Source of the DNA: Beroe forskalii
Lineage: Eukaryota; Ctenophora; Nuda; Beroida; Beroidae
Length of the DNA: 64,000 nt
Direction of reading: 5' to 3'
Assembly (NCBI GenBank): GCA_011033025.1
Contig: WFMF01000001.1
Coordinates: 673,755-737,754 of the forward strand
A model generated the notes under the pieces. That model was not told the origin of the DNA and made no database searches. It saw nothing but the letters and a program-made list of their open reading frames with translations. Below, piece after piece: positions 1 to 64,000 of the stretch; the stretch's first letter is position 1; each line of letters begins with the position of its first letter. The position numbers and the translations under genes were made by a program.

Positions 1-321
1 AATCCTGTGTCATTAGGGATGATGAGTCAGGGCTCGTGCATCTAGTTACATGCCTCATCTGAAAGAATGATGAATCATAATTTCATTTTGTTGAATATCT
101 GAATTGGTAATTTCTCATTTCTTGAGAAAGATCAAAATGTATATACGCAAGAAGAAACAATTTAAAAGGGGACATAATATCAGCATACATTATGCCATAA
201 CATGATATAATCATTTCAGTGAAAGGCGTGGTTTGAATAATGAATTCCATGATGTGGGGGTTGGCACCCACTAAAAACTCAGATTTTTCTGTATCTATAA
301 AGAAGAGAACAAGAGACCCAC

Positions 322-433
322 CTATGAGAGCATTACACTTGACCAGGGAGTGTTGGGCTGCAATCCCAGACACGGAGATCCCAGCAGCTCCTGGCAGAGG
401 CATAAGCTGAGACTTGTACAGGTCTTTACACAC
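322..433 (-). CDS. Exon C-terminal to the thioredoxin fold, function unknown
   Basis: 112 nt after acceptor TTGCAG, with donor CATAG|GTGGGT, phase 0 in and phase 1 out. Encodes VCKDLYKSQLMPLPGAAGIS followed by VSGIAAQHSLVKCNALI, a compositionally normal, partly hydrophobic segment. Phase fits directly after the thioredoxin exon, so it is probably the same gene. I do not recognise the domain. The gene continues beyond position 1. Confidence 0.6.
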
Positions 434-3400
434 CTGCAATAAGCTAATTAGTGGTGGATAATGAGACGTTTGGCAAGTCGCCAACTTGGCGATGATCAGT
501 GCTGATCGGGGCCCTCAGCGCTGATTCAGGGCCAACTGTTCATCTGCCCAAGTGCATTTAAATCGATACGGATTAGGTATTTGATTGAGCTTTGAAAAGT
601 CGGAACTTGTTAATGTTTTCGCAAAAGTAAAAAAAGAGGAACAAATTGTTACAAAATGAACTAAATGTTTTGAGCCAGGAATAGCTATTGGCTTTCATTT
701 TCTAAAAAAATTCAAGAGATGTTATGAATGGTTGGTTTATGTGGGGTTTGACTGCTTCCACTCGTCAAGGAAGGCGTGGTAGAAGGGGCTGTTCATCACT
801 CGTCAAGGAAGGCGTGATAGGAGGAGGAGGGGTTTTCACAGTTTTTCATCATCCCATAGTTTTTTCTTATTTACTGTGCCTTTTTTCTTGATTGGTCATC
901 GCCCGTCAAGGTCGGCGTGGTAGGAGTAGGAGGGGCTGGTCATCAATCGTCAAGGAAGGCGTGGTAGGAGTAGGAGGGGCTGTTCATCACTCGTCAAGGA
1001 AGGCGTGGTAGGAGTAGGAGGGCTGGTCATCACTCGTCAAGGAATGCGTGGTAGGAGTAGGACGGGCTGCTCAGCACTCGTCAAGGAAGGCGTGGTAGGA
1101 GTACGAGGGGATGTTCATCACTCGTCAAGGAAGGCGTGGTAGGAGTAGGAGGGGCTGGTCATCACTCGTCAAGGAAGGCGTGGTAGGAGTAGGAGGGCTG
1201 GTCATCACTCGTCAAGGAAGGCGTGGTAGGAGTAGGACGGGCTGCTCATCACTCGTCAAGGAAGGCGTGGTAGGAATAGGAGGGGCTGTTCATCACTCGT
1301 CAAGGAAGGCGTGGTAGGAGTAGGAGGGCTGGTCATCACTCGTCAAGGAAGGTGTGGCAGGAGTAGGAGGGCTGGTCATCACTCGTGAAGAAAGGCGTAC
1401 TGATAGGAGTAGGAGGCGCTAGTCATCACTCGTCAAGGAAGGCGTGGTAGGAGTAAGAGGGGCTGGTCATCACTCGTCAAGGAAGGCGTGGTAGGAGTAG
1501 GAAAGGCTAGTCGTCGCTCGTTAAGGAAGGTGTGGTAGGAGTACTGAGAAGGAGGCACTGGTCACCACTGATCGTCAAGGAAGGCGTGGTAGGAGTAGAA
1601 GGGACTGGTCATCACTCGTCAAGGAAGGCGTAGTAGATGTAGGAGGGGCTGGTCATCACTCGTCAAGGAAGGTGTGGTAGGAGTAGGAGGGCTGGTCATC
1701 ACTCGTGAAGAAAGGCGTACTGGTAGGAGTAGGAGGCGCTAGTCATCACTCGTCAAGGAAGGCGTGGTAGGAGTAAGAGGAGCTGGTCATCACTCGTCAA
1801 GGAAGGCGTGGTAGGAGTAGGAAAGGCAAGTCGTCGCTCGTTAAGGAAGGTGTGGTAGGAGTACTGAGTAGGAGGCACTGGTCACCACTGATCGTCAAGG
1901 AAGGCGTGGTAGCAGTAGAAGGGACTGGTCATCACTCGTCAAGGAAGGCGTAGTAGGAGTAGGAGGGGCTGGTCATCACTCGTCAAGGAAGGCGTGGTAG
2001 GAGTAGGAGGGGCTGGTCATCACTCGTCAAGGAAGGCGTGGTAGGAGTAGGAGGGCAGGTCATCACTCGTCAAGGAAGGCGTAGCAGGAGTAGGAGTGGT
2101 CAACAAATGTAACGAATAATGACTCCACCCGCAGTGGTGGGGCTTTATATATGTGTCTGTTGACACCCAATCAAACATGACGTATGCGTGCATTCCACAT
2201 TCCAACCATATGACGTTGACACCATTCGTAGCTGATGACGTATGACGAATGCGTACATTCCACATTCCATCCCCCATGACGTTGACACCATTCGTATGCT
2301 ATGACGTATGACGTATTTTGATTCGTACACATTCCACATTCCAGCCATATGACGTTGACACCATTCGTATGTGATGACGTATGACGTATCTTGATACGTA
2401 TGCATTCCACATTCCAGTGCCTATGACGTTGACACCATTCGTATCTTATGATGTAGTATATCATTATCACTAACGGTTAATGACCAATGGTATTCAGAAG
2501 CTAAAATCCATCATAACATGGGATAATAAGATTCGAAACAGAATGAGGAAATTTGTTCCATTTTGGCAAAACATCATTTGTTTTTCGTACATATGCGTCG
2601 GGCGCGTTGCATAACCTGAGATCAGACATTACTGCGCGCGGCTGTAATTACCAATTACAGCGCGCGGCGTGGGAACTTTTGGCTTATCGAACAGATCGTC
2701 CAAACACTAAACAGTTGACTGTGAAATAGTCGAATGAACAATTGGTCCACCATACTGACTCAATCTGAGTAATTACAATGCAACTACAGACTGGAAGACA
2801 AGTAATTTTTTGAAAGAGGGCAAGTCAATTGCCAATAAAATCACAAATTACAAATCCAAGTACGATTGATGATGTGACAGTGGCAGAATTCTAAGGTGCA
2901 TGAACTACAAAATATCAGTCCAATTGACATGGCAAGGTATTTACTCACGTTTATAGCTCGGATAAGTCGGTCCGAATTCCACCCAAAGTTCTCGTGAAGT
3001 TTCTTCTCGTTGCAGTACACCCTGACAGTGGGTACACACGCTATACTGTACGTGTTAGCTGTTTCTAGGTTCTCATCAACGTCAATCTGAGGAATACAGC
3101 AGTCAGTCAAGATAAAAGCAGTCAAATTGAGGTGTAACTATTTGAACATGGAATACAGTCATCACTCAGAATAAAGCAGTCAAATAAAGGTGTTACTGTT
3201 GAAATAAATAGAGTCAAATGTAGGTTTAACTGAATAGTTGGTTATTTCTAATTAATGAATTATGTCAAAATAATGAATCATTTCGAATTGATTAATTGTT
3301 TCTTAAACTATAAATAGCTAAATAGGATTTACAAATGGTAATGATGTATGATAATCGGTGGTTCTGTGGGTATAATTTGCCGATCCAGTGTCAGCCTTGT

Positions 3401-6400
3401 TTACCCATCGCCGACCCTTGAGTCCAACACTAACTCAATACTCCAATATACCTCTGGGACATAGGTTGGCAGATTGCCAGTTGAGGGGACTCTGAGACAA
3501 CCAAAGATCAGTACAATGCTTTCATTACTTATGAGCTCTGTGTGATGAGAGGTTTCTAAGAAGACAGCAGTATGTTGAAGCTAATGCAGACAACACAATA
3601 TTCATTTACTTTCCAGTGAGATAGCAATGTATAAAATACAAACATGTGGTCAGTGCTTCAGCGGAAATCAGCTGCAGCTTCATTAATATCCAAAATGCCT
3701 TTTGCAGGGCAATTCAGCAGGACAGAATATGTTCATTTTATGCGATTTATTGCTGATAGTTCGGTCATGCGCATGGATGCAAGGAGACAAAGGTTTTCGA
3801 TATGAGTAATACATCCTCTACTACTTGGAGTATTGATTATGCAAACATATTAGCCGACTCGTGACCGTAGCCCCTCGGTTGATTTGTGAGGGGTCTTGTT
3901 GCATGGCACCAGCACCCTGGCAACAGGAGTGCACTATACATACATACATACATCCACCATTCTAAGGCATGATCATGAATTCACTGTAAATTTCTTATGA
4001 TTTGTGTACCATTGATATATAGAGAATAAAAAACGTGATCCATTTGATTATCAGGCGAAGATATTATTTTCTTTGTGAATTTTTATTGAATTGATGAATT
4101 CATTAACGAAATTTAATAAAATATTACTTTGATGTTTTGAATTGAAAGACCCCTTAAGATATCCATTAAGTTACCCATTTATCCCGCAGTCAAATCGCCA
4201 TGTTCGTGATTGCTTTTTCATTGAGTTTTTTGACCCCATCTTAATCATATCAGTCCATTGTTGGACTAATTTGCCCAACAAATTTATGGCCTATTGCGTT
4301 AAATTATACCGTGACCAAATACTATTACACTAACTGCAATACTCGACCAAATAGTTGTTTTAAAGTGTAAGCAGCATTGTACGATCTGCTCACCCCCATA
4401 TTTGATGAAATCTTGCAATTAATGATCCCTCCATAAGGGATGAACCCTCCTTTGTGACTGCCAGTTAGTGAACCCAATCAGCAAACCGTGCAATATAATG
4501 AAAGTCTGAATATACAGTGATTTGCGTGACAGAACATATTTCTTTCAGATAGCTGAGCAAAACCTTCATTTATTTAGAGTATTTCAGTTGGTCACGTTTA
4601 AGAAATGATATTGTTACTCACAGTAAGGCAGCGTTAATGGTAGTAACGTAGCCAGGGTTTGAGATCAGAGTATGCAAAATATATCCAGGGTATGCAGATT
4701 TTCACAGTTAACAGGTAAATTGGGAACAATCAGCTATGATTAGATATATTTCTCCAAATTTGGGAATTTATCAGGGTATGATATGCTTATAGCCCTTGGC
4801 TACGTCACTGCTTATCGGGGGAGTCTTAACCCTGCTACGACGGCGTGGGAGTGACATTAGGGGGCGTAACAGCACTGATTTACATGACCAAAATAGGTAT
4901 CTGGTGCAACTAGCAATTTATCTGAATCATTTGGTGTGAGTGTCTCACCATAAGCAGCAAAAAGCTTTATTTCTTATTTCTCTGACGCACTAGAATGCAA
5001 ATAGTTCTCTGCTGTGATCTACATAACAAGGGCGCTCACTTCCAATGTTACATTAGAAACTGTTACGAAATCCACACACAAACCCTAATATGCTATCTAT
5101 ACTGACAGTTCAGGGTAATCTCATTCCTGTCAAACAAACTGTCGGGATTTCCAGGGAGGGAGGTATAACTCTCCGCATATTATTACATTACTGTCATATA
5201 TAAATTTGAAAGTATTTCGTTATATATCCTGTGTTGAAAAAGCAGTTTCCTGCGCCATCAACAAACCATAAAAATGATGTAACTCTTCAGACCTATGCTA
5301 GAGGTAAATGCACATCCAATTATATATGTTTTCAATGAAAACAGCAGCGCTACGACCTTCGGGGGCCTTATAAGGCAACATGAGAACATGCAACCAGCCT
5401 GTATTTTTTAAAAGATATTTATGTCACGACCCGATTATACCATAAGAAGCAGGAGCAACAGTGCAGGGTGGTTGTGAGCCTCACGCACGCAAATAGGCGG
5501 TGTGACGTCATCAACACACTACGTTTAAACTGTGATAATGATGTCATTAAAAGTACGCATATATATGCAGATTTTATTGATGGAGAGAGAGAGTGAGTAA
5601 GAGGTTGTGGTGGGATAGATCTTTAACTAGTCCTGCTCGGTACATATGTATGTATATAAGTGCTGCCAGCGAGCTTCTTTCTTTCACTCTTCTTGCTTTA
5701 AGGCGTCGTTATCATATTATCGGTGCGTCGTTAAATATATTGACCAATCAGCGAGCGAGTTGACAGTCAACTTGCGCCCTGAATGGTCAAAGTCATGGGC
5801 TTGTGAGTAAGCTGCTGATAAAAACAGTTACTGATAGGGTTCCATAAATGTATAGGACGAATTCAGTTTCGAACATAGCATAATATGGGCATATGCATTA
5901 GAACGAATCGATCCTTTCTCATGCAAATGCGCCTTGCATCGTCATGAAAATTTGTCTTGAATCGTGGGTTAATAAGAGCGTAGGCAGCATCTTATATACT
6001 GAACTTGAACTGATAAGTAACGGAGTATTGCAATGCTCGACAAATTCCTTATATTACCGCAACAACAAATTTAATGATTTTAATCTACTTGAACCACTGA
6101 ACAGCACAGATTAAGTGCTGTGATTCGAGCCGTTCATATCTCTGTGCAATATAACTTAACGCAATTCCTTCCATCCAACAGATCACGTATTAATCCATTC
6201 AACAAGTTTCGTCGTTTTAAATTTGATTTTGCTTGTTGTCTGATTCATACGGAAAATACTGAAACCAGTTTTAGCAAAACTCTGATCAATCAACGGGCGA
6301 GAGAACAGTTAACTCGCACACTGATTGGTTGATGGTGGGTCCGCTAAAAGCTAAAAAGCCAATTATCCCGCAGGATGATGGTTGTGTTGAAAGACAGGAT

Positions 6401-9400
6401 TTCAATGTCAAACTCCTCTCTACATCAGTTGCCACTTTACTAGAGAGGTTCTCCAATCAAAGACAACCATACCAATACCGATACCCCATTTACCTTAATA
6501 TCGATACCTCACATACAAGATACCTTTATATAAACGGTAACCACACTTAGTGATCGGAAAATAAAGGAGATATCATTGGCCAGGGTTGAGACACAAGGTC
6601 TCCATTCCACACCTTGAAGGGTTGAGACACGAGGTCTCCATTCCACACCTTGAAGGGTTGAGACACGAGGTCTCGACTCCCAACACCTTGAGTCACAGAC
6701 ACCCATCCCTCCTAATCTTACAACGTGTCGAAACAGCCCCAGTAACTTGAACACATACTCAAGTTGTGGATAAGCTTGTAAAATATACCAGCTTTGCTCT
6801 CAGAACTCATCTAACTTGCAGTTGCACGTGTGTACAACGTACACACACGTTCGCATCCCTCCTATATACTGTACGAATTTGTCGTATCGTATAATTTGTT
6901 GTGTATATACCGATATACATCTCATCCTATCTCCTGAAGTACTTCTCAGTTCATCCTATCTTCTGAAGCACCTCTGAGACCTCCTAAACCTCTCAGTGCT
7001 GCATCTCTCAGGGTGCCACGTTTCACCCTACTTTCGGTACATCTCAGAGTAACTGTATCCTATATTTGAAGCTCCACTCAGAGTATTACCTAGACTCAGA
7101 GTACCACGTCCCATCTTGAGAAGTACCTCTCAGAGTTTCACCTCTCAGAGTACCCCATCTCATCTTGTGAAGTACCTCCCATCCTACTCTCAGCACCTCT
7201 GAGAGTCACCTATCCAATCCTTCTCTCTACCTTTCTCTCTCGGAGTGACTGAGTGATCGTATTACATCTCTCATTTTCTCTCTCAGAGACTACTTCTCTC
7301 TCAGATCTCCCCCAGTTGTTAGCTACCCCTCAGAGTACCCCTCAGAGTACCTCTATAAAGTACTCTCCTCAGATCACACCTCTCAGATCTCCTTCTTTGC
7401 TCAGCACCTCGCTCAGATATGGGTTGTGTACACTCGCGCTCTAAGACCTTCGTCACGTTCTCCTACCAGAACAGCGAGGAGGGTCTCTCTACCAACAACC
7501 GGAGTTCTACAACCCTGGGTTTTAACAACGACATGCAGCACGGTATGGATTTTACTGAGCTGCCCTCCCACAGGTCGGGGGTCAAGCGTCCGCCGGACCA
7601 CGCCTCTCCGTCCGGTTATCTCAACTCATCTCAAGTAATCGTGGAGATGAAGAGTCATCAAATGGCCCTGCATTCCAGACTTTCATCAGGGCCTGCAGGG
7701 GAGTCCATCTTCAAAACGTCGCCTAGCAACACAACCCCAGCTCTGATAGCAACAGTGTGGTTGCTAAGAAACGCAAGGAGTTCTTCTATCGGTCCAAGTC
7801 TGAGGACCAGCGGAAGTTTAACGAGATTGTGGGCGTGGCAGGCGGGGATATGAACAGTGTCAAACAAAGTCCTGGGAGAGTCCAGGCGCACTCAAAGTAC
7901 AATGATCACCACCGGTCAGATAATCAACTACAGACTGTGTCAATGCCTACAGGCACCAAATCACGGAGACAATCTTTCATATGACAGGGGTTATCATGGT
8001 GTGAAGTTATTACGTCATTATCAGGGTTTAGAATGGTGAAGTGATTACGTCATTATCAGGGTTTAGAATGGTGAAGTGATTGCGCCATTATCAGGCTTTA
8101 GAATAATGAAGTGATAACGTCATTATCAGGGTTTAGAATGGCAATAATATTCTTATCATGAGATATAATGAAGAAATTATGTCGTCATCAACATGGTTCA
8201 TCATGGTGGTATGATGACATGAATTTATTTAATATTTGTGTGAAGTATCAGAGGGGCGAAGTATTTTAATCTCTCAAGTCTCAAGTTTGACAAAACTCGG
8301 ACTAGATGTGACTTGACGAAGACTATCACATTCGGAAACAGCTGCCCGACGCACCCTAAATACCACGGATTTGGCGCAACTTAGGGGAAGCTAAGACGCA
8401 CAATCATTTTGAAGGGTGCATTAAGCGCGTGTTTACAGCGCGCTTAATGAAGTTCGGCAAGGATAAGAGATATAATGGGATTTTTGAGGTACATTTAGGG
8501 TAATTTTAGGGTGCGTCAGGCGACCGCCGTATTTTCGTGGGCCGTAGACACAAGAAATAATATATGTTTACTGGCGCAATTTTAATGACGGCGACATTAT
8601 TCGTTTTTGAATGGATTGTGATTGTTTTTCTTCTAAGAAATGTGGAAGTTTGTTAGGTCCAATCAGAAATTCTATGAAAAGCAAATTGCGCACACAGTAG
8701 AATTCGCACATTTATCAATCCCTTCATCGATCAATCCATAAGTGCACATATTATGGGTGAAGGTTACCGTTTTTTGAGGAAATTGCAACCCATTCTCAAG
8801 AAATGAACCATCTAAAGAAAGAGTATGGTGCAATAAAACCACTTTTCCTTGTGCCCTGCAATAGACATTTACCACGGAAACATTTTTCTTATAAACATTT
8901 TTTCTACTTACTCAATAACAAGTTACAACTATAATCAAGACTTCTTTAACGAATAATTTCGGTGCATAATTCAGTTAAATAACTCGTAAATAGTGCCAAC
9001 TCCTTCAATTAAACTTGGGCCTTTGGCCACGGTCTCAATGCGATCTTACACTTGAGTGTTATATGGCAGTTTGCACTTTTCACTCGTTACAAAACCACTC
9101 ACAGTTTTATCAGTCAGGCGACGGCTCGAAAAGATGGCTTCTGGGAAAATAAAGATCCTGACGTGCATGGCTACCTTGTTTATGGTCACAAACGCATACC
9201 ATTCGATGTACAACATTGGTCACGAACCAAGTTGTTGTGGTAATAAGGCATACGATGCAGCATTTAGAATGTGCTGCAATGGCACTGTTCAGTCAAAGAG
9301 TGGTCATCAACCGAGTTGCTGTGGTAAGATGGCATACGATGCGGCATTTCAAATGTGCTGCAATGGCACTGTTCAGTCAAAGAGTGGCCATCAACCGAGT

Positions 9401-12400
9401 TGTTGTGGTAATAAGGCATACGATGCAACATTTCAAATGTGCTGCAATGGCACTGTTCAGTCAAAGAGTGGTCGTCAACCAACTTGCTGTGGTAAGAAGG
9501 CATACGATGCGGCATTTCAAATGTGCTGCAATGGCACTGTTCAGTCAAAGACTGGTCTTCAACCGAGTTGCTGTGGTAAGAAGGCATACGATGCAGCATT
9601 CAGAATGTGCTGCAATGGCACTGTTCAGTCAAAGAGTGGCCATCAACCGAGTTGCTGTGGTAATAAGGCATACGATGCAGCATTCAGAATGTGCTGCAAT
9701 GGCACTGTTCAGTCAAAGAGTGGCCATCAACCGAGTTGCTGTGGTAAGAAGGCATACGATGCGGCATTTCAAATGTGCTGCAATGGCACTGTTCAGTCAA
9801 AGAGTGGCCATCAACCGAGTTGCTGTGGAAATAAGGCATACGATGCAGCATTCAGAATGTGCTGCAATGGCACTGTTCAGCCAAAGAGTGGCCATCAACC
9901 GAGTTGTTGTGGTAATAAGGCATACGATGCAACATTTCAAATGTGCTGCAATGGCACTGTTCAGTCAAAGAGTGGCCATCAACCGAGTTGCTGTGGTAAG
10001 ACGGCATACGATGCGGCATTTAAAATGTGCTGCAATGGCACTGTTTAGTCAAAGACTGGTCTGGGGGGGGTCCACCGGCCAACGGCCAACGGCCAATTGG
10101 CCGAAATTGGAAATTTTCTAGACGGTTGGCCGGTTGGCCGTTTTTCTATTTTTGATATTTACACCTCTTTAGGGGGGTCCAATCAAGAAACTCCCAGAGA
10201 GAAAGTTGCTTGTAATAGTTCTAAGAACACACCTCAGTACATTTGAAGACACTTGTTATCGAAATCACGAAAAAAATGTGGTGTTAAAGATAATTTAGCT
10301 CAAAGAACAGGATCATCCTACTTTTAAAATCTCAATAGCTTTTCACAAAGAGGCATTAAATAGTTTCCAGTGGCCAGGAAAGTATTGGAGTGCTTGAAGG
10401 AAATGTCCTTGTATGAGCGCTCCTTAGGCGCCCGTAACGTTCGTCGGTCGATCGAATGGAATTGGTCGATCGATCAACTTCATTTGATCGACTGATGTGT
10501 TTTTAATAGAAAATCTTTAAGCTAGTAGGGAAACAACTAAATATTGCTCATTTAAACACGATTCAAGTCAACACGGAGCATAAAAACACATCAGTCTATC
10601 AAATGAAGTTGATCGATCGACCAATTCCATTCGATCGACCGACGAACGTTACATGCACCTTACTTCTGATGATAGGGCTTGCCAGTAAAGACTGCAGCAC
10701 AGAGCTGACATTGTCAATAGACTATTGGAGCTAACTTTGGCTTCCCAATTTCCATATCTCTGTCAACTCCAAGTCCCTGCAACCAGTGAAATCCACTCCT
10801 GCTCCCACGTCCGGGCATTTCCACCACTAATATCACCTTACCACAACTAATATTACCTACTACAACAGCAGTGCTTCCTTCAGCTTCACCTCCTGCCTCC
10901 ATTCTTCCACCGCCCTTCTTTCCAGTACATTCCTATGCTCTTTGCCCCTTTTTAGCCCTGAAAGTGCCCCTCGCGTTAGAAGTTAGTACCTTGGCCTCAT
11001 GATTCCTCATGACCAGCCACTGCTCCTCAACTTCCTTCTGAGTCTTCTACCCAGTCTCCTCCTCAGTCTTTTCCTCCTGTTCTGTAGCCCCTTCCCAATG
11101 GATTCCTAGTCCACTCCCCAACTGACCTCATACTGACCCCCTACTGAACGCCTGCTGACCCCCTGTTGACCCTCTACTGACCCCTGGTAAACCCTAACTG
11201 AACCCTGTTGACCTCCTGTTGACCCTCTACTGACCCCTGGTGAACCCTGGAACTGACCCCCTGGTGAACCCTACTTAGCCCCTGGTGACTCCATGGTGAA
11301 CTCCTACTAAACCCCTGCCATGCTGAGCCCCTACTGACTCCCTGGTGAATTACTACTAGTACTAACCCCCTGGTGAACCCCTACAGACCCCCTGGGGACC
11401 TCCTAATGACCCCCACTAACCCCTACTGACCCCCTGATGACCCCTACTTACCCTACTGACCCCCTGGTGACCCCACTATCCCCCTGGTGACCCCCAATTG
11501 AACCCCTGGTGTCCTGCTGACCCTCTACTGACCCCCCTGGTGAATCCCTGCTGACTCCCCAGAACTCTTACTGAACCCCTGCTGACCCCATACTGAACCC
11601 CTACTGACCCCATACTGAACCCCTACTGAACCCCTGCTGACTCCCCTGGTTAACTACTATTAGTACTAACCCCTGGTGACCACTGGTGAACCCCTAAAGA
11701 CCCCTGGTGACCTCCTACTGACCCCCCACTAACCCCTACTGACCCCTGGTGACCCCTACTACCGTACTGACCCCTGGTGACCCCACTATCCCCCAGACCC
11801 CCTATATTGAACCCCCTGGTGTCCCGTCAACCCTCTACTGACCCCCTGGTGAATACGTGAATCCCTGCTGACTCCCTAGTGAACTCCTACTGACCCCATA
11901 CTGAACCCCTGCTGACCCCCTGGTGAACTCCTATACACCGTACCCCCTGCTGACCCCTGGCGAACCCCTAGTGACCCCTTGGTGACCCCCACTAACCCCT
12001 AGTCCCCTCCTGACCCCCTGGTGACCCCAACTTTCTAACTTACTTACTTGTGTTACTGTGTTAAGTGGCCAGGTAGCGCAGTGGTTAGGGCGTCTGACTT
12101 TCAATCGCGAGGTTGGTGGTTCGATTCCCGGCCTTGCCTACCGTGCTAAGGGTGAGAACTCTCACCTAAGCAGCCACACGGTTCACTCAGCCGAGCGTAC
12201 AGGAAACTGTGCGGGAGGGTTAAATGAGGAGCTGCCCATTGCAGCGAAGTCTCGGGCGACGAAAGTATGGATTACACTTCCTTAACCGTCACTGGCTTGA
12301 TTACTTGAATCCTTCGATTCCTGTCATTGGCTGTTACAGCTGTTGGAATAGAAGTAAAAACCTTCGAAATAAAAAAAAAGTTAGTTATGTTTGTCATAAC

Positions 12401-15400
12401 TAACTTAGGTACTTAATTAATAGGTGAAGCGTCATGATAAGTTCGGTGGGGGGCAGCGGGGGCAGTAGAAGGCCATTGAACTATAATCTTCCCTAGGTCA
12501 TATAAATGCATGGAGACAGTCAATAGAATCGAGTGTTTCATACATGAACAGGAAATAGTTCCAGGTGTGGAACCTGGAAGGGAATCAGGGATGAAGCAAT
12601 ATGACTAGACTATTCTGGAATTGATTTATGTGACTATAAAGCTATAAGAGAAGAAAATGACAGTAGGGATGGTCACCAATTGAACTACATGTCCTAGACC
12701 TTTAGAAACTTTCAAAGTTCTTACTTTCTTTGATTATATAAAAATGCATGGAGCTTGAGCCTTCTTGAAGCATAAGGGCAAATTTCAACTGTTTCAACGA
12801 CCTCAATTGACACATTTGACACCCCCACCAATTAAATTAGTGGGAAAATGTTGGTCATAGAGATTGTAACAACTTTTTTCTCTCACAACTTTCAACTAAA
12901 ATGCTTCTGGCAGAAACCAGGGATAAAAATGAAAAACGGCCAACCGGCCAACGGCCAATTGGCCGAAACGGCAAATTTTTTAGACGGTTGGCCGTTGGCC
13001 GGTGGACCCCCCCCCTGGTCTACAACCGAGTTGCTGTGGTAAGATGGCATACGATGCAGCATTTCAAATGTGCTGCAATGGCACTGTTCAGTCAAAGACT
13101 GTTCTACAACTTATGTAGTTGTTTTGTTTCGTGTCTATTAATTGTAACAAATCTCTTCTCAAAGCGTGGAAAACATTGGCGAGGTTCCATCAGCATTAAT
13201 TTTGAACAAATTATCAGTCATGTGATACTGCTGGTGATGCATAAAAATAAATGGAGAATATAATAATATCGAGGAAATTATTTTAAAAAGGAATGGTAGA
13301 TAAGTCACGAACCTTGTAGAAAAGAACCTCGGGGAACATCTGTATGACAGTAGGAAGCGCAAAGTTCATCTGAAATCAAGTGTCTTGAATATTATGATAA
13401 AAACTTCATTTATTTGACGGTTCAATCATTTGACGGTTCAACTTTCTGAAATTATGATGCCCCTGGAACTTCCACTTTGAAAGTTCCGACGAGCCTAAAA
13501 TTTTGAATTTTGTTGAAAATTTGAATTGGCAGGATCAAGCGTGTCTACCATTATCCGTGAAGTTTTAGGTCCGATAACTATAATCCCTAACCTGGTGGCA
13601 AGGTCGACACCATTCCGCAGTGAATATGACGATAAGGAGAGTGTGCTTGTTTTCCTTCAGGATGCCTTTGAACTCTGCCAGTGTTTTGATTGTTTTCCAG
13701 TCCTTGAGAGACACAGTGTGCTCCTGAAGAAAATAATTATTTGGGTGCAGGTTCAAAAATTATTCTATTTTTCATATCATATAATAAGTGTGAACGTGGT
13801 TCTAATATGTTTTGCAAAATTTTATTGTTTTATTTAATGGCATATCATCAATCAACATTTCATTATCATTAAACGCACGCGCAATGGAAAAGGGTGGGAT
13901 TTGAATTATGAATTCTCGAGACCCACTTGATTAGGTTTAGAAGAATCTGAGTTGGTGTTTTGGAGCTTGGATGCGGAAGGGTCTGTACTCACTTGATTAG
14001 GTTTAGAAGAATCTGAGTTGGTGTTTTGGAGCTTGGATCCGGAAGGGTCTGTACTCACTTGATTAGGTTTTGAAAATTTAGTTGTTGTTTTGGGCTTGGA
14101 TCAAGGGTCTATCATTATTGATTAGGTTTAGAAGAATCTGAGTTGGTGTTTTGGAGCTTGGATGCGGAAGGATCTGTACTCACTTGATTAGGTTTTGAAG
14201 AATCTGAGTTGTTGTTTTGGAGCTTGGATCCGGAAGGGTCCGTACTCACTTGATTAGGTTTAGAAGAATCTGAGTTGGTGTTTTGGAGCTTGGATGCGGA
14301 AGGGTCTGTACTCACTTGATTAGGTTTAGAAGAATCTGAGTTGGTGTTTTGGAGCTTGGATGCGGAAGGGTCTGTGCTCATGTCTGTACTCGATTTTTTA
14401 GCTTCTGCCTGGGGCTGGAGGCAAGTGTTAATGAGAAGTACCTACGGAATACCCGATTTTATTAAGTACATAGGTACAACCTTTACTAATGTGCTAAATG
14501 TACGTACAACACAGCCTTTCCTAAAAATCTAAAGGGCTAAAGGTACGTACCGCATTTTCCTAAATAGCTAAGGTACGTACCGCATGTACTTATCATATAC
14601 TTAGGGCGGGTTTTAACTGACGAAACGATACAACAAAGAATGGTTTTAAATCATTCATTTGAATCAATTACGTTTCACTTTAACTACACTTTATACAATT
14701 GAAGACTACTAAATTGACTATACAATTGATCTCTACAGGCACGAGTGATTCTAACCACCCTGTAAGTATGTAACAATCTTCACAAGAGCAAGGGAAACAC
14801 TACCATTTATGTGTTTGTGTCTCTGATGGTTAGCGGGTACTGAGTGCTCCTTTATCAACAATATACACACCTGGCCTGAGTTAAGGAACTGTTTATGATT
14901 TGCATGAACAATGACAGTGTTATATATAACGTTTATAAATTATCAAATTGACGCAAAAGAACCCAAATTATGTCCATAAGAAGGAAAAACCAAATGCAAT
15001 ACATTTTTTAAGGACGAAATTCGCACAATTAAGTGTCGCACAAATTTAATCTAGGACTAGCATCGTTGTAAGAATCACACGAAGAAACTGAAAGGAGGAG
15101 AAATCTCCGAGCACCACCTCACATATTTTATTATATTGACCTATAAGCGTCAAATAAAACTGTCACATTGCTGCTTCATATTGCTGCTTTTATTAAACGT
15201 TCCCAGGTGCCACGGAGTGAGGATGTGACACGGTGAGATGGTGAGCATGTGACGATAATCACATGATTTTCGAAAGCTTCAAGGATTACAAATAATTACT
15301 TCTGATTACAATTCTCTCGAATCAGTTATCTCGTTTAAACTTCAATCCCTTGTGAGCATGTGAAAAGTTTTGTCGTGGGTGGCGTGAAACCGTCATTAAC

Positions 15401-17082
15401 AGCGGCATATTTCCCGGAGGTACATCTGACATTGACCAATCAGCGCGCGAGTTGACTGGAAACTCGTTCGCTGATTGGTCGATGTCATATTAATCCTATC
15501 AAGTCACCATTAAAACCATAGTTATGAAGTTATTTACACGCCGCCATGTTACTCCTGCGCTGCATTCAATAAAAACTCCAATTTCTTATGATATTCTCCA
15601 TGTATATATCTGGTAATACCTTGGAACTCTCGTCCAAATTGCTCAGCTCCCTTGGATTAATAGGAAAAGGAAAGACCGTAATTCGTCGAGTGTTGCAACT
15701 ACCTCGACTTCGTCTCGACGGCTCTCAAAAGTGAGAATGTGTTAATTTATTATAACATGTCACAGGAATTTAGCTTCGCCACTCCTGACTTAAGTATACG
15801 GCGCGCGCGAACACGCCGAATTCCGCGGAACAAATGCCAGAAATTATTGTGCAATGATAAATCATTGGGAGGGGCCATCAAAGATTCGGCACATCGAATC
15901 TGTGATTTAATCGACGATTATATGAGATTAAAGATATAACAGATGGTTTTAATTGTAGTTAAATCTTTAAAGGTTAAGATAAAATTATAAAGTAACGAAT
16001 TGGAATTATGAAGTTGCCTGTAGGAAACTGTTAATTCAATTACATTTATTTCGCGAATGAATGGAATTGAGGAAGTGAATGACTGAATGAACGGAACTCA
16101 GGGAAAAATAAGTGCTTAGGTCAACCTAGGGAATGATTAATGCGTCAACCAAGTTGTTATATTGCGACTCCAATACCAGAACATTGGACGGACTGAGCAA
16201 CAACCGGGCATACCAGAGAACCGCATCTAGTTATGGGTGTGAAGACGCGAATATTGACACCCGGAAACCCATCAAAATGACTCTTGTGTCCACTTCCAGT
16301 AATTTTATACTTTGGCATAAAGTTGATTGATGGGCCCTACTATTTCTGGGTTGATTATAAATACCTGAACCTCGGTAAAAGCGATAAAATCCCATACCAA
16401 ACACTCACCAAGTATGATTAAGTATTAATATTATTTAGAGCTGATTGATGGAAATATGTAAAATGTACTATTATGTAGCAGTATAAACTTGTGTGATTTT
16501 CAAAAAGCACTTCTTTTGAATATTTGCGTCGAACACTTGTTATTTGTTATCTATTTCATTATTTTCAACGAATTAAGTCTACGAGTATATTGTCTTCAAA
16601 ATAGTTGACGTAGTTGTATGTATTTCGACGTTGACTGTAAAACTTTATTAGTAGTTATCAGAATCTTTTCTTATTGTGTTAACTGATGGAACAAAGTGGT
16701 TCTTTGCAGGCCACTACTAGTACTAGTGCGAAATACCTTAGGAATGCATCACGTGAATGTCGCGCACTTTAAGATGGGCGCACTTGATTAGATTTTACAG
16801 AATTTGTAACTATATCAGATAGTGGGCGGAAATTTCACAATTCATAAGCATGCATCCGAAAAGATAGCACACAATGAAATACGTTCTACTACTGTCAAAA
16901 GTAAAGTATCAAAAGTAAGGTAATTTAACAATTTAACTTACCCACTGATAGTTCTAGTCAACCAATCCTGGAAAATGTCCCCATTCCAACTCTGGAAGAT
17001 GTCCCCAACCTCATCAGGTGATATCCCACTCCAATCAGGTGCAGGTGATATCTCACTCCGATGTAATCTCCAGGACATGACC
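322..17082 (-). CDS. Thioredoxin-domain protein gene, seven exons recognised, 3' end beyond window
   Basis: Exons joined on the minus strand: 17082-16942, 15650-15620, a repeat exon starting near 14414 or 14408, 13723-13592, 13369-13313, 3086-2949 and 433-322. Every junction has GT-AG ends and matching phase (2, 0, 0, 0, 0, 0). The middle three coding exons give a 109-residue thioredoxin fold with the active-site motif WCRPC (family norm WCGPC), a following buried IDVDEN strand and the ACVPT cis-proline loop. This indicates a cytosolic thiol-disulphide oxidoreductase or a thioredoxin-fold protein; no signal peptide is visible. N-terminal to the fold is an acidic, Trp-containing segment and a Ser/Asn/Lys-rich repeat; C-terminal is an unrecognised segment. 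A possible start is the ATG at 17078-17076, but upstream 5' exons may exist. The thioredoxin part is firm; the first two exons rest on splice signals and phase only. Confidence 0.75.
753..2105. repeat. 44-bp minisatellite (about 30 units) in a thioredoxin-gene intron
   Basis: The unit reads approximately AAGGAAGGCGTGGTAGGAGT then AGGAGGGGCTGGTCATCACT then CGTC. Higher-order variants recur, for example a block at about 1370-1560 that repeats at about 1680-1880, showing segmental duplication within the array. The short ORFs through it are repeat artefacts. Confidence 0.95.
2191..2455. repeat. Four-unit 65-74-bp tandem repeat rich in TGACGT motifs
   Basis: Units start CATTCCACATTCC at 2191, 2256, 2330 and 2403, and each contains ATGACGTTGACACCATTCGT and GATGACGTATGACG. 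All minus-strand ORFs here are repeat artefacts. TGACGT(A) resembles CREB/ATF half sites, but nothing shows function. Confidence 0.9.
2633..2666. repeat. Short GC-capped palindrome
   Basis: CGCGCGGCTGTAATTA and AATTACAGCGCGCG face each other across two bases, forming a 14-16-bp stem. A minimal fold-back element remnant is the simplest reading. Confidence 0.7.
2949..3086 (-). CDS. Thioredoxin fold exon 3 (cis-Pro loop and C-terminal half)
   Basis: 138 nt, phase 0 to phase 0, acceptor CCTCAG and donor GTGAGT. It begins IDVDEN (the classic strand-3 end), continues ETANTYSIACVPTVRVY with the conserved cis-proline, and ends with FGWNSDRLIRAIN, the final helix. It is separated from the previous exon by a 10.2-kb intron that contains the galaxin-like gene. 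Confidence 0.88.
3087..4640. other. Intron interior, no gene seen
   Basis: AT-rich intronic DNA of the thioredoxin-domain gene with a short TACA microsatellite near 3938. No coding signal on either strand. Confidence 0.6.
4641..4810. mobile_element. 170-bp hAT-like MITE
   Basis: Ends TAGTAACGTAGCCAGGG and, inverted, CAGTGACGTAGCCAAGG, the same terminal repeat as the 2.1-kb element at 59121-61244. The subterminal GTATGCAGA motif is also shared. The flanking 8-mers GTTAATGG and CTTATCGG match at 5 of 8 positions, consistent with an old, decayed target duplication. Confidence 0.65.
5491..5548. repeat. Copy of dispersed CRE-palindrome element
   Basis: AAATAGGCGGTGTGACGTCA begins the left arm and TGATAATGATGTCATT is the right arm, with the CRE palindrome TGACGTCA intact in the left arm. 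Family member (see 52234-52304). Confidence 0.7.
5741..5789. repeat. Copy of dispersed CCAAT palindrome element
   Basis: TGACCAATCAGCGAGCGAGT and its inverted partner ending GAATGGTCA face each other. Close relatives lie at 6283-6333 and 15428-15486. Confidence 0.7.
6283..6333. repeat. Copy of dispersed CCAAT palindrome element
   Basis: TGATCAATCAACGGGCGAGA is opposed by GCACACTGATTGGTTGA. The arms are diverged but in the same layout as 15428-15486. Confidence 0.65.
6583..6690. repeat. Three-unit 36-bp tandem repeat
   Basis: GGTTGAGACACGAGGTCTCC plus ATTCCACACCTTGAAG, repeated three times with the last unit diverged. The minus-strand ORF over it is a repeat artefact. Confidence 0.9.
6900..7418. 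repeat. Degenerate pyrimidine-rich CTCAGAGTACC repeats
   Basis: Irregular reiterations of CTCAGAGTACCTC, CATCTTCTGAAGTACCTC and related words. The tract runs directly up to the ATG at 7419, so it would be the leader or promoter region if that ORF is expressed. Confidence 0.75.
7419..7853 (+). CDS. Uncertain MGC-starting ORF, possibly frame-disrupted
   Basis: The 144-residue ORF starts MGCVHSRSK, a good N-myristoylation plus palmitoylation context. The first ~75 residues look like ordinary hydrophilic protein. From about 7740 the more protein-like frame is the one two bases over (VAKKRKEFFYRSKSEDQRKF, ending at 7984), so either an unrecognised intron or an indel separates two halves. Splice pairs tried do not join cleanly in phase except with a large loss of sequence. 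No homology recognised. It lies inside the thioredoxin-gene intron on the opposite strand, upstream of the galaxin-like gene. It could be a small membrane-anchored protein, a pseudogene or chance. Confidence 0.3.
   Translation: MGCVHSRSKTFVTFSYQNSEEGLSTNNRSSTTLGFNNDMQHGMDFTELPSHRSGVKRPPDHASPSGYLNSSQVIVEMKSHQMALHSRLSSGPAGESIFKTSPSNTTPALIATVWLLRNARSSSIGPSLRTSGSLTRLWAWQAGI
8003..8142. repeat. Four exact-length 35-bp tandem units
   Basis: Units of GAAGTGATTACGTCATTATC plus AGGGTTTAGAATGGT start at 8003, 8038, 8073 and 8108. The core ACGTCATTATCAGGGTTTAG is the reverse complement of the inner part of the dispersed CRE-palindrome family, so a single copy appears to have been locally amplified. Confidence 0.92.
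8341..8526. mobile_element. ~180-bp fold-back (MITE-like) element
   Basis: Terminal arms share GACGCACCCTAAA (8348-8360) and its inverse (8505-8517), and are extended by weaker matches. A perfect inner palindrome, CATTAAGCGCG/CGCGCTTAATG (8419-8449), sits at the exact centre. No coding capacity. Confidence 0.75.
9134..10048 (+). CDS. Galaxin-like secreted di-cysteine repeat protein, C-terminally truncated
   Basis: 304 residues. The ATG at 9134 is chosen over the upstream in-frame methionine because it starts a clear signal peptide (basic MASGKIK, then a hydrophobic core to about residue 21 ending TNA). The mature part is ten near-identical 28-residue units. Each has two double cysteines in the pattern PSCCG..AYDA.F.MCCNGT, as in galaxins, secreted proteins first found in coral skeletal matrix and later in other animals. 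Cysteines and Tyr-Asp are invariant across units, so selection or recent amplification preserved them. The ORF ends at TAG (10046-10048) where every other unit has CAG. A transposon follows 14 bp later, and an eleventh unit lies beyond it. No intron is evident. The gene sits on the opposite strand within a thioredoxin-gene intron. Family call is good; a role in biomineral matrix is inference. Confidence 0.78.
   Translation: MASGKIKILTCMATLFMVTNAYHSMYNIGHEPSCCGNKAYDAAFRMCCNGTVQSKSGHQPSCCGKMAYDAAFQMCCNGTVQSKSGHQPSCCGNKAYDATFQMCCNGTVQSKSGRQPTCCGKKAYDAAFQMCCNGTVQSKTGLQPSCCGKKAYDAAFRMCCNGTVQSKSGHQPSCCGNKAYDAAFRMCCNGTVQSKSGHQPSCCGKKAYDAAFQMCCNGTVQSKSGHQPSCCGNKAYDAAFRMCCNGTVQPKSGHQPSCCGNKAYDATFQMCCNGTVQSKSGHQPSCCGKTAYDAAFKMCCNGTV
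9216..10048 (+). repeat. 84-bp coding minisatellite (ten units)
   Basis: The galaxin-like units are tandem 84-bp repeats with very few differences, so gene conversion or unequal exchange is recent. Long ORFs in the other frames and on the other strand across this segment are side effects of the repetition. Confidence 0.95.
10056..10062. repeat. Left target-site duplication of the G-run transposon
   Basis: CTGGTCT immediately precedes the G-run. The same word follows the C-run at 13015-13021. Six bases (TGGTCT) are unambiguous; the seventh C is shared with the homopolymer end. Confidence 0.85.
10424..10662. mobile_element. 240-bp fold-back element with ~72-bp terminal inverted repeats
   Basis: Left arm 10434-10505 (GTAACGTTCGTCGGTCGATC onward to GTGTTTTTA) and right arm 10581-10652 are inverted copies with only a few mismatches, rich in GATC words. 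The match extends a few bases farther on both sides. It is nested inside the G-run transposon. Confidence 0.85.
11090..12045. repeat. Degenerate CTGACCCCCTGGTGAACCCC tandem array
   Basis: A long, imperfect array of words such as CCCTACTGACCCC, CTGGTGAACCCCTACTGA and CCCCTGGTGACC, strongly strand-biased (C-rich on plus). No coding signal. Confidence 0.9.
12064..12380 (+). mobile_element. tRNA-derived SINE, full length
   Basis: A 72-nt tRNA-like head (12067-12138) has acceptor-stem halves GGCCAGG and CCTTGCC, an A box (TAGCGCAGTGGTTAG) and a B box (GGTTCGATTCC). It is followed by an unrelated body and an A-rich tail at about 12370. The arms pair poorly, so it is a SINE head and not a working tRNA. 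The same 3' half recurs alone at 58310-58430, which proves it is interspersed. The ORF at 12058 is an artefact of it. Confidence 0.88.
13022..13118 (+). pseudogene. Stranded 3' end of the galaxin-like gene (eleventh repeat and old stop)
   Basis: Directly after the right target duplication the galaxin unit resumes in the frame of repeat ten: QPSCCGKMAYDAAFQMCCNG and on to a short divergent tail and TAG at 13116-13118. It has no start codon or signal peptide of its own. It is the displaced C-terminus of the ORF that now ends at 10048. Confidence 0.85.
13313..13369 (-). CDS. Thioredoxin fold exon 2
   Basis: 57 nt in phase 0 between TTGATTTCAG and a GTTCGT donor. The 19 residues include ALPTVIQMFPEVLFYK, matching the helix-2/strand-3 region that follows the redox motif in thioredoxins. 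Confidence 0.85.
13592..13723 (-). CDS. Thioredoxin fold exon 1 (active site)
   Basis: 132 nt, phase 0 at both ends, acceptor TTTTCTTCAG and donor CAG|GTTAGG. Encodes 44 residues: the first helix/strand (VSLKDWKTIKTLAEFKGILK), a hydrophobic strand (TLLIVIF) and the redox motif AEWCRPCHQ. Both active-site cysteines and the preceding Trp are intact; the usual Gly between the cysteines is Arg, which is seen in divergent thioredoxins. Confidence 0.88.
13926..14380. repeat. Seven-unit 66-bp minisatellite
   Basis: Units begin at 13926, 13992, 14058, 14117, 14183, 14249 and 14315; the third is 7 bp short. On the minus strand six units are in phase with 22-residue peptide repeats, and most contain a GTGAGT or GTGGGT donor at the unit boundary. 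Confidence 0.95.
14118..14414 (-). CDS. Putative repeat exon: Ser/Asn/Lys-rich 22-residue repeats
   Basis: After an acceptor (CCTCCAG or CCCCAG) comes a short AEAKKSSTDM lead and up to four in-frame 22-residue units of the type STDPSASKLQNTNSDSSKPNQ. Codon phase 0 at both ends fits its neighbours. Most unit ends (14316, 14250, 14184) carry a perfect GTGAGT donor, so the exon could stop after one, two or three units. The array continues to 13926, but the copy at 14058-14116 has lost 7 bp and shifts the frame. The segment is hydrophilic and probably disordered. Coding status is inferred from frame and splice compatibility. Confidence 0.45.
14415..15427. other. Intron, no gene seen
   Basis: AT-rich sequence with short AGGTACGTACCGCA repeats near 14540-14585. 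Nothing else recognisable. Confidence 0.5.
15428..15486. repeat. Best copy of dispersed CCAAT palindrome element
   Basis: GACATTGACCAATCAGCGCG is opposed by CGCTGATTGGTCGATGTC, giving an almost perfect ~25-bp stem. Confidence 0.8.
15620..15650 (-). CDS. Putative 31-nt micro-exon of the thioredoxin-domain gene
   Basis: A polypyrimidine-like acceptor (TTCCTATTAATCCAAG) and a donor (AAG then GTATTACC) bound 31 nt. Read with the phase-2 end of the upstream exon it encodes ELSNLDESSK and returns the frame to phase 0, as the next exon needs. Too short for homology, so the support is splice-site quality and phase. Confidence 0.4.
16942..17082 (-). CDS. Putative first coding exon of the thioredoxin-domain gene
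   Basis: The acceptor CAATAG precedes a 141-nt open segment ending in a consensus donor, GTAAGT. The translation from the internal ATG begins MSWRLHRSEIS and includes DIFQSWNGDIFQDW, a short internal duplication around Asp-Ile-Phe-Gln. It ends in phase 2, which the 31-nt exon at 15620-15650 complements. No domain is recognised. It is assigned to this gene by strand, position and phase, not by homology. Confidence 0.45.
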
Positions 17083-17451
17083 CTATTGTGAAGGTAATCA
17101 TTGAGTTATTTACTGTAAAAACTCATTTATCTTCGATGCCATAGCATCAAATTTGAGTTGTACTTTAAAAGTATAAACAGAGTGAAGCTTTATAGGGTTA
17201 AATATCTGATTTCCGATGGAATCATCCAAATCCGAACAAAAATTGAAATTCACTGTTATTACCATTATGTTATACCATTATGGCGTTATACCATTATGGC
17301 GTTGAGAGCGGCTGAAAATCATTTCTCTCGTTATAATGATCTAATAACTAACTGAGGACTATCCTGATCACAATTAAAAGCATCAGAGTTATTAGAAATG
17401 ATAATTTGTACAATCAAAAAGTAAAGGGCCACAGATTAAATGAATTAATGG

Positions 17452-17570
17452 CTGTGGCGACCCTGACCTGGTTATGCACCGCGCAATGGATCTGACAAGG
17501 CGGCGAGCGCCGCATTTCCATTGCGCGGCGCAGTATTACGCTGCGGCATAACCCGGCCAGGACACCACAG
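17452..17570. mobile_element. ~120-bp fold-back element
   Basis: Ends CTGTGG/CCACAG. Matching inner blocks are CCTGG..GGTTATGC with GCATAACC..CCAGG, and CGCGCAATGGA with TCCATTGCGCG around a GC-rich loop. MITE-like; no clear target duplication. Confidence 0.75.
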
Positions 17571-19089
17571 TAAAGAATTATGTACAACTTTACAACTGAA
17601 AGTCTCGGAAAATGTTCTAAAAGTGCCAAAATGATATAAATTTTCTGTGCATTCCCAGACAAAAAAGATTGATAAAACTAAGCATAACTGAATAGCATGC
17701 TTACCCAGAAAGTGGAAGTGAAGTAAATCAGGATATTAAATCATGCAAAACACCCTGTTGAGAGAGGAAGTCTCTGTAGCAAGGTAGAAGAATCAGATCA
17801 ATGAGAACATGAATTTAGTCAATCAGGAATTACAGCAATATCTTTAATCGCCAAAATGGTCAACATTGTCAATCTGAACTTCACAATTACTCGATTATTT
17901 CATTAAACCCGAACAATACTTTAGAACCCCAACAATTAATTGGCAAGTTTCCAGGACACGTCAAGTGAACAAGATGATTGCTACCCAAGGAGCACCCGAC
18001 GCATTCTGTTATCAGAACTGCTGTGAGCTGACGACGTTCCTTCCACGATGGGATGTGGCGAGCAAATGTAGTGAAAATATATACACGTTATTATGCCAAG
18101 ATTTCCGTTTCATATCCGTCAATTCAGGAAAATTCAGACTCTATGGGTTCTTATGCTTTTGGAGTTTTTAAAATGGGGCAATGTTGTTAACAGTTATGAG
18201 AATATGGCCATTTCAATGATTCCTTCAACCATGGGTAGGGCAGGAGCCGGGGACAGGGATTTTAACCTGGCTCTATTTATGGAGCCGGCGATTGTATCCT
18301 TTTTCCGGCTAAAATTTGACAAAATTTCAACCTCATTCTCCAGCTTTGAGCCTTATTTTCAAGTTACACTTTCTGGGGATTCTATAATTATGTAAAAAAT
18401 CGCTTTTGTTATTTCAAGGGTACTTTACCTCGACCAAATAAGAATATGACCATCATTAACCGATACAAACTAGATTCAGTGTGGACTGTGGTTACACGAC
18501 TCTTTCATTTGATAGGCGGTTTTACTAATCGGAAATTCAGTGCGATAACAAAATATTATGATGTCGCTACCATATGCCTTTCATTTTTGATGTGCTATAA
18601 CATGAGAAGACGCAGATATTGGTCCGACCTAATCGCTTTAGGAAAACAAACATCCTTGGGACTTGGAGTCTGGAGTGGGAAGCTAATGTTTCATACAACT
18701 AAGTTACTGGTTTTCTTTTGTGATCAAAAATGTTGTTGGAGTTTGGACTGCTATAATTAAATTACCATAATTCAATTAGCGTTAATTTTCGAGGGAAAAA
18801 TTCCCTTGCTCGAAAATCATCCTTGCTCCACCGATACCTTTTATTCTTAAACCAAGTTTAACAGCATTTTTAGATGAAAGTCTCGAAGGCTTCGATTTGC
18901 GTAGCGCGCTAAATCAATTACACACTAACGCGCACTAAGCGCGTCTCATAATTGCTTGCACAGCGCGAAAGCGTCTACAAAAACGTAAAATTATTTTCGC
19001 GCCTTCCAGACACGTTCGCGTTCAGAATCCATTTCCCACGCCGAACGACAGTAGAACTTTCACATAGGCCATGGGTTGTGTGTCAAATG

Positions 19090-19140
19090 TAGGCGGTTCA
19101 ACGTCATCAACTTACTCCGTTTCTAGCTAGATACTGATGC
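19090..19140. repeat. Partial copy of dispersed CRE-palindrome element
   Basis: TAGGCGGTTCAACGTCATCA matches the left arm; the right arm is decayed. Confidence 0.5.
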
Positions 19141-19164
19141 ATCTTATCTGACTGCGCGCCCACG

Positions 19165-19982
19165 TTTTCCGTGCCTCTCCATATCTTAGCCAATTTAACT
19201 CTATTCCACCCATTTTCTATTATTTTCATATTTCAGCACCGTTTATCTATTCCATTTATCACTATTTCCTATTCTTTTTCCAGTTCCATTCTTAAATAGA
19301 CAGTAACTAGACCGTTCCTTTTACCCTTCCGACTATCACTATCTTAGGGCCGTAACTCTTTAAAAAAAATTGAGCCGCGCACTAAGTTTACTTTCGAAAT
19401 TCAATGACATTGTTTATATAGGAGCAAATTGATCACACGTGTATGACATTTAACTTACCAGTGTTTATTATTCGTGTTCTTTTCCGTGCCTCTCCATATC
19501 TTAGCCAATTTAATCCTATTCCACCCATTTTCTATTATTTTCATATTTCAGCACCGTTTATCTATTCCATTTATCATTATTTCCTATTCTTTTTCCAGTT
19601 CCATTCTTAAATAGACAGTAACTAGACCGTTCCTTTACCCTTCCGACTATCACTATCTTAGGGCCGTAACTCTTTAAAAAAATTGAGCTGCGCACTAAGT
19701 TTACTCGAAATTCAATGACATTGTTTATAGGAGCAAATTGATCACACGTGTATGACATTTAACTTACCAGTGTTTATTATTCGTTCTTTCCGTGCTCTCC
19801 ATATCTTAGCCAATTTAATCCTATTCCACCCATTTTCTATTATTTCTATATATTTCAGCACCGTTTATCTATTCCATTTATCACTATTTCTATTCTTTTT
19901 CCAGTTCCATTTCTTAAATAGACAGTAACTAGACCGTTCCTTTTACCCTTCCGACTATCACTATCTTAGGGCCGTAACTCTT
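19165..19982. repeat. ~310-bp direct tandem triplication
   Basis: Copies begin (CCGTGCCTCTCCATATCTTA) near 19169, 19484 and 19790; the third is incomplete. The copies differ almost only by homopolymer length and single-base indels. Confidence 0.92.
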
Positions 19983-21101
19983 AAAAACAACTCACCCTCT
20001 CAAAATTACCCTTACTAACGGACTTCTTTATTAACCTTTTAATTTATTTCCTTGTGTTTAAATCAAACTGTTTCTGTTGCTTGTTTGAGACGAATTTCGT
20101 TTTGTCACATATAGAAGATCAAAGACAAGCCTTGGAAAATAGCTGATGGGTTTAAATCCTGAAAGACCACTAAAGAAAAGCAAATAGAAAAGGATGAGTG
20201 TTTAACGCATTTTTTTACCTCTTATTTTCTTATCTTATTCTTTTTCTTTTAATATTTTTAATATCCACTTAGTACTCACTTACTGTGGGGGGAAGTAATC
20301 AATTTTCCCTAGTACAGAATAATTAATTTTGGGAAGGTTAGCAGAGATTGAGTTATATCGAGTATGTGCCCTGCGGCTTACGCCATGCACGCAATAACCT
20401 AAATAATCTCCAACTACAGCTAGATATTTTATGTTATTTTACCACTTTCAAAACTACTGTGTACAATCAAATTCAGACGACAAGTACAACGAATCAACTA
20501 CTTCCTGCTTTCCTGTTAACATACCAGTTTTCTACTTCATTTAGAGTATCCACTTTATTGCCACTAGGTGCCAGTATCATTTGTTGACTAGTTTTGTCTA
20601 TCTCTTAAATAATAATCTGTTAATTAGATTTTCATGACGGGAGCATTAATTCACTAGTTCTTCTAACTTATTAGGAATAAGCTAATAGACGGAAAAGTAT
20701 TCATTATATCAGACAGTAAAATTGTGTTTTATCACTCATTTTTCTTGTCCGAACTACCAAAGCTATTCTTATGCGTAAGACTCAGGTACTAGGTAGTTAA
20801 TTTCTTTTATCCAGTACAATCCTCCCGTAACGGGCGTATAAGCGCATGTTACTATCTGTTGCTTTATAATCAGTCATAATTCTTTAGCCTCAAGTTTACT
20901 GCATCGACGCAACACTATTTATCATGGCTCGCTACGTTTAAAGTATCTTTACTTAAATCATCACCATTTTCTTATGGAAATTTTATCTTTACCTTAAGAA
21001 TACTCTTCACGATGGGCACATTGTTGCAGTACTTCTTTTCAGCAGGCTAATTTAATTATCTCTTTAACATTCTTCCCTCTAATGATTATGGGTGTACGGG
21101 T
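19983..21101. other. AT-rich intergenic DNA, no gene seen
   Basis: No coding or repeat structure that I can support up to the assembly gap. Confidence 0.5.
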
Positions 21102-21201
21102 NNNNNNNNNNNNNNNNNNNNNNNNNNNNNNNNNNNNNNNNNNNNNNNNNNNNNNNNNNNNNNNNNNNNNNNNNNNNNNNNNNNNNNNNNNNNNNNNNNN
21201 N
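21102..21201. other. Assembly gap of 100 N
   Basis: Exactly 100 ambiguous bases, the conventional size for a scaffold join of unknown length. Confidence 0.99.
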
Positions 21202-21480
21202 GGCCCGGGTTTTTGGGTACCCCAAAAATTACTCGAAAAAAAATGGGAGGCCCTTTGCCCAAAAAATTTTTTTGGGGCCAACTAAAAATTTTCGATCAAT
21301 AAAAAATGCGAAATTAAGTTTAAAAGGGATTTTAAAAATTTTTAAAATTTTAAAAAAAGGCGGGGGAGAAGGAAATAAAAGTCGATTTTCGAAAAAACCG
21401 AAAAACCGAGAAAATGGCAATTTTGTGGTTTTTTAGGGGTTTTTTTGGACCCCAAAAGGCCATTTTAGTAGCAATAAAAC
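21202..21480. other. Homopolymer-rich sequence abutting the gap
   Basis: Dominated by runs of A, T, G and C of 4-8 bases (for example TTTTTGGGTACCCC, AAAAAATTTTTTTGGGG), unlike the neighbouring DNA. It may be a repeat edge or low-quality consensus. ORFs through it are not credible. Confidence 0.7.
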
Positions 21481-22966
21481 CCATATTTGGGAGAGAATAC
21501 ATAAACCAATGCTATCTATCGAATAAAGTTATTTCTTATCTTAAAATATTGATATTTGGCCGTTATGGGCCAATATAAGCTTCAGGCGACGCGCGTATGC
21601 CCATATGGGCATACGTTTTTCGGCCAACCTCGGCCATTATTTGAGATAGATCAAATTTTTATGCAGAACTCATTATCTTATCGATTGCACACCTCAGATC
21701 TCGTCCAAGTCGCTTTTGAACCCCCCTTAAATAAAAGTTGATTAAAACCACGAAAATTTACGCGAAATGTGCAGACTCTGCCGAGTCGCACAATCGTACC
21801 GAATTACCTGCCCAATCCCCAGAGTTTTAGTTAACAATAACAGGATTGCAATATAATCACAGAGCGTTACAGCACTAAGTTCATCTCAGCACTAAGTTCA
21901 TCTCAGGCACTGCATGAAAATGAAATTGGAAAGTTCGAGACACCACGGGTAAAATGTTTTTCATCATTCACAATTTAATCAAAAAGTTGATCATGTAATC
22001 GAAAATGAAATTCAAGGATAGAAACAGCTACAGAAAGTATAACAAAACATTGACACAAGCGAAAAATCACGGATTAGAACTTTAAGTTCACTAATCACTA
22101 TTTCTGTGATAATGATGTCCTTTAAATCCACTGATAATCGAAATAAAAACTGACTTAGATGTTTCTCACACTTTTGGAGCGACAAATCAATCTCGCCAAT
22201 TTCGCATCTCTTTTACATCTTATTCTTAATATATGTATTTTAAACGATAACAAAAATTCAACTTTTACTAAAACATTTAGTTTTCAATTTACTACACCAG
22301 CATAGATAAGATGATAAGTATAATATGAATCGATCAACCATCAGGGGTAACTTCTAAATAATTAAAATTATTAAAAACAGATGAATTATGTTAATATTTA
22401 ACTAAATGAAACAGCATTAATAAATGAACAAAAAGCATTTATAATATGCCTGAAGCATAGTATAAATTATCATATATCCATTCAAGCTAGATAAAAATGT
22501 ACAAAATGGCATTCAACAGGATAATTTATGCATTTAGTCACCTATTCTTGACTTGAATATCTCAAGTCCAGATTTGAGCCCATTCAATGTTTATAAATTG
22601 TAAATCACACAGGGAGCAAACCTTAGTCACATAACATCTTGATCAATATATCATTTGATTATATTTCAACGAATATTTAGCGTATATCCGTCATTTCAGA
22701 TGAGGAAATTCATCACAGAACCTATAAAATAAATTGAAGTCTTAGATCCATGTACGTGTGACTAAAAGTTTGCCAGATTACTCCATATCAAGTCACGATA
22801 ATGCTGCATTTGAGGCATTCCCGAATTGCAATTTAAGGAGGAGGGCGAGGTCTCGCTGATTCTTCTTTCATGAGCTGTGACATAGCCAGAGAGCTACGCT
22901 CGATATATCGGAGGAGACACAGAGAAGGTAGAGTTAGGATTGGTATTTCCCCGGGGCGGAGTGTTC
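21481..22966. other. Intergenic or 3' region downstream of the MAGUK gene
   Basis: AT-rich. It must hold the MAGUK 3' UTR and polyadenylation signal (minus strand), but I cannot pick one out. A weak CRE-family half lies near 22106. Confidence 0.5.
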
Positions 22967-23143
22967 TCAGTAAACCCAGCTAACAGGGACCCACTGCGGG
23001 CTCGTGGACAGTTTGCTGATACACTCGTACAGCCTGGTGTAGGTCGCGTCCATGTTACTGTTCTGGATGATAACGTCAAAGTAGTGCGAGTACTGCCGCT
23101 TTATCCTCTTAGACTCGTCGATAGACTTTTTCAGGTCGTTTTC
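22967..23143 (-). CDS. MAGUK last exon: GUK C-terminus and stop
   Basis: 177 nt after acceptor CATCCACACAG, phase 0. Encodes [30 protein letters not shown] and the family-typical end QWVPVSWVY, then TGA at 22969-22967. This matches MPP2/6 (SHYFD, PQWVPxSWVY). Confidence 0.95.
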   Translation of the reverse strand, partial: ENDLKKSIDESKRIKRQYSHYFDVIIQNSNMDATYTRLYECISKLSTSPQWVPVSWVY

Positions 23144-26100
23144 CTGTGTGGATGTTGGCCGATTATTGGATGGAAATCTTGATAATTTCAAAGTAAACGC
23201 CACCAAATTAGTTCCCACATTAAATAACTCAAAAACACTGAGAATGAGTTTATCGAATCACTGCAACTTTGTATTTTGCTTTTTGTAGATTAAAATAAGC
23301 AAATATTCAGACTAAATTCGAGAATACAATTCAAATTCAATAAAGTTAAATCTTCAATCCACCTACCGAGAAGGCTTTCTTAGGATTATCCTTGGCTGAT
23401 TCCCTGTGCATCTGTACGAGCACCTCAAAGGGCGGTGCCTCAATGAACACGATGTACGGCACGAACTCCGAGGTTTTGAGGATCTTTAGGGACTGCGGAT
23501 TGACATCCAGAAGACACATCTTACCGGACCTGAAATGATGGGCGTGAGTGAGAGGGGAGTACTGCAAGCAAGATTCAGTTTCAAGTGTCAAACTGTTTTA
23601 TGCGATTTTACCGAAATGCTGCGCGTTGATCGGGAAATATCACTATCAGAGGATAAAAGTCATGAAGTGGGCTGCATGATCATCACACGCGCGAACTTAA
23701 CATAGTAATTTTTGAGAAATCCTGCAATACCTCATGACGCATCGGATGGAGTCGAGTTTGGTGCCGTAGAGGTGACCCTCGTACTCTCCGTACTCCAGGT
23801 ACTTGTGGTTGGTGATGTCCTCGTCCATCTTCTCCCGGGTGGTAAACCAGTAACCGCACCCGTCCTTCTCCCCGGGTCGGATAGGACGGGAGGTGTCTGA
23901 GGGAGGACGGGGTTATGGATGAGGGAGTTATGATCGCATGATGGGACGGAATATATCAAAATGCATTGAATCTGAATACATCAAGCAGTACATTGAGCTG
24001 CGTTTTACATGATGAACAGCGAAAAAGCCAAAGGTGGAGTCTTCAAATTCATAATTCAACACAATATCATTGTCTACAAGCAATGCAACCATTGGGAACG
24101 TTACTCACGAGGCATAGTGTTGCCGAACTTGTCCGGCTCGTTGAGCACGAGTTTACTGATGAGGGACCTCCTGCCCACGCCCTGCGCCCCGATCATCACC
24201 AGAGTCTTGCGGTTAAAAGGCGGCATCTTAGCCACTTCCTCATACAGCACCAGCTCATTCGAGTCAAAGTCTGGAAGGAGAGTTTAAGACCCGTTCTAGA
24301 CAGGGAATTTTGAGGAGCTATTGCTCGAGCAAGCCTGTCTAGAATGGGGTTTTTCGCTTGCCCGAGCTATTGCTCGAGCAATAGCTCGGGTAATAGTTGG
24401 AGGTATTACCCGGGCAATTGCTCGAGCAATAGCTCGGGCAATCATTCCTGTCTAGAAAGCACTCTTACCCGGGCAATAGCTCTCACTGATACACGTGACC
24501 GTGTCACGTGGATCGTAGGGGGGTGGCCGACATATTTTTTTGTTTTTTTTGTTTTTTTTGTTTTTTTTAAAAAAATCACATTTACCTTAACAAAAACAAA
24601 AAAAAACAAAAAACAAAAAATAAAAAAAAAGAAAAATAAAAATAAAAAAAAAAAAAACAAAAAACAAAAAAACAAAAAACAAAAAAAACAAAACAAAACA
24701 AAAACAAAAAAAAAAAAATAAAAAAAAAAAAAAAACAAAAACAAAAACATGAAACACAAAAATACAAAAATTACAAAATAGATTAAAACAAATAAAAGAG
24801 TAAATATAATACTATTGATACATCAAGTTATTAAGGTTGGCGTAGTAACCTTCTGCTGAATTGAGTGTGGAAAATCCATTTTCACATTCATTTTGTCAGT
24901 TCGAGCCCACATAACCAAACCTTATTCTAACTCGGAACAAACAACATTGGTCACGTATTTCTTATCAATTCCTTCAACTCATCGACGTGAACTCAACGGC
25001 TGAAATACAGAAACTGACATCAAGTTTACGTGTTTCTATCGCATCTGAACTTGTTTCAAGGTAATCAAGTCGAATGACCTATGCAAATATAAATTTCTTG
25101 AAATCCCTAATTTCTAGAAAACATCCACGTGAACTTACGTGCTTCAATTTCATCGTAGATTTCTCATTCCTATTTATTGAGGCATTGAGAAACCATTATC
25201 ACTTCGTCATTGTATCACCGAATAGGGCTACATTCTAAAGTTTCGGTCTTAAACGTAATTTCAAGCATTTGGCAGTTACATTTTTAGAAGCCTCCTGCGA
25301 CAAAAATTTTCGACCGATCGCCTTAAATTGAGAACTAGAAAATCTCTAGGTCTAAAAGCAATGTGTATCGAAGTAAAACACAATCTGGCGAAAACTCTCT
25401 GAGTTACAGATGTTCAGAGTAGGGAAAATAGCGTTCTATCGCAAAATACTTTATTAGAGTGGTTTCACTTGATTTTGAAGACGACACCACAGCAGCAAAA
25501 TGGGTACAAACCAAATTCCCTTTCATATTTTTTGTATTTTTTGGTTTTCATGTTTTTTGGTTTTTTATGTTTTTGTTTTTTGTATTTTTTTGTTTTTATT
25601 GTAGCTTTTTTTTTATTGTTTTTATTGTTTTTTATGTTTTTTATGTTTTTTTGTAACTTTTTGTTTTTTTGTAACTTTTTGTTTTTTTTTGTTTTTTTTG
25701 TTTTTTTTGTTTTTTATGTTTTTTTGTATTTTTTTGTATTTTTTGTATTTTTTTGTTTTTTTTGTTTTTTTTGTTTTATTTGTTTTATTTGTTTTTTTTT
25801 GTTTTTTTTGTTTTTTGTTTTATTCAGAAAACAACATTTACCTTAACAAAAAAAACAAAAAAAACAAAAAATAGGTCGACCCCCCCCCATCGTATCATGA
25901 CAGAACAAGTAATAGGAAGCTGATTAATAGGCTCTGATTGCAGTGACCTGTGACGCAATATCTGTTTTGTTATTGAAACATTATACCTTCCTTATGCACG
26001 TGATATAAGAAATGCGCTGACAGGAACTATAGCTCGAGCAACCCTGTCTAGAAAGATTTTCGAATCCAATGATTGCTCGGGTAAGCGTGAAGGGTCATCC

Positions 26101-29100
26101 TGTCTAGAAAGTAACGCTTGCCCGAACAATTGTTCGAGCAATAGCTCCTTGGAGCTCCTGTCTAGAACAGGTCTAAATATTATAAGTGTGATTCAGAGAT
26201 CTGAGTGAAGATCAGAGGTAGTAAGTTTATGCCCAGAAGTTCATTACTTTGGGAAGTTTGAATTCCCGAGTTGATTTAAGTTCAGGCAAGAAACATACCG
26301 GCGTTTTTGTTGGCAGAGTAGTTGAGTTTCTTGTTCTTCTTCTTTTTCCTCCGACTGTTGCTCTTAGCCCCGATGCCCGCAGCTGCGTTCTTCTGAGCAG
26401 CGTTCTTGATGCCCGCCATGCGTTGCTCCTGCAGGATCAGCCCGGGGATGAGACCCGCCTGCCCCTCGCCTCCCTCCAACTTAGCCTGCCACCAGTTGGG
26501 ATCGTCCTGGTTCACGATCTGCAGGATGTCTCCCTCATTGAACTTTAAACCAGCCTTCCCTGAGACGGTACTCATGGTCAGTGAGACATAGGGAAGTAGG
26601 GAATGAATATAGATCAAGTAATTCATGATCAATAAGGTTTCTCAAGGTACATTGAAACATTCAATACTTCCATAAAAGATAATAAGTTCACCGTAGTTCA
26701 CTACGGTTTTCACTCAAAATTTAAGTTTTCAATCATCAGCAGCCAGTATACTTCCTTGCAAGGGATGAGGTTGTCTCCCTTGGGGTCGTAGTTGAAGTGG
26801 GCTTTGACAAACACTTGGCACATGGGGGCTTGTTCTCGGTACGATGGGATTATCTTCAGGTGGATGTCGCCCTCTTGATCTGCGGTACAGGGGTTTAATG
26901 ATCGTGTGGGAGGTAGGTCAGACTGGCGTAAATCTTTGCAGCAATTTCATCAGGAAATAACTTTTCAAGTTTTAAGATCACACTACCTCCTAGGAGTGTA
27001 AATGGTGAGTACATAACACTTTAATGTATTTTACAAGTTGTACAATGTACATTGTAAATTGAATACACATACCTCTGAGAGCTACTTGTATCATGTCAGG
27101 CTCAGGTGGAACATCCTCCCCATTGACTGATATGATCACATCCCCGATATGCAGCAGTCTCTGTTTATCTATCATGCCTCCCTGTAGTATCCTGTGTACC
27201 ACCACCTTATTATCATCCTTCTTGAGGGTGATCCCCAGGGGTTCCCCCTTGTTCTTGTGCAGGCCCACCATCCGGTAGATCCCCGGTTCTATCTCATCCC
27301 CCTTCTCCGAGGTGACCGCCGGACTCTTCAGCTCGGGTAGCGTCTCGTTTTCGTAGTAACTCCGCGATATGATCTCGTCGTGGAGATCCACAAAGTCCTC
27401 GAAGGTCTCGAGAAGACCGACCAGCTCGAGGACCTCGGCGTTATCTTCCTCCACTTCCAGCTTCTCGTCCAGATAGTCCAGCATCTGGGGAGAGGGGACT
27501 AGGTTAGAAGAGTGACTTGGGGAAGTGAAGGGAGGAAGTAATAGGGGAGAGTGAGTGAGGGGATGGCAAGATGGGGGATTGGAAGAGAGCAAGTTAGGAG
27601 AGCAAGTAAGGGGAGTAAACGAGGGGAGTAAGTTAGGGGATATCAAGTGAGGAGAGAGCAAGATGGGGGAGTAAGTTAGGGGCGTGAGGGGGGTAAGAAA
27701 GGGGGTTAAGCTAGGGAGTGAAAGGAGTAAGAGAAGGGCTAAGTTAGAGAGCAAGTTAGGGGAGCAAGTTCAGAAGAACCGAGTTTTAGCAGACTCAGAT
27801 GGGTGGGTGTAAAGAGGCGAATTTAAGAGCCATGATGCTCAATCAAAAGTTTAATGGTCGATGTTTCAATTATAATTCTCTGCTTTGTTAACCGATTTTC
27901 ATTCACAGAATTCTTGATAACTTGATTTTTTTGTTTAAATTTGGTTTTTCAGGGGGAAGTAAATTCCTTAATTCACGTGACACGCCTGGAATGAATAATA
28001 GGGAAAAATTCTTTCAGCCGAATCGCTTTCTATTTTAATCTAATATGAAGGAATTTAAAACTATCTTCCCACACATTCTTTAGAAAATAGCCGTCAGCTA
28101 AAATTAGATTCATTACAGCCCATCCAACAATAGGACGTTACAAAATTACCAAATAACATGTGTAGCCTAATAATAGCCGAGTGTAGCCCTAAAAATAGGA
28201 CACTCTGTAACCAGTAACCACAATCTTACATCGTCAAGTACGGGTCTGGACATGTACTGCTTAGAGTTCGGTGGGATCTTGGAGTTAATCAGGGAGTCGT
28301 ATATGGAGCTCAGGGCAATCGTCATCTTCGATTGGAGCATCTCTTGCACCTGTGAGTATAGGCCAATGAATATTTATTGAAAATGTGAGTTGTTGATTGG
28401 TTCAAACTGCGATGAAATCATCCAAAAACACACCGTACAATAAAGTATGCTGTCATTTGATTAGAAGTAAAACTGGCAATCAAAACACGAAAATACCGAT
28501 ATGAATAATGCTTCCTTCATCAATCATCACAGCTATGATCATACATATCATGACTTTTGCTATGATGATGCACCACTGCTCGACATGATATTACACTGCT
28601 GAGCAGCAGATGCAGTGTCAAGTGATAACACTACTGTTGTTTCTTACCTCGTGAAACTCATTATCGTCTGACGATGCTTGGTGATTTAACACATCGAAAC
28701 TGTCTAGTATTTCTTGGATGTCTTGTAGCGAGAAATGTCCTGAAATGAATTGACGATTATAGGAATCGAGGAAAATTTAAACACCGGAGAGGTTTTTCAT
28801 GTCATGGGTTTTTGTTACATTCGGTAATTTCATCAAGATCATGAATCAAAGTCTCATGTCATTGGTTAGGCTTGGTATTATTTCGTACACTCAGTGACGC
28901 AGTGACTGTTTTCGAGATGGAAAAGTCAATTAAAAACCCTGTTGACCAGATAAAAAATTATTTTAGGCTGTGCAGGAACTTTGAGATCCTTTGTAAACAA
29001 TAAGGTTCCCTGGCAGGGATACAAATTAGCAGCACCTTAGAGTTAGACATTGTAATGTTGTGTACACTTAGCTTAAAAACTTTCCCAAAATTAACAAGTT

Positions 29101-32014
29101 TCATGTAAATTTGTTCCTGCCTTTAATACATTGACAATCTATACCTCAAACGCGAACCAACGACCGATAGAACGAGAAATGTCATGAAAGGGTCATGTAA
29201 GGTACTGCTTCAATAATGGTTATAATTTTCTGTAATTACCAAGTGAGCAAGGCGTTGACTCGGTTAAGTCAGGTTTTGAAGCTAAATCTTCGTAGCTCTT
29301 CCTGAGATGACAAAACACCTTTTCTTCTTCTTCTTCTTGACTCCCATCAGTTACCCCAGAGTCCACAGGAGCAAGAGTTGGTCCTGCCTCATCGCCAGTA
29401 GCAAGCTCTGGAGGGCTGTCAAAGACCGGCCTATCCTCGTTGTAAGGGGAGCTGTGAGGCGAGGGTGAGGCAGGGGCATTGGGCAGGGAGGCTCGTCTGG
29501 CAATGAGATCATCCACACTCTTCTTCAACTCCGAGATAGGGTGGTCATCGAATATACGGTTAAAGGGTTATCTTTTTCAAGCTCTCCATTCACTTCTTTC
29601 TTTATCCGAAACAGAGGCTTCAGTTTGGATATCAAGGTGAGTGATGAACTACGAATCCTTTGCTCTGGAGGGTCTAAGATCTCGCTGGAAGCCGATGTGG
29701 AGTCCCCATACCCTGAGTCCCGGGATGTCTTGCTACTGTTCCTGTCAGAAACCCGCTCCGAACACACACTGGTAGCAGAGTCGAATGTGGCATGGTTGGA
29801 GAGGAGGGGAGGGGTACCGTTCTGAACGGGCGTGGAGTGAGTTATCTCACATGGAGGAACTTTCTGATAAGCTGGTGATAAGAGTTGGGAAGAAGCGAGA
29901 TTATCAAACTTGAAGATGCTTTTTTCTGACTTCTTCAATTTATCACAGTTACCGACGGTATCACATTTGTTCGAAAGAAACCCCTCACTTTTCAGTAGCA
30001 CTGATTGGAGGCTTTCTGTCACGTTTGAGGATGCTTCTTCCACCATGTGGGCGTTGATGATTTCAGTGAAATCACTGGCATCCCTGCCCTCAGCATCCTC
30101 ATCCCGGTACTCCACTACTGAGGCTTCTGAAGGGCAGTCTGAGAGGTTTGATACAAACCGCTGTCTTATTAGCCTTTTGCAATAAGACTTGTTCGTCTGC
30201 TGGAAGAAATTTCTCACTTTATCCTGCAACTCCTGGTTGCCACTGAAGACGAACGAGAGAGTGTTTTTACTCTCAATTTCAGGGTGAGCTTCTGGCTTTG
30301 TACGCTGATCAGAAAGATACTTTCGACCTATCCTTCTGAAAGCGTTTCTGATGTGATCCAAATCAGGACAAGGGGCAGCAGATTCACCCTGCTTCTTATC
30401 CGGTTGAATACTTTCAACACCGTCAATGGGGGATTCATACTGCTGTGGTCTTTCTGACATAACTTGGTCCGTTGATTCACTGCTTGAAGAGATGAACATC
30501 TGATGTTCTCTATTTGATTCATCTGACACTTCCTTAGTTATGCCATCAGTGTCGATTGACTCGGGTACATGATTTTGTTCCCCATTTGGCAGTTCAGAAC
30601 ATTGTATCCTAGTTTCATTGTTAATTTGAAGATTCCTAAATTCATGCAAAGCTATGTGATTTACCTGCAACGACCTCGACCTACCAAATGAGTTGAGGTA
30701 AGATACAGGCGGGTGGTTCCCAGAACAGGCTGCTAAGTGGGAGGGTAGCCTTGCTCTGGGGTGGGTGTTGGGAGCATACCTATGGGGCAGTTTCTCAATG
30801 CCTTCGTCTTCATTGAGTGTGCTGCTTGCTATACACGGCTGGGAACACCGCCGGTACTTTAGCCTATTTCTCTTCGACAGAGAGTGATTCGGAACAAAGT
30901 TCTCCAGTTCACACTTGAAACTGTAAGGTTTTGGGAGGGAGGCTTCAGTTTGCGAACTGAAAGAAGACGTTGCAGTCGGGTTCCTGACACTGAAACCTCC
31001 AGTGGAAGACTCTTTTCGCTTGAGTGAACCAGGAGATGCTGATGAAGCCTGCTTTAGCTCAGTCTTTGGGGAGTGACGATGCTCAGGATGAACCACCCTA
31101 GGAGAGTCACAATGATTAGAAGAACATTTACTGGAAGATGGCATAGGTTCCGATTTTTTGGACACTTCAGGAGACTTGCCATCGACTGAGATGACGATTG
31201 AAGCTGGACGAGATTTCTTAGTCCGAGCAGCTTCTGCTGTTGGTCATCATTTTGTCCGAAGTCCTTCTTGAGCTGAGCTTTCTGTGGGACTGACAATGTC
31301 TTCTGCCTTCTCTTCAGGGATCGGCTCCTCTGTATGTGCCTTCTTAGACGGACTGACAGGCTTGAAGGCACTGTTAACTGATGTGAAGGGTGTGATCGGA
31401 GAAGTTGATGGCGAATGGGATGTTTTAGAGGGCGAGTCCTGAATCCTCCTCTTACTGTTTGATCTCAGATCAGTGATATCGGAATGTCTTCTGATCAGTT
31501 CCTCCTTTCCATTGCATTTCCTTTCTGCTGTTGAGCAGTTCTGTTGTCTGAAAGCTTTTATCATATCCAGAACTCTGTCGATTTCCTTGTTGGTGGGAAT
31601 GGATCCAGCAGAGAATAACTCCGATCCTAATATCTGACTCAGAGGAGTATCAGAGTTTGTTATGACCCTGGGTTTCAGAACGCGGGGTTTCACTAGGTTC
31701 GGCTCGGAATGGCTCTCAGTAGGAAAGGAGAACACTCCATCTTGGATCTGAGATGGACTTGAACCGTTTTGTTCCAAGAACTTCATGTACGGTTCTGCAG
31801 ATAGGGGTCTTTGAACGGGTTGAAAAGCTTTGTCGTTTCTAGCCTCCTCTCTGGCAAGCTGGGTGAGACGCTGCTTAACTTTGAGACTACTCGAAGTCTC
31901 GGTCTGGAAGTTGGTAGTGGGAATTGGTCTGACGGCACAAGTCCCGGAGCCCTTTCGGCTCAGGTAAGAGGCATTGACAACGGTCTTGGCAAAGGAGGGA
32001 CCTTCTGTCTGCAT
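22967..32014 (-). CDS. MPP2/MPP6-class MAGUK scaffold with long N-terminal extension (overall gene)
   Basis: Minus-strand gene. Nine exons (28739-28648, 28349-28230, 27484-27073, 26879-26752, 26554-26299, 24270-24109, 23896-23731, 23529-23367, 23143-22967) join in perfect phase to about 558 residues. The order is L27, PDZ, SH3, a basic hook and a guanylate-kinase-like domain ending QWVPVSWVY. Wording in the PDZ ([19 protein letters not shown]), SH3 (PCKE-AGLKF) and GUK ([20 protein letters not shown]) fits the MPP2/MPP6 (PALS2) class better than MPP5/PALS1 or CASK. These are scaffolds at cell junctions and polarised membranes. Upstream of the L27 exon, an exon in phase (29240 and above) extends into 2.7 kb of ORF encoding a Ser-rich, probably disordered extension that vertebrate MPP2/6 lack. 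It is broken by TGA-TGA and a -1 shift. Confidence 0.93.
23367..23529 (-). CDS. MAGUK exon: GUK core
   Basis: 163 nt, phase 2 in, phase 0 out, with acceptor CATTTCAG and donor GTAGGT. Encodes [32 protein letters not shown] and a Lys-rich end: the GUK central sheet and lid region. Confidence 0.95.
23731..23896 (-). CDS. MAGUK exon: GUK nucleotide-monophosphate-binding region
   Basis: 166 nt, phase 1 in, phase 2 out. Encodes [27 protein letters not shown] and [20 protein letters not shown], the GMP-binding-like subdomain with its conserved Arg, Tyr and Glu positions recognisable. Confidence 0.95.
24109..24270 (-). CDS. MAGUK exon: hook end and GUK P-loop
   Basis: 162 nt, phase 1 at both ends, donor GTGAGT. 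Encodes [20 protein letters not shown] then [10 protein letters not shown]. The P-loop has Arg where active guanylate kinases have the catalytic Lys (GxxGxGK), as in other MAGUKs, so the domain is a protein-binding module and not an enzyme. Confidence 0.95.
24535..24780. repeat. A-rich low-complexity tract
   Basis: T8G then long AAAACAAAAA runs. ORFs of Phe or Lys runs here are artefacts. Mirrored by 25520-25872. Confidence 0.95.
25520..25872. repeat. T-rich low-complexity tract
   Basis: TTTTTTTGT runs with TTTATG variants: the inverted counterpart of the tract at 24535-24780 within the same transposon. Confidence 0.95.
26299..26554 (-). CDS. MAGUK exon: SH3 second half and basic hook
   Basis: 256 nt, phase 0 in, phase 1 out. 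The acceptor is CAGGGAAG|GCT and not the CTCAG six bases upstream, because only the former keeps frame and gives the family sequence CKE|AGLKF. Encodes [26 protein letters not shown], then an Ala/Asn linker and [15 protein letters not shown], the hook that links SH3 to GUK. Confidence 0.94.
26752..26879 (-). CDS. MAGUK exon: PDZ end and SH3 first half
   Basis: 128 nt, phase 1 in, phase 0 out. Encodes [13 protein letters not shown] (PDZ last strand) and [20 protein letters not shown] (SH3 ALYDY-equivalent region). Confidence 0.95.
27073..27484 (-). CDS. MAGUK exon: second L27 part and PDZ
   Basis: 412 nt, phase 0 in, phase 1 out. Encodes the L27 helices ([20 protein letters not shown]), a linker, and the PDZ with carboxylate-binding loop EPLGIT, then [19 protein letters not shown] and VNGEDV. 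The upstream-extended ORF to 27754 is intronic GGGGAGTAAG-type repeat. Confidence 0.95.
27485..27775. repeat. Intronic purine-rich GGGGAGTAAGTTAG repeats
   Basis: Degenerate repeats of AGGGGAGTAAGTTAGGGG directly upstream of the L27-PDZ exon. On the minus strand they form a long CT-rich tract before the acceptor. Confidence 0.85.
28230..28349 (-). CDS. MAGUK exon: L27 region
   Basis: 120 nt, phase 0 at both ends, donor GAT|GTAAGA. Encodes [20 protein letters not shown] and SRPVLDD. Joined to the next exon it reads [14 protein letters not shown], a typical amphipathic L27 helix pair used for heterodimerising with LIN-7-type partners. Confidence 0.9.
28648..28739 (-). CDS. MAGUK exon: start of the first L27 helix region
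   Basis: 92 nt, phase 1 in, phase 0 out, donor GAG|GTAAGA. Encodes [20 protein letters not shown] and an acidic tail. Phase matches both neighbours. Confidence 0.85.
29240..29575 (-). CDS. MAGUK N-terminal extension, 3' portion (in phase with the L27 exon)
   Basis: The frame that reaches donor CTTG|GTAATT in phase 1 encodes [20 protein letters not shown], a Pro/Ser-rich stretch, a run of Glu and [20 protein letters not shown]. Upstream it meets a stop (TAA) at about 29576, while the long ORF above is in the +1 frame and overlaps it by about 50 nt. The two are joined in frame by a single -1 step at 29561-29567. Confidence 0.8.
29525..31243 (-). CDS. MAGUK N-terminal extension, middle ORF
   Basis: About 570 codons open without a stop, far longer than expected by chance. 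The composition is coding-like and Ser-rich. Landmarks: [38 protein letters not shown], a Ser/Thr stretch [20 protein letters not shown] (phosphodegron-like DSGYGDS), and near the end [19 protein letters not shown]. No known domain. The start is unclear: the same frame runs on upstream only to a TGA-TGA pair. Assigned to the MAGUK gene by strand, adjacency and continuity. Confidence 0.7.
   Translation of the reverse strand, partial: PTAEAARTKKSRPASIVISVDGKSPEVSKKSEPMPSSSKCSSNHCDSPRVVHPEHRHSPKTELKQASSASPGSLKRKESSTGGFSVRNPTATSSFSSQTEASLPKPYSFKCELENFVPNHSLSKRNRLKYRRCSQPCIASSTLNEDEGIEKLPHRYAPNTHPRARLPSHLAACSGNHPPVSYLNSFGRSRSLQVNHIALHEFRNLQINNETRIQCSELPNGEQNHVPESIDTDGITKEVSDESNREHQMFISSSSESTDQVMSERPQQYESPIDGVESIQPDKKQGESAAPCPDLDHIRNAFRRIGRKYLSDQRTKPEAHPEIESKNTLSFVFSGNQELQDKVRNFFQQTNKSYCKRLIRQRFVSNLSDCPSEASVVEYRDEDAEGRDASDFTEIINAHMVEEASSNVTESLQSVLLKSEGFLSNKCDTVGNCDKLKKSEKSIFKFDNLASSQLLSPAYQKVPPCEITHSTPVQNGTPPLLSNHATFDSATSVCSERVSDRNSSKTSRDSGYGDSTSASSEILDPPEQRIRSSSLTLISKLKPLFRIKKEVNGELEKDNPLTVYSMTTLSRS
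31247..32014 (-). CDS. MAGUK N-terminal extension, first ORF with probable start codon
   Basis: ATG at 32014-32012 follows an in-frame TAA six codons upstream, so it is the likely initiator (or the exon begins nearby). 255 codons to a double TGA. Ser/Pro-rich with [17 protein letters not shown] and [16 protein letters not shown] helices and a Ser/Pro block ([17 protein letters not shown]). It is in the same frame as the middle ORF, so only the two TGA codons separate them. Confidence 0.65.
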   Translation of the reverse strand: MQTEGPSFAKTVVNASYLSRKGSGTCAVRPIPTTNFQTETSSSLKVKQRLTQLAREEARNDKAFQPVQRPLSAEPYMKFLEQNGSSPSQIQDGVFSFPTESHSEPNLVKPRVLKPRVITNSDTPLSQILGSELFSAGSIPTNKEIDRVLDMIKAFRQQNCSTAERKCNGKEELIRRHSDITDLRSNSKRRIQDSPSKTSHSPSTSPITPFTSVNSAFKPVSPSKKAHTEEPIPEEKAEDIVSPTESSAQEGLRTK

Positions 32015-34243
32015 ACCAGCATCAGCAGATCTTTAAAGGCATCTAGAGACTGTGATCATCAGCTTTTGGACATGGCGATTAGCTTTCCTTTGCTGACAAA
32101 ACCATTGTTATTAGATAGATATTATGATAACTAGCATATGGTAATAAATATCATGGACTTTCTGATGAAAAAATCACTATAGTCTTAAAACGAGATGTGA
32201 TTAAAATGCGTCTAGAACGCATGGACATAAAAAGGTGAAAATGAAATGTCGAGAATGGACGAATAACTATGACGAAAATACGAATTTCAAATATGCATCG
32301 TCGCATATGAACGATAAATAAAATATAACGCGCAAATAATATTAATAAATATTTCAGTCGGCATAGAAACTTGACGAATTCGACTGCTCATGTTTGATTT
32401 TAAAAGAATGAGTTTCATTAATGGCGAAATAAACGCTATTAACGACCAAACAAGGTAATAAGTGGCGGATAATTTTGCAAGCAAAAGTCAGGAACGCACA
32501 CAGTAGGTTTATAGTACATGCTATACCTACTTACTATACATTGAAAAAATAATGTACAATCAACAATGTAGGTATATATGGGTGTAGATGATACATTCTG
32601 TGCATTGTTTACATTGTTCTGTAAGATGTGTAGGCTGTGTTAGAAGTGTTGCGCGGGTAACGTGAAAGCAAACGTGTGTTTGAGCAAACATCATGTGTTT
32701 AAGCACGCAGACAGCGGATCATTAGGATTATGAACTTGTACGCAGTAGAACGAACCTATAGTTAGAGACGCTTCATAGCAGTTCATAGTAATAAAAGTAA
32801 CATATTACATAACGTTTATAACCTCAGTTTTCGTTAGCAATGAATAAAAGTGAAAAATCGCGATAATTGAGCTTTCCAACCGAATAGAACTAAAATCTGC
32901 TCCAAAACGTAGGAAATTTGCCAAAGAGAAGACAAATTGTCTTCCTCGATTATTGTTTGTTAAATTCAGTTAAGAAAGGATAGATTCAATAGAAATATTC
33001 GACACCAGAGCTACATTATAATTCTACAAATATTATTTATTTATTTGCCGGAAATGAAATAAACACACCGTATGCCAACATCCTGTGTTTGGAATATTAA
33101 CCACACCTTGACATATGGCCCGTGAGTTTCAGAGGAAAATCAACGAAGGTCACCGGTATATTTATCCTAAACTCGGCTGTCTCCATAACACAGAGTATAA
33201 ATCATTTGTTCAGGTCTCCATTCTACTGCTCAGTCAGAACGAGTTAAAGCACAACAAACTGGTTTTGTAAACAATATGAGTTTAGTGTTTATATGAATTT
33301 TTTAGTGTTTATATGAATTTTTCTTGCGAGGAGAATGGAGGAAAATAAACTCATTGGATGCTGATGGAGATGATGAGATTTGACTTGAAGCAGAGCATGT
33401 GAAATATTTCAAGCATTACATTAGGAAACAGGAATGTTCATGGAATGTCGCTACTGCTCCTGCTCAGTTACAAACAAGCAGCATTGGAATTGAAGGACTG
33501 CACAGTAAAAACCATTCGCTACAAGGACACATTGAAACGCGCGCAGCACTTCACAAAACGAAATGAATTACTGAATACATCATGAAAACAAGTAAAGGAG
33601 CTACTCAATGAGGACTATGGAAAACAATCCGAATCAGTTCATTCTTCTCGGAAAGTTCAAGGTCGTCAGATGAATGAATGTTGACAGTTTGGAATGAGAT
33701 CAGGAAAGGGACAATCAGACTAGGATAATACACCAGAGGAGAGGGTCTCTCCTTGCTCCCTGTAATCTGATTGCCAGGCTCACACACGGGCCATGTACCA
33801 GAGTCCAGGGTCTGTCAGAGGAGGACATGGATCTTGCCAAACATACAATCAAACATATACATTGTACATTTTACATTGTAGCAAGGTGCGTATTGTCAAA
33901 GTATAGAGTCTGTAGCAAGAGTCTACAGAACAAACCTGTACCAATTAGATATGGGAGGAACAAGAAATAAGAAGAATGATAGAACGCATTACTCATTCAA
34001 CACATTGCAGACAGCACTGCAACATGTCATGGTACCGTGCACTTTGAAAGTGGGAGAAGAGTATGCAAGTGATGATATGAGATGATGACACATCACACAA
34101 TATGACATCACACACACCCAAGTACTATAGATCACCCCATCCTCCAGTCCTCGCCTAGTCCCCTCCTTCCTCCATGATGAATTGGGTGCTCGGCTTTTCA
34201 ACTTTGAACGTCACCAACCCCAATAGTGCACAAGGGAATTGCA
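32015..34243. other. Upstream of MAGUK ORF, no gene seen
   Basis: AT-rich; probably 5' UTR, first intron or promoter of the MAGUK gene. ORFs of 60-70 codons only. Confidence 0.5.
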
Positions 34244-34310
34244 GTAAATGTCATCGATTAACCATTGTGAACCATAACAATGATGTCACTCTCAGTCACC
34301 TACTCTCTCA
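34244..34310. repeat. Diverged copy of dispersed CRE-palindrome element
   Basis: ATGTCATCGATTAACCATTG is followed by AACAATGATGTCACTCTCAG, the family layout with decayed arms. Confidence 0.5.
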
Positions 34311-37300
34311 ATAGACACCTATTCCTGTGTAACACAGCGACCTGACACTCTGATGAGAAGACGATCATTTCCCACTCCCCCACCAAGCGACAGACTACCA
34401 GAAAACTGGAGGTGTCTCTCACTCCCTGCATGAATATTGTTTAACATATTGACAAGACTTGACCGCGTCAAAAGGTCAAGACTCCATCATGATGACAGCA
34501 GACTCCATGACAGCAGACTCCAAGTAATAAGCAGCATATAATATATCGAGTGAGAGAGAAAAAGAATCAGAAGTACGTGCAGACAATATGCGAATATAGC
34601 TCAACCAATAAGAGAGGGATTTGCGTTATATTTGTAACATTGCGTTTAATATGACCTGCATATTGATTGTTTGCAGTGTGCTGGGGTGGGCAGGGCACGA
34701 CATGACAGGTACGTTAGCCTTTGTATAACATGTAATGCACACGTACACACATAATTGAGGAGGAGGGAGCCTGATGCAGGTGGCGGGCCTAGCGACTTCA
34801 CTAGCCCGTTTAATCGCATTTAACCATTGAAAGTTGCAGAATATACAGCACATTGCATAACGATCTTGTAACTTCATCATGTATGTTTTATATGTGCAAA
34901 TGATTATATTAAAGGTTTGTTAATGTGCAGCAAAGCCTAACGTTGTTCTGGAAAGTTGAGAGATGCTGCTCTTTCTAACGGTTCACCGGTGAAGGATTCA
35001 AGAGGAACATGGAACAAGGAACATGGATTATACTTATAGCAAGTGGCGCGGTGGAGGCCATTTCCTGATGATCTCTTTGTGAAAAGTAACTTCGTAAAGT
35101 ACTAAAAGCACAAGTTTTATGAGAAAGCAAAACTGTTAAGACAGCAAACCGTAAAGAATGCGATATTCTAGATCGAAGTAAAAAGTAGCCTGAATGTAAC
35201 GTGGTAATATTGAAAGTTGCGGCTTTTTGTAAATTCAACTTGACAAAACCCTTCATCCATAGGATTTCAAAATATTAAGCGGCAAAAACTTAGAATATTT
35301 GAGATAGTTTAGAAAATCCCTGCTTCACTTACAGAAAACACGAAACATGCTCTGTAATCTTTATTAAGAGAAGAAACAACGAATTATTGCAGGGCAAGTG
35401 TTAAACAAGTGCTATTAAAGGAGACTTCGTGCCAATTGCAGTTCTAAGAATAACATGTGTGTGCGGGTATTTCACAACATCAACCAAGCAGCATATATTA
35501 CGTAACGGCTATATTGAGAAACTTGCAAATGAGGGGGGAGGGCGAGGGTCTACGTAATCACAATGAGGCAGTGGGAGCAACAATAACGCATTTGTAACAA
35601 TATGAATACACATGTTACAATACATAATAGTGTAACAATACGCACAAGATGTGTTACAATACGCATAAGATTTGAAAATACACGTGTCACATAGTCTATG
35701 TAATATGAAAAGTCGCATATGGTCCAGAACAACACGCATTAAGCGTGTAATAACCTAACAACCCCTCATAAAATCTGTAACAATTATTACACTCAGGCAC
35801 ACATATTATAAACCATCAGCTGTAACAGACAGGTTTTGATCACGTGATCTTGTTACCTCCCTTTTCAAAGTGATCTGATCATGTGATAATTTGGCGACAC
35901 CTCCGACATTGATCACAGATCATTTAACATACGCTCAGAATAAATAGGCGGTCACAATGAGGTCATTTACCTTGTGCGCGCTTCCAAACTGTTGAAAATA
36001 ACAGCCTATTTTATTGCGCGGGGTATCACCCCCTCCGTCTCAATTATAAATTTATTATGTTCCTAACAGGTGCACAAAACATTTGTAATAGTAATATTAA
36101 TAATGTAATTCGGGAAACAATGCGCGTATAAACCTGTGTCTTCTTCACAAAATATAATAAAGTGACTATATATTACATAATTTAAATAACAGAGCGCGCA
36201 GATAGTAAATTATATAGTGAGTGAGGGGCAGCAGAAGATGACGAATTTCCTAAAAATAGAGTGCCCCCTCCTCCATTCCACCAGTTCGCACTATTGTGCA
36301 GTGTGTGTACAGCACTTCATGTGATCCTTTATGCTCGAGAGAGATTAAGAGAGAGGAATAGTGTGATGATTGAAGATCATGATGTCATATTATTTTGATG
36401 AGAATTAAATAGTAAAATATTTCGCTGAAACTCGGAGCATATGATAACGCGGAGTGAATTGCAGTCCCCTGTAACAAGACTAAAGAGTTGTGATGCACCT
36501 GGTAGGGAGAGTAGAATGCATGACACAAGGTACTAGGAGTTTACTCTTAGTGTGAGCATCGGTGGAGTGACAAGTGTCAGATCAGTGGTAGCGATGGGAT
36601 AGTATTACAATATTCAAAAAAATTGCCAAAACGAACCCAAATACGCTGGGAATTCCCCATTTAAGAATACAAGAAAAATGGCAAAGAAAACAAGGCAGTC
36701 AGTGTACAAAATGGAAGCAGAAGAATGAAACCACGACCATGGTTTGTTGTGAGAAGAATAAGATCATTTTCCCGACCCCTCCCTACATTCTAAAATGACA
36801 CAAAAAAAAGCAGAAACTGAAAATCGTGTGACAGAGCATCTTTCATTTAAACGCATTTAAAATTTTATCTCATGATAAACGTAATGATATTAAACCTAAC
36901 ACATGAAGCAAGATAACATTCCTTTTTAAAATAGTCGGAAAATTACATAATTTGAAGATAAGCTCAGATGACATACAAAGTTTAACAGATTTAGGCTTTC
37001 TACGCGAGGAGACCACCCAGTGTTATGTTATGCCAGCGTAGTATCTCAATATAAACCACGAGTGTTTGCCGTAGCAAATCGAATTCAATAGACCGTACTA
37101 TCCGGGTGAAGGCGGTGGAAGGCGTTTAAAATATCCAAATACCAGTTCGTATCATTATCCCAGACACGTGTTTGGAAAGAGCAGACACAACAGGTAAATA
37201 CGTCTGAAGGACAAGGACCACAACATTGGACTGTGCCTTCTGCCGGTAATTAGGATTAAAAACACTAAGCTGAATTACTGTGCTAAAAACCTCAGTTGTT

Positions 37301-40300
37301 GAAGGCTCCTGAGGGCTGGGCTTAGGAGAAAAAACTAAAATTTTGAGAAAAGCGAGGTTTTTTCAGACTTCAAAGCAGGTAAAAAGATTGCTCCAGGAGG
37401 TCAATTAATATTTGTTCAGGCATCAGGCAGATACGCCAAAATAATACGGTCAATTTCAGTAAAATTTGTACACAAAATCAAAATATAAAATAGTAAAATC
37501 ACACAGAGTACACGAATGATGATAAGTAAAATTTACAAATTTTCAAATTATCGTACTGCAGCTCAACACGATGCTGTGTTTATATACAAGTGGTGATAGA
37601 CTACCTGACTGTGCAGTATCATTATGAAGACTGTGATAACACCACCAGTATCAGTAGTAGTGCGAGTAGTGCAGGTGGAGAAGGAGGAGAAGGGTGCTTG
37701 TCATATTGGACTTGTTGAGGCTCAATGTGAGTGCTATGACAGGACGGTGAGTAAAATGGTTTTGAGATAGTGACGCCATTATCATGATTTAAAATGGTGC
37801 ATTGATGATCTTGATAAGAGCTCATTTTTCGCCCTCAACAAAAATCACATCATAAAAAGAGGACGTTCATAAAATGTACTTTTCTAATCTCCATTTATTG
37901 TATTATACTGTTGGAAGTGGTGAGATGAACTCCCAGTAAATTAATACGTAATGACAAGGGAAAAACACGGCGCGTTTCATATAATACAGGTGGAGGTATT
38001 ATTAATAGACTAGAATTAAACATTAATTAACACACCATAGCAAACACTTAATTTAGAGTGAGCAGAATATATCATGGTGGTGAAAGTGTCTGGGAAGACC
38101 TTTCAGACAGTGGAAGGAGTGGGATGTGGTGTTTTGTTGAAAAACGACGGCGCGCAAAAAGGAATTTTCAAAATGGAAGTTGGGGTGGGACGACGCACAA
38201 AAACGTTGAAATTTACAAAAAGGAAAAAACATTTTTTTCAAAATTGAGGCTGGCGTCAAGAAAACACCAATAAGTGGAGTGTGTTTTGACGGGAGATTTA
38301 AAACTTTAAAAGTTTAAAACATGAACACACGCGCTAACAACACTAGAGTAACATGATATACATAGACAGCAGGCAGCTTTTGGTGAATGTTTAATACGGT
38401 ATAAACTGAATATTCTGAGATACAGACCAGTAGACTACAACCATGATTCTGGATGTTCGGGGATGAATTTCTTTTTAAAAACAGTGCGGAATCCATGAAT
38501 TATTTTGGGGTATGTGTTTGTTAAACACGCACGAATATGACCCATGAAAAACAGGCGAAGGGTTATTAATTTAGATTTTTAAATTAACAAATTTGAAATC
38601 TACCGGCCTGAACAGTCTACGATGTTTTCGTACAATAGGCAATTCACACCGTCACAATGAAGTCGATGAACATGAAACGCCTTTTTTCTCGCGCGCGTGG
38701 TCATTCCTGGTATAAAAATATTCATTCTCAAAGGTTAACTCTCAAAGAGGTGATGATATCCAATCGAAGAGAGAGGATGGCTTAAATTTCAAATCCACGC
38801 CAAACATAGTCATGGCTTTATTTGTCAATTGTAACTGCGCGAGCTAACTAACAAGTATCAACAAACCAAACAAGTTCAAAGATGTTAAATTTCAAGTGAT
38901 TAGTAACTACGAAACTTTTAAAGCTTCCAAAGATGACCAATTCGCTAGGTACTCATGAAAGGAGGAATGAAGTTTTTGTTGTTGTTAACAACAATAATAA
39001 TTGAAGGAAAACCAATGTTGACATGGGGCAGCTGTGCGTTTAATAAGGAGAAGGGAGTGTATGCTATAGCGGGCGAAATTATTCTGTCAATTGATTTAGA
39101 GCTTAGGTATAAATAAACAAAACTCGATTAAAATCATATGAAAATGAATTACTAGATTATTTTTAATTTGAAAAGCGCGGGTATGTAGCGCCAAAGATTC
39201 GGATGGTCAAAAGTCACGGATTATTAATGCAATAGTCAAGCATTGTCAATAATCGATAGTCACTATGATTTATGAATTATGAAAGGCACAACCTTTAAAA
39301 TCGAAAGAATGACGAATCATGTGTAACTAACGCACAAAAGCTAATATACTATGATTTCACATAGCGGAACAAGCCCTCTATAGTGACTCATGACGGACAC
39401 AATTTTCCGCATTTTTAAATAAAACCGTAATTCTATGACTTCAATTCTATCACCTATAACACAGTACGATAACCAGCAACCATCCTAGATTCTCTCGCGT
39501 AACAGACAACCAAGGAAAGCACATCTTCTTTTATTACCATCAAAATGTATATGATTACATAATAACATATTAGTATATTATGTGTACGGATAACAGCGCG
39601 GTTATATATGTGAGTGGGGGCTGTAAAATAGCGTAATACAAGCATGAAATTTGATAACACTACACACTTAAAGGGGAGATAACATTATTATCAAATATCT
39701 GACATGTCAGGCAATGTAAGAGTAGGCGTGAACACCGACACGGGTGACAGAAATTTGACAGAAATATCTGAAGAAATATTCGGTAATAAAAGGAGAATAT
39801 GTCAGAGCTGGATGATACCTCACAATATGGGGATGATCAAAGAAATCCAGGAGATCAAAAATGTCGAATTTTTGGAAATATTATGTGAAGCGATAAAAGG
39901 GCAACGGCAGACGAGAAATGACAGGTGCCCCACAGCATAAAAATCTTAGAAATTTCAAATCCAAGAAATGTGTAACGCACCAGGGATGACAAAATGTAAT
40001 TGTAGCTGGGTGGGTCATCTATGAGGGACAGATTCAGGAGAGACAATTGAATAGCTGTGACAACAAGGGGCATGCTCAGCAATTCCTAATATATACAGGT
40101 GCTGCCGCCGATTATAGACGGGTCTAAGTCATCAATCGAGCACTTAAAATCCTGATAATGACATCACACTGAACTGTTCGATGATTGTCCTCGAGCTATA
40201 GTAACAGGAAACACGCTTAAAATGCAATGACGGTATGACGACAATGACTTGCTGCTGGTGACTTATGATAGGGCACGACAAATATGCGTAGTGACACATA

Positions 40301-42150
40301 AACTAATCAATTAGCCCTATCGATAAATACCTTCGTAGTAAAAGCAATAACGATTTATATTGAATCAGAAATACTCGCTATTTTTAGCAAGCTTTGTAAC
40401 CGTTACACGGGCACAGGAGAAGAGTTGAAACTATCACAACTGCAACTTTTCACACTGAGTCGCAGTACCATATGCTACAGATTTGGAAGAGTAATTCTGA
40501 TATATCAGGCAAGGAAATCAGGGAGTTTCAGCACCTTCTAGAATCACACGCTCACATGGATCATTAGTGTAAACACGCAGTGTCCCTAGTGTACAGGTCG
40601 TTAGGAAGTAGTCAGAGGTCGTTAGGGTCGTCACAAGGTCGTTAGGAGGGGCGTTCGAACAACTGCACCAGCTGTGACAGCAGGAGTAGGTTAACCATTG
40701 TGACGTCAAACTAAGCGTTGGAGTTGTGATATAGCAACGCAGAGAAAATAGAAGGGAAACATTCCGTGAAATGTTGAAAGTATGGCAGTAGGTGCGCGCT
40801 CAGATCTATACTCTCTAAAATGCTAAGGAATTTGGAAATTGTGAGCAGAAAACACTTTGAAGTTAGACCAGCAAATTGCACACTCGATGTTTTGTCCTTC
40901 CCGTGTAATTTGAGCAGAAGATCTTACTCCTTTGAAAGTAAGCACAAATGAAACCTCGAACTCTCTTGTCAAATGTCAACGGAGATCGGAAGATATGCGA
41001 TTCCTATCTAAGAGAGTTTCATGAAGGTCAACCTCATATGGAGTCCGTCGAAGGACTGCCGTATTGCCATGAAGCTAATAGTCGTTGTTGCTCGAGACTG
41101 CCCGGAAGACATCTAGTAGATATAAAAACACAAGAAGGAACTGTCGGAAGTTCATTATCCGTTAGAATGATATATGCTGTCTGTGGTTTCTCAGGGAATG
41201 AAGGGTCACGTGAACTACTCAATCCAGGAAAAATACCTCACGTTTCTAGAGACATACCTCCCACATTTCTCAAGTTTTCCACCATGTATGTGTTTCCATA
41301 TACTCATGTAAGTCAAGAAGATTCTAAAACTGTATACAAAACTATTAATCATATCATGTTTACCGAGGAAGTTGTCAACCCTATACCGGTACACAAATGG
41401 AACTGAAACCGTAGGGCTCCGTACAGGGTTTGCTCTGCACCTTCTGGTAATAATGTTGCGATGTATTCGCCTCTTGTAGTAACACACAAAGACTGCAACA
41501 AAAAATAAGAATAGATAAGATGTAAAAATCATACCAAACTCTGCTACTCATCTCCTGTTATTACACAGATTATATCTTGGTGCAGAGAAGTTCGAAGTTA
41601 AACGACATGAAAAGATGGGCTTACCACAAATATGAAACGGAAAGATGGGCTCACCACAAAAATTGAGAAATATTGTTAAAGAAATGCATAAGTTTCACAC
41701 AGAGTGATGGACCGAATACTGAACTTTGAGCACAAAACTGCACAATGACTTTACCAAAAAGGCGACACGAATGCCTTCCAAATACGACAATTCTTTCGTC
41801 AATTCAGAAAAAAGTAATGCCACGCCGCCACGGACAAAAACGTCAGGTTTTATTGCTTTACTGTTTTTGAAAAGGAGATACAAACATGCAAAGTGTCGAG
41901 GGAAGTCTCAGAAGCATTACCAGTCGGCCATCAACAGATTAACGCCTTTAAATATAGACTTTCATTACTTCCACCTTCATATATAATACCTCGTCTGGTA
42001 GCTCGAAGAGGCCATTACCACACCCTACAAAAACAGTAAAAAGCCATTATAAAAACAACTCGAAGCAACCGTATAATATGAGGAGTGTTGATAAACAACG
42101 TGGTGTTAACGAAACCTCTCTTGCATAAAATATACAGCTCCCAAATTACA
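34311..42150. other. Gene-poor AT-rich region
   Basis: Holds GTTACAATACGCATAAG-type short repeats at 35590-35680, weak CRE-family copies near 35943, 37745 and 40126, and GTCGTTAGG repeats near 40597-40645. The 152-codon ORF at 40948-41406 has no splice, signal or domain support. Confidence 0.45.
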
Positions 42151-42210
42151 TCTAGGCGTAACAACGTCACCAAATAACCAATTTAAACTATAATAATGAC
42201 GTCAACCCCC
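42151..42210. repeat. Copy of dispersed CRE-palindrome element
   Basis: TCTAGGCGTAACAACGTCAC and, 20 bases on, AAACTATAATAATGACGTCA. Confidence 0.65.
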
Positions 42211-42310
42211 ACAACCGATCATTGGGGAGAGAGTGCTACATGTGTACACAGGGGTTTCTCACTCCTTACCCTGCTACCCGTGTCAGAGGCAGCTGTACAA
42301 ACACAGATAC

Positions 42311-42450
42311 TGGTTTTACCAGACTGCAGGGTTAGTTCTATACTCGTGTACGTTACTGCTTTTACCAGACTACAGGGTTAGTTCTATACTCGTGTACGTT
42401 ACTGGTTTTACCAGACTGCAGGGTTATTTCTATACTCGTGTACACTGTTA
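42311..42450. repeat. Three-unit ~49-bp tandem repeat
   Basis: GGTTTTACCAGACTGCAGGG then TTAGTTCTATACTCGTGTAC then GTTACT, three times. Confidence 0.9.
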
Positions 42451-43847
42451 CTGGCAGTGTAGGAGTAAGTGAGTCATAACACATACATTCAGAGATTTCC
42501 ACTTGACACAGTATGCAATAATCTTGAATACAGCTGATTATGTGATGACGTGAGGATAGTATCGACCTAAAGATAAGCCAAAGTATCGTGGTTCATGAAA
42601 GGATCCAGTCATACATAGTAAATTTTATCCGCTATTTCAAAGTTTCTTATTTCAGAACACTCTTATTTAAGAGTACTCTGATGTTAAAAGTCGAGAGCAA
42701 GATTCATTCCAAAATCCAAACCAACGAATAATCCATTACCTAATTTTCGTAAAAACCTAATAAAATCCTTCGTTGATGTATTATTGAAGACAAATTACAA
42801 CGTTTAAAGGCAGAAAATAGAACTAACCAGCACCCTGCACACGATAAGATAATTTGGACCGAAATAAAATTCAATTAACCGAACCAAATATTCCTCTTCA
42901 AATTGTAATATGTAACTGGTGTTGTTAAAGGCATAATGAGAGGAAAAGTAGGCATGTTACGTGTAAATTAGTCAATATAATGGATTTATTTCCGATCAAA
43001 TACCAAGAATGATTACGAGAAGGAGGTATAATAAAGAGCTGATCTGAAAACGTCATGAGGTACAACGAAGAGCTGAAGACATCGTGATATCTAGAAAGAT
43101 GAACAAGACGCAATCAACACGCACACGCGTTTACAAGGACAGCTTCCTGGCACCCAAACCAGAGTTGATCTGATGACAGGTCAGGGGGCTGATAGTAACC
43201 TCTACTCTATATGAGTATGTGTGTCGTGTGAGTAGAGAGGGAAGATTATGATCCATCCCATCATTTTAACATCAGACGATAGAGAAGCTAGCAGAAACCA
43301 GGAGCCACAGCAGAACTAGAACCTATGTTAGAACCTCCCGATGTCAAATGATAGCGAGTGTAATAAAATTCATGCATTATGCTGAACTCTGCTCCCCTCC
43401 GGTGTGTTTATTACATTTGCTTAACTTGGGGGCCGATTATAATGTCTATAAATACCCGTGATCAAATCACTGACTCCAGTATAAATGCCTCGATTGCATG
43501 TAGTATACAGCTGCGTTAAAGTGTTAAAAAGTCACAGAAGATGGAGCTCTTCGCTCCTTGTGTTCGCCAGGAAAAGTGACTCTCTGGCACAGCTCAGACA
43601 ACAGGTGGACAAAAAGAGGCAACTTCATTACATGGAAACAATAAAACATAAATGAGTTATTATCCCACATAACCATTAATAATAGTAATAAAATGTGAGG
43701 ACTCTTCTGGGAATTCATTAATTGCACATGATTGGTTTGAGGGCTCGGAAGGTGGCATATAAGGTGGTAGCACTCTCAGGACATCCTAACAAGCCACATG
43801 GGTGGCAGACTAATAGCTACCCTGCGCAGACACCGTGCACGATGCAG

Positions 43848-43896
43848 GGGCGTTCTGACGTCATCAAATCACAATTCTAAACCCTGATAGTGACGT
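43848..43896. repeat. Copy of dispersed CRE-palindrome element
   Basis: GGGGCGTTCTGACGTCATCA then TTCTAAACCCTGATAGTGACGT. The inner AAACCCTGATA core links this family to the 35-bp tandem array at 8003-8142. Confidence 0.7.
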
Positions 43897-45129
43897 GGCC
43901 ATCAGCTGTTTATCACTCCCAGAGGACCTGCAATAGAGTGATGGACCTAGACCCGGGTGGCCTGCCCCATTACCTCATACCCCTCCAGATAATTGGATAT
44001 GTAATTACATTACCATTAATATGCGTATTACCAGGGGTGATATATGTACACATGCACCGTGTTCTTGCAGCGACACAAGTCCTGCACTTCAGAATATTTG
44101 ACATTCCTTGACTGTCTGTCTCAAGAATCCAGGAAAAAACGCTGCTCAGGAATGCGGATTATCATAGTTTTTGAGATCTATCACGCAACTATTTTAAGGA
44201 TGAGGTAATGTGCACAATGACTCAATGTAGCACATAGCATTTCAATCAGAATGTTATCATTTCTCCATGATGCCGCAGCGTCAAGTATTGAGAGCAGTTA
44301 CAATTGCGTCCCGTGCGACGTGTGCCAGAGATAAGAAAACCATGTGATGTGGGTGTCGTAATTCCAGCAATGCAGTGCCCTCCAAAAACACACTAAATTA
44401 TAATCAAATTTAAGATTAGAATATTCAGTACCTAGGCGGGAATTTCAGTTAAAAGGAGAGTTGTTTCAGAGTCATAATAATAATATGCAGACATCCTGAG
44501 ACCTTTGCAAGATAATGGCATTTTAACCAGAGCGATAGATTTTCGCTGGTTTTTGAGTAGTTATAACGTCAACCGAAACACGCCTTATCACGAATTTCAC
44601 ATCAAGTTGGGATTTAAATAGGAAAAGAACATCTGAACATGCCCATTTGATCGTAAAAAGTGATCAGGATTTTCAAAAAAGATAAGAAGACAAGAGTCGG
44701 AAAGTTTTTGAAAAGTTTTTAAATCTATCGTCAAAGCTGATTGAAAAGTGGAGTCAAAAAGTGGTAAGCCAGGGTTCACAAGATGCGTTTATACTTTCAT
44801 ACGACCGCAAATTTTCACAATCTGATAAAAACGGAAAATAAAAATAAAAGAAAACCATAGTAAATCCCGAATGGAGTTATAGACCTAAGCATTAAACAAT
44901 TACCAACACAGGTATTAAAGACGAATGCCATAAAACTGAGTGTTTGTGGCAATTTCCTTTATTTTGGGAGAGCACTCACTTACACCAAGCTTTATAATAT
45001 AGTTTAAATCGATAAAATATATGTATTATCGGGAATAAACTAAACTCTAATGTTCTGTATATAATCGTTTTACCGAGAGGAATCATTGTGACATTATAAC
45101 ACGAAAATAAAGGGTCACAAAGGAGCCAA

Positions 45130-45178
45130 AGTTACAGATCATGATGGTGACATTGTAACCAGATCATGATCTGTAACT
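45130..45178. repeat. Perfect 15-bp inverted repeat
   Basis: GTTACAGATCATGAT is opposed by ATCATGATCTGTAAC across a ~19-base loop. Confidence 0.8.
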
Positions 45179-46444
45179 CTTCCTGTAACTCTTCCTCCCT
45201 CGGCAATACACAGCTGTTGTTGAGTGTTGATGTGGTGTTCAAGTGTCGCAATATTATACCACCCGTGAAATGAAACAACTGAAACTAACACGTACACTGA
45301 CACGAGGAATTGAGAGCGAATTATAACAAAGGAATTAGGAAAAAGTGCTATCATCAAAGATTTATAAAATTGAGTAATGAGGCATAATAAGTACACAGCT
45401 ACCCTCCGATACATACGTTCTTTTGGAAACAAAAACTCTTTGAAAAAAGTATCGGCGAAATGTTCTCTATCAAGCAAGCAATTTACTACACTTATTTTCG
45501 GTAGAAATTATTTAAATGCTTATCATTAAGGCTACTTTAAAAGGTCTTCTTTGTACCCCACTAAGTTTCTTGTTTATATTTCCCAAGTTTGGGGGTGTTT
45601 GAATAAAAATTCGCTGAACTGAATTAGAGTCAATGCTAAATTTGGTATCACTAATGAAATCGAAAAGCTGTCTTTAAATGAGTTGTCTGTCGAGCAGAAA
45701 TCACTCATTGGTATGAACTATCCATAATTTAACTATCACAAATCACGTAGATCGATGAATACAGTATATCGGATAGACACATTAATAATCTGAAGAGAAG
45801 TTTTTGTCTAGGACTTAATGTGAAGTTTAAACCTCCACGTAAAGCATGGTGAAAGTGACCACGAAGACGAAGAAATCGACGAACTTATTAATAATAACAG
45901 CTATAAACAGATTATACTAAGTAACTTATTAATAAGCCGTCAGACTATTATATTTGTGAGATTTCTGGATTTCCAAAGCACGGCTTCCAACATAAAAGTG
46001 CTAAGCTGTTCTTTGTAACAAACAAGATTTACAGTCACGATGGAGTCAAAACAGCGCAAATGGTAGATCGATGTCTCAGCGATTTAAATAATGCTTCAAT
46101 AGCTCCACTTTAACTCTAAAGTGATGTACGTCTAAACTGGGAGGGAGGAGGAAGAAGTTTAGCAGCAAAACAGGATAGAAATGGTCGAAAAAAAGCAACA
46201 AAAATCTATAAGCACCAAAAACATCTAAAAAAAGTATAAGTTGCATCATTCATATGATGATGGATGATGATACTTGACGTGCAGTACATTACAATCACCA
46301 ACTATAATATGATGAATCATCAGTTAAATTAGAGTCAACTTTAAAGCAAACATGTATCATGATAAGGTCAAACTGCAAGCAGCTATAGAGGGGTGGTTGA
46401 GTACATTATGCATGCTTTTGTTCAGGCTGAGACAGCTCAAACCG

Positions 46445-46550
46445 CATCTCTTTCACTCACTCTCTTTTGCTCTGCTTCAAACTCTCTTTCTCACTCTCTT
46501 TCTTGCTCTCTTTCTCACTCTCTTTCTCCCTCTCTTTCTCCCTCTCTAAC
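46445..46550. repeat. CTCTTTCT microsatellite
   Basis: Reiterated CTCTCTTTCTCACTCTCTTT. The ORFs across it are artefacts. Confidence 0.9.
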
Positions 46551-49440
46551 TCACCCCTCAGTGAGTAGTCAGCTGCGAGTGGCTGAGCAGTGAGCAGTAT
46601 GTGAGCCGAGGTCTATTAATCAAACAGTACTAGTGGTGTAGCAAGCTACAACTACTTAGGAGTGCAAAACAATAAATAGCATGTCTTGTTACAAACATGT
46701 CGTATATAAAGACATGCAAAAACTTTAATAACATCTAGTCTATGTGTAATTAGGTAATAATATGTTTAGGGTGATTTGTTATCGAAAAAAAGTATTAAAT
46801 ATTTTCTCAACTTAGTCAGCTATAATCGTGCATAAGATCAGCTTGAAGCATATGAATTTTAACGATGGCGAACGAGAAACAGGAAAGCAGGAAGGAATTT
46901 GCCCAAGGTTGTGGTCGATAACTTTAATAAACACGGGGAATTTTAAATTTAAATCAAAGTTTGAACGGATAAAATAATTTTCTCTCTAAGCATATGTAAA
47001 GGCTGAGGTAACAGGCGTCAACGATCCTACGATTCGTCGGACGTACGAAGTAAAATATTACCGTGGTCATATAATGAATAACAGTTATAAATACTTATTC
47101 TAGTAAGCACAATCAGTGTTTTCATCAAATCAGCTGAATCTCACACACACGGACACACATAGTAAACACTCGAGTCTCCTAGTCTTCCACTAAACTTCAC
47201 TCTTGTCTATTTTCTTCCGTCGTGTGGTTGGTGGGGGTCGAACCTACGTCGGCAAACAACATGATGTGCAGTATTTTGACTATACTCTGAATCATTGACT
47301 ATGTCTAAATGGTCCATGACTTCATGATGAAGTGCACTGCATTTTAGATATGTCTACCTGGGTCTAAGTCCTACGTGGTTCATGATGTACTGATATGGTG
47401 CTGTATTTCGACGGCTGAGATCATGCAATCGTAGATAATTGTTACCTCATCTAATTCATGTCTTTACAAATATTAATTGCCTTTCATAACATCATGATAG
47501 TTAGTTAGTTAGAAGAATTACGTTGACCAAGATCATATAGTATGCTACGCTTAATTGGAATCTGTGGGGATGACCTAGGGATGATACAGGGATAAGACTT
47601 GCAAGCGTCCAGGAGCTATTTGATGAAGAGTAAGCCCTAACCTCCGATTGGGTTTAAATATGCTCGACGAAATAATTCGCTGTTACTTAAGCAACCAAAC
47701 ACAGACTCCTGACGAAGTACCGAATTACCAGCGGTTACCAAATCTCACGGAAATAAATATTATTAAACTTAAGCAACATATTATTATTATGCTGAAATTC
47801 GGTGTAAGGAATCGTCGGCATTTTACCACGCTCATCAGCTCAAAGAGAGCCTTCGCAAGCACAGGGCCATGGAATCACGTAATAGGGAGCAAGCAAATCT
47901 AGTTAAGGGCACAGATGTTTTGATTAACAAGTTACACAATAACCCATATAACGAACATACAGATCGTGACATATCATTGTCAATAAAATCGCACAAATCT
48001 AACACCGGTCCTCTCAATCTCTCTCTCTCCCTCGCTCTCGTACAGCAATATAAAATATAAATGAGCTCGTAGAATAGTAAAAATTTCTCGCACGGCCACT
48101 TGAGCTGAGAGTGAGTTACATGTTGAAATGCAGAATAAGCAACGAGTGCCGGGGGTTCAAGGGTACCTCCGGTTACCTCACGAGAGTTCCGCCAGGCTAC
48201 GATGCAACTCCGGCAACGGAGGTTGCTTATCAAAATCCGACCGTTCGCAAGTTACGTAATGCAGCATCTCGGAGAAAGAGCCTAGATTTCGGAGAAAGAC
48301 AGAGTTTTAACACATATGCTATGTGTGTGTCCTATTGTCCTAAAAATGGTTTTATAAAGTCGTAATATAGTAAGTATAGTAAGTAAACGGGGTGAGATTA
48401 AAAAGTGACTAGTTTTGCATGCCGGAAATTCTTTTTATATTAGGACGAGCAGAGATGCGAGAAATCGGGGGTAAAGTGAGGCCTCTCGCCACATCATACC
48501 GTCATTATTGCAAATGCCAAATTTACAAAAGCATGCGCGCGATAATTTAATCAGGCAAATTCTTGCCCTAAACAATCAACTTCGGTAATAAAATACGAGA
48601 GGTTTCCTGATAAGGATCTGGAACAATTATCATTACAGTTCTCACTCATAATATCGGAGGGGAACAATCAACAAATAGAGACATTTGAACTGATCAAATT
48701 GCAGCCCTTCTCGAAAGTGATTTGTTGATATCAAAACATTATTATAGTTCGTAAAATATAGGAGAAAGATAATGAAACCTCAGGATCAAGTAACAAAATA
48801 CAAATCCCAAGATGCCAGCCAAAATCTTAATGGAGATAAAGTTGTTGCTGAGCAAAATAGTGCATTACGTACGATTGTTATGGTAATGTCCAATGTGCAT
48901 AATATGCTAGCAGCTTGTGTAATTGCATAAATCACAAAATTAATTTCCGGAATCAATTTCAAATTATTTCACTGAGATACATTTGAAGCAGATTTCAAAG
49001 CTGGTTAGACAAGTACGACATATTGTACATAAACAATTCAGTCTAGTTATTTGATGCTACTTCGTTTTTGCGTTTTTGATAGTCTGAACGCAATGATGAT
49101 CTTACCAAACACGGGATAAAGAAGATCAGGTCGAACTGAGGGTTTGGGGAAAAGAAACTTGAGCCCTTCAATCCATCAGAAGATCAAGACGTTGGTGAGG
49201 AAATTCTGTCCCCTCAAAATTCAATTAGGCAAACAAGAAGCCAGTTGCAAGATCAACTATAATGATCAATGAAAACATAATTGGCTCAGCTATTATCACG
49301 ATTAAGATAAGAAGACTATCTAGTACCACTGATTGTTGGTGTAAATCTATCACTCCCCTGAAAAGCGAAGACATTCCAAGATAAGCACGTGCAGACAAGT
49401 GTGCCGTGTAGGCACGAAAACGTCGTCTAGGTTACAGTGA

Positions 49441-49504
49441 CAGTCACGTGACACGTATGTTGTCTAGGTAACACACGTATCTCAGTCACGTGATGTCACG
49501 TGAC
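49441..49504. promoter_or_regulatory. Cluster of CACGTG (E-box) palindromes
   Basis: Three GTCACGTGA words lie within 64 bp, the outer two facing across ACACGTATGTTGTC/ACACACGTAT. CACGTG is bound by bHLH-ZIP factors in animals; no adjacent gene is evident, so function is open. Confidence 0.35.
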
Positions 49505-49640
49505 TTCACATACCATATTCATGGGAGATTGTTCCAGATATGCGCCATTCTGATGAGTGACAGATTCATAAACTGCCTCTCTTCCATATTATTATGTTAT
49601 CTTCACTCGGAATGACTGAGTACATGAAGCCACGCGCACA

Positions 49641-49695
49641 AAAATAGGCACTTCAACGTCATTAACTTACTAATATTGCGCTATGATAATGACGA
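49641..49695. repeat. Copy of dispersed CRE-palindrome element
   Basis: AAAATAGGCACTTCAACGTC, then CTATGATAATGACGAAATC. Confidence 0.6.
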
Positions 49696-49699
49696 AATC

Positions 49700-52230
49700 T
49701 TAACCGTATTTCTATTTTGTAATTATAAAAGCTGGAGATGGTATGCGGATCACTTCAACCTGTTGTCACTTCAGAAAAGTCTTGGATATGAGAAGGAGGA
49801 AGATTCTTTTCAGTCCACTGAGTGTTTTGATAAAGGATTTCCAAGCCGAAGACCGTGTTGAAAAGCAAAAAAATAGGGTGATAAGCTCCACTCAGTTTAT
49901 ATTTAGATGAGCTGTGTTTAATACGATGGTTTATATTATCACCACTTCACAGCTTAAATACTCTGGCAGTGGATAGTAGACATAGCCCTCTAAGTACCCT
50001 GCCAACACGTCTATATTGTAAACAGCATGGTTGTAGAATTCAGTTATTTTTAAAAAGAACACTGAAAGTACTGCAGGGCAGGAATTCTTGATAAAAACTG
50101 GTAGATGTTAGCCATGAAAATTAGGACTGAAGTAAGAGAAATAAAACGGACAATGGCAAAATTATAGAAGGTTAGAAATAATGATATCTTAATCCATTAA
50201 ATAATAGGTGTCGTTATTAATGTCAAGATCGATGTTCAATGTTTATTCTATGAGAAAAACAGTATTTTCCATCTCGACTAGTAGCATTGCAATCTCATCT
50301 GCCAAAGAGCTTCATTTAACATTTTACTTCTAGACTTGATAATTTCGGGTGGTTGATTAATGACTGCTGGAATATGGTCATGAGAAATCAGCATAATAAT
50401 TATCCGAATAGTCGAGTAGTTCAGCATTAACCATGCTCATAATACCAAGTAAGTAGAGGCGAAGTGATCAGGAAATCTCGTGCTGATGGGGACTCCGCTT
50501 TGAACAGTGCAGGCACAAACCAATTATACGGACACCAAATCACCGATTATACCCCAGAGCGCTTTGTCATTGCTTGTCATTAGTCAGCAGCATCGAGATG
50601 ATTTGGGTGCATGGCAAGTAGGAATTGCCGAGGAAGTGAGGGCTAATTCTCAAGTATCATGGGGTAATGATAGTTGCTTCGCGCGGTGTCAGAGGTTCAA
50701 AGGCTGAGGATTCAGGAAGGGGGCAAGTTGTACATGATTCAAGCAAATCTCTTGTTTATAATAACAAGCAACTCTGTATATCGTAACAAATCGATATAGA
50801 TGGCATTTCTATAAACAGGACATCAATGATTTCCTCGGTTAATTACTTGCCATAAAGCTGTAGTAGGTTGGTGCGAAAACGTCAAAACGTGGTAAGATCA
50901 ACGAAAATATTGAATATTGCATGACGAATATTTGACATAGTTTGAAATTTGTAAAATTACATAAAATTACGAAATATAAATTGCAAATTGTGAATCTTTG
51001 AATCCATTAAAATTTATTGCATGAAAAGCAGGTTCCATGCTTTTACATATGAGATTAAAGAAGAGTCCATGAAGCGATTATGATGGTCATTACGGAGTAA
51101 GGAAGCCACATTCCGTAATCAAAATTTTTGAGCAAGATCGCTATCAATAAATTATACGAAATTCGACTTTGTAAGTATCATTAATTTAGCATTTATCCTC
51201 AAAAACAAAACGCTGAAACAAAAAGTTGGCAGTGGACGCTGGACAGTGCGAAATAAAAGGCTTTCAGATAGGGAAGATAGATTAGGGGCATTGCCAGTGT
51301 AACAGTGAAGTGCTAATGGAACTTAATCAAGCATTACATAACGTTTATAGATAAGAGTCATCGACAGAGCGAAGTTCATCAATATAAGTCTGATGTAATG
51401 CCCCGAATTGAGGGCAATTAAATCTCAATTAATAGGTACTCAAATATATACATCTCACATTACTGATCAATAAACTTCCAGGTTATTTCAAAACATACAA
51501 ATAAAACGAACAATTCATAAAAGTATGGTATCAACATTCAACTTGAGTTTCTTCTATTTTGAGACACCAGCTTGGTTCCTAATTCAAGGTACAACGTAAC
51601 GAATGGTTTTATTCACTTATCAGACAGTGACCGTAAATTGTAATGAAATTGACATGAAATGCCGCAGAGGTAATGGGAGAAATACTCATACCATGATTGG
51701 TCACAAACCATGATTGGTCGCCAATTTTCCATATATAATTAAATCTTTTAGTACCATAATATATACACAAGCATCGTGAAAAAGAAGGAGAGAAAAGAAC
51801 GAAGAAAAGAACGAAGAAAAGAACGAAAGAAAAGAACGAAAGAAAATAACGAAAGAAAAGAACGAAAGAAACGGACCACAATGGTGCCTTCTCTAGATCC
51901 CCACAAAACAGTTACAACATGAAACTCATACTACTATGAAGATTATGGAAATGAAGAGTTAAAATGCACCGAGTCTAATTAGCCCACCACCCAAACAGCT
52001 CAACTCTTTTGTCCACAAGATCCACAAAACAAATGCAGCACAAAAGAACAAAAAGAAATAAAAGTGGACGCATTTAAACAACGTGAGTGAGTAAAATTGC
52101 ACCTCCCAATTGCCCAATTGTTATGTCAAATAGCACCTCAATGGCATGACAATAAAGCAAGAATTACGTCACGAAGGGCTAAATAGCCGAGTCAACAACA
52201 ACCACTAACCCAATTTTCAATTGCTGCGCA
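49700..52230. other. AT-rich region, no gene seen
   Basis: Includes a GAAAAGAAC microsatellite at 51780-51872. No supported coding exon. Confidence 0.45.
51780..51872. repeat. GAAAAGAACGAA microsatellite
   Basis: About nine imperfect units of GAAAGAAAAGAAC. The minus-strand ORF through it is an artefact. Confidence 0.92.
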
Positions 52231-52233
52231 CCT

Positions 52234-52304
52234 AAAATAGCCCGTTTACCGTCATCAATTCCCCATTGTAAACCCTGATAATGACGTCACTCTCAACCGC
52301 CTAT
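52234..52304. repeat. Best copy of dispersed CRE-palindrome element
   Basis: AAAATAGCCCGTTTACCGTC forms one arm. AAACCCTGATAATGACGTCA and CTCTCAACCGCCTAT form the other. The consensus arm is ATAGGCGGTTGA..GACGTCATTATCA, ~70 bp in all, with no coding capacity. Confidence 0.8.
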
Positions 52305-52650
52305 ATCAGCTGTGCCGACCTACTACCAGGGATTTTGAGTGGTGTATCTCTACTCTTGTCATATAGCACGATGGATAGGGTGCATAATATGCTCACTATT
52401 ATGAGAGCATACAGGCCTTCTACTTCTACAGTGGAGGTGATGTGTGGCTGTGTGTATGTTTGTACGGGAATACAAACGCTCGGTACATGAACTGCGTGAG
52501 TTTAATTGTTATTAGTCGAAAAGTAACTAAGTAGGAAAACTTTTAGTTAGTAAACTCTCGATCTCCAAGCGGAGGAAGCATTAGCAAGTTAATTCAGCTC
52601 ATTTTACTAATCCCTTGATATATACGATGGAAGAATGGAGATTAGTAAGG

Positions 52651-52681
52651 TTGCCGCCCGTCATTAAATTATGGGCGGCAA
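52651..52681. repeat. Perfect 9-bp GC-rich hairpin followed by T-run
   Basis: TTGCCGCCC and GGGCGGCAA flank a 13-base AT-rich loop, then CTTTTTTG. Confidence 0.6.
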
Positions 52682-53416
52682 CTTTTTTGTACAAATTTTG
52701 TATGACTCACATCCGCTTCAGTAATGGCTGGGTGATGTAAATTTACTAGACCGTAGCCGCACGGATTTGATAATTTGAGCAGCACACTCAAGTGTAACCG
52801 ATCCAACTGCAATATATCATACCAACGTATGGGAGTGTTTGTCGATGAATGATGAATCTTAAGACCAGATTAATGAGCTCGTAGAACTTATTGCATACGC
52901 AATAAATGTCGTGAATGTTTGGAAAAATCTATTTTAATTTATCAAGTAACAATCATTAAAGTTTTAAAATGAGAAACAGACAATTCCTCAATTCAGTGAT
53001 ACATAGAAACACATACCCAGCCACGATACAAACAATGCACGATATAAACATTGCACAATACAAACATTGTACCTTTCCGAACAAGCATTATAATCAGGGA
53101 ATGTAGATCCAGACGAACAGATAGATCCATTATATTATGATGAAGATACGTTAAATAATGGTCAACCACTGGTAGTGAAACACGATGATGATTGCTGTCT
53201 AGAATGGGATATTTGAGACAGAATTCTCCAAGCACCTAGCCAGTGTCCACTTCACTTGTTCATGGTCATGGAGCCTACATGGCGATGCTGTTATCTAATT
53301 TACGACAGTGTGACACCTTATAATTCGAGACATGTGTCGATTTACACAAGTATGATTGCAAGTGTTTCCAATATTGAAACTTAAAACATCACATTCACAA
53401 CATGATAATGTCACAC

Positions 53417-53480
53417 AAAATTGCGCTTCTCGACGCTTTCAATTCACCATTCAAACCCATGATGATGACGTCACTATCCA
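53417..53480. repeat. Copy of dispersed CRE-palindrome element
   Basis: CTTCTCGACGCTTTCAATTC then AAACCCATGATGATGACGTC. Confidence 0.6.
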
Positions 53481-54274
53481 ATACTTATCAATCGTAGATG
53501 ACCATCACATATTTGTGTGGGTGGACGAGTGGAAGCAGTCAAAACATACGTCACCGTTTTGAGATAACGTTAACAAACGAGAGAGAAGGGGGTGACCCCA
53601 TGTTAGAATATGATAAGTGTGACCTAAATAGAATTATGCCTAACTGGTTAGATAACACGTTCCTCATTAGGCCATGTTAGGGTGGGGGTATCACAGTCAC
53701 GTGAGAAAGAGACAAGAGACAAGTGTTACAGATGAAAAGTTGGCAGTCAAGTAAATTACGAAGTATGTCAAAATATTATGAGAATAATATTTTTGAGCTA
53801 TTGAGCCAAATTCAGGATAATGATATTTACGACTGCTTTCGACTTTATTTTCGTTCATTTTCGTATAAGAATCAGTAATAAATGTACGAAGGTTTGTTCA
53901 AGTTCATTCTAACAACCTCCGACCTCGACCTATCACATAGTTAAAAGTTCCACGGCGTCGTTGAATTTTACGATTTACACGAAACATCGCTAAGAAATCG
54001 TCAGAAACCGTGTCAAACAAAGGAGATTTCCCAAAGTTACAGTTAAACTTAAACAACTGACAATCTCCTTTGAGGAGTAAACCACAAACACTACCGATCA
54101 TATGAAGGGTCGTTGTGTACGATGGGAAGTCAGGTCTGAACGCAGTGCGAATTATACTGACGGAGAACACGAGTTGGAAGGATAATATGCGGCCCCTCAA
54201 AACAAAGGGTATAAGTGATGTGAGTACACGTTTATACAAGCTTCCGCTTCCGACCTTGCGACACCCACATTACA

Positions 54275-54340
54275 AAAAGGCGCTTTATCATGCCATCATT
54301 TCAACACTCCAAGTCCTGATAATGACGTCACTCTCAACTG
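54275..54340. repeat. Copy of dispersed CRE-palindrome element
   Basis: AAAGGCGCTTTATCATGCCA then AAGTCCTGATAATGACGTCA and CTCTCAACTG. Confidence 0.7.
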
Positions 54341-57300
54341 CATACTATTATTGTGTGTACAATCAGTGGCCTACCTCCTACAGTGGGGTAATTACAACAT
54401 GGACCCCTACAGTCGGGGTGAAATGAGCAGTCCTGCACCACGTAATAGGGGTGAAATCGGGGGGAACTTGGCAACCTGCCCACCACCCCTATGATACATA
54501 CCATACACATACACGGTACACAAGCCGAACTTGCCTCCCCCATGATACGTATATACACAGTACACAAGCCAAATCAGCCTCCCTTAGCCAGATGAAGCAC
54601 GAGTTAATAAAAGAATTACTCTGAAATTGGTAGGGAGTACGCGTGTGTGTACTGTGTATACATGAGTGCAATGTTGATAGGACTGTGTACAGTCAGTGAG
54701 TATACAAACTACAGTATACTGGGAGTGGTGGGAGTTGGGGGGACTTGGAGTGGGAGGGAAATGGGAGTGGGAGTGAGGAGAAACAGGAAGTGAGTTGGAG
54801 CAGGGAGAGAGGAGAAATAGCCAAATCCGAAATGACTCCAATTCTGAGCTTTCTATAGTTCTTTCGAATGTCAAACATGACGTAGAAAGTACGTTCAGAT
54901 GATAAACTTATGTGGTTAAGTAGTTATGTACTGCTAACACATATCGACAAAACCCATGAGTAAATGAACACGCATTTATTATGCGGCAAGGCACATGACC
55001 TACAAAATACACTAACACAGTAGGTACAATAAGTATTTATACAGAGATGAGGAGGGGGGCAAACTGATGAGTAGTCTCTTTTTTTGTTGTGGTATGTAAT
55101 TACCGAGTGGTTTTTGTAGCATTGTATAACAACGGCCCCTCAGAGACACGCGATATCACAAGGCAAATGGGGGAATGTTGTTAATTGCCAATTAGGTAGC
55201 ACAGTGTGGTTGATAAGATCACTAGTTCACCTCCAACAACAACAACAAGCAGTGTCATAGTGATAACGCGGAGAGCAAACGATGATGGAATGTTCGTAAT
55301 AAATATTCAAATAATAATGCGGACTTCTGCTTCTTAGAGGGAAATGGGCCGAATCCCGGTGGATGGGAACCAGTCCCATTCACTCCCCATGGTCATCGGT
55401 CTGCCAGAGAGCTGCCACTCCGTCAGGAAGCAAGAATCCATGGCAAAACACATCCCCCTAGATTCCGAAGATTCAGGTCCTGTTTAACACTGTTAAACAC
55501 TAATAATACGAAATGCGGAGAGCGAAAAACCAAGGCATATCCAAATGTTGATGGTTGGTAATAATGCTGACTTCAAAAGCAAACGATCAAGGAATAACCC
55601 CAATGTTGGTAACGAGTAAATATATCAAATGATGTGTACACATCATACAATGTATGGATAGGGGCTCAATAGATGTAGCGGTATATTTTGTAAGGATGAC
55701 AAGCACTTTATTAGCGACTGGTAGAACTCGAGTAGGTGGCAATATTGTATCATTACTTAGAGTGAGAGACAACCAATTTATTGATTAATATTCCTTGTGG
55801 GGTGAAGGAAGGGTGAAATAAGATCTCAGAGTCGTGGTTAGTGGTTCTAGGGTTGGCAACAACTAATGAGAGAGAGGTCGGGAACTTGAATGTATTCCAT
55901 AACCACCGTGGTTAGAATGAACGAAACTTGGACAAAGTGACGTGGGTTAAAATGAAAAGAATCAATTTTTCGGTCAATGACTAATAAAGTTATGTTCACG
56001 AAATTGATGAATGAACGACCTTACTGACGAACTAAATGAGTTACTTATATTGACTCGGTTTTCGCGTGCATCTTTAATTTATGCAAATTGCAAATTGATG
56101 TGCACCTTTGCAAAATAATCCACCGACATCGGGAACGCAAGGATGTCAATAATGGCTTTATGGAATTTTAAAATAGTACGAAACTTTCGGTTTAACCTTG
56201 TGATGATCTCAGTTAGACGCACGAAAACGGAAACTGTCGTAGAAAGCAAAGATCATCGAAAAGAAGTGGGAGTTTGAAGCCACATTCCTAAGTTTGCCAA
56301 TTGCCCGTTCTATGAAAGATGTATGAACCTATTTCCCTTCATGAAACATAAGTCATTAAATAATAACCTTATACAACTCATTTTACAAATTAAAGCACTT
56401 ACTACAAACAGATCATAAGAAAGTTCAATAACAATATCTGTGAAGAAAAAACATAAAACTAATATGAGATCTATCTAAAGTAAAGACGTTCACGATAAGA
56501 ATTGGTGATATTGTACGAGTGCTGTCTTTGTTGTGTCGCAGATTTCCAGACACCATTCTCACTAGATCTGGAAGAACATGAGATACATACATTAAAGTGA
56601 GGAATATAACCCAGAACCCTACAGTCTGTACTGTTGACCTTACTCAACTTCAGGTTTCATGTTTAGTGAACATAAGTGGAGTTGTACTAGACAATGTGTA
56701 TCACTAGAGTACCGTCTATCAGACTTCGTCCTTAGAGTTGGAACTATATCATGATGTAAAAAGAGAATTAGAACTCCCAAAAATGGCTCTTCTGGTAATA
56801 TTTATCTGGAGTGTGAAAATATAATCAATTTTGGTAGCGGCCCCCTCAAAATTTTCTTTCAAGTGACAATTATTAATTACAAATTTCGCATCAATGGGCA
56901 GTCACACCTTCCATACTATATAAGTATATAGGAGCGGCTACCCACAGTAAATAGCAATAGAAAGGCTCAAGCAAACAAGTCGTAAGAGTACAAAATAAAT
57001 ACGAGAATAGAACCAAATAACCAAACTTCGAAGTCATATGACACCTATTTATGCGATGCATGCATTATGATTTTATTGCATAAATTAAAATGAGCACTTA
57101 ACAACCATTAGAGATAGTGGGACAATTGCATTTGAACAAATTCAAGCCTCGTCGTAACACTATGATATAAATCAAATTTTATGCATCTCACAAATGCAGA
57201 TAACACAGCTGTAATTTCAGATGGAGTTGTACATCGCATTACACGTACAACTTGAATGATATTTAGAACAGCTGCGGGCTCTGAAGTTTAACAATAGGAC

Positions 57301-58309
57301 AGAATGATATGATTACTCATGATGAATATTGAATTATATTGACTTTGAATACCTTCCACTTTAAAAGTACGCAGAATGGAGCAAGAGAGATGGGGGGTAT
57401 ATGTAATTATCTACTGAACGAAAATAATAAGGTACTTCATATAATCCCTCCTGGACACCTACTTTATAATAAGAATGTTTAAATTCTGAACTGAAACCCT
57501 TCAAAATTTTAACCACATCACACAAATTGGCAGCTGCGTGCAATCGAAGAAAGGCAGCGGTTGAAGAGACGTAAATCATATATTTCTGCTGAAGGATTAC
57601 ATCTAAAATTACATGCTGGTCACCAACCAGCGAAGAGCTTTAGAGGAAATGTGGACGGTTGGCTTCAAAGCTATACCGCTTGTTAGCAATTGGATTGAAT
57701 TTGCTTATTTCCATCTGAACATGCTTACAGTTCAAAGGAATGATAATTACTAAAACCGAAGAAGCAATGAAATGCGGCACATCACCAAGGTTGAAACCAG
57801 GAATTTCTCAGACACTTCCATTTCACAATTAGAGTGACCAATTTTCTAGATATAGCTGGTCGATGGAGGCATAATTACCAGCGTTATGATCTAAAAGTGA
57901 GCACTGGATAGCAGCTTGATGAAGAAATATCAAACTGTAATTTTATTGTAATTGTGCTAATGTTCACCATTCCGTTAACTGAAACCGACTAATTGTCAAA
58001 TACTTTGATAATGCGTCAATGCGATTATTTTCTCATAGAAATTGTAATTTTGAAACTGATAATACTTGGAGATAATCTTGGCCGGAGATCAAATAGCAGA
58101 ATATTGTAAATGTTCATCGTATACCATGATTCCTGACCGGTACATCAGTCAACACAAAACTAGTTACAGAGACAGTGCTGAAATTGCATTTTGATTTCAG
58201 TCAGGTGGAGTCATCAGATTGAAGCAATGTGCGTCTGTTGAGCACGGAAGCAATCTTTTCATATTTGAACTGAACTACAATTACATACAAACTATTGGTT
58301 GGAAAATAA
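54341..58309. other. AT-rich region, no supported gene
   Basis: Purine-rich GGGAGTGGGAGT repeats at 54720-54790 and a GC-richer patch at 55340-55460 without an interpretable ORF. Confidence 0.45.
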
Positions 58310-58430
58310 TATGGATTACATTTCCTTGACCGTCACTGGCTCGATAACACTTGAATCCTTCGATTCCTGTCTATGGCTGTTACAGCTGTTGGAATAGAAA
58401 TAAAAGTTAAGACCTTCAAAATAAAAAAAT
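58310..58430 (+). mobile_element. 5'-truncated copy of the SINE at 12064-12380
   Basis: Shares TATGGATTACA..CCGTCACTGGCT, CTTGAATCCTTCGATTCCTG, GCTGTTACAGCTGTTGGAAT and the A-rich tail with the full copy. It lacks the tRNA-like head, as expected for target-primed reverse transcription that stopped early. Confidence 0.9.
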
Positions 58431-58668
58431 GAAAAGCCACGATGGCAAAAGCATTTGGTGTTCGGATAACTCTTCCATTCCTGTCTGGGACTGAAGTTTC
58501 AGAAGCAAATACTAAATAGGGGCCTGGAAGTGAACTAAAAATACTAAAGACGATGAGTACGAATATAGTAAGTTTTCTACTGTGTAGACTATGTCATGAT
58601 AAGAATCTGGCTCATAAATCAATAACCGAGAGTTTTACAAACTTAATAACAACGCTTATTGACCACAG

Positions 58669-59079
58669 GATTTAGTTCAGCTCCTGAATGATGAATCGCA
58701 ACAAATTGCAATGCAACCTATCGGTGATGGATATGCTGTACCCGATAAACTGCGTACGGACAATTCATGCAATCCCCATAACCATGAGCTGCCACGTGGA
58801 GAATGCGGGACGCTGTTGCTTTCCTCGTGGGCTGCTATAGAACCAGGAAAGTTCTACAGGCACCAGGTGTCAGAATCGGATAAAACTGAGCACACTGGCA
58901 TCAGGCATGCTTGGCTTGTGGGGCACACAGTACCCGACTATCCGAGCAGAGAGACTTGCCACCAGCTACCACATTCAGCGTGGTGGGAAGTGTACGGTTG
59001 GAGGATATTACGTACGGGAAAATGCGAATCATTCCAAGTTGTGATCAGCAAAGGACAGCCACATCGCATAAAATACTAA
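58669..59079 (+). CDS. Possible orphan terminal exon, function unknown
   Basis: The open frame runs from directly after an acceptor-like ACCACAG (an in-frame TGA lies just before it) for 136 codons to TAA at 59077. It begins DLVQLLNDESQQIAMQPIGD and contains SAWWEVYGWRI and several Cys/His. It is GC-richer than its surroundings. No family recognised and no upstream exon found. It could be the last exon of a plus-strand gene, a captured exon or a repeat remnant. The hAT-like element starts 42 bp downstream. Confidence 0.35.
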   Translation, partial: DLVQLLNDESQQIAMQPIGDGYAVPDKLRTDNSCNPHNHELPRGECGTLLLSSWAAIEPGKFYRHQVSESDKTEHTGIRHAWLVGHTVPDYPSRETCHQLPHSAWWEVYGWRILRTGKCESFQVVISKGQPHRIKY

Positions 59080-59120
59080 AATAACAATGATAATATTTCA
59101 ATGATTGCGCGCTAGCTGGG

Positions 59121-61244
59121 CAGTGACGTAGCCAGAGGGTATGCAGACTATGCATTGCATACCCTGAGAAACTCCTTTGCATAGTCTGAGATTTTTGGAG
59201 AAAATTTTGCATACCCTGAAATTCCAGTGTGTAGAAATGCACACAAAGTTCCCTAGAAATTCCCACATCACTATTGCATTGCAGATCATTGCTACACTCA
59301 GAACTGATTGATTCTTGTGCAAATTGAAACATAATTCCACGCAATTTACGGGATAATGACAGCATTCCTCCCGTACATGTAATTAAACAGGAGAGTGCAA
59401 AGGCATTATGTATTAAGCTTATGCTATAGAACTGATTGATTCTTGTGAAACATAATTCCACACAATTTACAGAAAGATGACAGCATTCATCCTATATATA
59501 AACAGGAAAGGGTAAAGGCAATCAAACTTGTCTTGTAACCTTATTAAGATATTAGATTGATGTTATATTCTAACCCCTAATTCAATGACAATCTGGAAGT
59601 CTGAAGTGGTTAATGATGTGACATGAGACTGCCTGTCTTTTGGAAACTTTAGGCATTAAGAGAGAGAGAAGGAGATGGGTTACAATAACAAGGGGTCAAT
59701 GGTTTCCTTTGAAGAAATCATTAGCCAAAAACGGTGATCTAATAAAATATTCAATATTATTTTAATTGACAAAGAAAGCAATATATCAACTGCATCAAAG
59801 ATTTCTATTGACCTCATCTGTGATTCCTAATTTTCTAATTTTGTAATTTTTGTTTGCCCTGTTGATTTTGATTTGGAATTGTGCTTGCTGAGAGATAAAT
59901 GATTGGCGATTCTGGAACTGACATATGAACTAAAGCATTCGGTTGCAGCCCAAAAGGCAAACGACTTTTCCTCTTTTTCCCATACAAAGGTTTTATTTTT
60001 TGGGGTTTAGTGTTTATATTCTTGCTACTAACATAAAAGAAGGGTTGATTTGTATTTGAAAAAAATAAAACAATTTTTATATCTGTATTTTTTTTGGCTT
60101 TTTCCATTTTGTTCTTTTGTATTTATTCTCAATTTTACCCTATGCAGTACTGCCGCAAAATTTTTCCAGTTTAAGTTTCGCTTTAATTCTATTTTTTAAT
60201 TTCAATTTTTTTCTTTAACCTGGTCCTAGCCGGAAATTTTAAACAATCGAGTTGGTTTGCTGTGAAATTGCTAAAGTTTGCTCTTTTTATGACGTTTTGG
60301 GATTTCAACATAAGGAAATTTCCTCTAAACTCCGGGTCCACGATATCAATTCCTTTCCCATATTCTTTTTTAATTAAATGTTTTTTATTTTAAAACAATT
60401 GATTTGTCGACAATGAAAGTATTTTATTAACACTGTTGTCAGCCCACTGGAAGATCCATTGCCAAAATTCAGCATTTGCATTAAATTGATAAATCATACC
60501 TACTGTACGTATTTTTGAAAAATTTGATACATATTTTTACATTAAACTGCCTTATTTTCCTCTCTTCACGTACTTTTTGCGCTTATTATTTATCAAGCCC
60601 GCTTTTTTAAATAATTATGGACAAAAAATGGACCTTTCTAAACCATTTAACCGGCCCGTTGGACAAAATCTTTCAAGTAGCTGCCAAACCAAGAAATTTT
60701 AGCTCAAAAGTGCCAAGAAAACAATTTATACTCAGCAAATTGCATCAAAAACCAAATTCCGGTCTTGTTATCATCATTTTAGATTCATTATCTGTGTTAT
60801 ATAACGACGTAAAATTAAACTAAAAGTTATAAAAGTTTCATTTTGACCAAAATTATCTGCCTTTTATTTAATCAGCCCCATTAACTGGCCCTTTGAACAA
60901 AAAAAATGGTCCTTAAGGGCCGGTTAAACAAAGGCCAATAAGGTACCTATTTCGGATATTCAATGACCAGTATCGAAATTTTCAATTTGAATACTAATAG
61001 TTACATAATACGTATTTTTTTTAAATACACGTTTTCCTTTGAAAACTGGTTCAGACTTGCAGATATTAGCGTAGGTGCCTAATACGTAATTCAATCAAAA
61101 GACACTTAATGAAATTAATCAATTAACAATGCGAACGAGGTGATTCAGCGCAAAGTGCTGAATCGCCGAGTGAGCTCTGAAAAAGTCTGCATACTCTTGA
61201 ACATGTGATGCATAACCTGGTCTGATATCCTGGCTACGTTACTG
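59121..61244. mobile_element. 2.1-kb non-autonomous hAT-like transposon
   Basis: Ends CAGTGACGTAGCCAG and inverted CAGTAACGTAGCCAG (14 of 15 identical). It is bounded on both sides by TAGCTGGG (59113-59120 and 61245-61252), an 8-bp target-site duplication diagnostic of the hAT superfamily. Subterminal GGGTATGCA palindromes. No transposase; internal ORFs are short. It contains a GGACAAAAAATGG / CCGGCCC-type AT-rich core. A MITE relative lies at 4641-4810. Confidence 0.85.
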
Positions 61245-61616
61245 TAGCTGGGAAAATCGTGAGTGGCCTGGTATAATATAATGGCGCCGTGCGCGCGCGC
61301 CGGCGCGCACAGCACTGAATAGTTGCCCAAAGTCGTTTGTATTTGACTTTGTCCATGCGGCGTACGTTTACAGAAGATGAATCCGCGAAGTGGATACAGA
61401 TTTGGGACAATGCGCGGCGCGGCAAAAAGTCGATTTTTGCGTGCGCCGTCGTTTCGTCCCATTGTAGAACCAGTTCGGCCGGAAACCTTCTTGAGTAGAT
61501 GGAATTTAAAAGTCTCTACCAGCTACATGTTTTTACCAAATTTATGTCTTCTAGATTTTGAGAATGTGTCCTATTTGAAATTGTTCTGAAGAGTCTGGAG
61601 GCACTTCAGATCCAAT

Positions 61617-62665
61617 TTGGACCATGATGCACAAATTTCAATTTCTCCAATAGGTCTGGAAAGTGGAAAAGCTTCAGATCGATTTATTACCATTCTGAGA
61701 GGCATTTTACAAAGTTTTACGGCCAGAAATTGTCTCGAAGTGTCCCAAAAACGCTTTCCAAAACGTGGATACAGTCTGGGACAACAGTGGATACAGATGG
61801 GACAAAAGTGGATACAGATGGGACAATTCTGGGACATCGGTTTTCTGGCTATATTTACGTTGTTTTCTGACTTTCAACGGTTCCAAATGGTTTGTAGGAT
61901 AGTTCCAAAGTATGCCCATCGAATTTTGAGCCAGAATGGTTATTCTGGGCACCAATATGGCTGAAAAGGCCCAAATTTCAAATTGCTCCAATCTGTCTGG
62001 AAACGCTTCAAATCGATTTATTACCATTCTGAGAGGCATTTTACAAAGTTTTACGGCCAGAAATTGTCTCTAAGTGTCCCAAAAACGCTTTTCAAAACGT
62101 GGATACAGTCTGGGACAAAAGTGGATATAGATGGGAGTTGGGACAAATCTGGGACATCGGTTTTCTGGTTATATTTACTATATTTACGATGTATTCTGAC
62201 TTTCAACGGTTCCAAATGGTTTGTACGATAGTTCCAAAGTATTTCATCGAATTTTGAGCCAAAATGGCAATTCTGGGCCCCAATATGGCCAGAATACAAC
62301 GTAAATGTAGCCATAGAACTGATGTCCCAGATTTGTCCCATCTGTATCCACTTTTGTCCCAGACCGTATCCACGTATTTGAAAGCGTTTTTGGGACACTT
62401 CGAGACAATTTCTGGCCGTAAAACTTTGTCAAATGCCTCTCAGAATGTTAATAAATCGATTTGAAGCGTTTCCAGACCGATTGGAGCAATTTGAAATTTG
62501 GGCCTTTTTTGGGCCTTTTCGACCATATTGGGGCCCAGAATGGCCCTTCTGGCTCAAGATTCGATGGGCATACTTTGGAACTACCCTACAAACCGTTTGG
62601 AACCATTGAAAGTCAGAAAACAACGTAAAAATAGCCAGAAAACCGATGTCCCAGATTTGTGATTT
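61617..62665. repeat. Head-to-head repeat block of a ~330-bp unit (two forward, two reverse)
   Basis: Forward units at 61617-61968 and 61969-62288 share ATTACCATTCTGAGAGGCAT, TTACGGCCAGAAATTGTCTC, GTGGATACAGTCTGGGACAA and TTTCAACGGTTCCAAATGGT. Reverse partial units follow at 62289-62502 and 62503-62665. Overlapping ORFs on both strands are artefacts of this symmetry. Confidence 0.88.
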
Positions 62666-62740
62666 TTACAGATTTTTTACAAATTTTTTACACAAATCCC
62701 AGATTTTTACACAAATCCCAGATTTGTGATTTTTACAGTG
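62656..62740. repeat. CAGATTTTTACACAAATCC short repeats
   Basis: Several 15-20-bp reiterations of GATTTTTACA and ACAAATCCCAGA at the end of the inverted block. Confidence 0.8.
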
Positions 62741-62745
62741 CATAA

Positions 62746-64000
62746 TTGATCAGATATCATCAAAGTATCCCAAGTCACTTATAAATTCTTGTCTTATCAC
62801 CAAGTACAGAAATGGGTCAAATGTTTGTCCAAAGCATAGTGATAATGAGTTTTATTGCACCTTGGTGACATTTCACTCTTTCTATTGGCTCTGAAAGACC
62901 CATGAAATTCACTTCATCCTCAGAGGATACCCAATTAATTAATCTAGCAGATAATAGTCTTCTTTCATTCTCTAGAGCCTCTCAGGAGTTTTGGAAACAT
63001 GAGACACTGGTACACTGGACCATACCTACTGAAAATTGTATTGATTTATTAATCATGATAACAAAAACACGAGTTTAAAGTTGATACAAGCCTCTTCTTA
63101 GAGAGACTGCAATTCCAAGCCAGGCCTGAATTGAGGCTTCCAAGGCTGGTAAAATGTGAGGCACTACATAATTGATGGCTTAGCTAGGATAAAAAATTCA
63201 TATCATAAGCCAAAATGGAGCATTAAGACACATTTCCTGTGGTACAACTTGCTTCTCTATTGCTAGAACGTGTTTTTGGAAACCTCATTTTCGATCTTTT
63301 TTAGTGATTTTCGGTTATTTCTTGGTTACCAAATGCTTTGGATTGATCTTGCAGTGATTTTAAGGAATTATAGAAAACAGAATATTCATTATCTGGCCGA
63401 ATTTGGATAATTTTGTCACTATCATACCGAAGTGTGTGTAAATTATCAGTTTTGAGCACAAATATAATCATTAGCCACATTTCAATGAATAGGATGACAA
63501 GAGTAACCCTTTTACAATCATCTTGACAGGAGTTGCCAATCCTATAGCCAAAGTTTATGGTTATAAAGACACAATTCTATTATTTTCTCTCCAGAATTCA
63601 CAACTTAGTGTTTTTTAAACCTATGTAAGTGGTTGATAGTTAAATCTTCACTTTATTTGGCGAGAATTTTAGGTACTGCTATGCAATAAAGAACCAATTA
63701 GTAATCATATCAAAAAGAAATGTAATGTTAGTTGGCCAAGAAATGGATTAGAATATCACAATTGTGTATAAATTATCATTTTCGGCCATTTTAACTAATT
63801 CAGATAAATTTTTTGATTTGTATGCGATAGCAAACATTTTCACTATCTCTTATACAAGAAAAAGGCATAAATGCTGCTAAATTATTGATAATAACAACAC
63901 ATTTAGCTTTGTGTGTTGAAATTACCATATTGAGGCGATTTATGCGTGTTTCCATGACCCCAGATCAGCCACATATTGAGAAGTGACATATCAACAGGGC
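62746..64000. other. AT-rich DNA, nothing recognised
   Basis: No coding, RNA or repeat structure that I can support. Confidence 0.5.

Follow-up and report, generated by a model that had tools for sequence, protein, structure and literature searches.

Galaxins and galaxin-like proteins of stony corals (Pfam family PF24748) are built from tandem di-cysteine repeats behind a hydrophobic N terminus, and one survey takes the motif RXRR as the mark of galaxin sensu stricto (available excerpt of PMC6824150). The calcarins of calcareous sponges are a second group of di-cysteine proteins: the available excerpt of PMC12419799 describes disulfide-joined hairpins as predicted for galaxins and calcarins alike, and states that calcarins lack repeat structures of such detail. 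Galaxin-like proteins are also present in non-calcifying animals (excerpts of PMC12419799 and PMC4878875). As for ctenophores, the available part of PMC4878875 reports no galaxin, and one published survey, in the part available, found no skeletome proteins common to Cnidaria and Ctenophora. A literature search for galaxins carrying a premature stop or a transposable element insertion had no galaxin among the matches listed.

The locus described here belongs to the ctenophore Beroe forskalii and lies in a stretch of 64,000 nucleotides (hereafter the window, to which positions refer unless a contig is named) of contig WFMF01000001.1. Its history is very probably that a DNA transposon with terminal inverted repeats (TIRs) inserted in an 11-unit galaxin-like gene, that a separate stop upstream of it leaves a 10-unit frame, and that the eleventh unit was orphaned. 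Insertions of this sort, into a tandem-repeat gene whose empty site can still be read, are well known and in themselves ordinary. What makes this place unusually informative is that a nonsense mutation and an insertion stand side by side, so that their order could be worked out.

The galaxin-like gene and its relatives

The galaxin-like gene is a single open frame on the plus strand that runs from the ATG at 9134 to a TAG at 10046–10048. Units 1 to 10, of 84 bp each, occupy 9224–10062 (plus strand), with the final base of unit 10 now at 13022, on the far side of the transposon, where the array resumes in the unchanged frame with this base followed by unit 11 (13023–13106). Together with its tail QLM and the pre-insertion stop TAG at 13116–13118, unit 11 makes up the plus-strand segment 13023–13118. 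An earlier interpretation made from the letters alone (the sequence-only reading) had already recognised the ten units and, beyond the transposon, one more that is in frame with them and ends in a tail and TAG of its own, and the frame analysis agrees with it. Further downstream, an AATAAA at 13246–13251 (plus strand) may have served the gene as its poly(A) signal before the insertion.

The 10+1 units have 28 residues apiece and contain CCG and CCNG in every one, forming regular di-cysteine tandem repeats, and the 10-unit protein matches the Pfam Galaxin_repeat profile PF24748 with 428 bits (cut-off 28; E = 4.8e-130). Its N-terminal part is short, with a hydrophobic stretch, and by eye resembles a signal peptide; the 10-unit frame would probably be translated and its product secreted. 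In its tandem di-cysteine repeats, its hydrophobic N terminus and its strong Pfam match the protein thus resembles the galaxins and galaxin-like proteins of stony corals. It differs from coral galaxin in that its units are nearly identical at 84 bp, in that the host offers no skeletal context and in that RXRR, an endoprotease motif, is absent from the translation (by eye), for which last reason the sequence is better called galaxin-related. The AlphaFold model, of low confidence (mean pLDDT 52), suggests about one hairpin per unit, and in this, as in being a di-cysteine protein, the product may resemble the calcarins; unlike these, the gene is a near-perfect tandem array. Just 5' of the ATG, positions 8945–9096 form part of a short dispersed repeat: among 46 further matches listed for the 5' flank query, 45 fall here (71–83% identity). 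The promoter or 5' leader may therefore stem from a repeat.

A PF24748 profile search of the genome gave 15 places on nine contigs. Of these places 14 exceed the cut-off, one of which does so only in combination with frame neighbours, and those on contigs other than C1, C192 and C386 are weak matches (27–42 bits). The paralog on C192 has four units and that on C386 (L027) three, the open frame of the latter being given as 140 residues in one analysis and as 110 in two others. On contig C936 (187583–253414) there are four galaxin-repeat matches, three of them within 251957–253414, which may represent a tandem gene cluster.

The sequence-only reading had proposed a candidate biomineral-matrix gene. 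Ctenophores are not known to have a mineral skeleton, the statolith apart; since this is the host, and since galaxin-like proteins also occur in animals that do not calcify, the biomineral label is unsupported. The protein could conceivably have a role in the mineral of the statolith, in connection with which lithocytes are mentioned in the available excerpt of PMC10954788. The more notable point is that a ctenophore has a galaxin-repeat family at all, which the survey of skeletome proteins would not have predicted. Because the animal builds no mineral skeleton, such a family is relevant to the question whether carbonate skeletons recruited galaxins that already existed or had them invented for the purpose. 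We tentatively suggest, as a possibility that is less likely than not on present evidence, that ctenophores possess an expanding set of secreted proteins with galaxin repeats that is their own and that either predates carbonate skeletons or is independent of them. At this locus a nonsense change would then have set a new array length and a transposon would have capped it, in a state that may still be polymorphic in the population.

The transposon copy between units 10 and 11

The inserted element spans 10063–13015 (2953 bp) and starts with G8 and ends with C9. Its TIRs, at 10063–10090 (plus strand) and 12987–13014 (minus strand), match at 28 of 28 bases, with an extra C following the right one at 13015, and the duplicated target TGGTCT flanks the element at 10057–10062 and 13016–13021 (both on the plus strand). 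A 17-base end piece, searched with up to three mismatches, occurs twice in the window, both times at the element ends, against 0.04 expected occurrences. When the flanks are joined over one TGGTCT, 69 of 72 bases match the junction of units 4 and 5; as a control, the best of 83 other registers has 18 mismatches. Terminal inverted repeats, a target duplication and many copies are all present, as in a TIR DNA transposon. That a transposon did insert between units 10 and 11 and duplicate its target is confirmed, and the pre-insertion join can be read as the sequence-only reading had claimed. The element that this reading had described, of 2952 bp with G8/C8 inverted ends, is real in its inverted ends and one base longer at the right.

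The size of the duplication was determined with sibling copies. A search of the 216-Mb genome with the element gave 363 candidates, 40 of which were scored, the window copy included; the regions of 20 of the 39 other scored copies were fetched, and 16 of these had both ends, giving a test set of 17 two-ended copies with the window copy. An exact 6-bp duplication is found in 16 of the 17, directly outside the G/C runs in 13 and after giving back one or two Cs in three; under the same rule none of 272 mismatched left-right pairs has a 6-bp match. The exception is sibling L033, with an exact duplication of 5 bp only. A duplication of 7 bp or more would also fit six of the 17 copies, the window copy among them, whereas 10 of the 17 allow at most 6 bp. 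With G8 on the left and C9 on the right, 6 and 7 bp are both possible for the window copy taken alone, and the sequence-only reading had given TGGTCT or CTGGTCT; given the 6 bp of the siblings, the element is best read as 10063–13015 and its duplication as TGGTCT.

These observations also bear on whether the two junctions are assembly errors that join separate loci, a suspicion to which the use of a single assembly gives some occasion. It is very improbable, since both flanks belong to the same galaxin array in register and carry a perfect 6-bp duplication like those of the siblings, and since, among the candidates scored, flank searches match nothing besides this locus, units of the array and short dispersed repeats. 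An empty allele was not found in the assembly among the candidates scored for the 3' flank (40 of 210) and the 5' flank (40 of 492); the assembly may be collapsed to a haploid state, so this says little. In the 3' flank, 13489–13573 is a short dispersed repeat of about 85 bp with many copies (81–87% identity).

The interior of the element is composite. At 10427–10659 lies a nested MITE-like inverted repeat of 233 bp flanked by TTA, which we take to be Harbinger-like. A C-rich minisatellite follows at 11116–12028, to which related sequence of variable length exists in several siblings. At 12064–12379 (plus strand) a SINE-like piece of tRNA origin is nested between GTTA flanks; its tail is A-rich, it contains an AATAAA at 12368, and 12067–12139 matches the Rfam tRNA family. 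Both nested insertions are missing in the three closest of the 20 fetched siblings (L031, L032 and L033). The longest stop-to-stop frame wholly within the element has 86 codons and runs across the nested SINE, and with no transposase frame in it the copy is apparently non-autonomous.

A 22-bp end piece occurs in the genome, with at most one mismatch, at 279 termini (136 forward and 143 reverse), while the same pattern read backwards, used as a control, has no occurrence. For an estimate of age the window copy was compared with the three closest siblings, with the minisatellite and all columns containing gaps excluded: in 1448 columns it has 6 private substitutions and the siblings have 7, 24 and 15, with two aligned columns fitting no single copy. 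By these counts the window copy appears young relative to its family, in relative terms and not as an absolute date.

Neither the fetched copies nor the longer spans between termini yielded a source of transposase for the family. Among the open reading frames of the fetched copies, inspected by eye, none was assigned as a transposase, and several long frames lie outside the element; each of four frames tested matched no Pfam family. The right end was not found within about 9.4 kb in three of the 20 copies (L034, L038 and L039), and in L047, left out of the duplication test, it is about 8.9 kb away and lacks its last bases. Among the termini places listed, four long TIR-to-TIR spans were noted (C88, C142, C259 and C360). 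The one on C259 (L051), read over most of its length, had no frame of more than 102 codons, and in the 3 kb read of the one on C360 the longest frame has 131 codons and is repeat-like. There are 46 MULE matches in the genome and none on these four contigs.

Terminal inverted repeats are a property of most DNA transposons. A multicopy element with a duplication of about 6 bp resembles IS3EU/GingerRoot, Dada and the MuDR range. As given in the available excerpts, IS3EU has TA..TA termini and 6-bp duplications (PMC10045372), in Dada, which inserts in small RNA genes, TIRs were not found (PMC3706591), MuDR makes target duplications of 4–10 bp (PMC10045372), and hAT, P and Merlin make duplications of about 8 bp (PMC3706591, PMC10045372). 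IS3EU was set aside since, although the 6-bp duplication fits, the family termini are runs of G and C in place of TA..TA. Dada is contradicted by the initial G run of the family and its TIRs of 28 bp, and the 17 flanks differ among themselves. Likewise, hAT, P and Merlin do not agree with the family, in which 16 of 17 copies have an exact duplication of 6 bp and 10 of 17 allow no more than that. The 6-bp duplication falls inside the range of MuDR, which is left as a candidate; a full-length relative would in that case be expected to encode a MULE transposase.

The stop in unit 10 and the order of events

The frame of the present gene ends before the transposon is reached. The codon at 10046–10048 (plus strand) is TAG in unit 10 and CAG in the other ten units, an in-frame change private to this unit of the eleven, and ends 14 bp upstream of the element. 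This TAG is sufficient for a protein of 10 units, so the transposon is no part of the open frame, and on this evidence the insertion cannot be named the cause of the truncation. The sequence-only reading, which treated the insertion as a gene disruption, is not supported in this respect; it had named transcripts ending near 10048 as something to look for, without saying that a nonsense change 5' of the insertion accounts for the stop at that place.

In the preferred reading, a non-autonomous TIR transposon mobilised in trans by a transposase would have entered an 11-unit galaxin-like gene between units 10 and 11, by way of a staggered cut of 6 bp at TGGTCT, and a separate C>T change would have produced a stop 14 bp 5' of the insertion site and hence a 10-unit protein. 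The transposon would now lie in 3' untranslated or downstream sequence, with unit 11 as an orphan.

For the order of the two changes, the case that the stop came first, so that the element hit sequence that was already non-coding and disrupted nothing, has about an even chance of being right. The galaxin-like paralogs on C192 and C386 end with CCNGRIC-stop, and the gene here with CCNGTV-stop; because the last unit of these paralogs stops at nearly the same position as here, the shortened 10-unit protein has a normal-looking end and could plausibly be a working form. An insertion beyond the coding sequence would also be more easily tolerated, and for this reason we lean slightly towards this order. 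Against it speaks unit 11, whose frame is still open up to a stop of its own and which shows just one private change, as expected of a sequence not long unconstrained or given too little time to decay. A single private change is at the same time too few for a test of the order.

The reverse order, to which we give a little less than an even chance, would have the insertion break the gene and let the frame run into the element, with the stop in unit 10 arising later, either neutrally or as a change that removed an element-coded tail. It is consistent with the frame past the stop, open from 10049 for 65 codons that lie mostly within the element, and with the two private changes in unit 10, K>T and Q>stop, both of which alter the protein. 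However, nothing places the stop after the insertion, and the stop alone accounts for the end of the protein.

The nonsense change, the transposon in the 3' region and the nested insertions could instead be marks of a dying gene, with the intact-looking paralogs of four and three units as the functional galaxins. That the locus is such a pseudogene is unlikely, as 9134–10048 has no frameshift and no earlier stop.

Other observations in the window and the genome

The sole COX1 match in the genome is on contig C1134 (L053), which has 13,339 bases and looks mitochondrial. By eye, its cox1 protein diverges strongly, and it requires TGA as Trp; AGA stands at positions of conserved Arg. ARAGORN, run with the bacterial code, found no tRNA in 2.8 kb of this contig. 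The sole ATP6 profile match, to positions 135–217 of 217, is on contig C176 and there is none on C1134, in a search that could miss a very divergent mitochondrial copy. According to the available excerpt of PMC6991124, ctenophore mitochondrial genomes are fast-evolving, lack tRNAs, ATP6 and ATP8, and use the same code as the cox1 of C1134, and ATP6 is nuclear in two ctenophore species and present in the transcriptome of a third. The divergent cox1, the small contig and the ATP6 match elsewhere fit a ctenophore host.

Two further tandem arrays occur in the window. One, at 13924–14380, consists of seven copies of a 66-bp unit and overlaps a minus-strand open frame (14115–14441) with a repeated unit rich in Ser, Lys and Asn. 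The other is a 44-bp minisatellite at 893–2096, with about 27 copies and a higher-order period of 320 bp.
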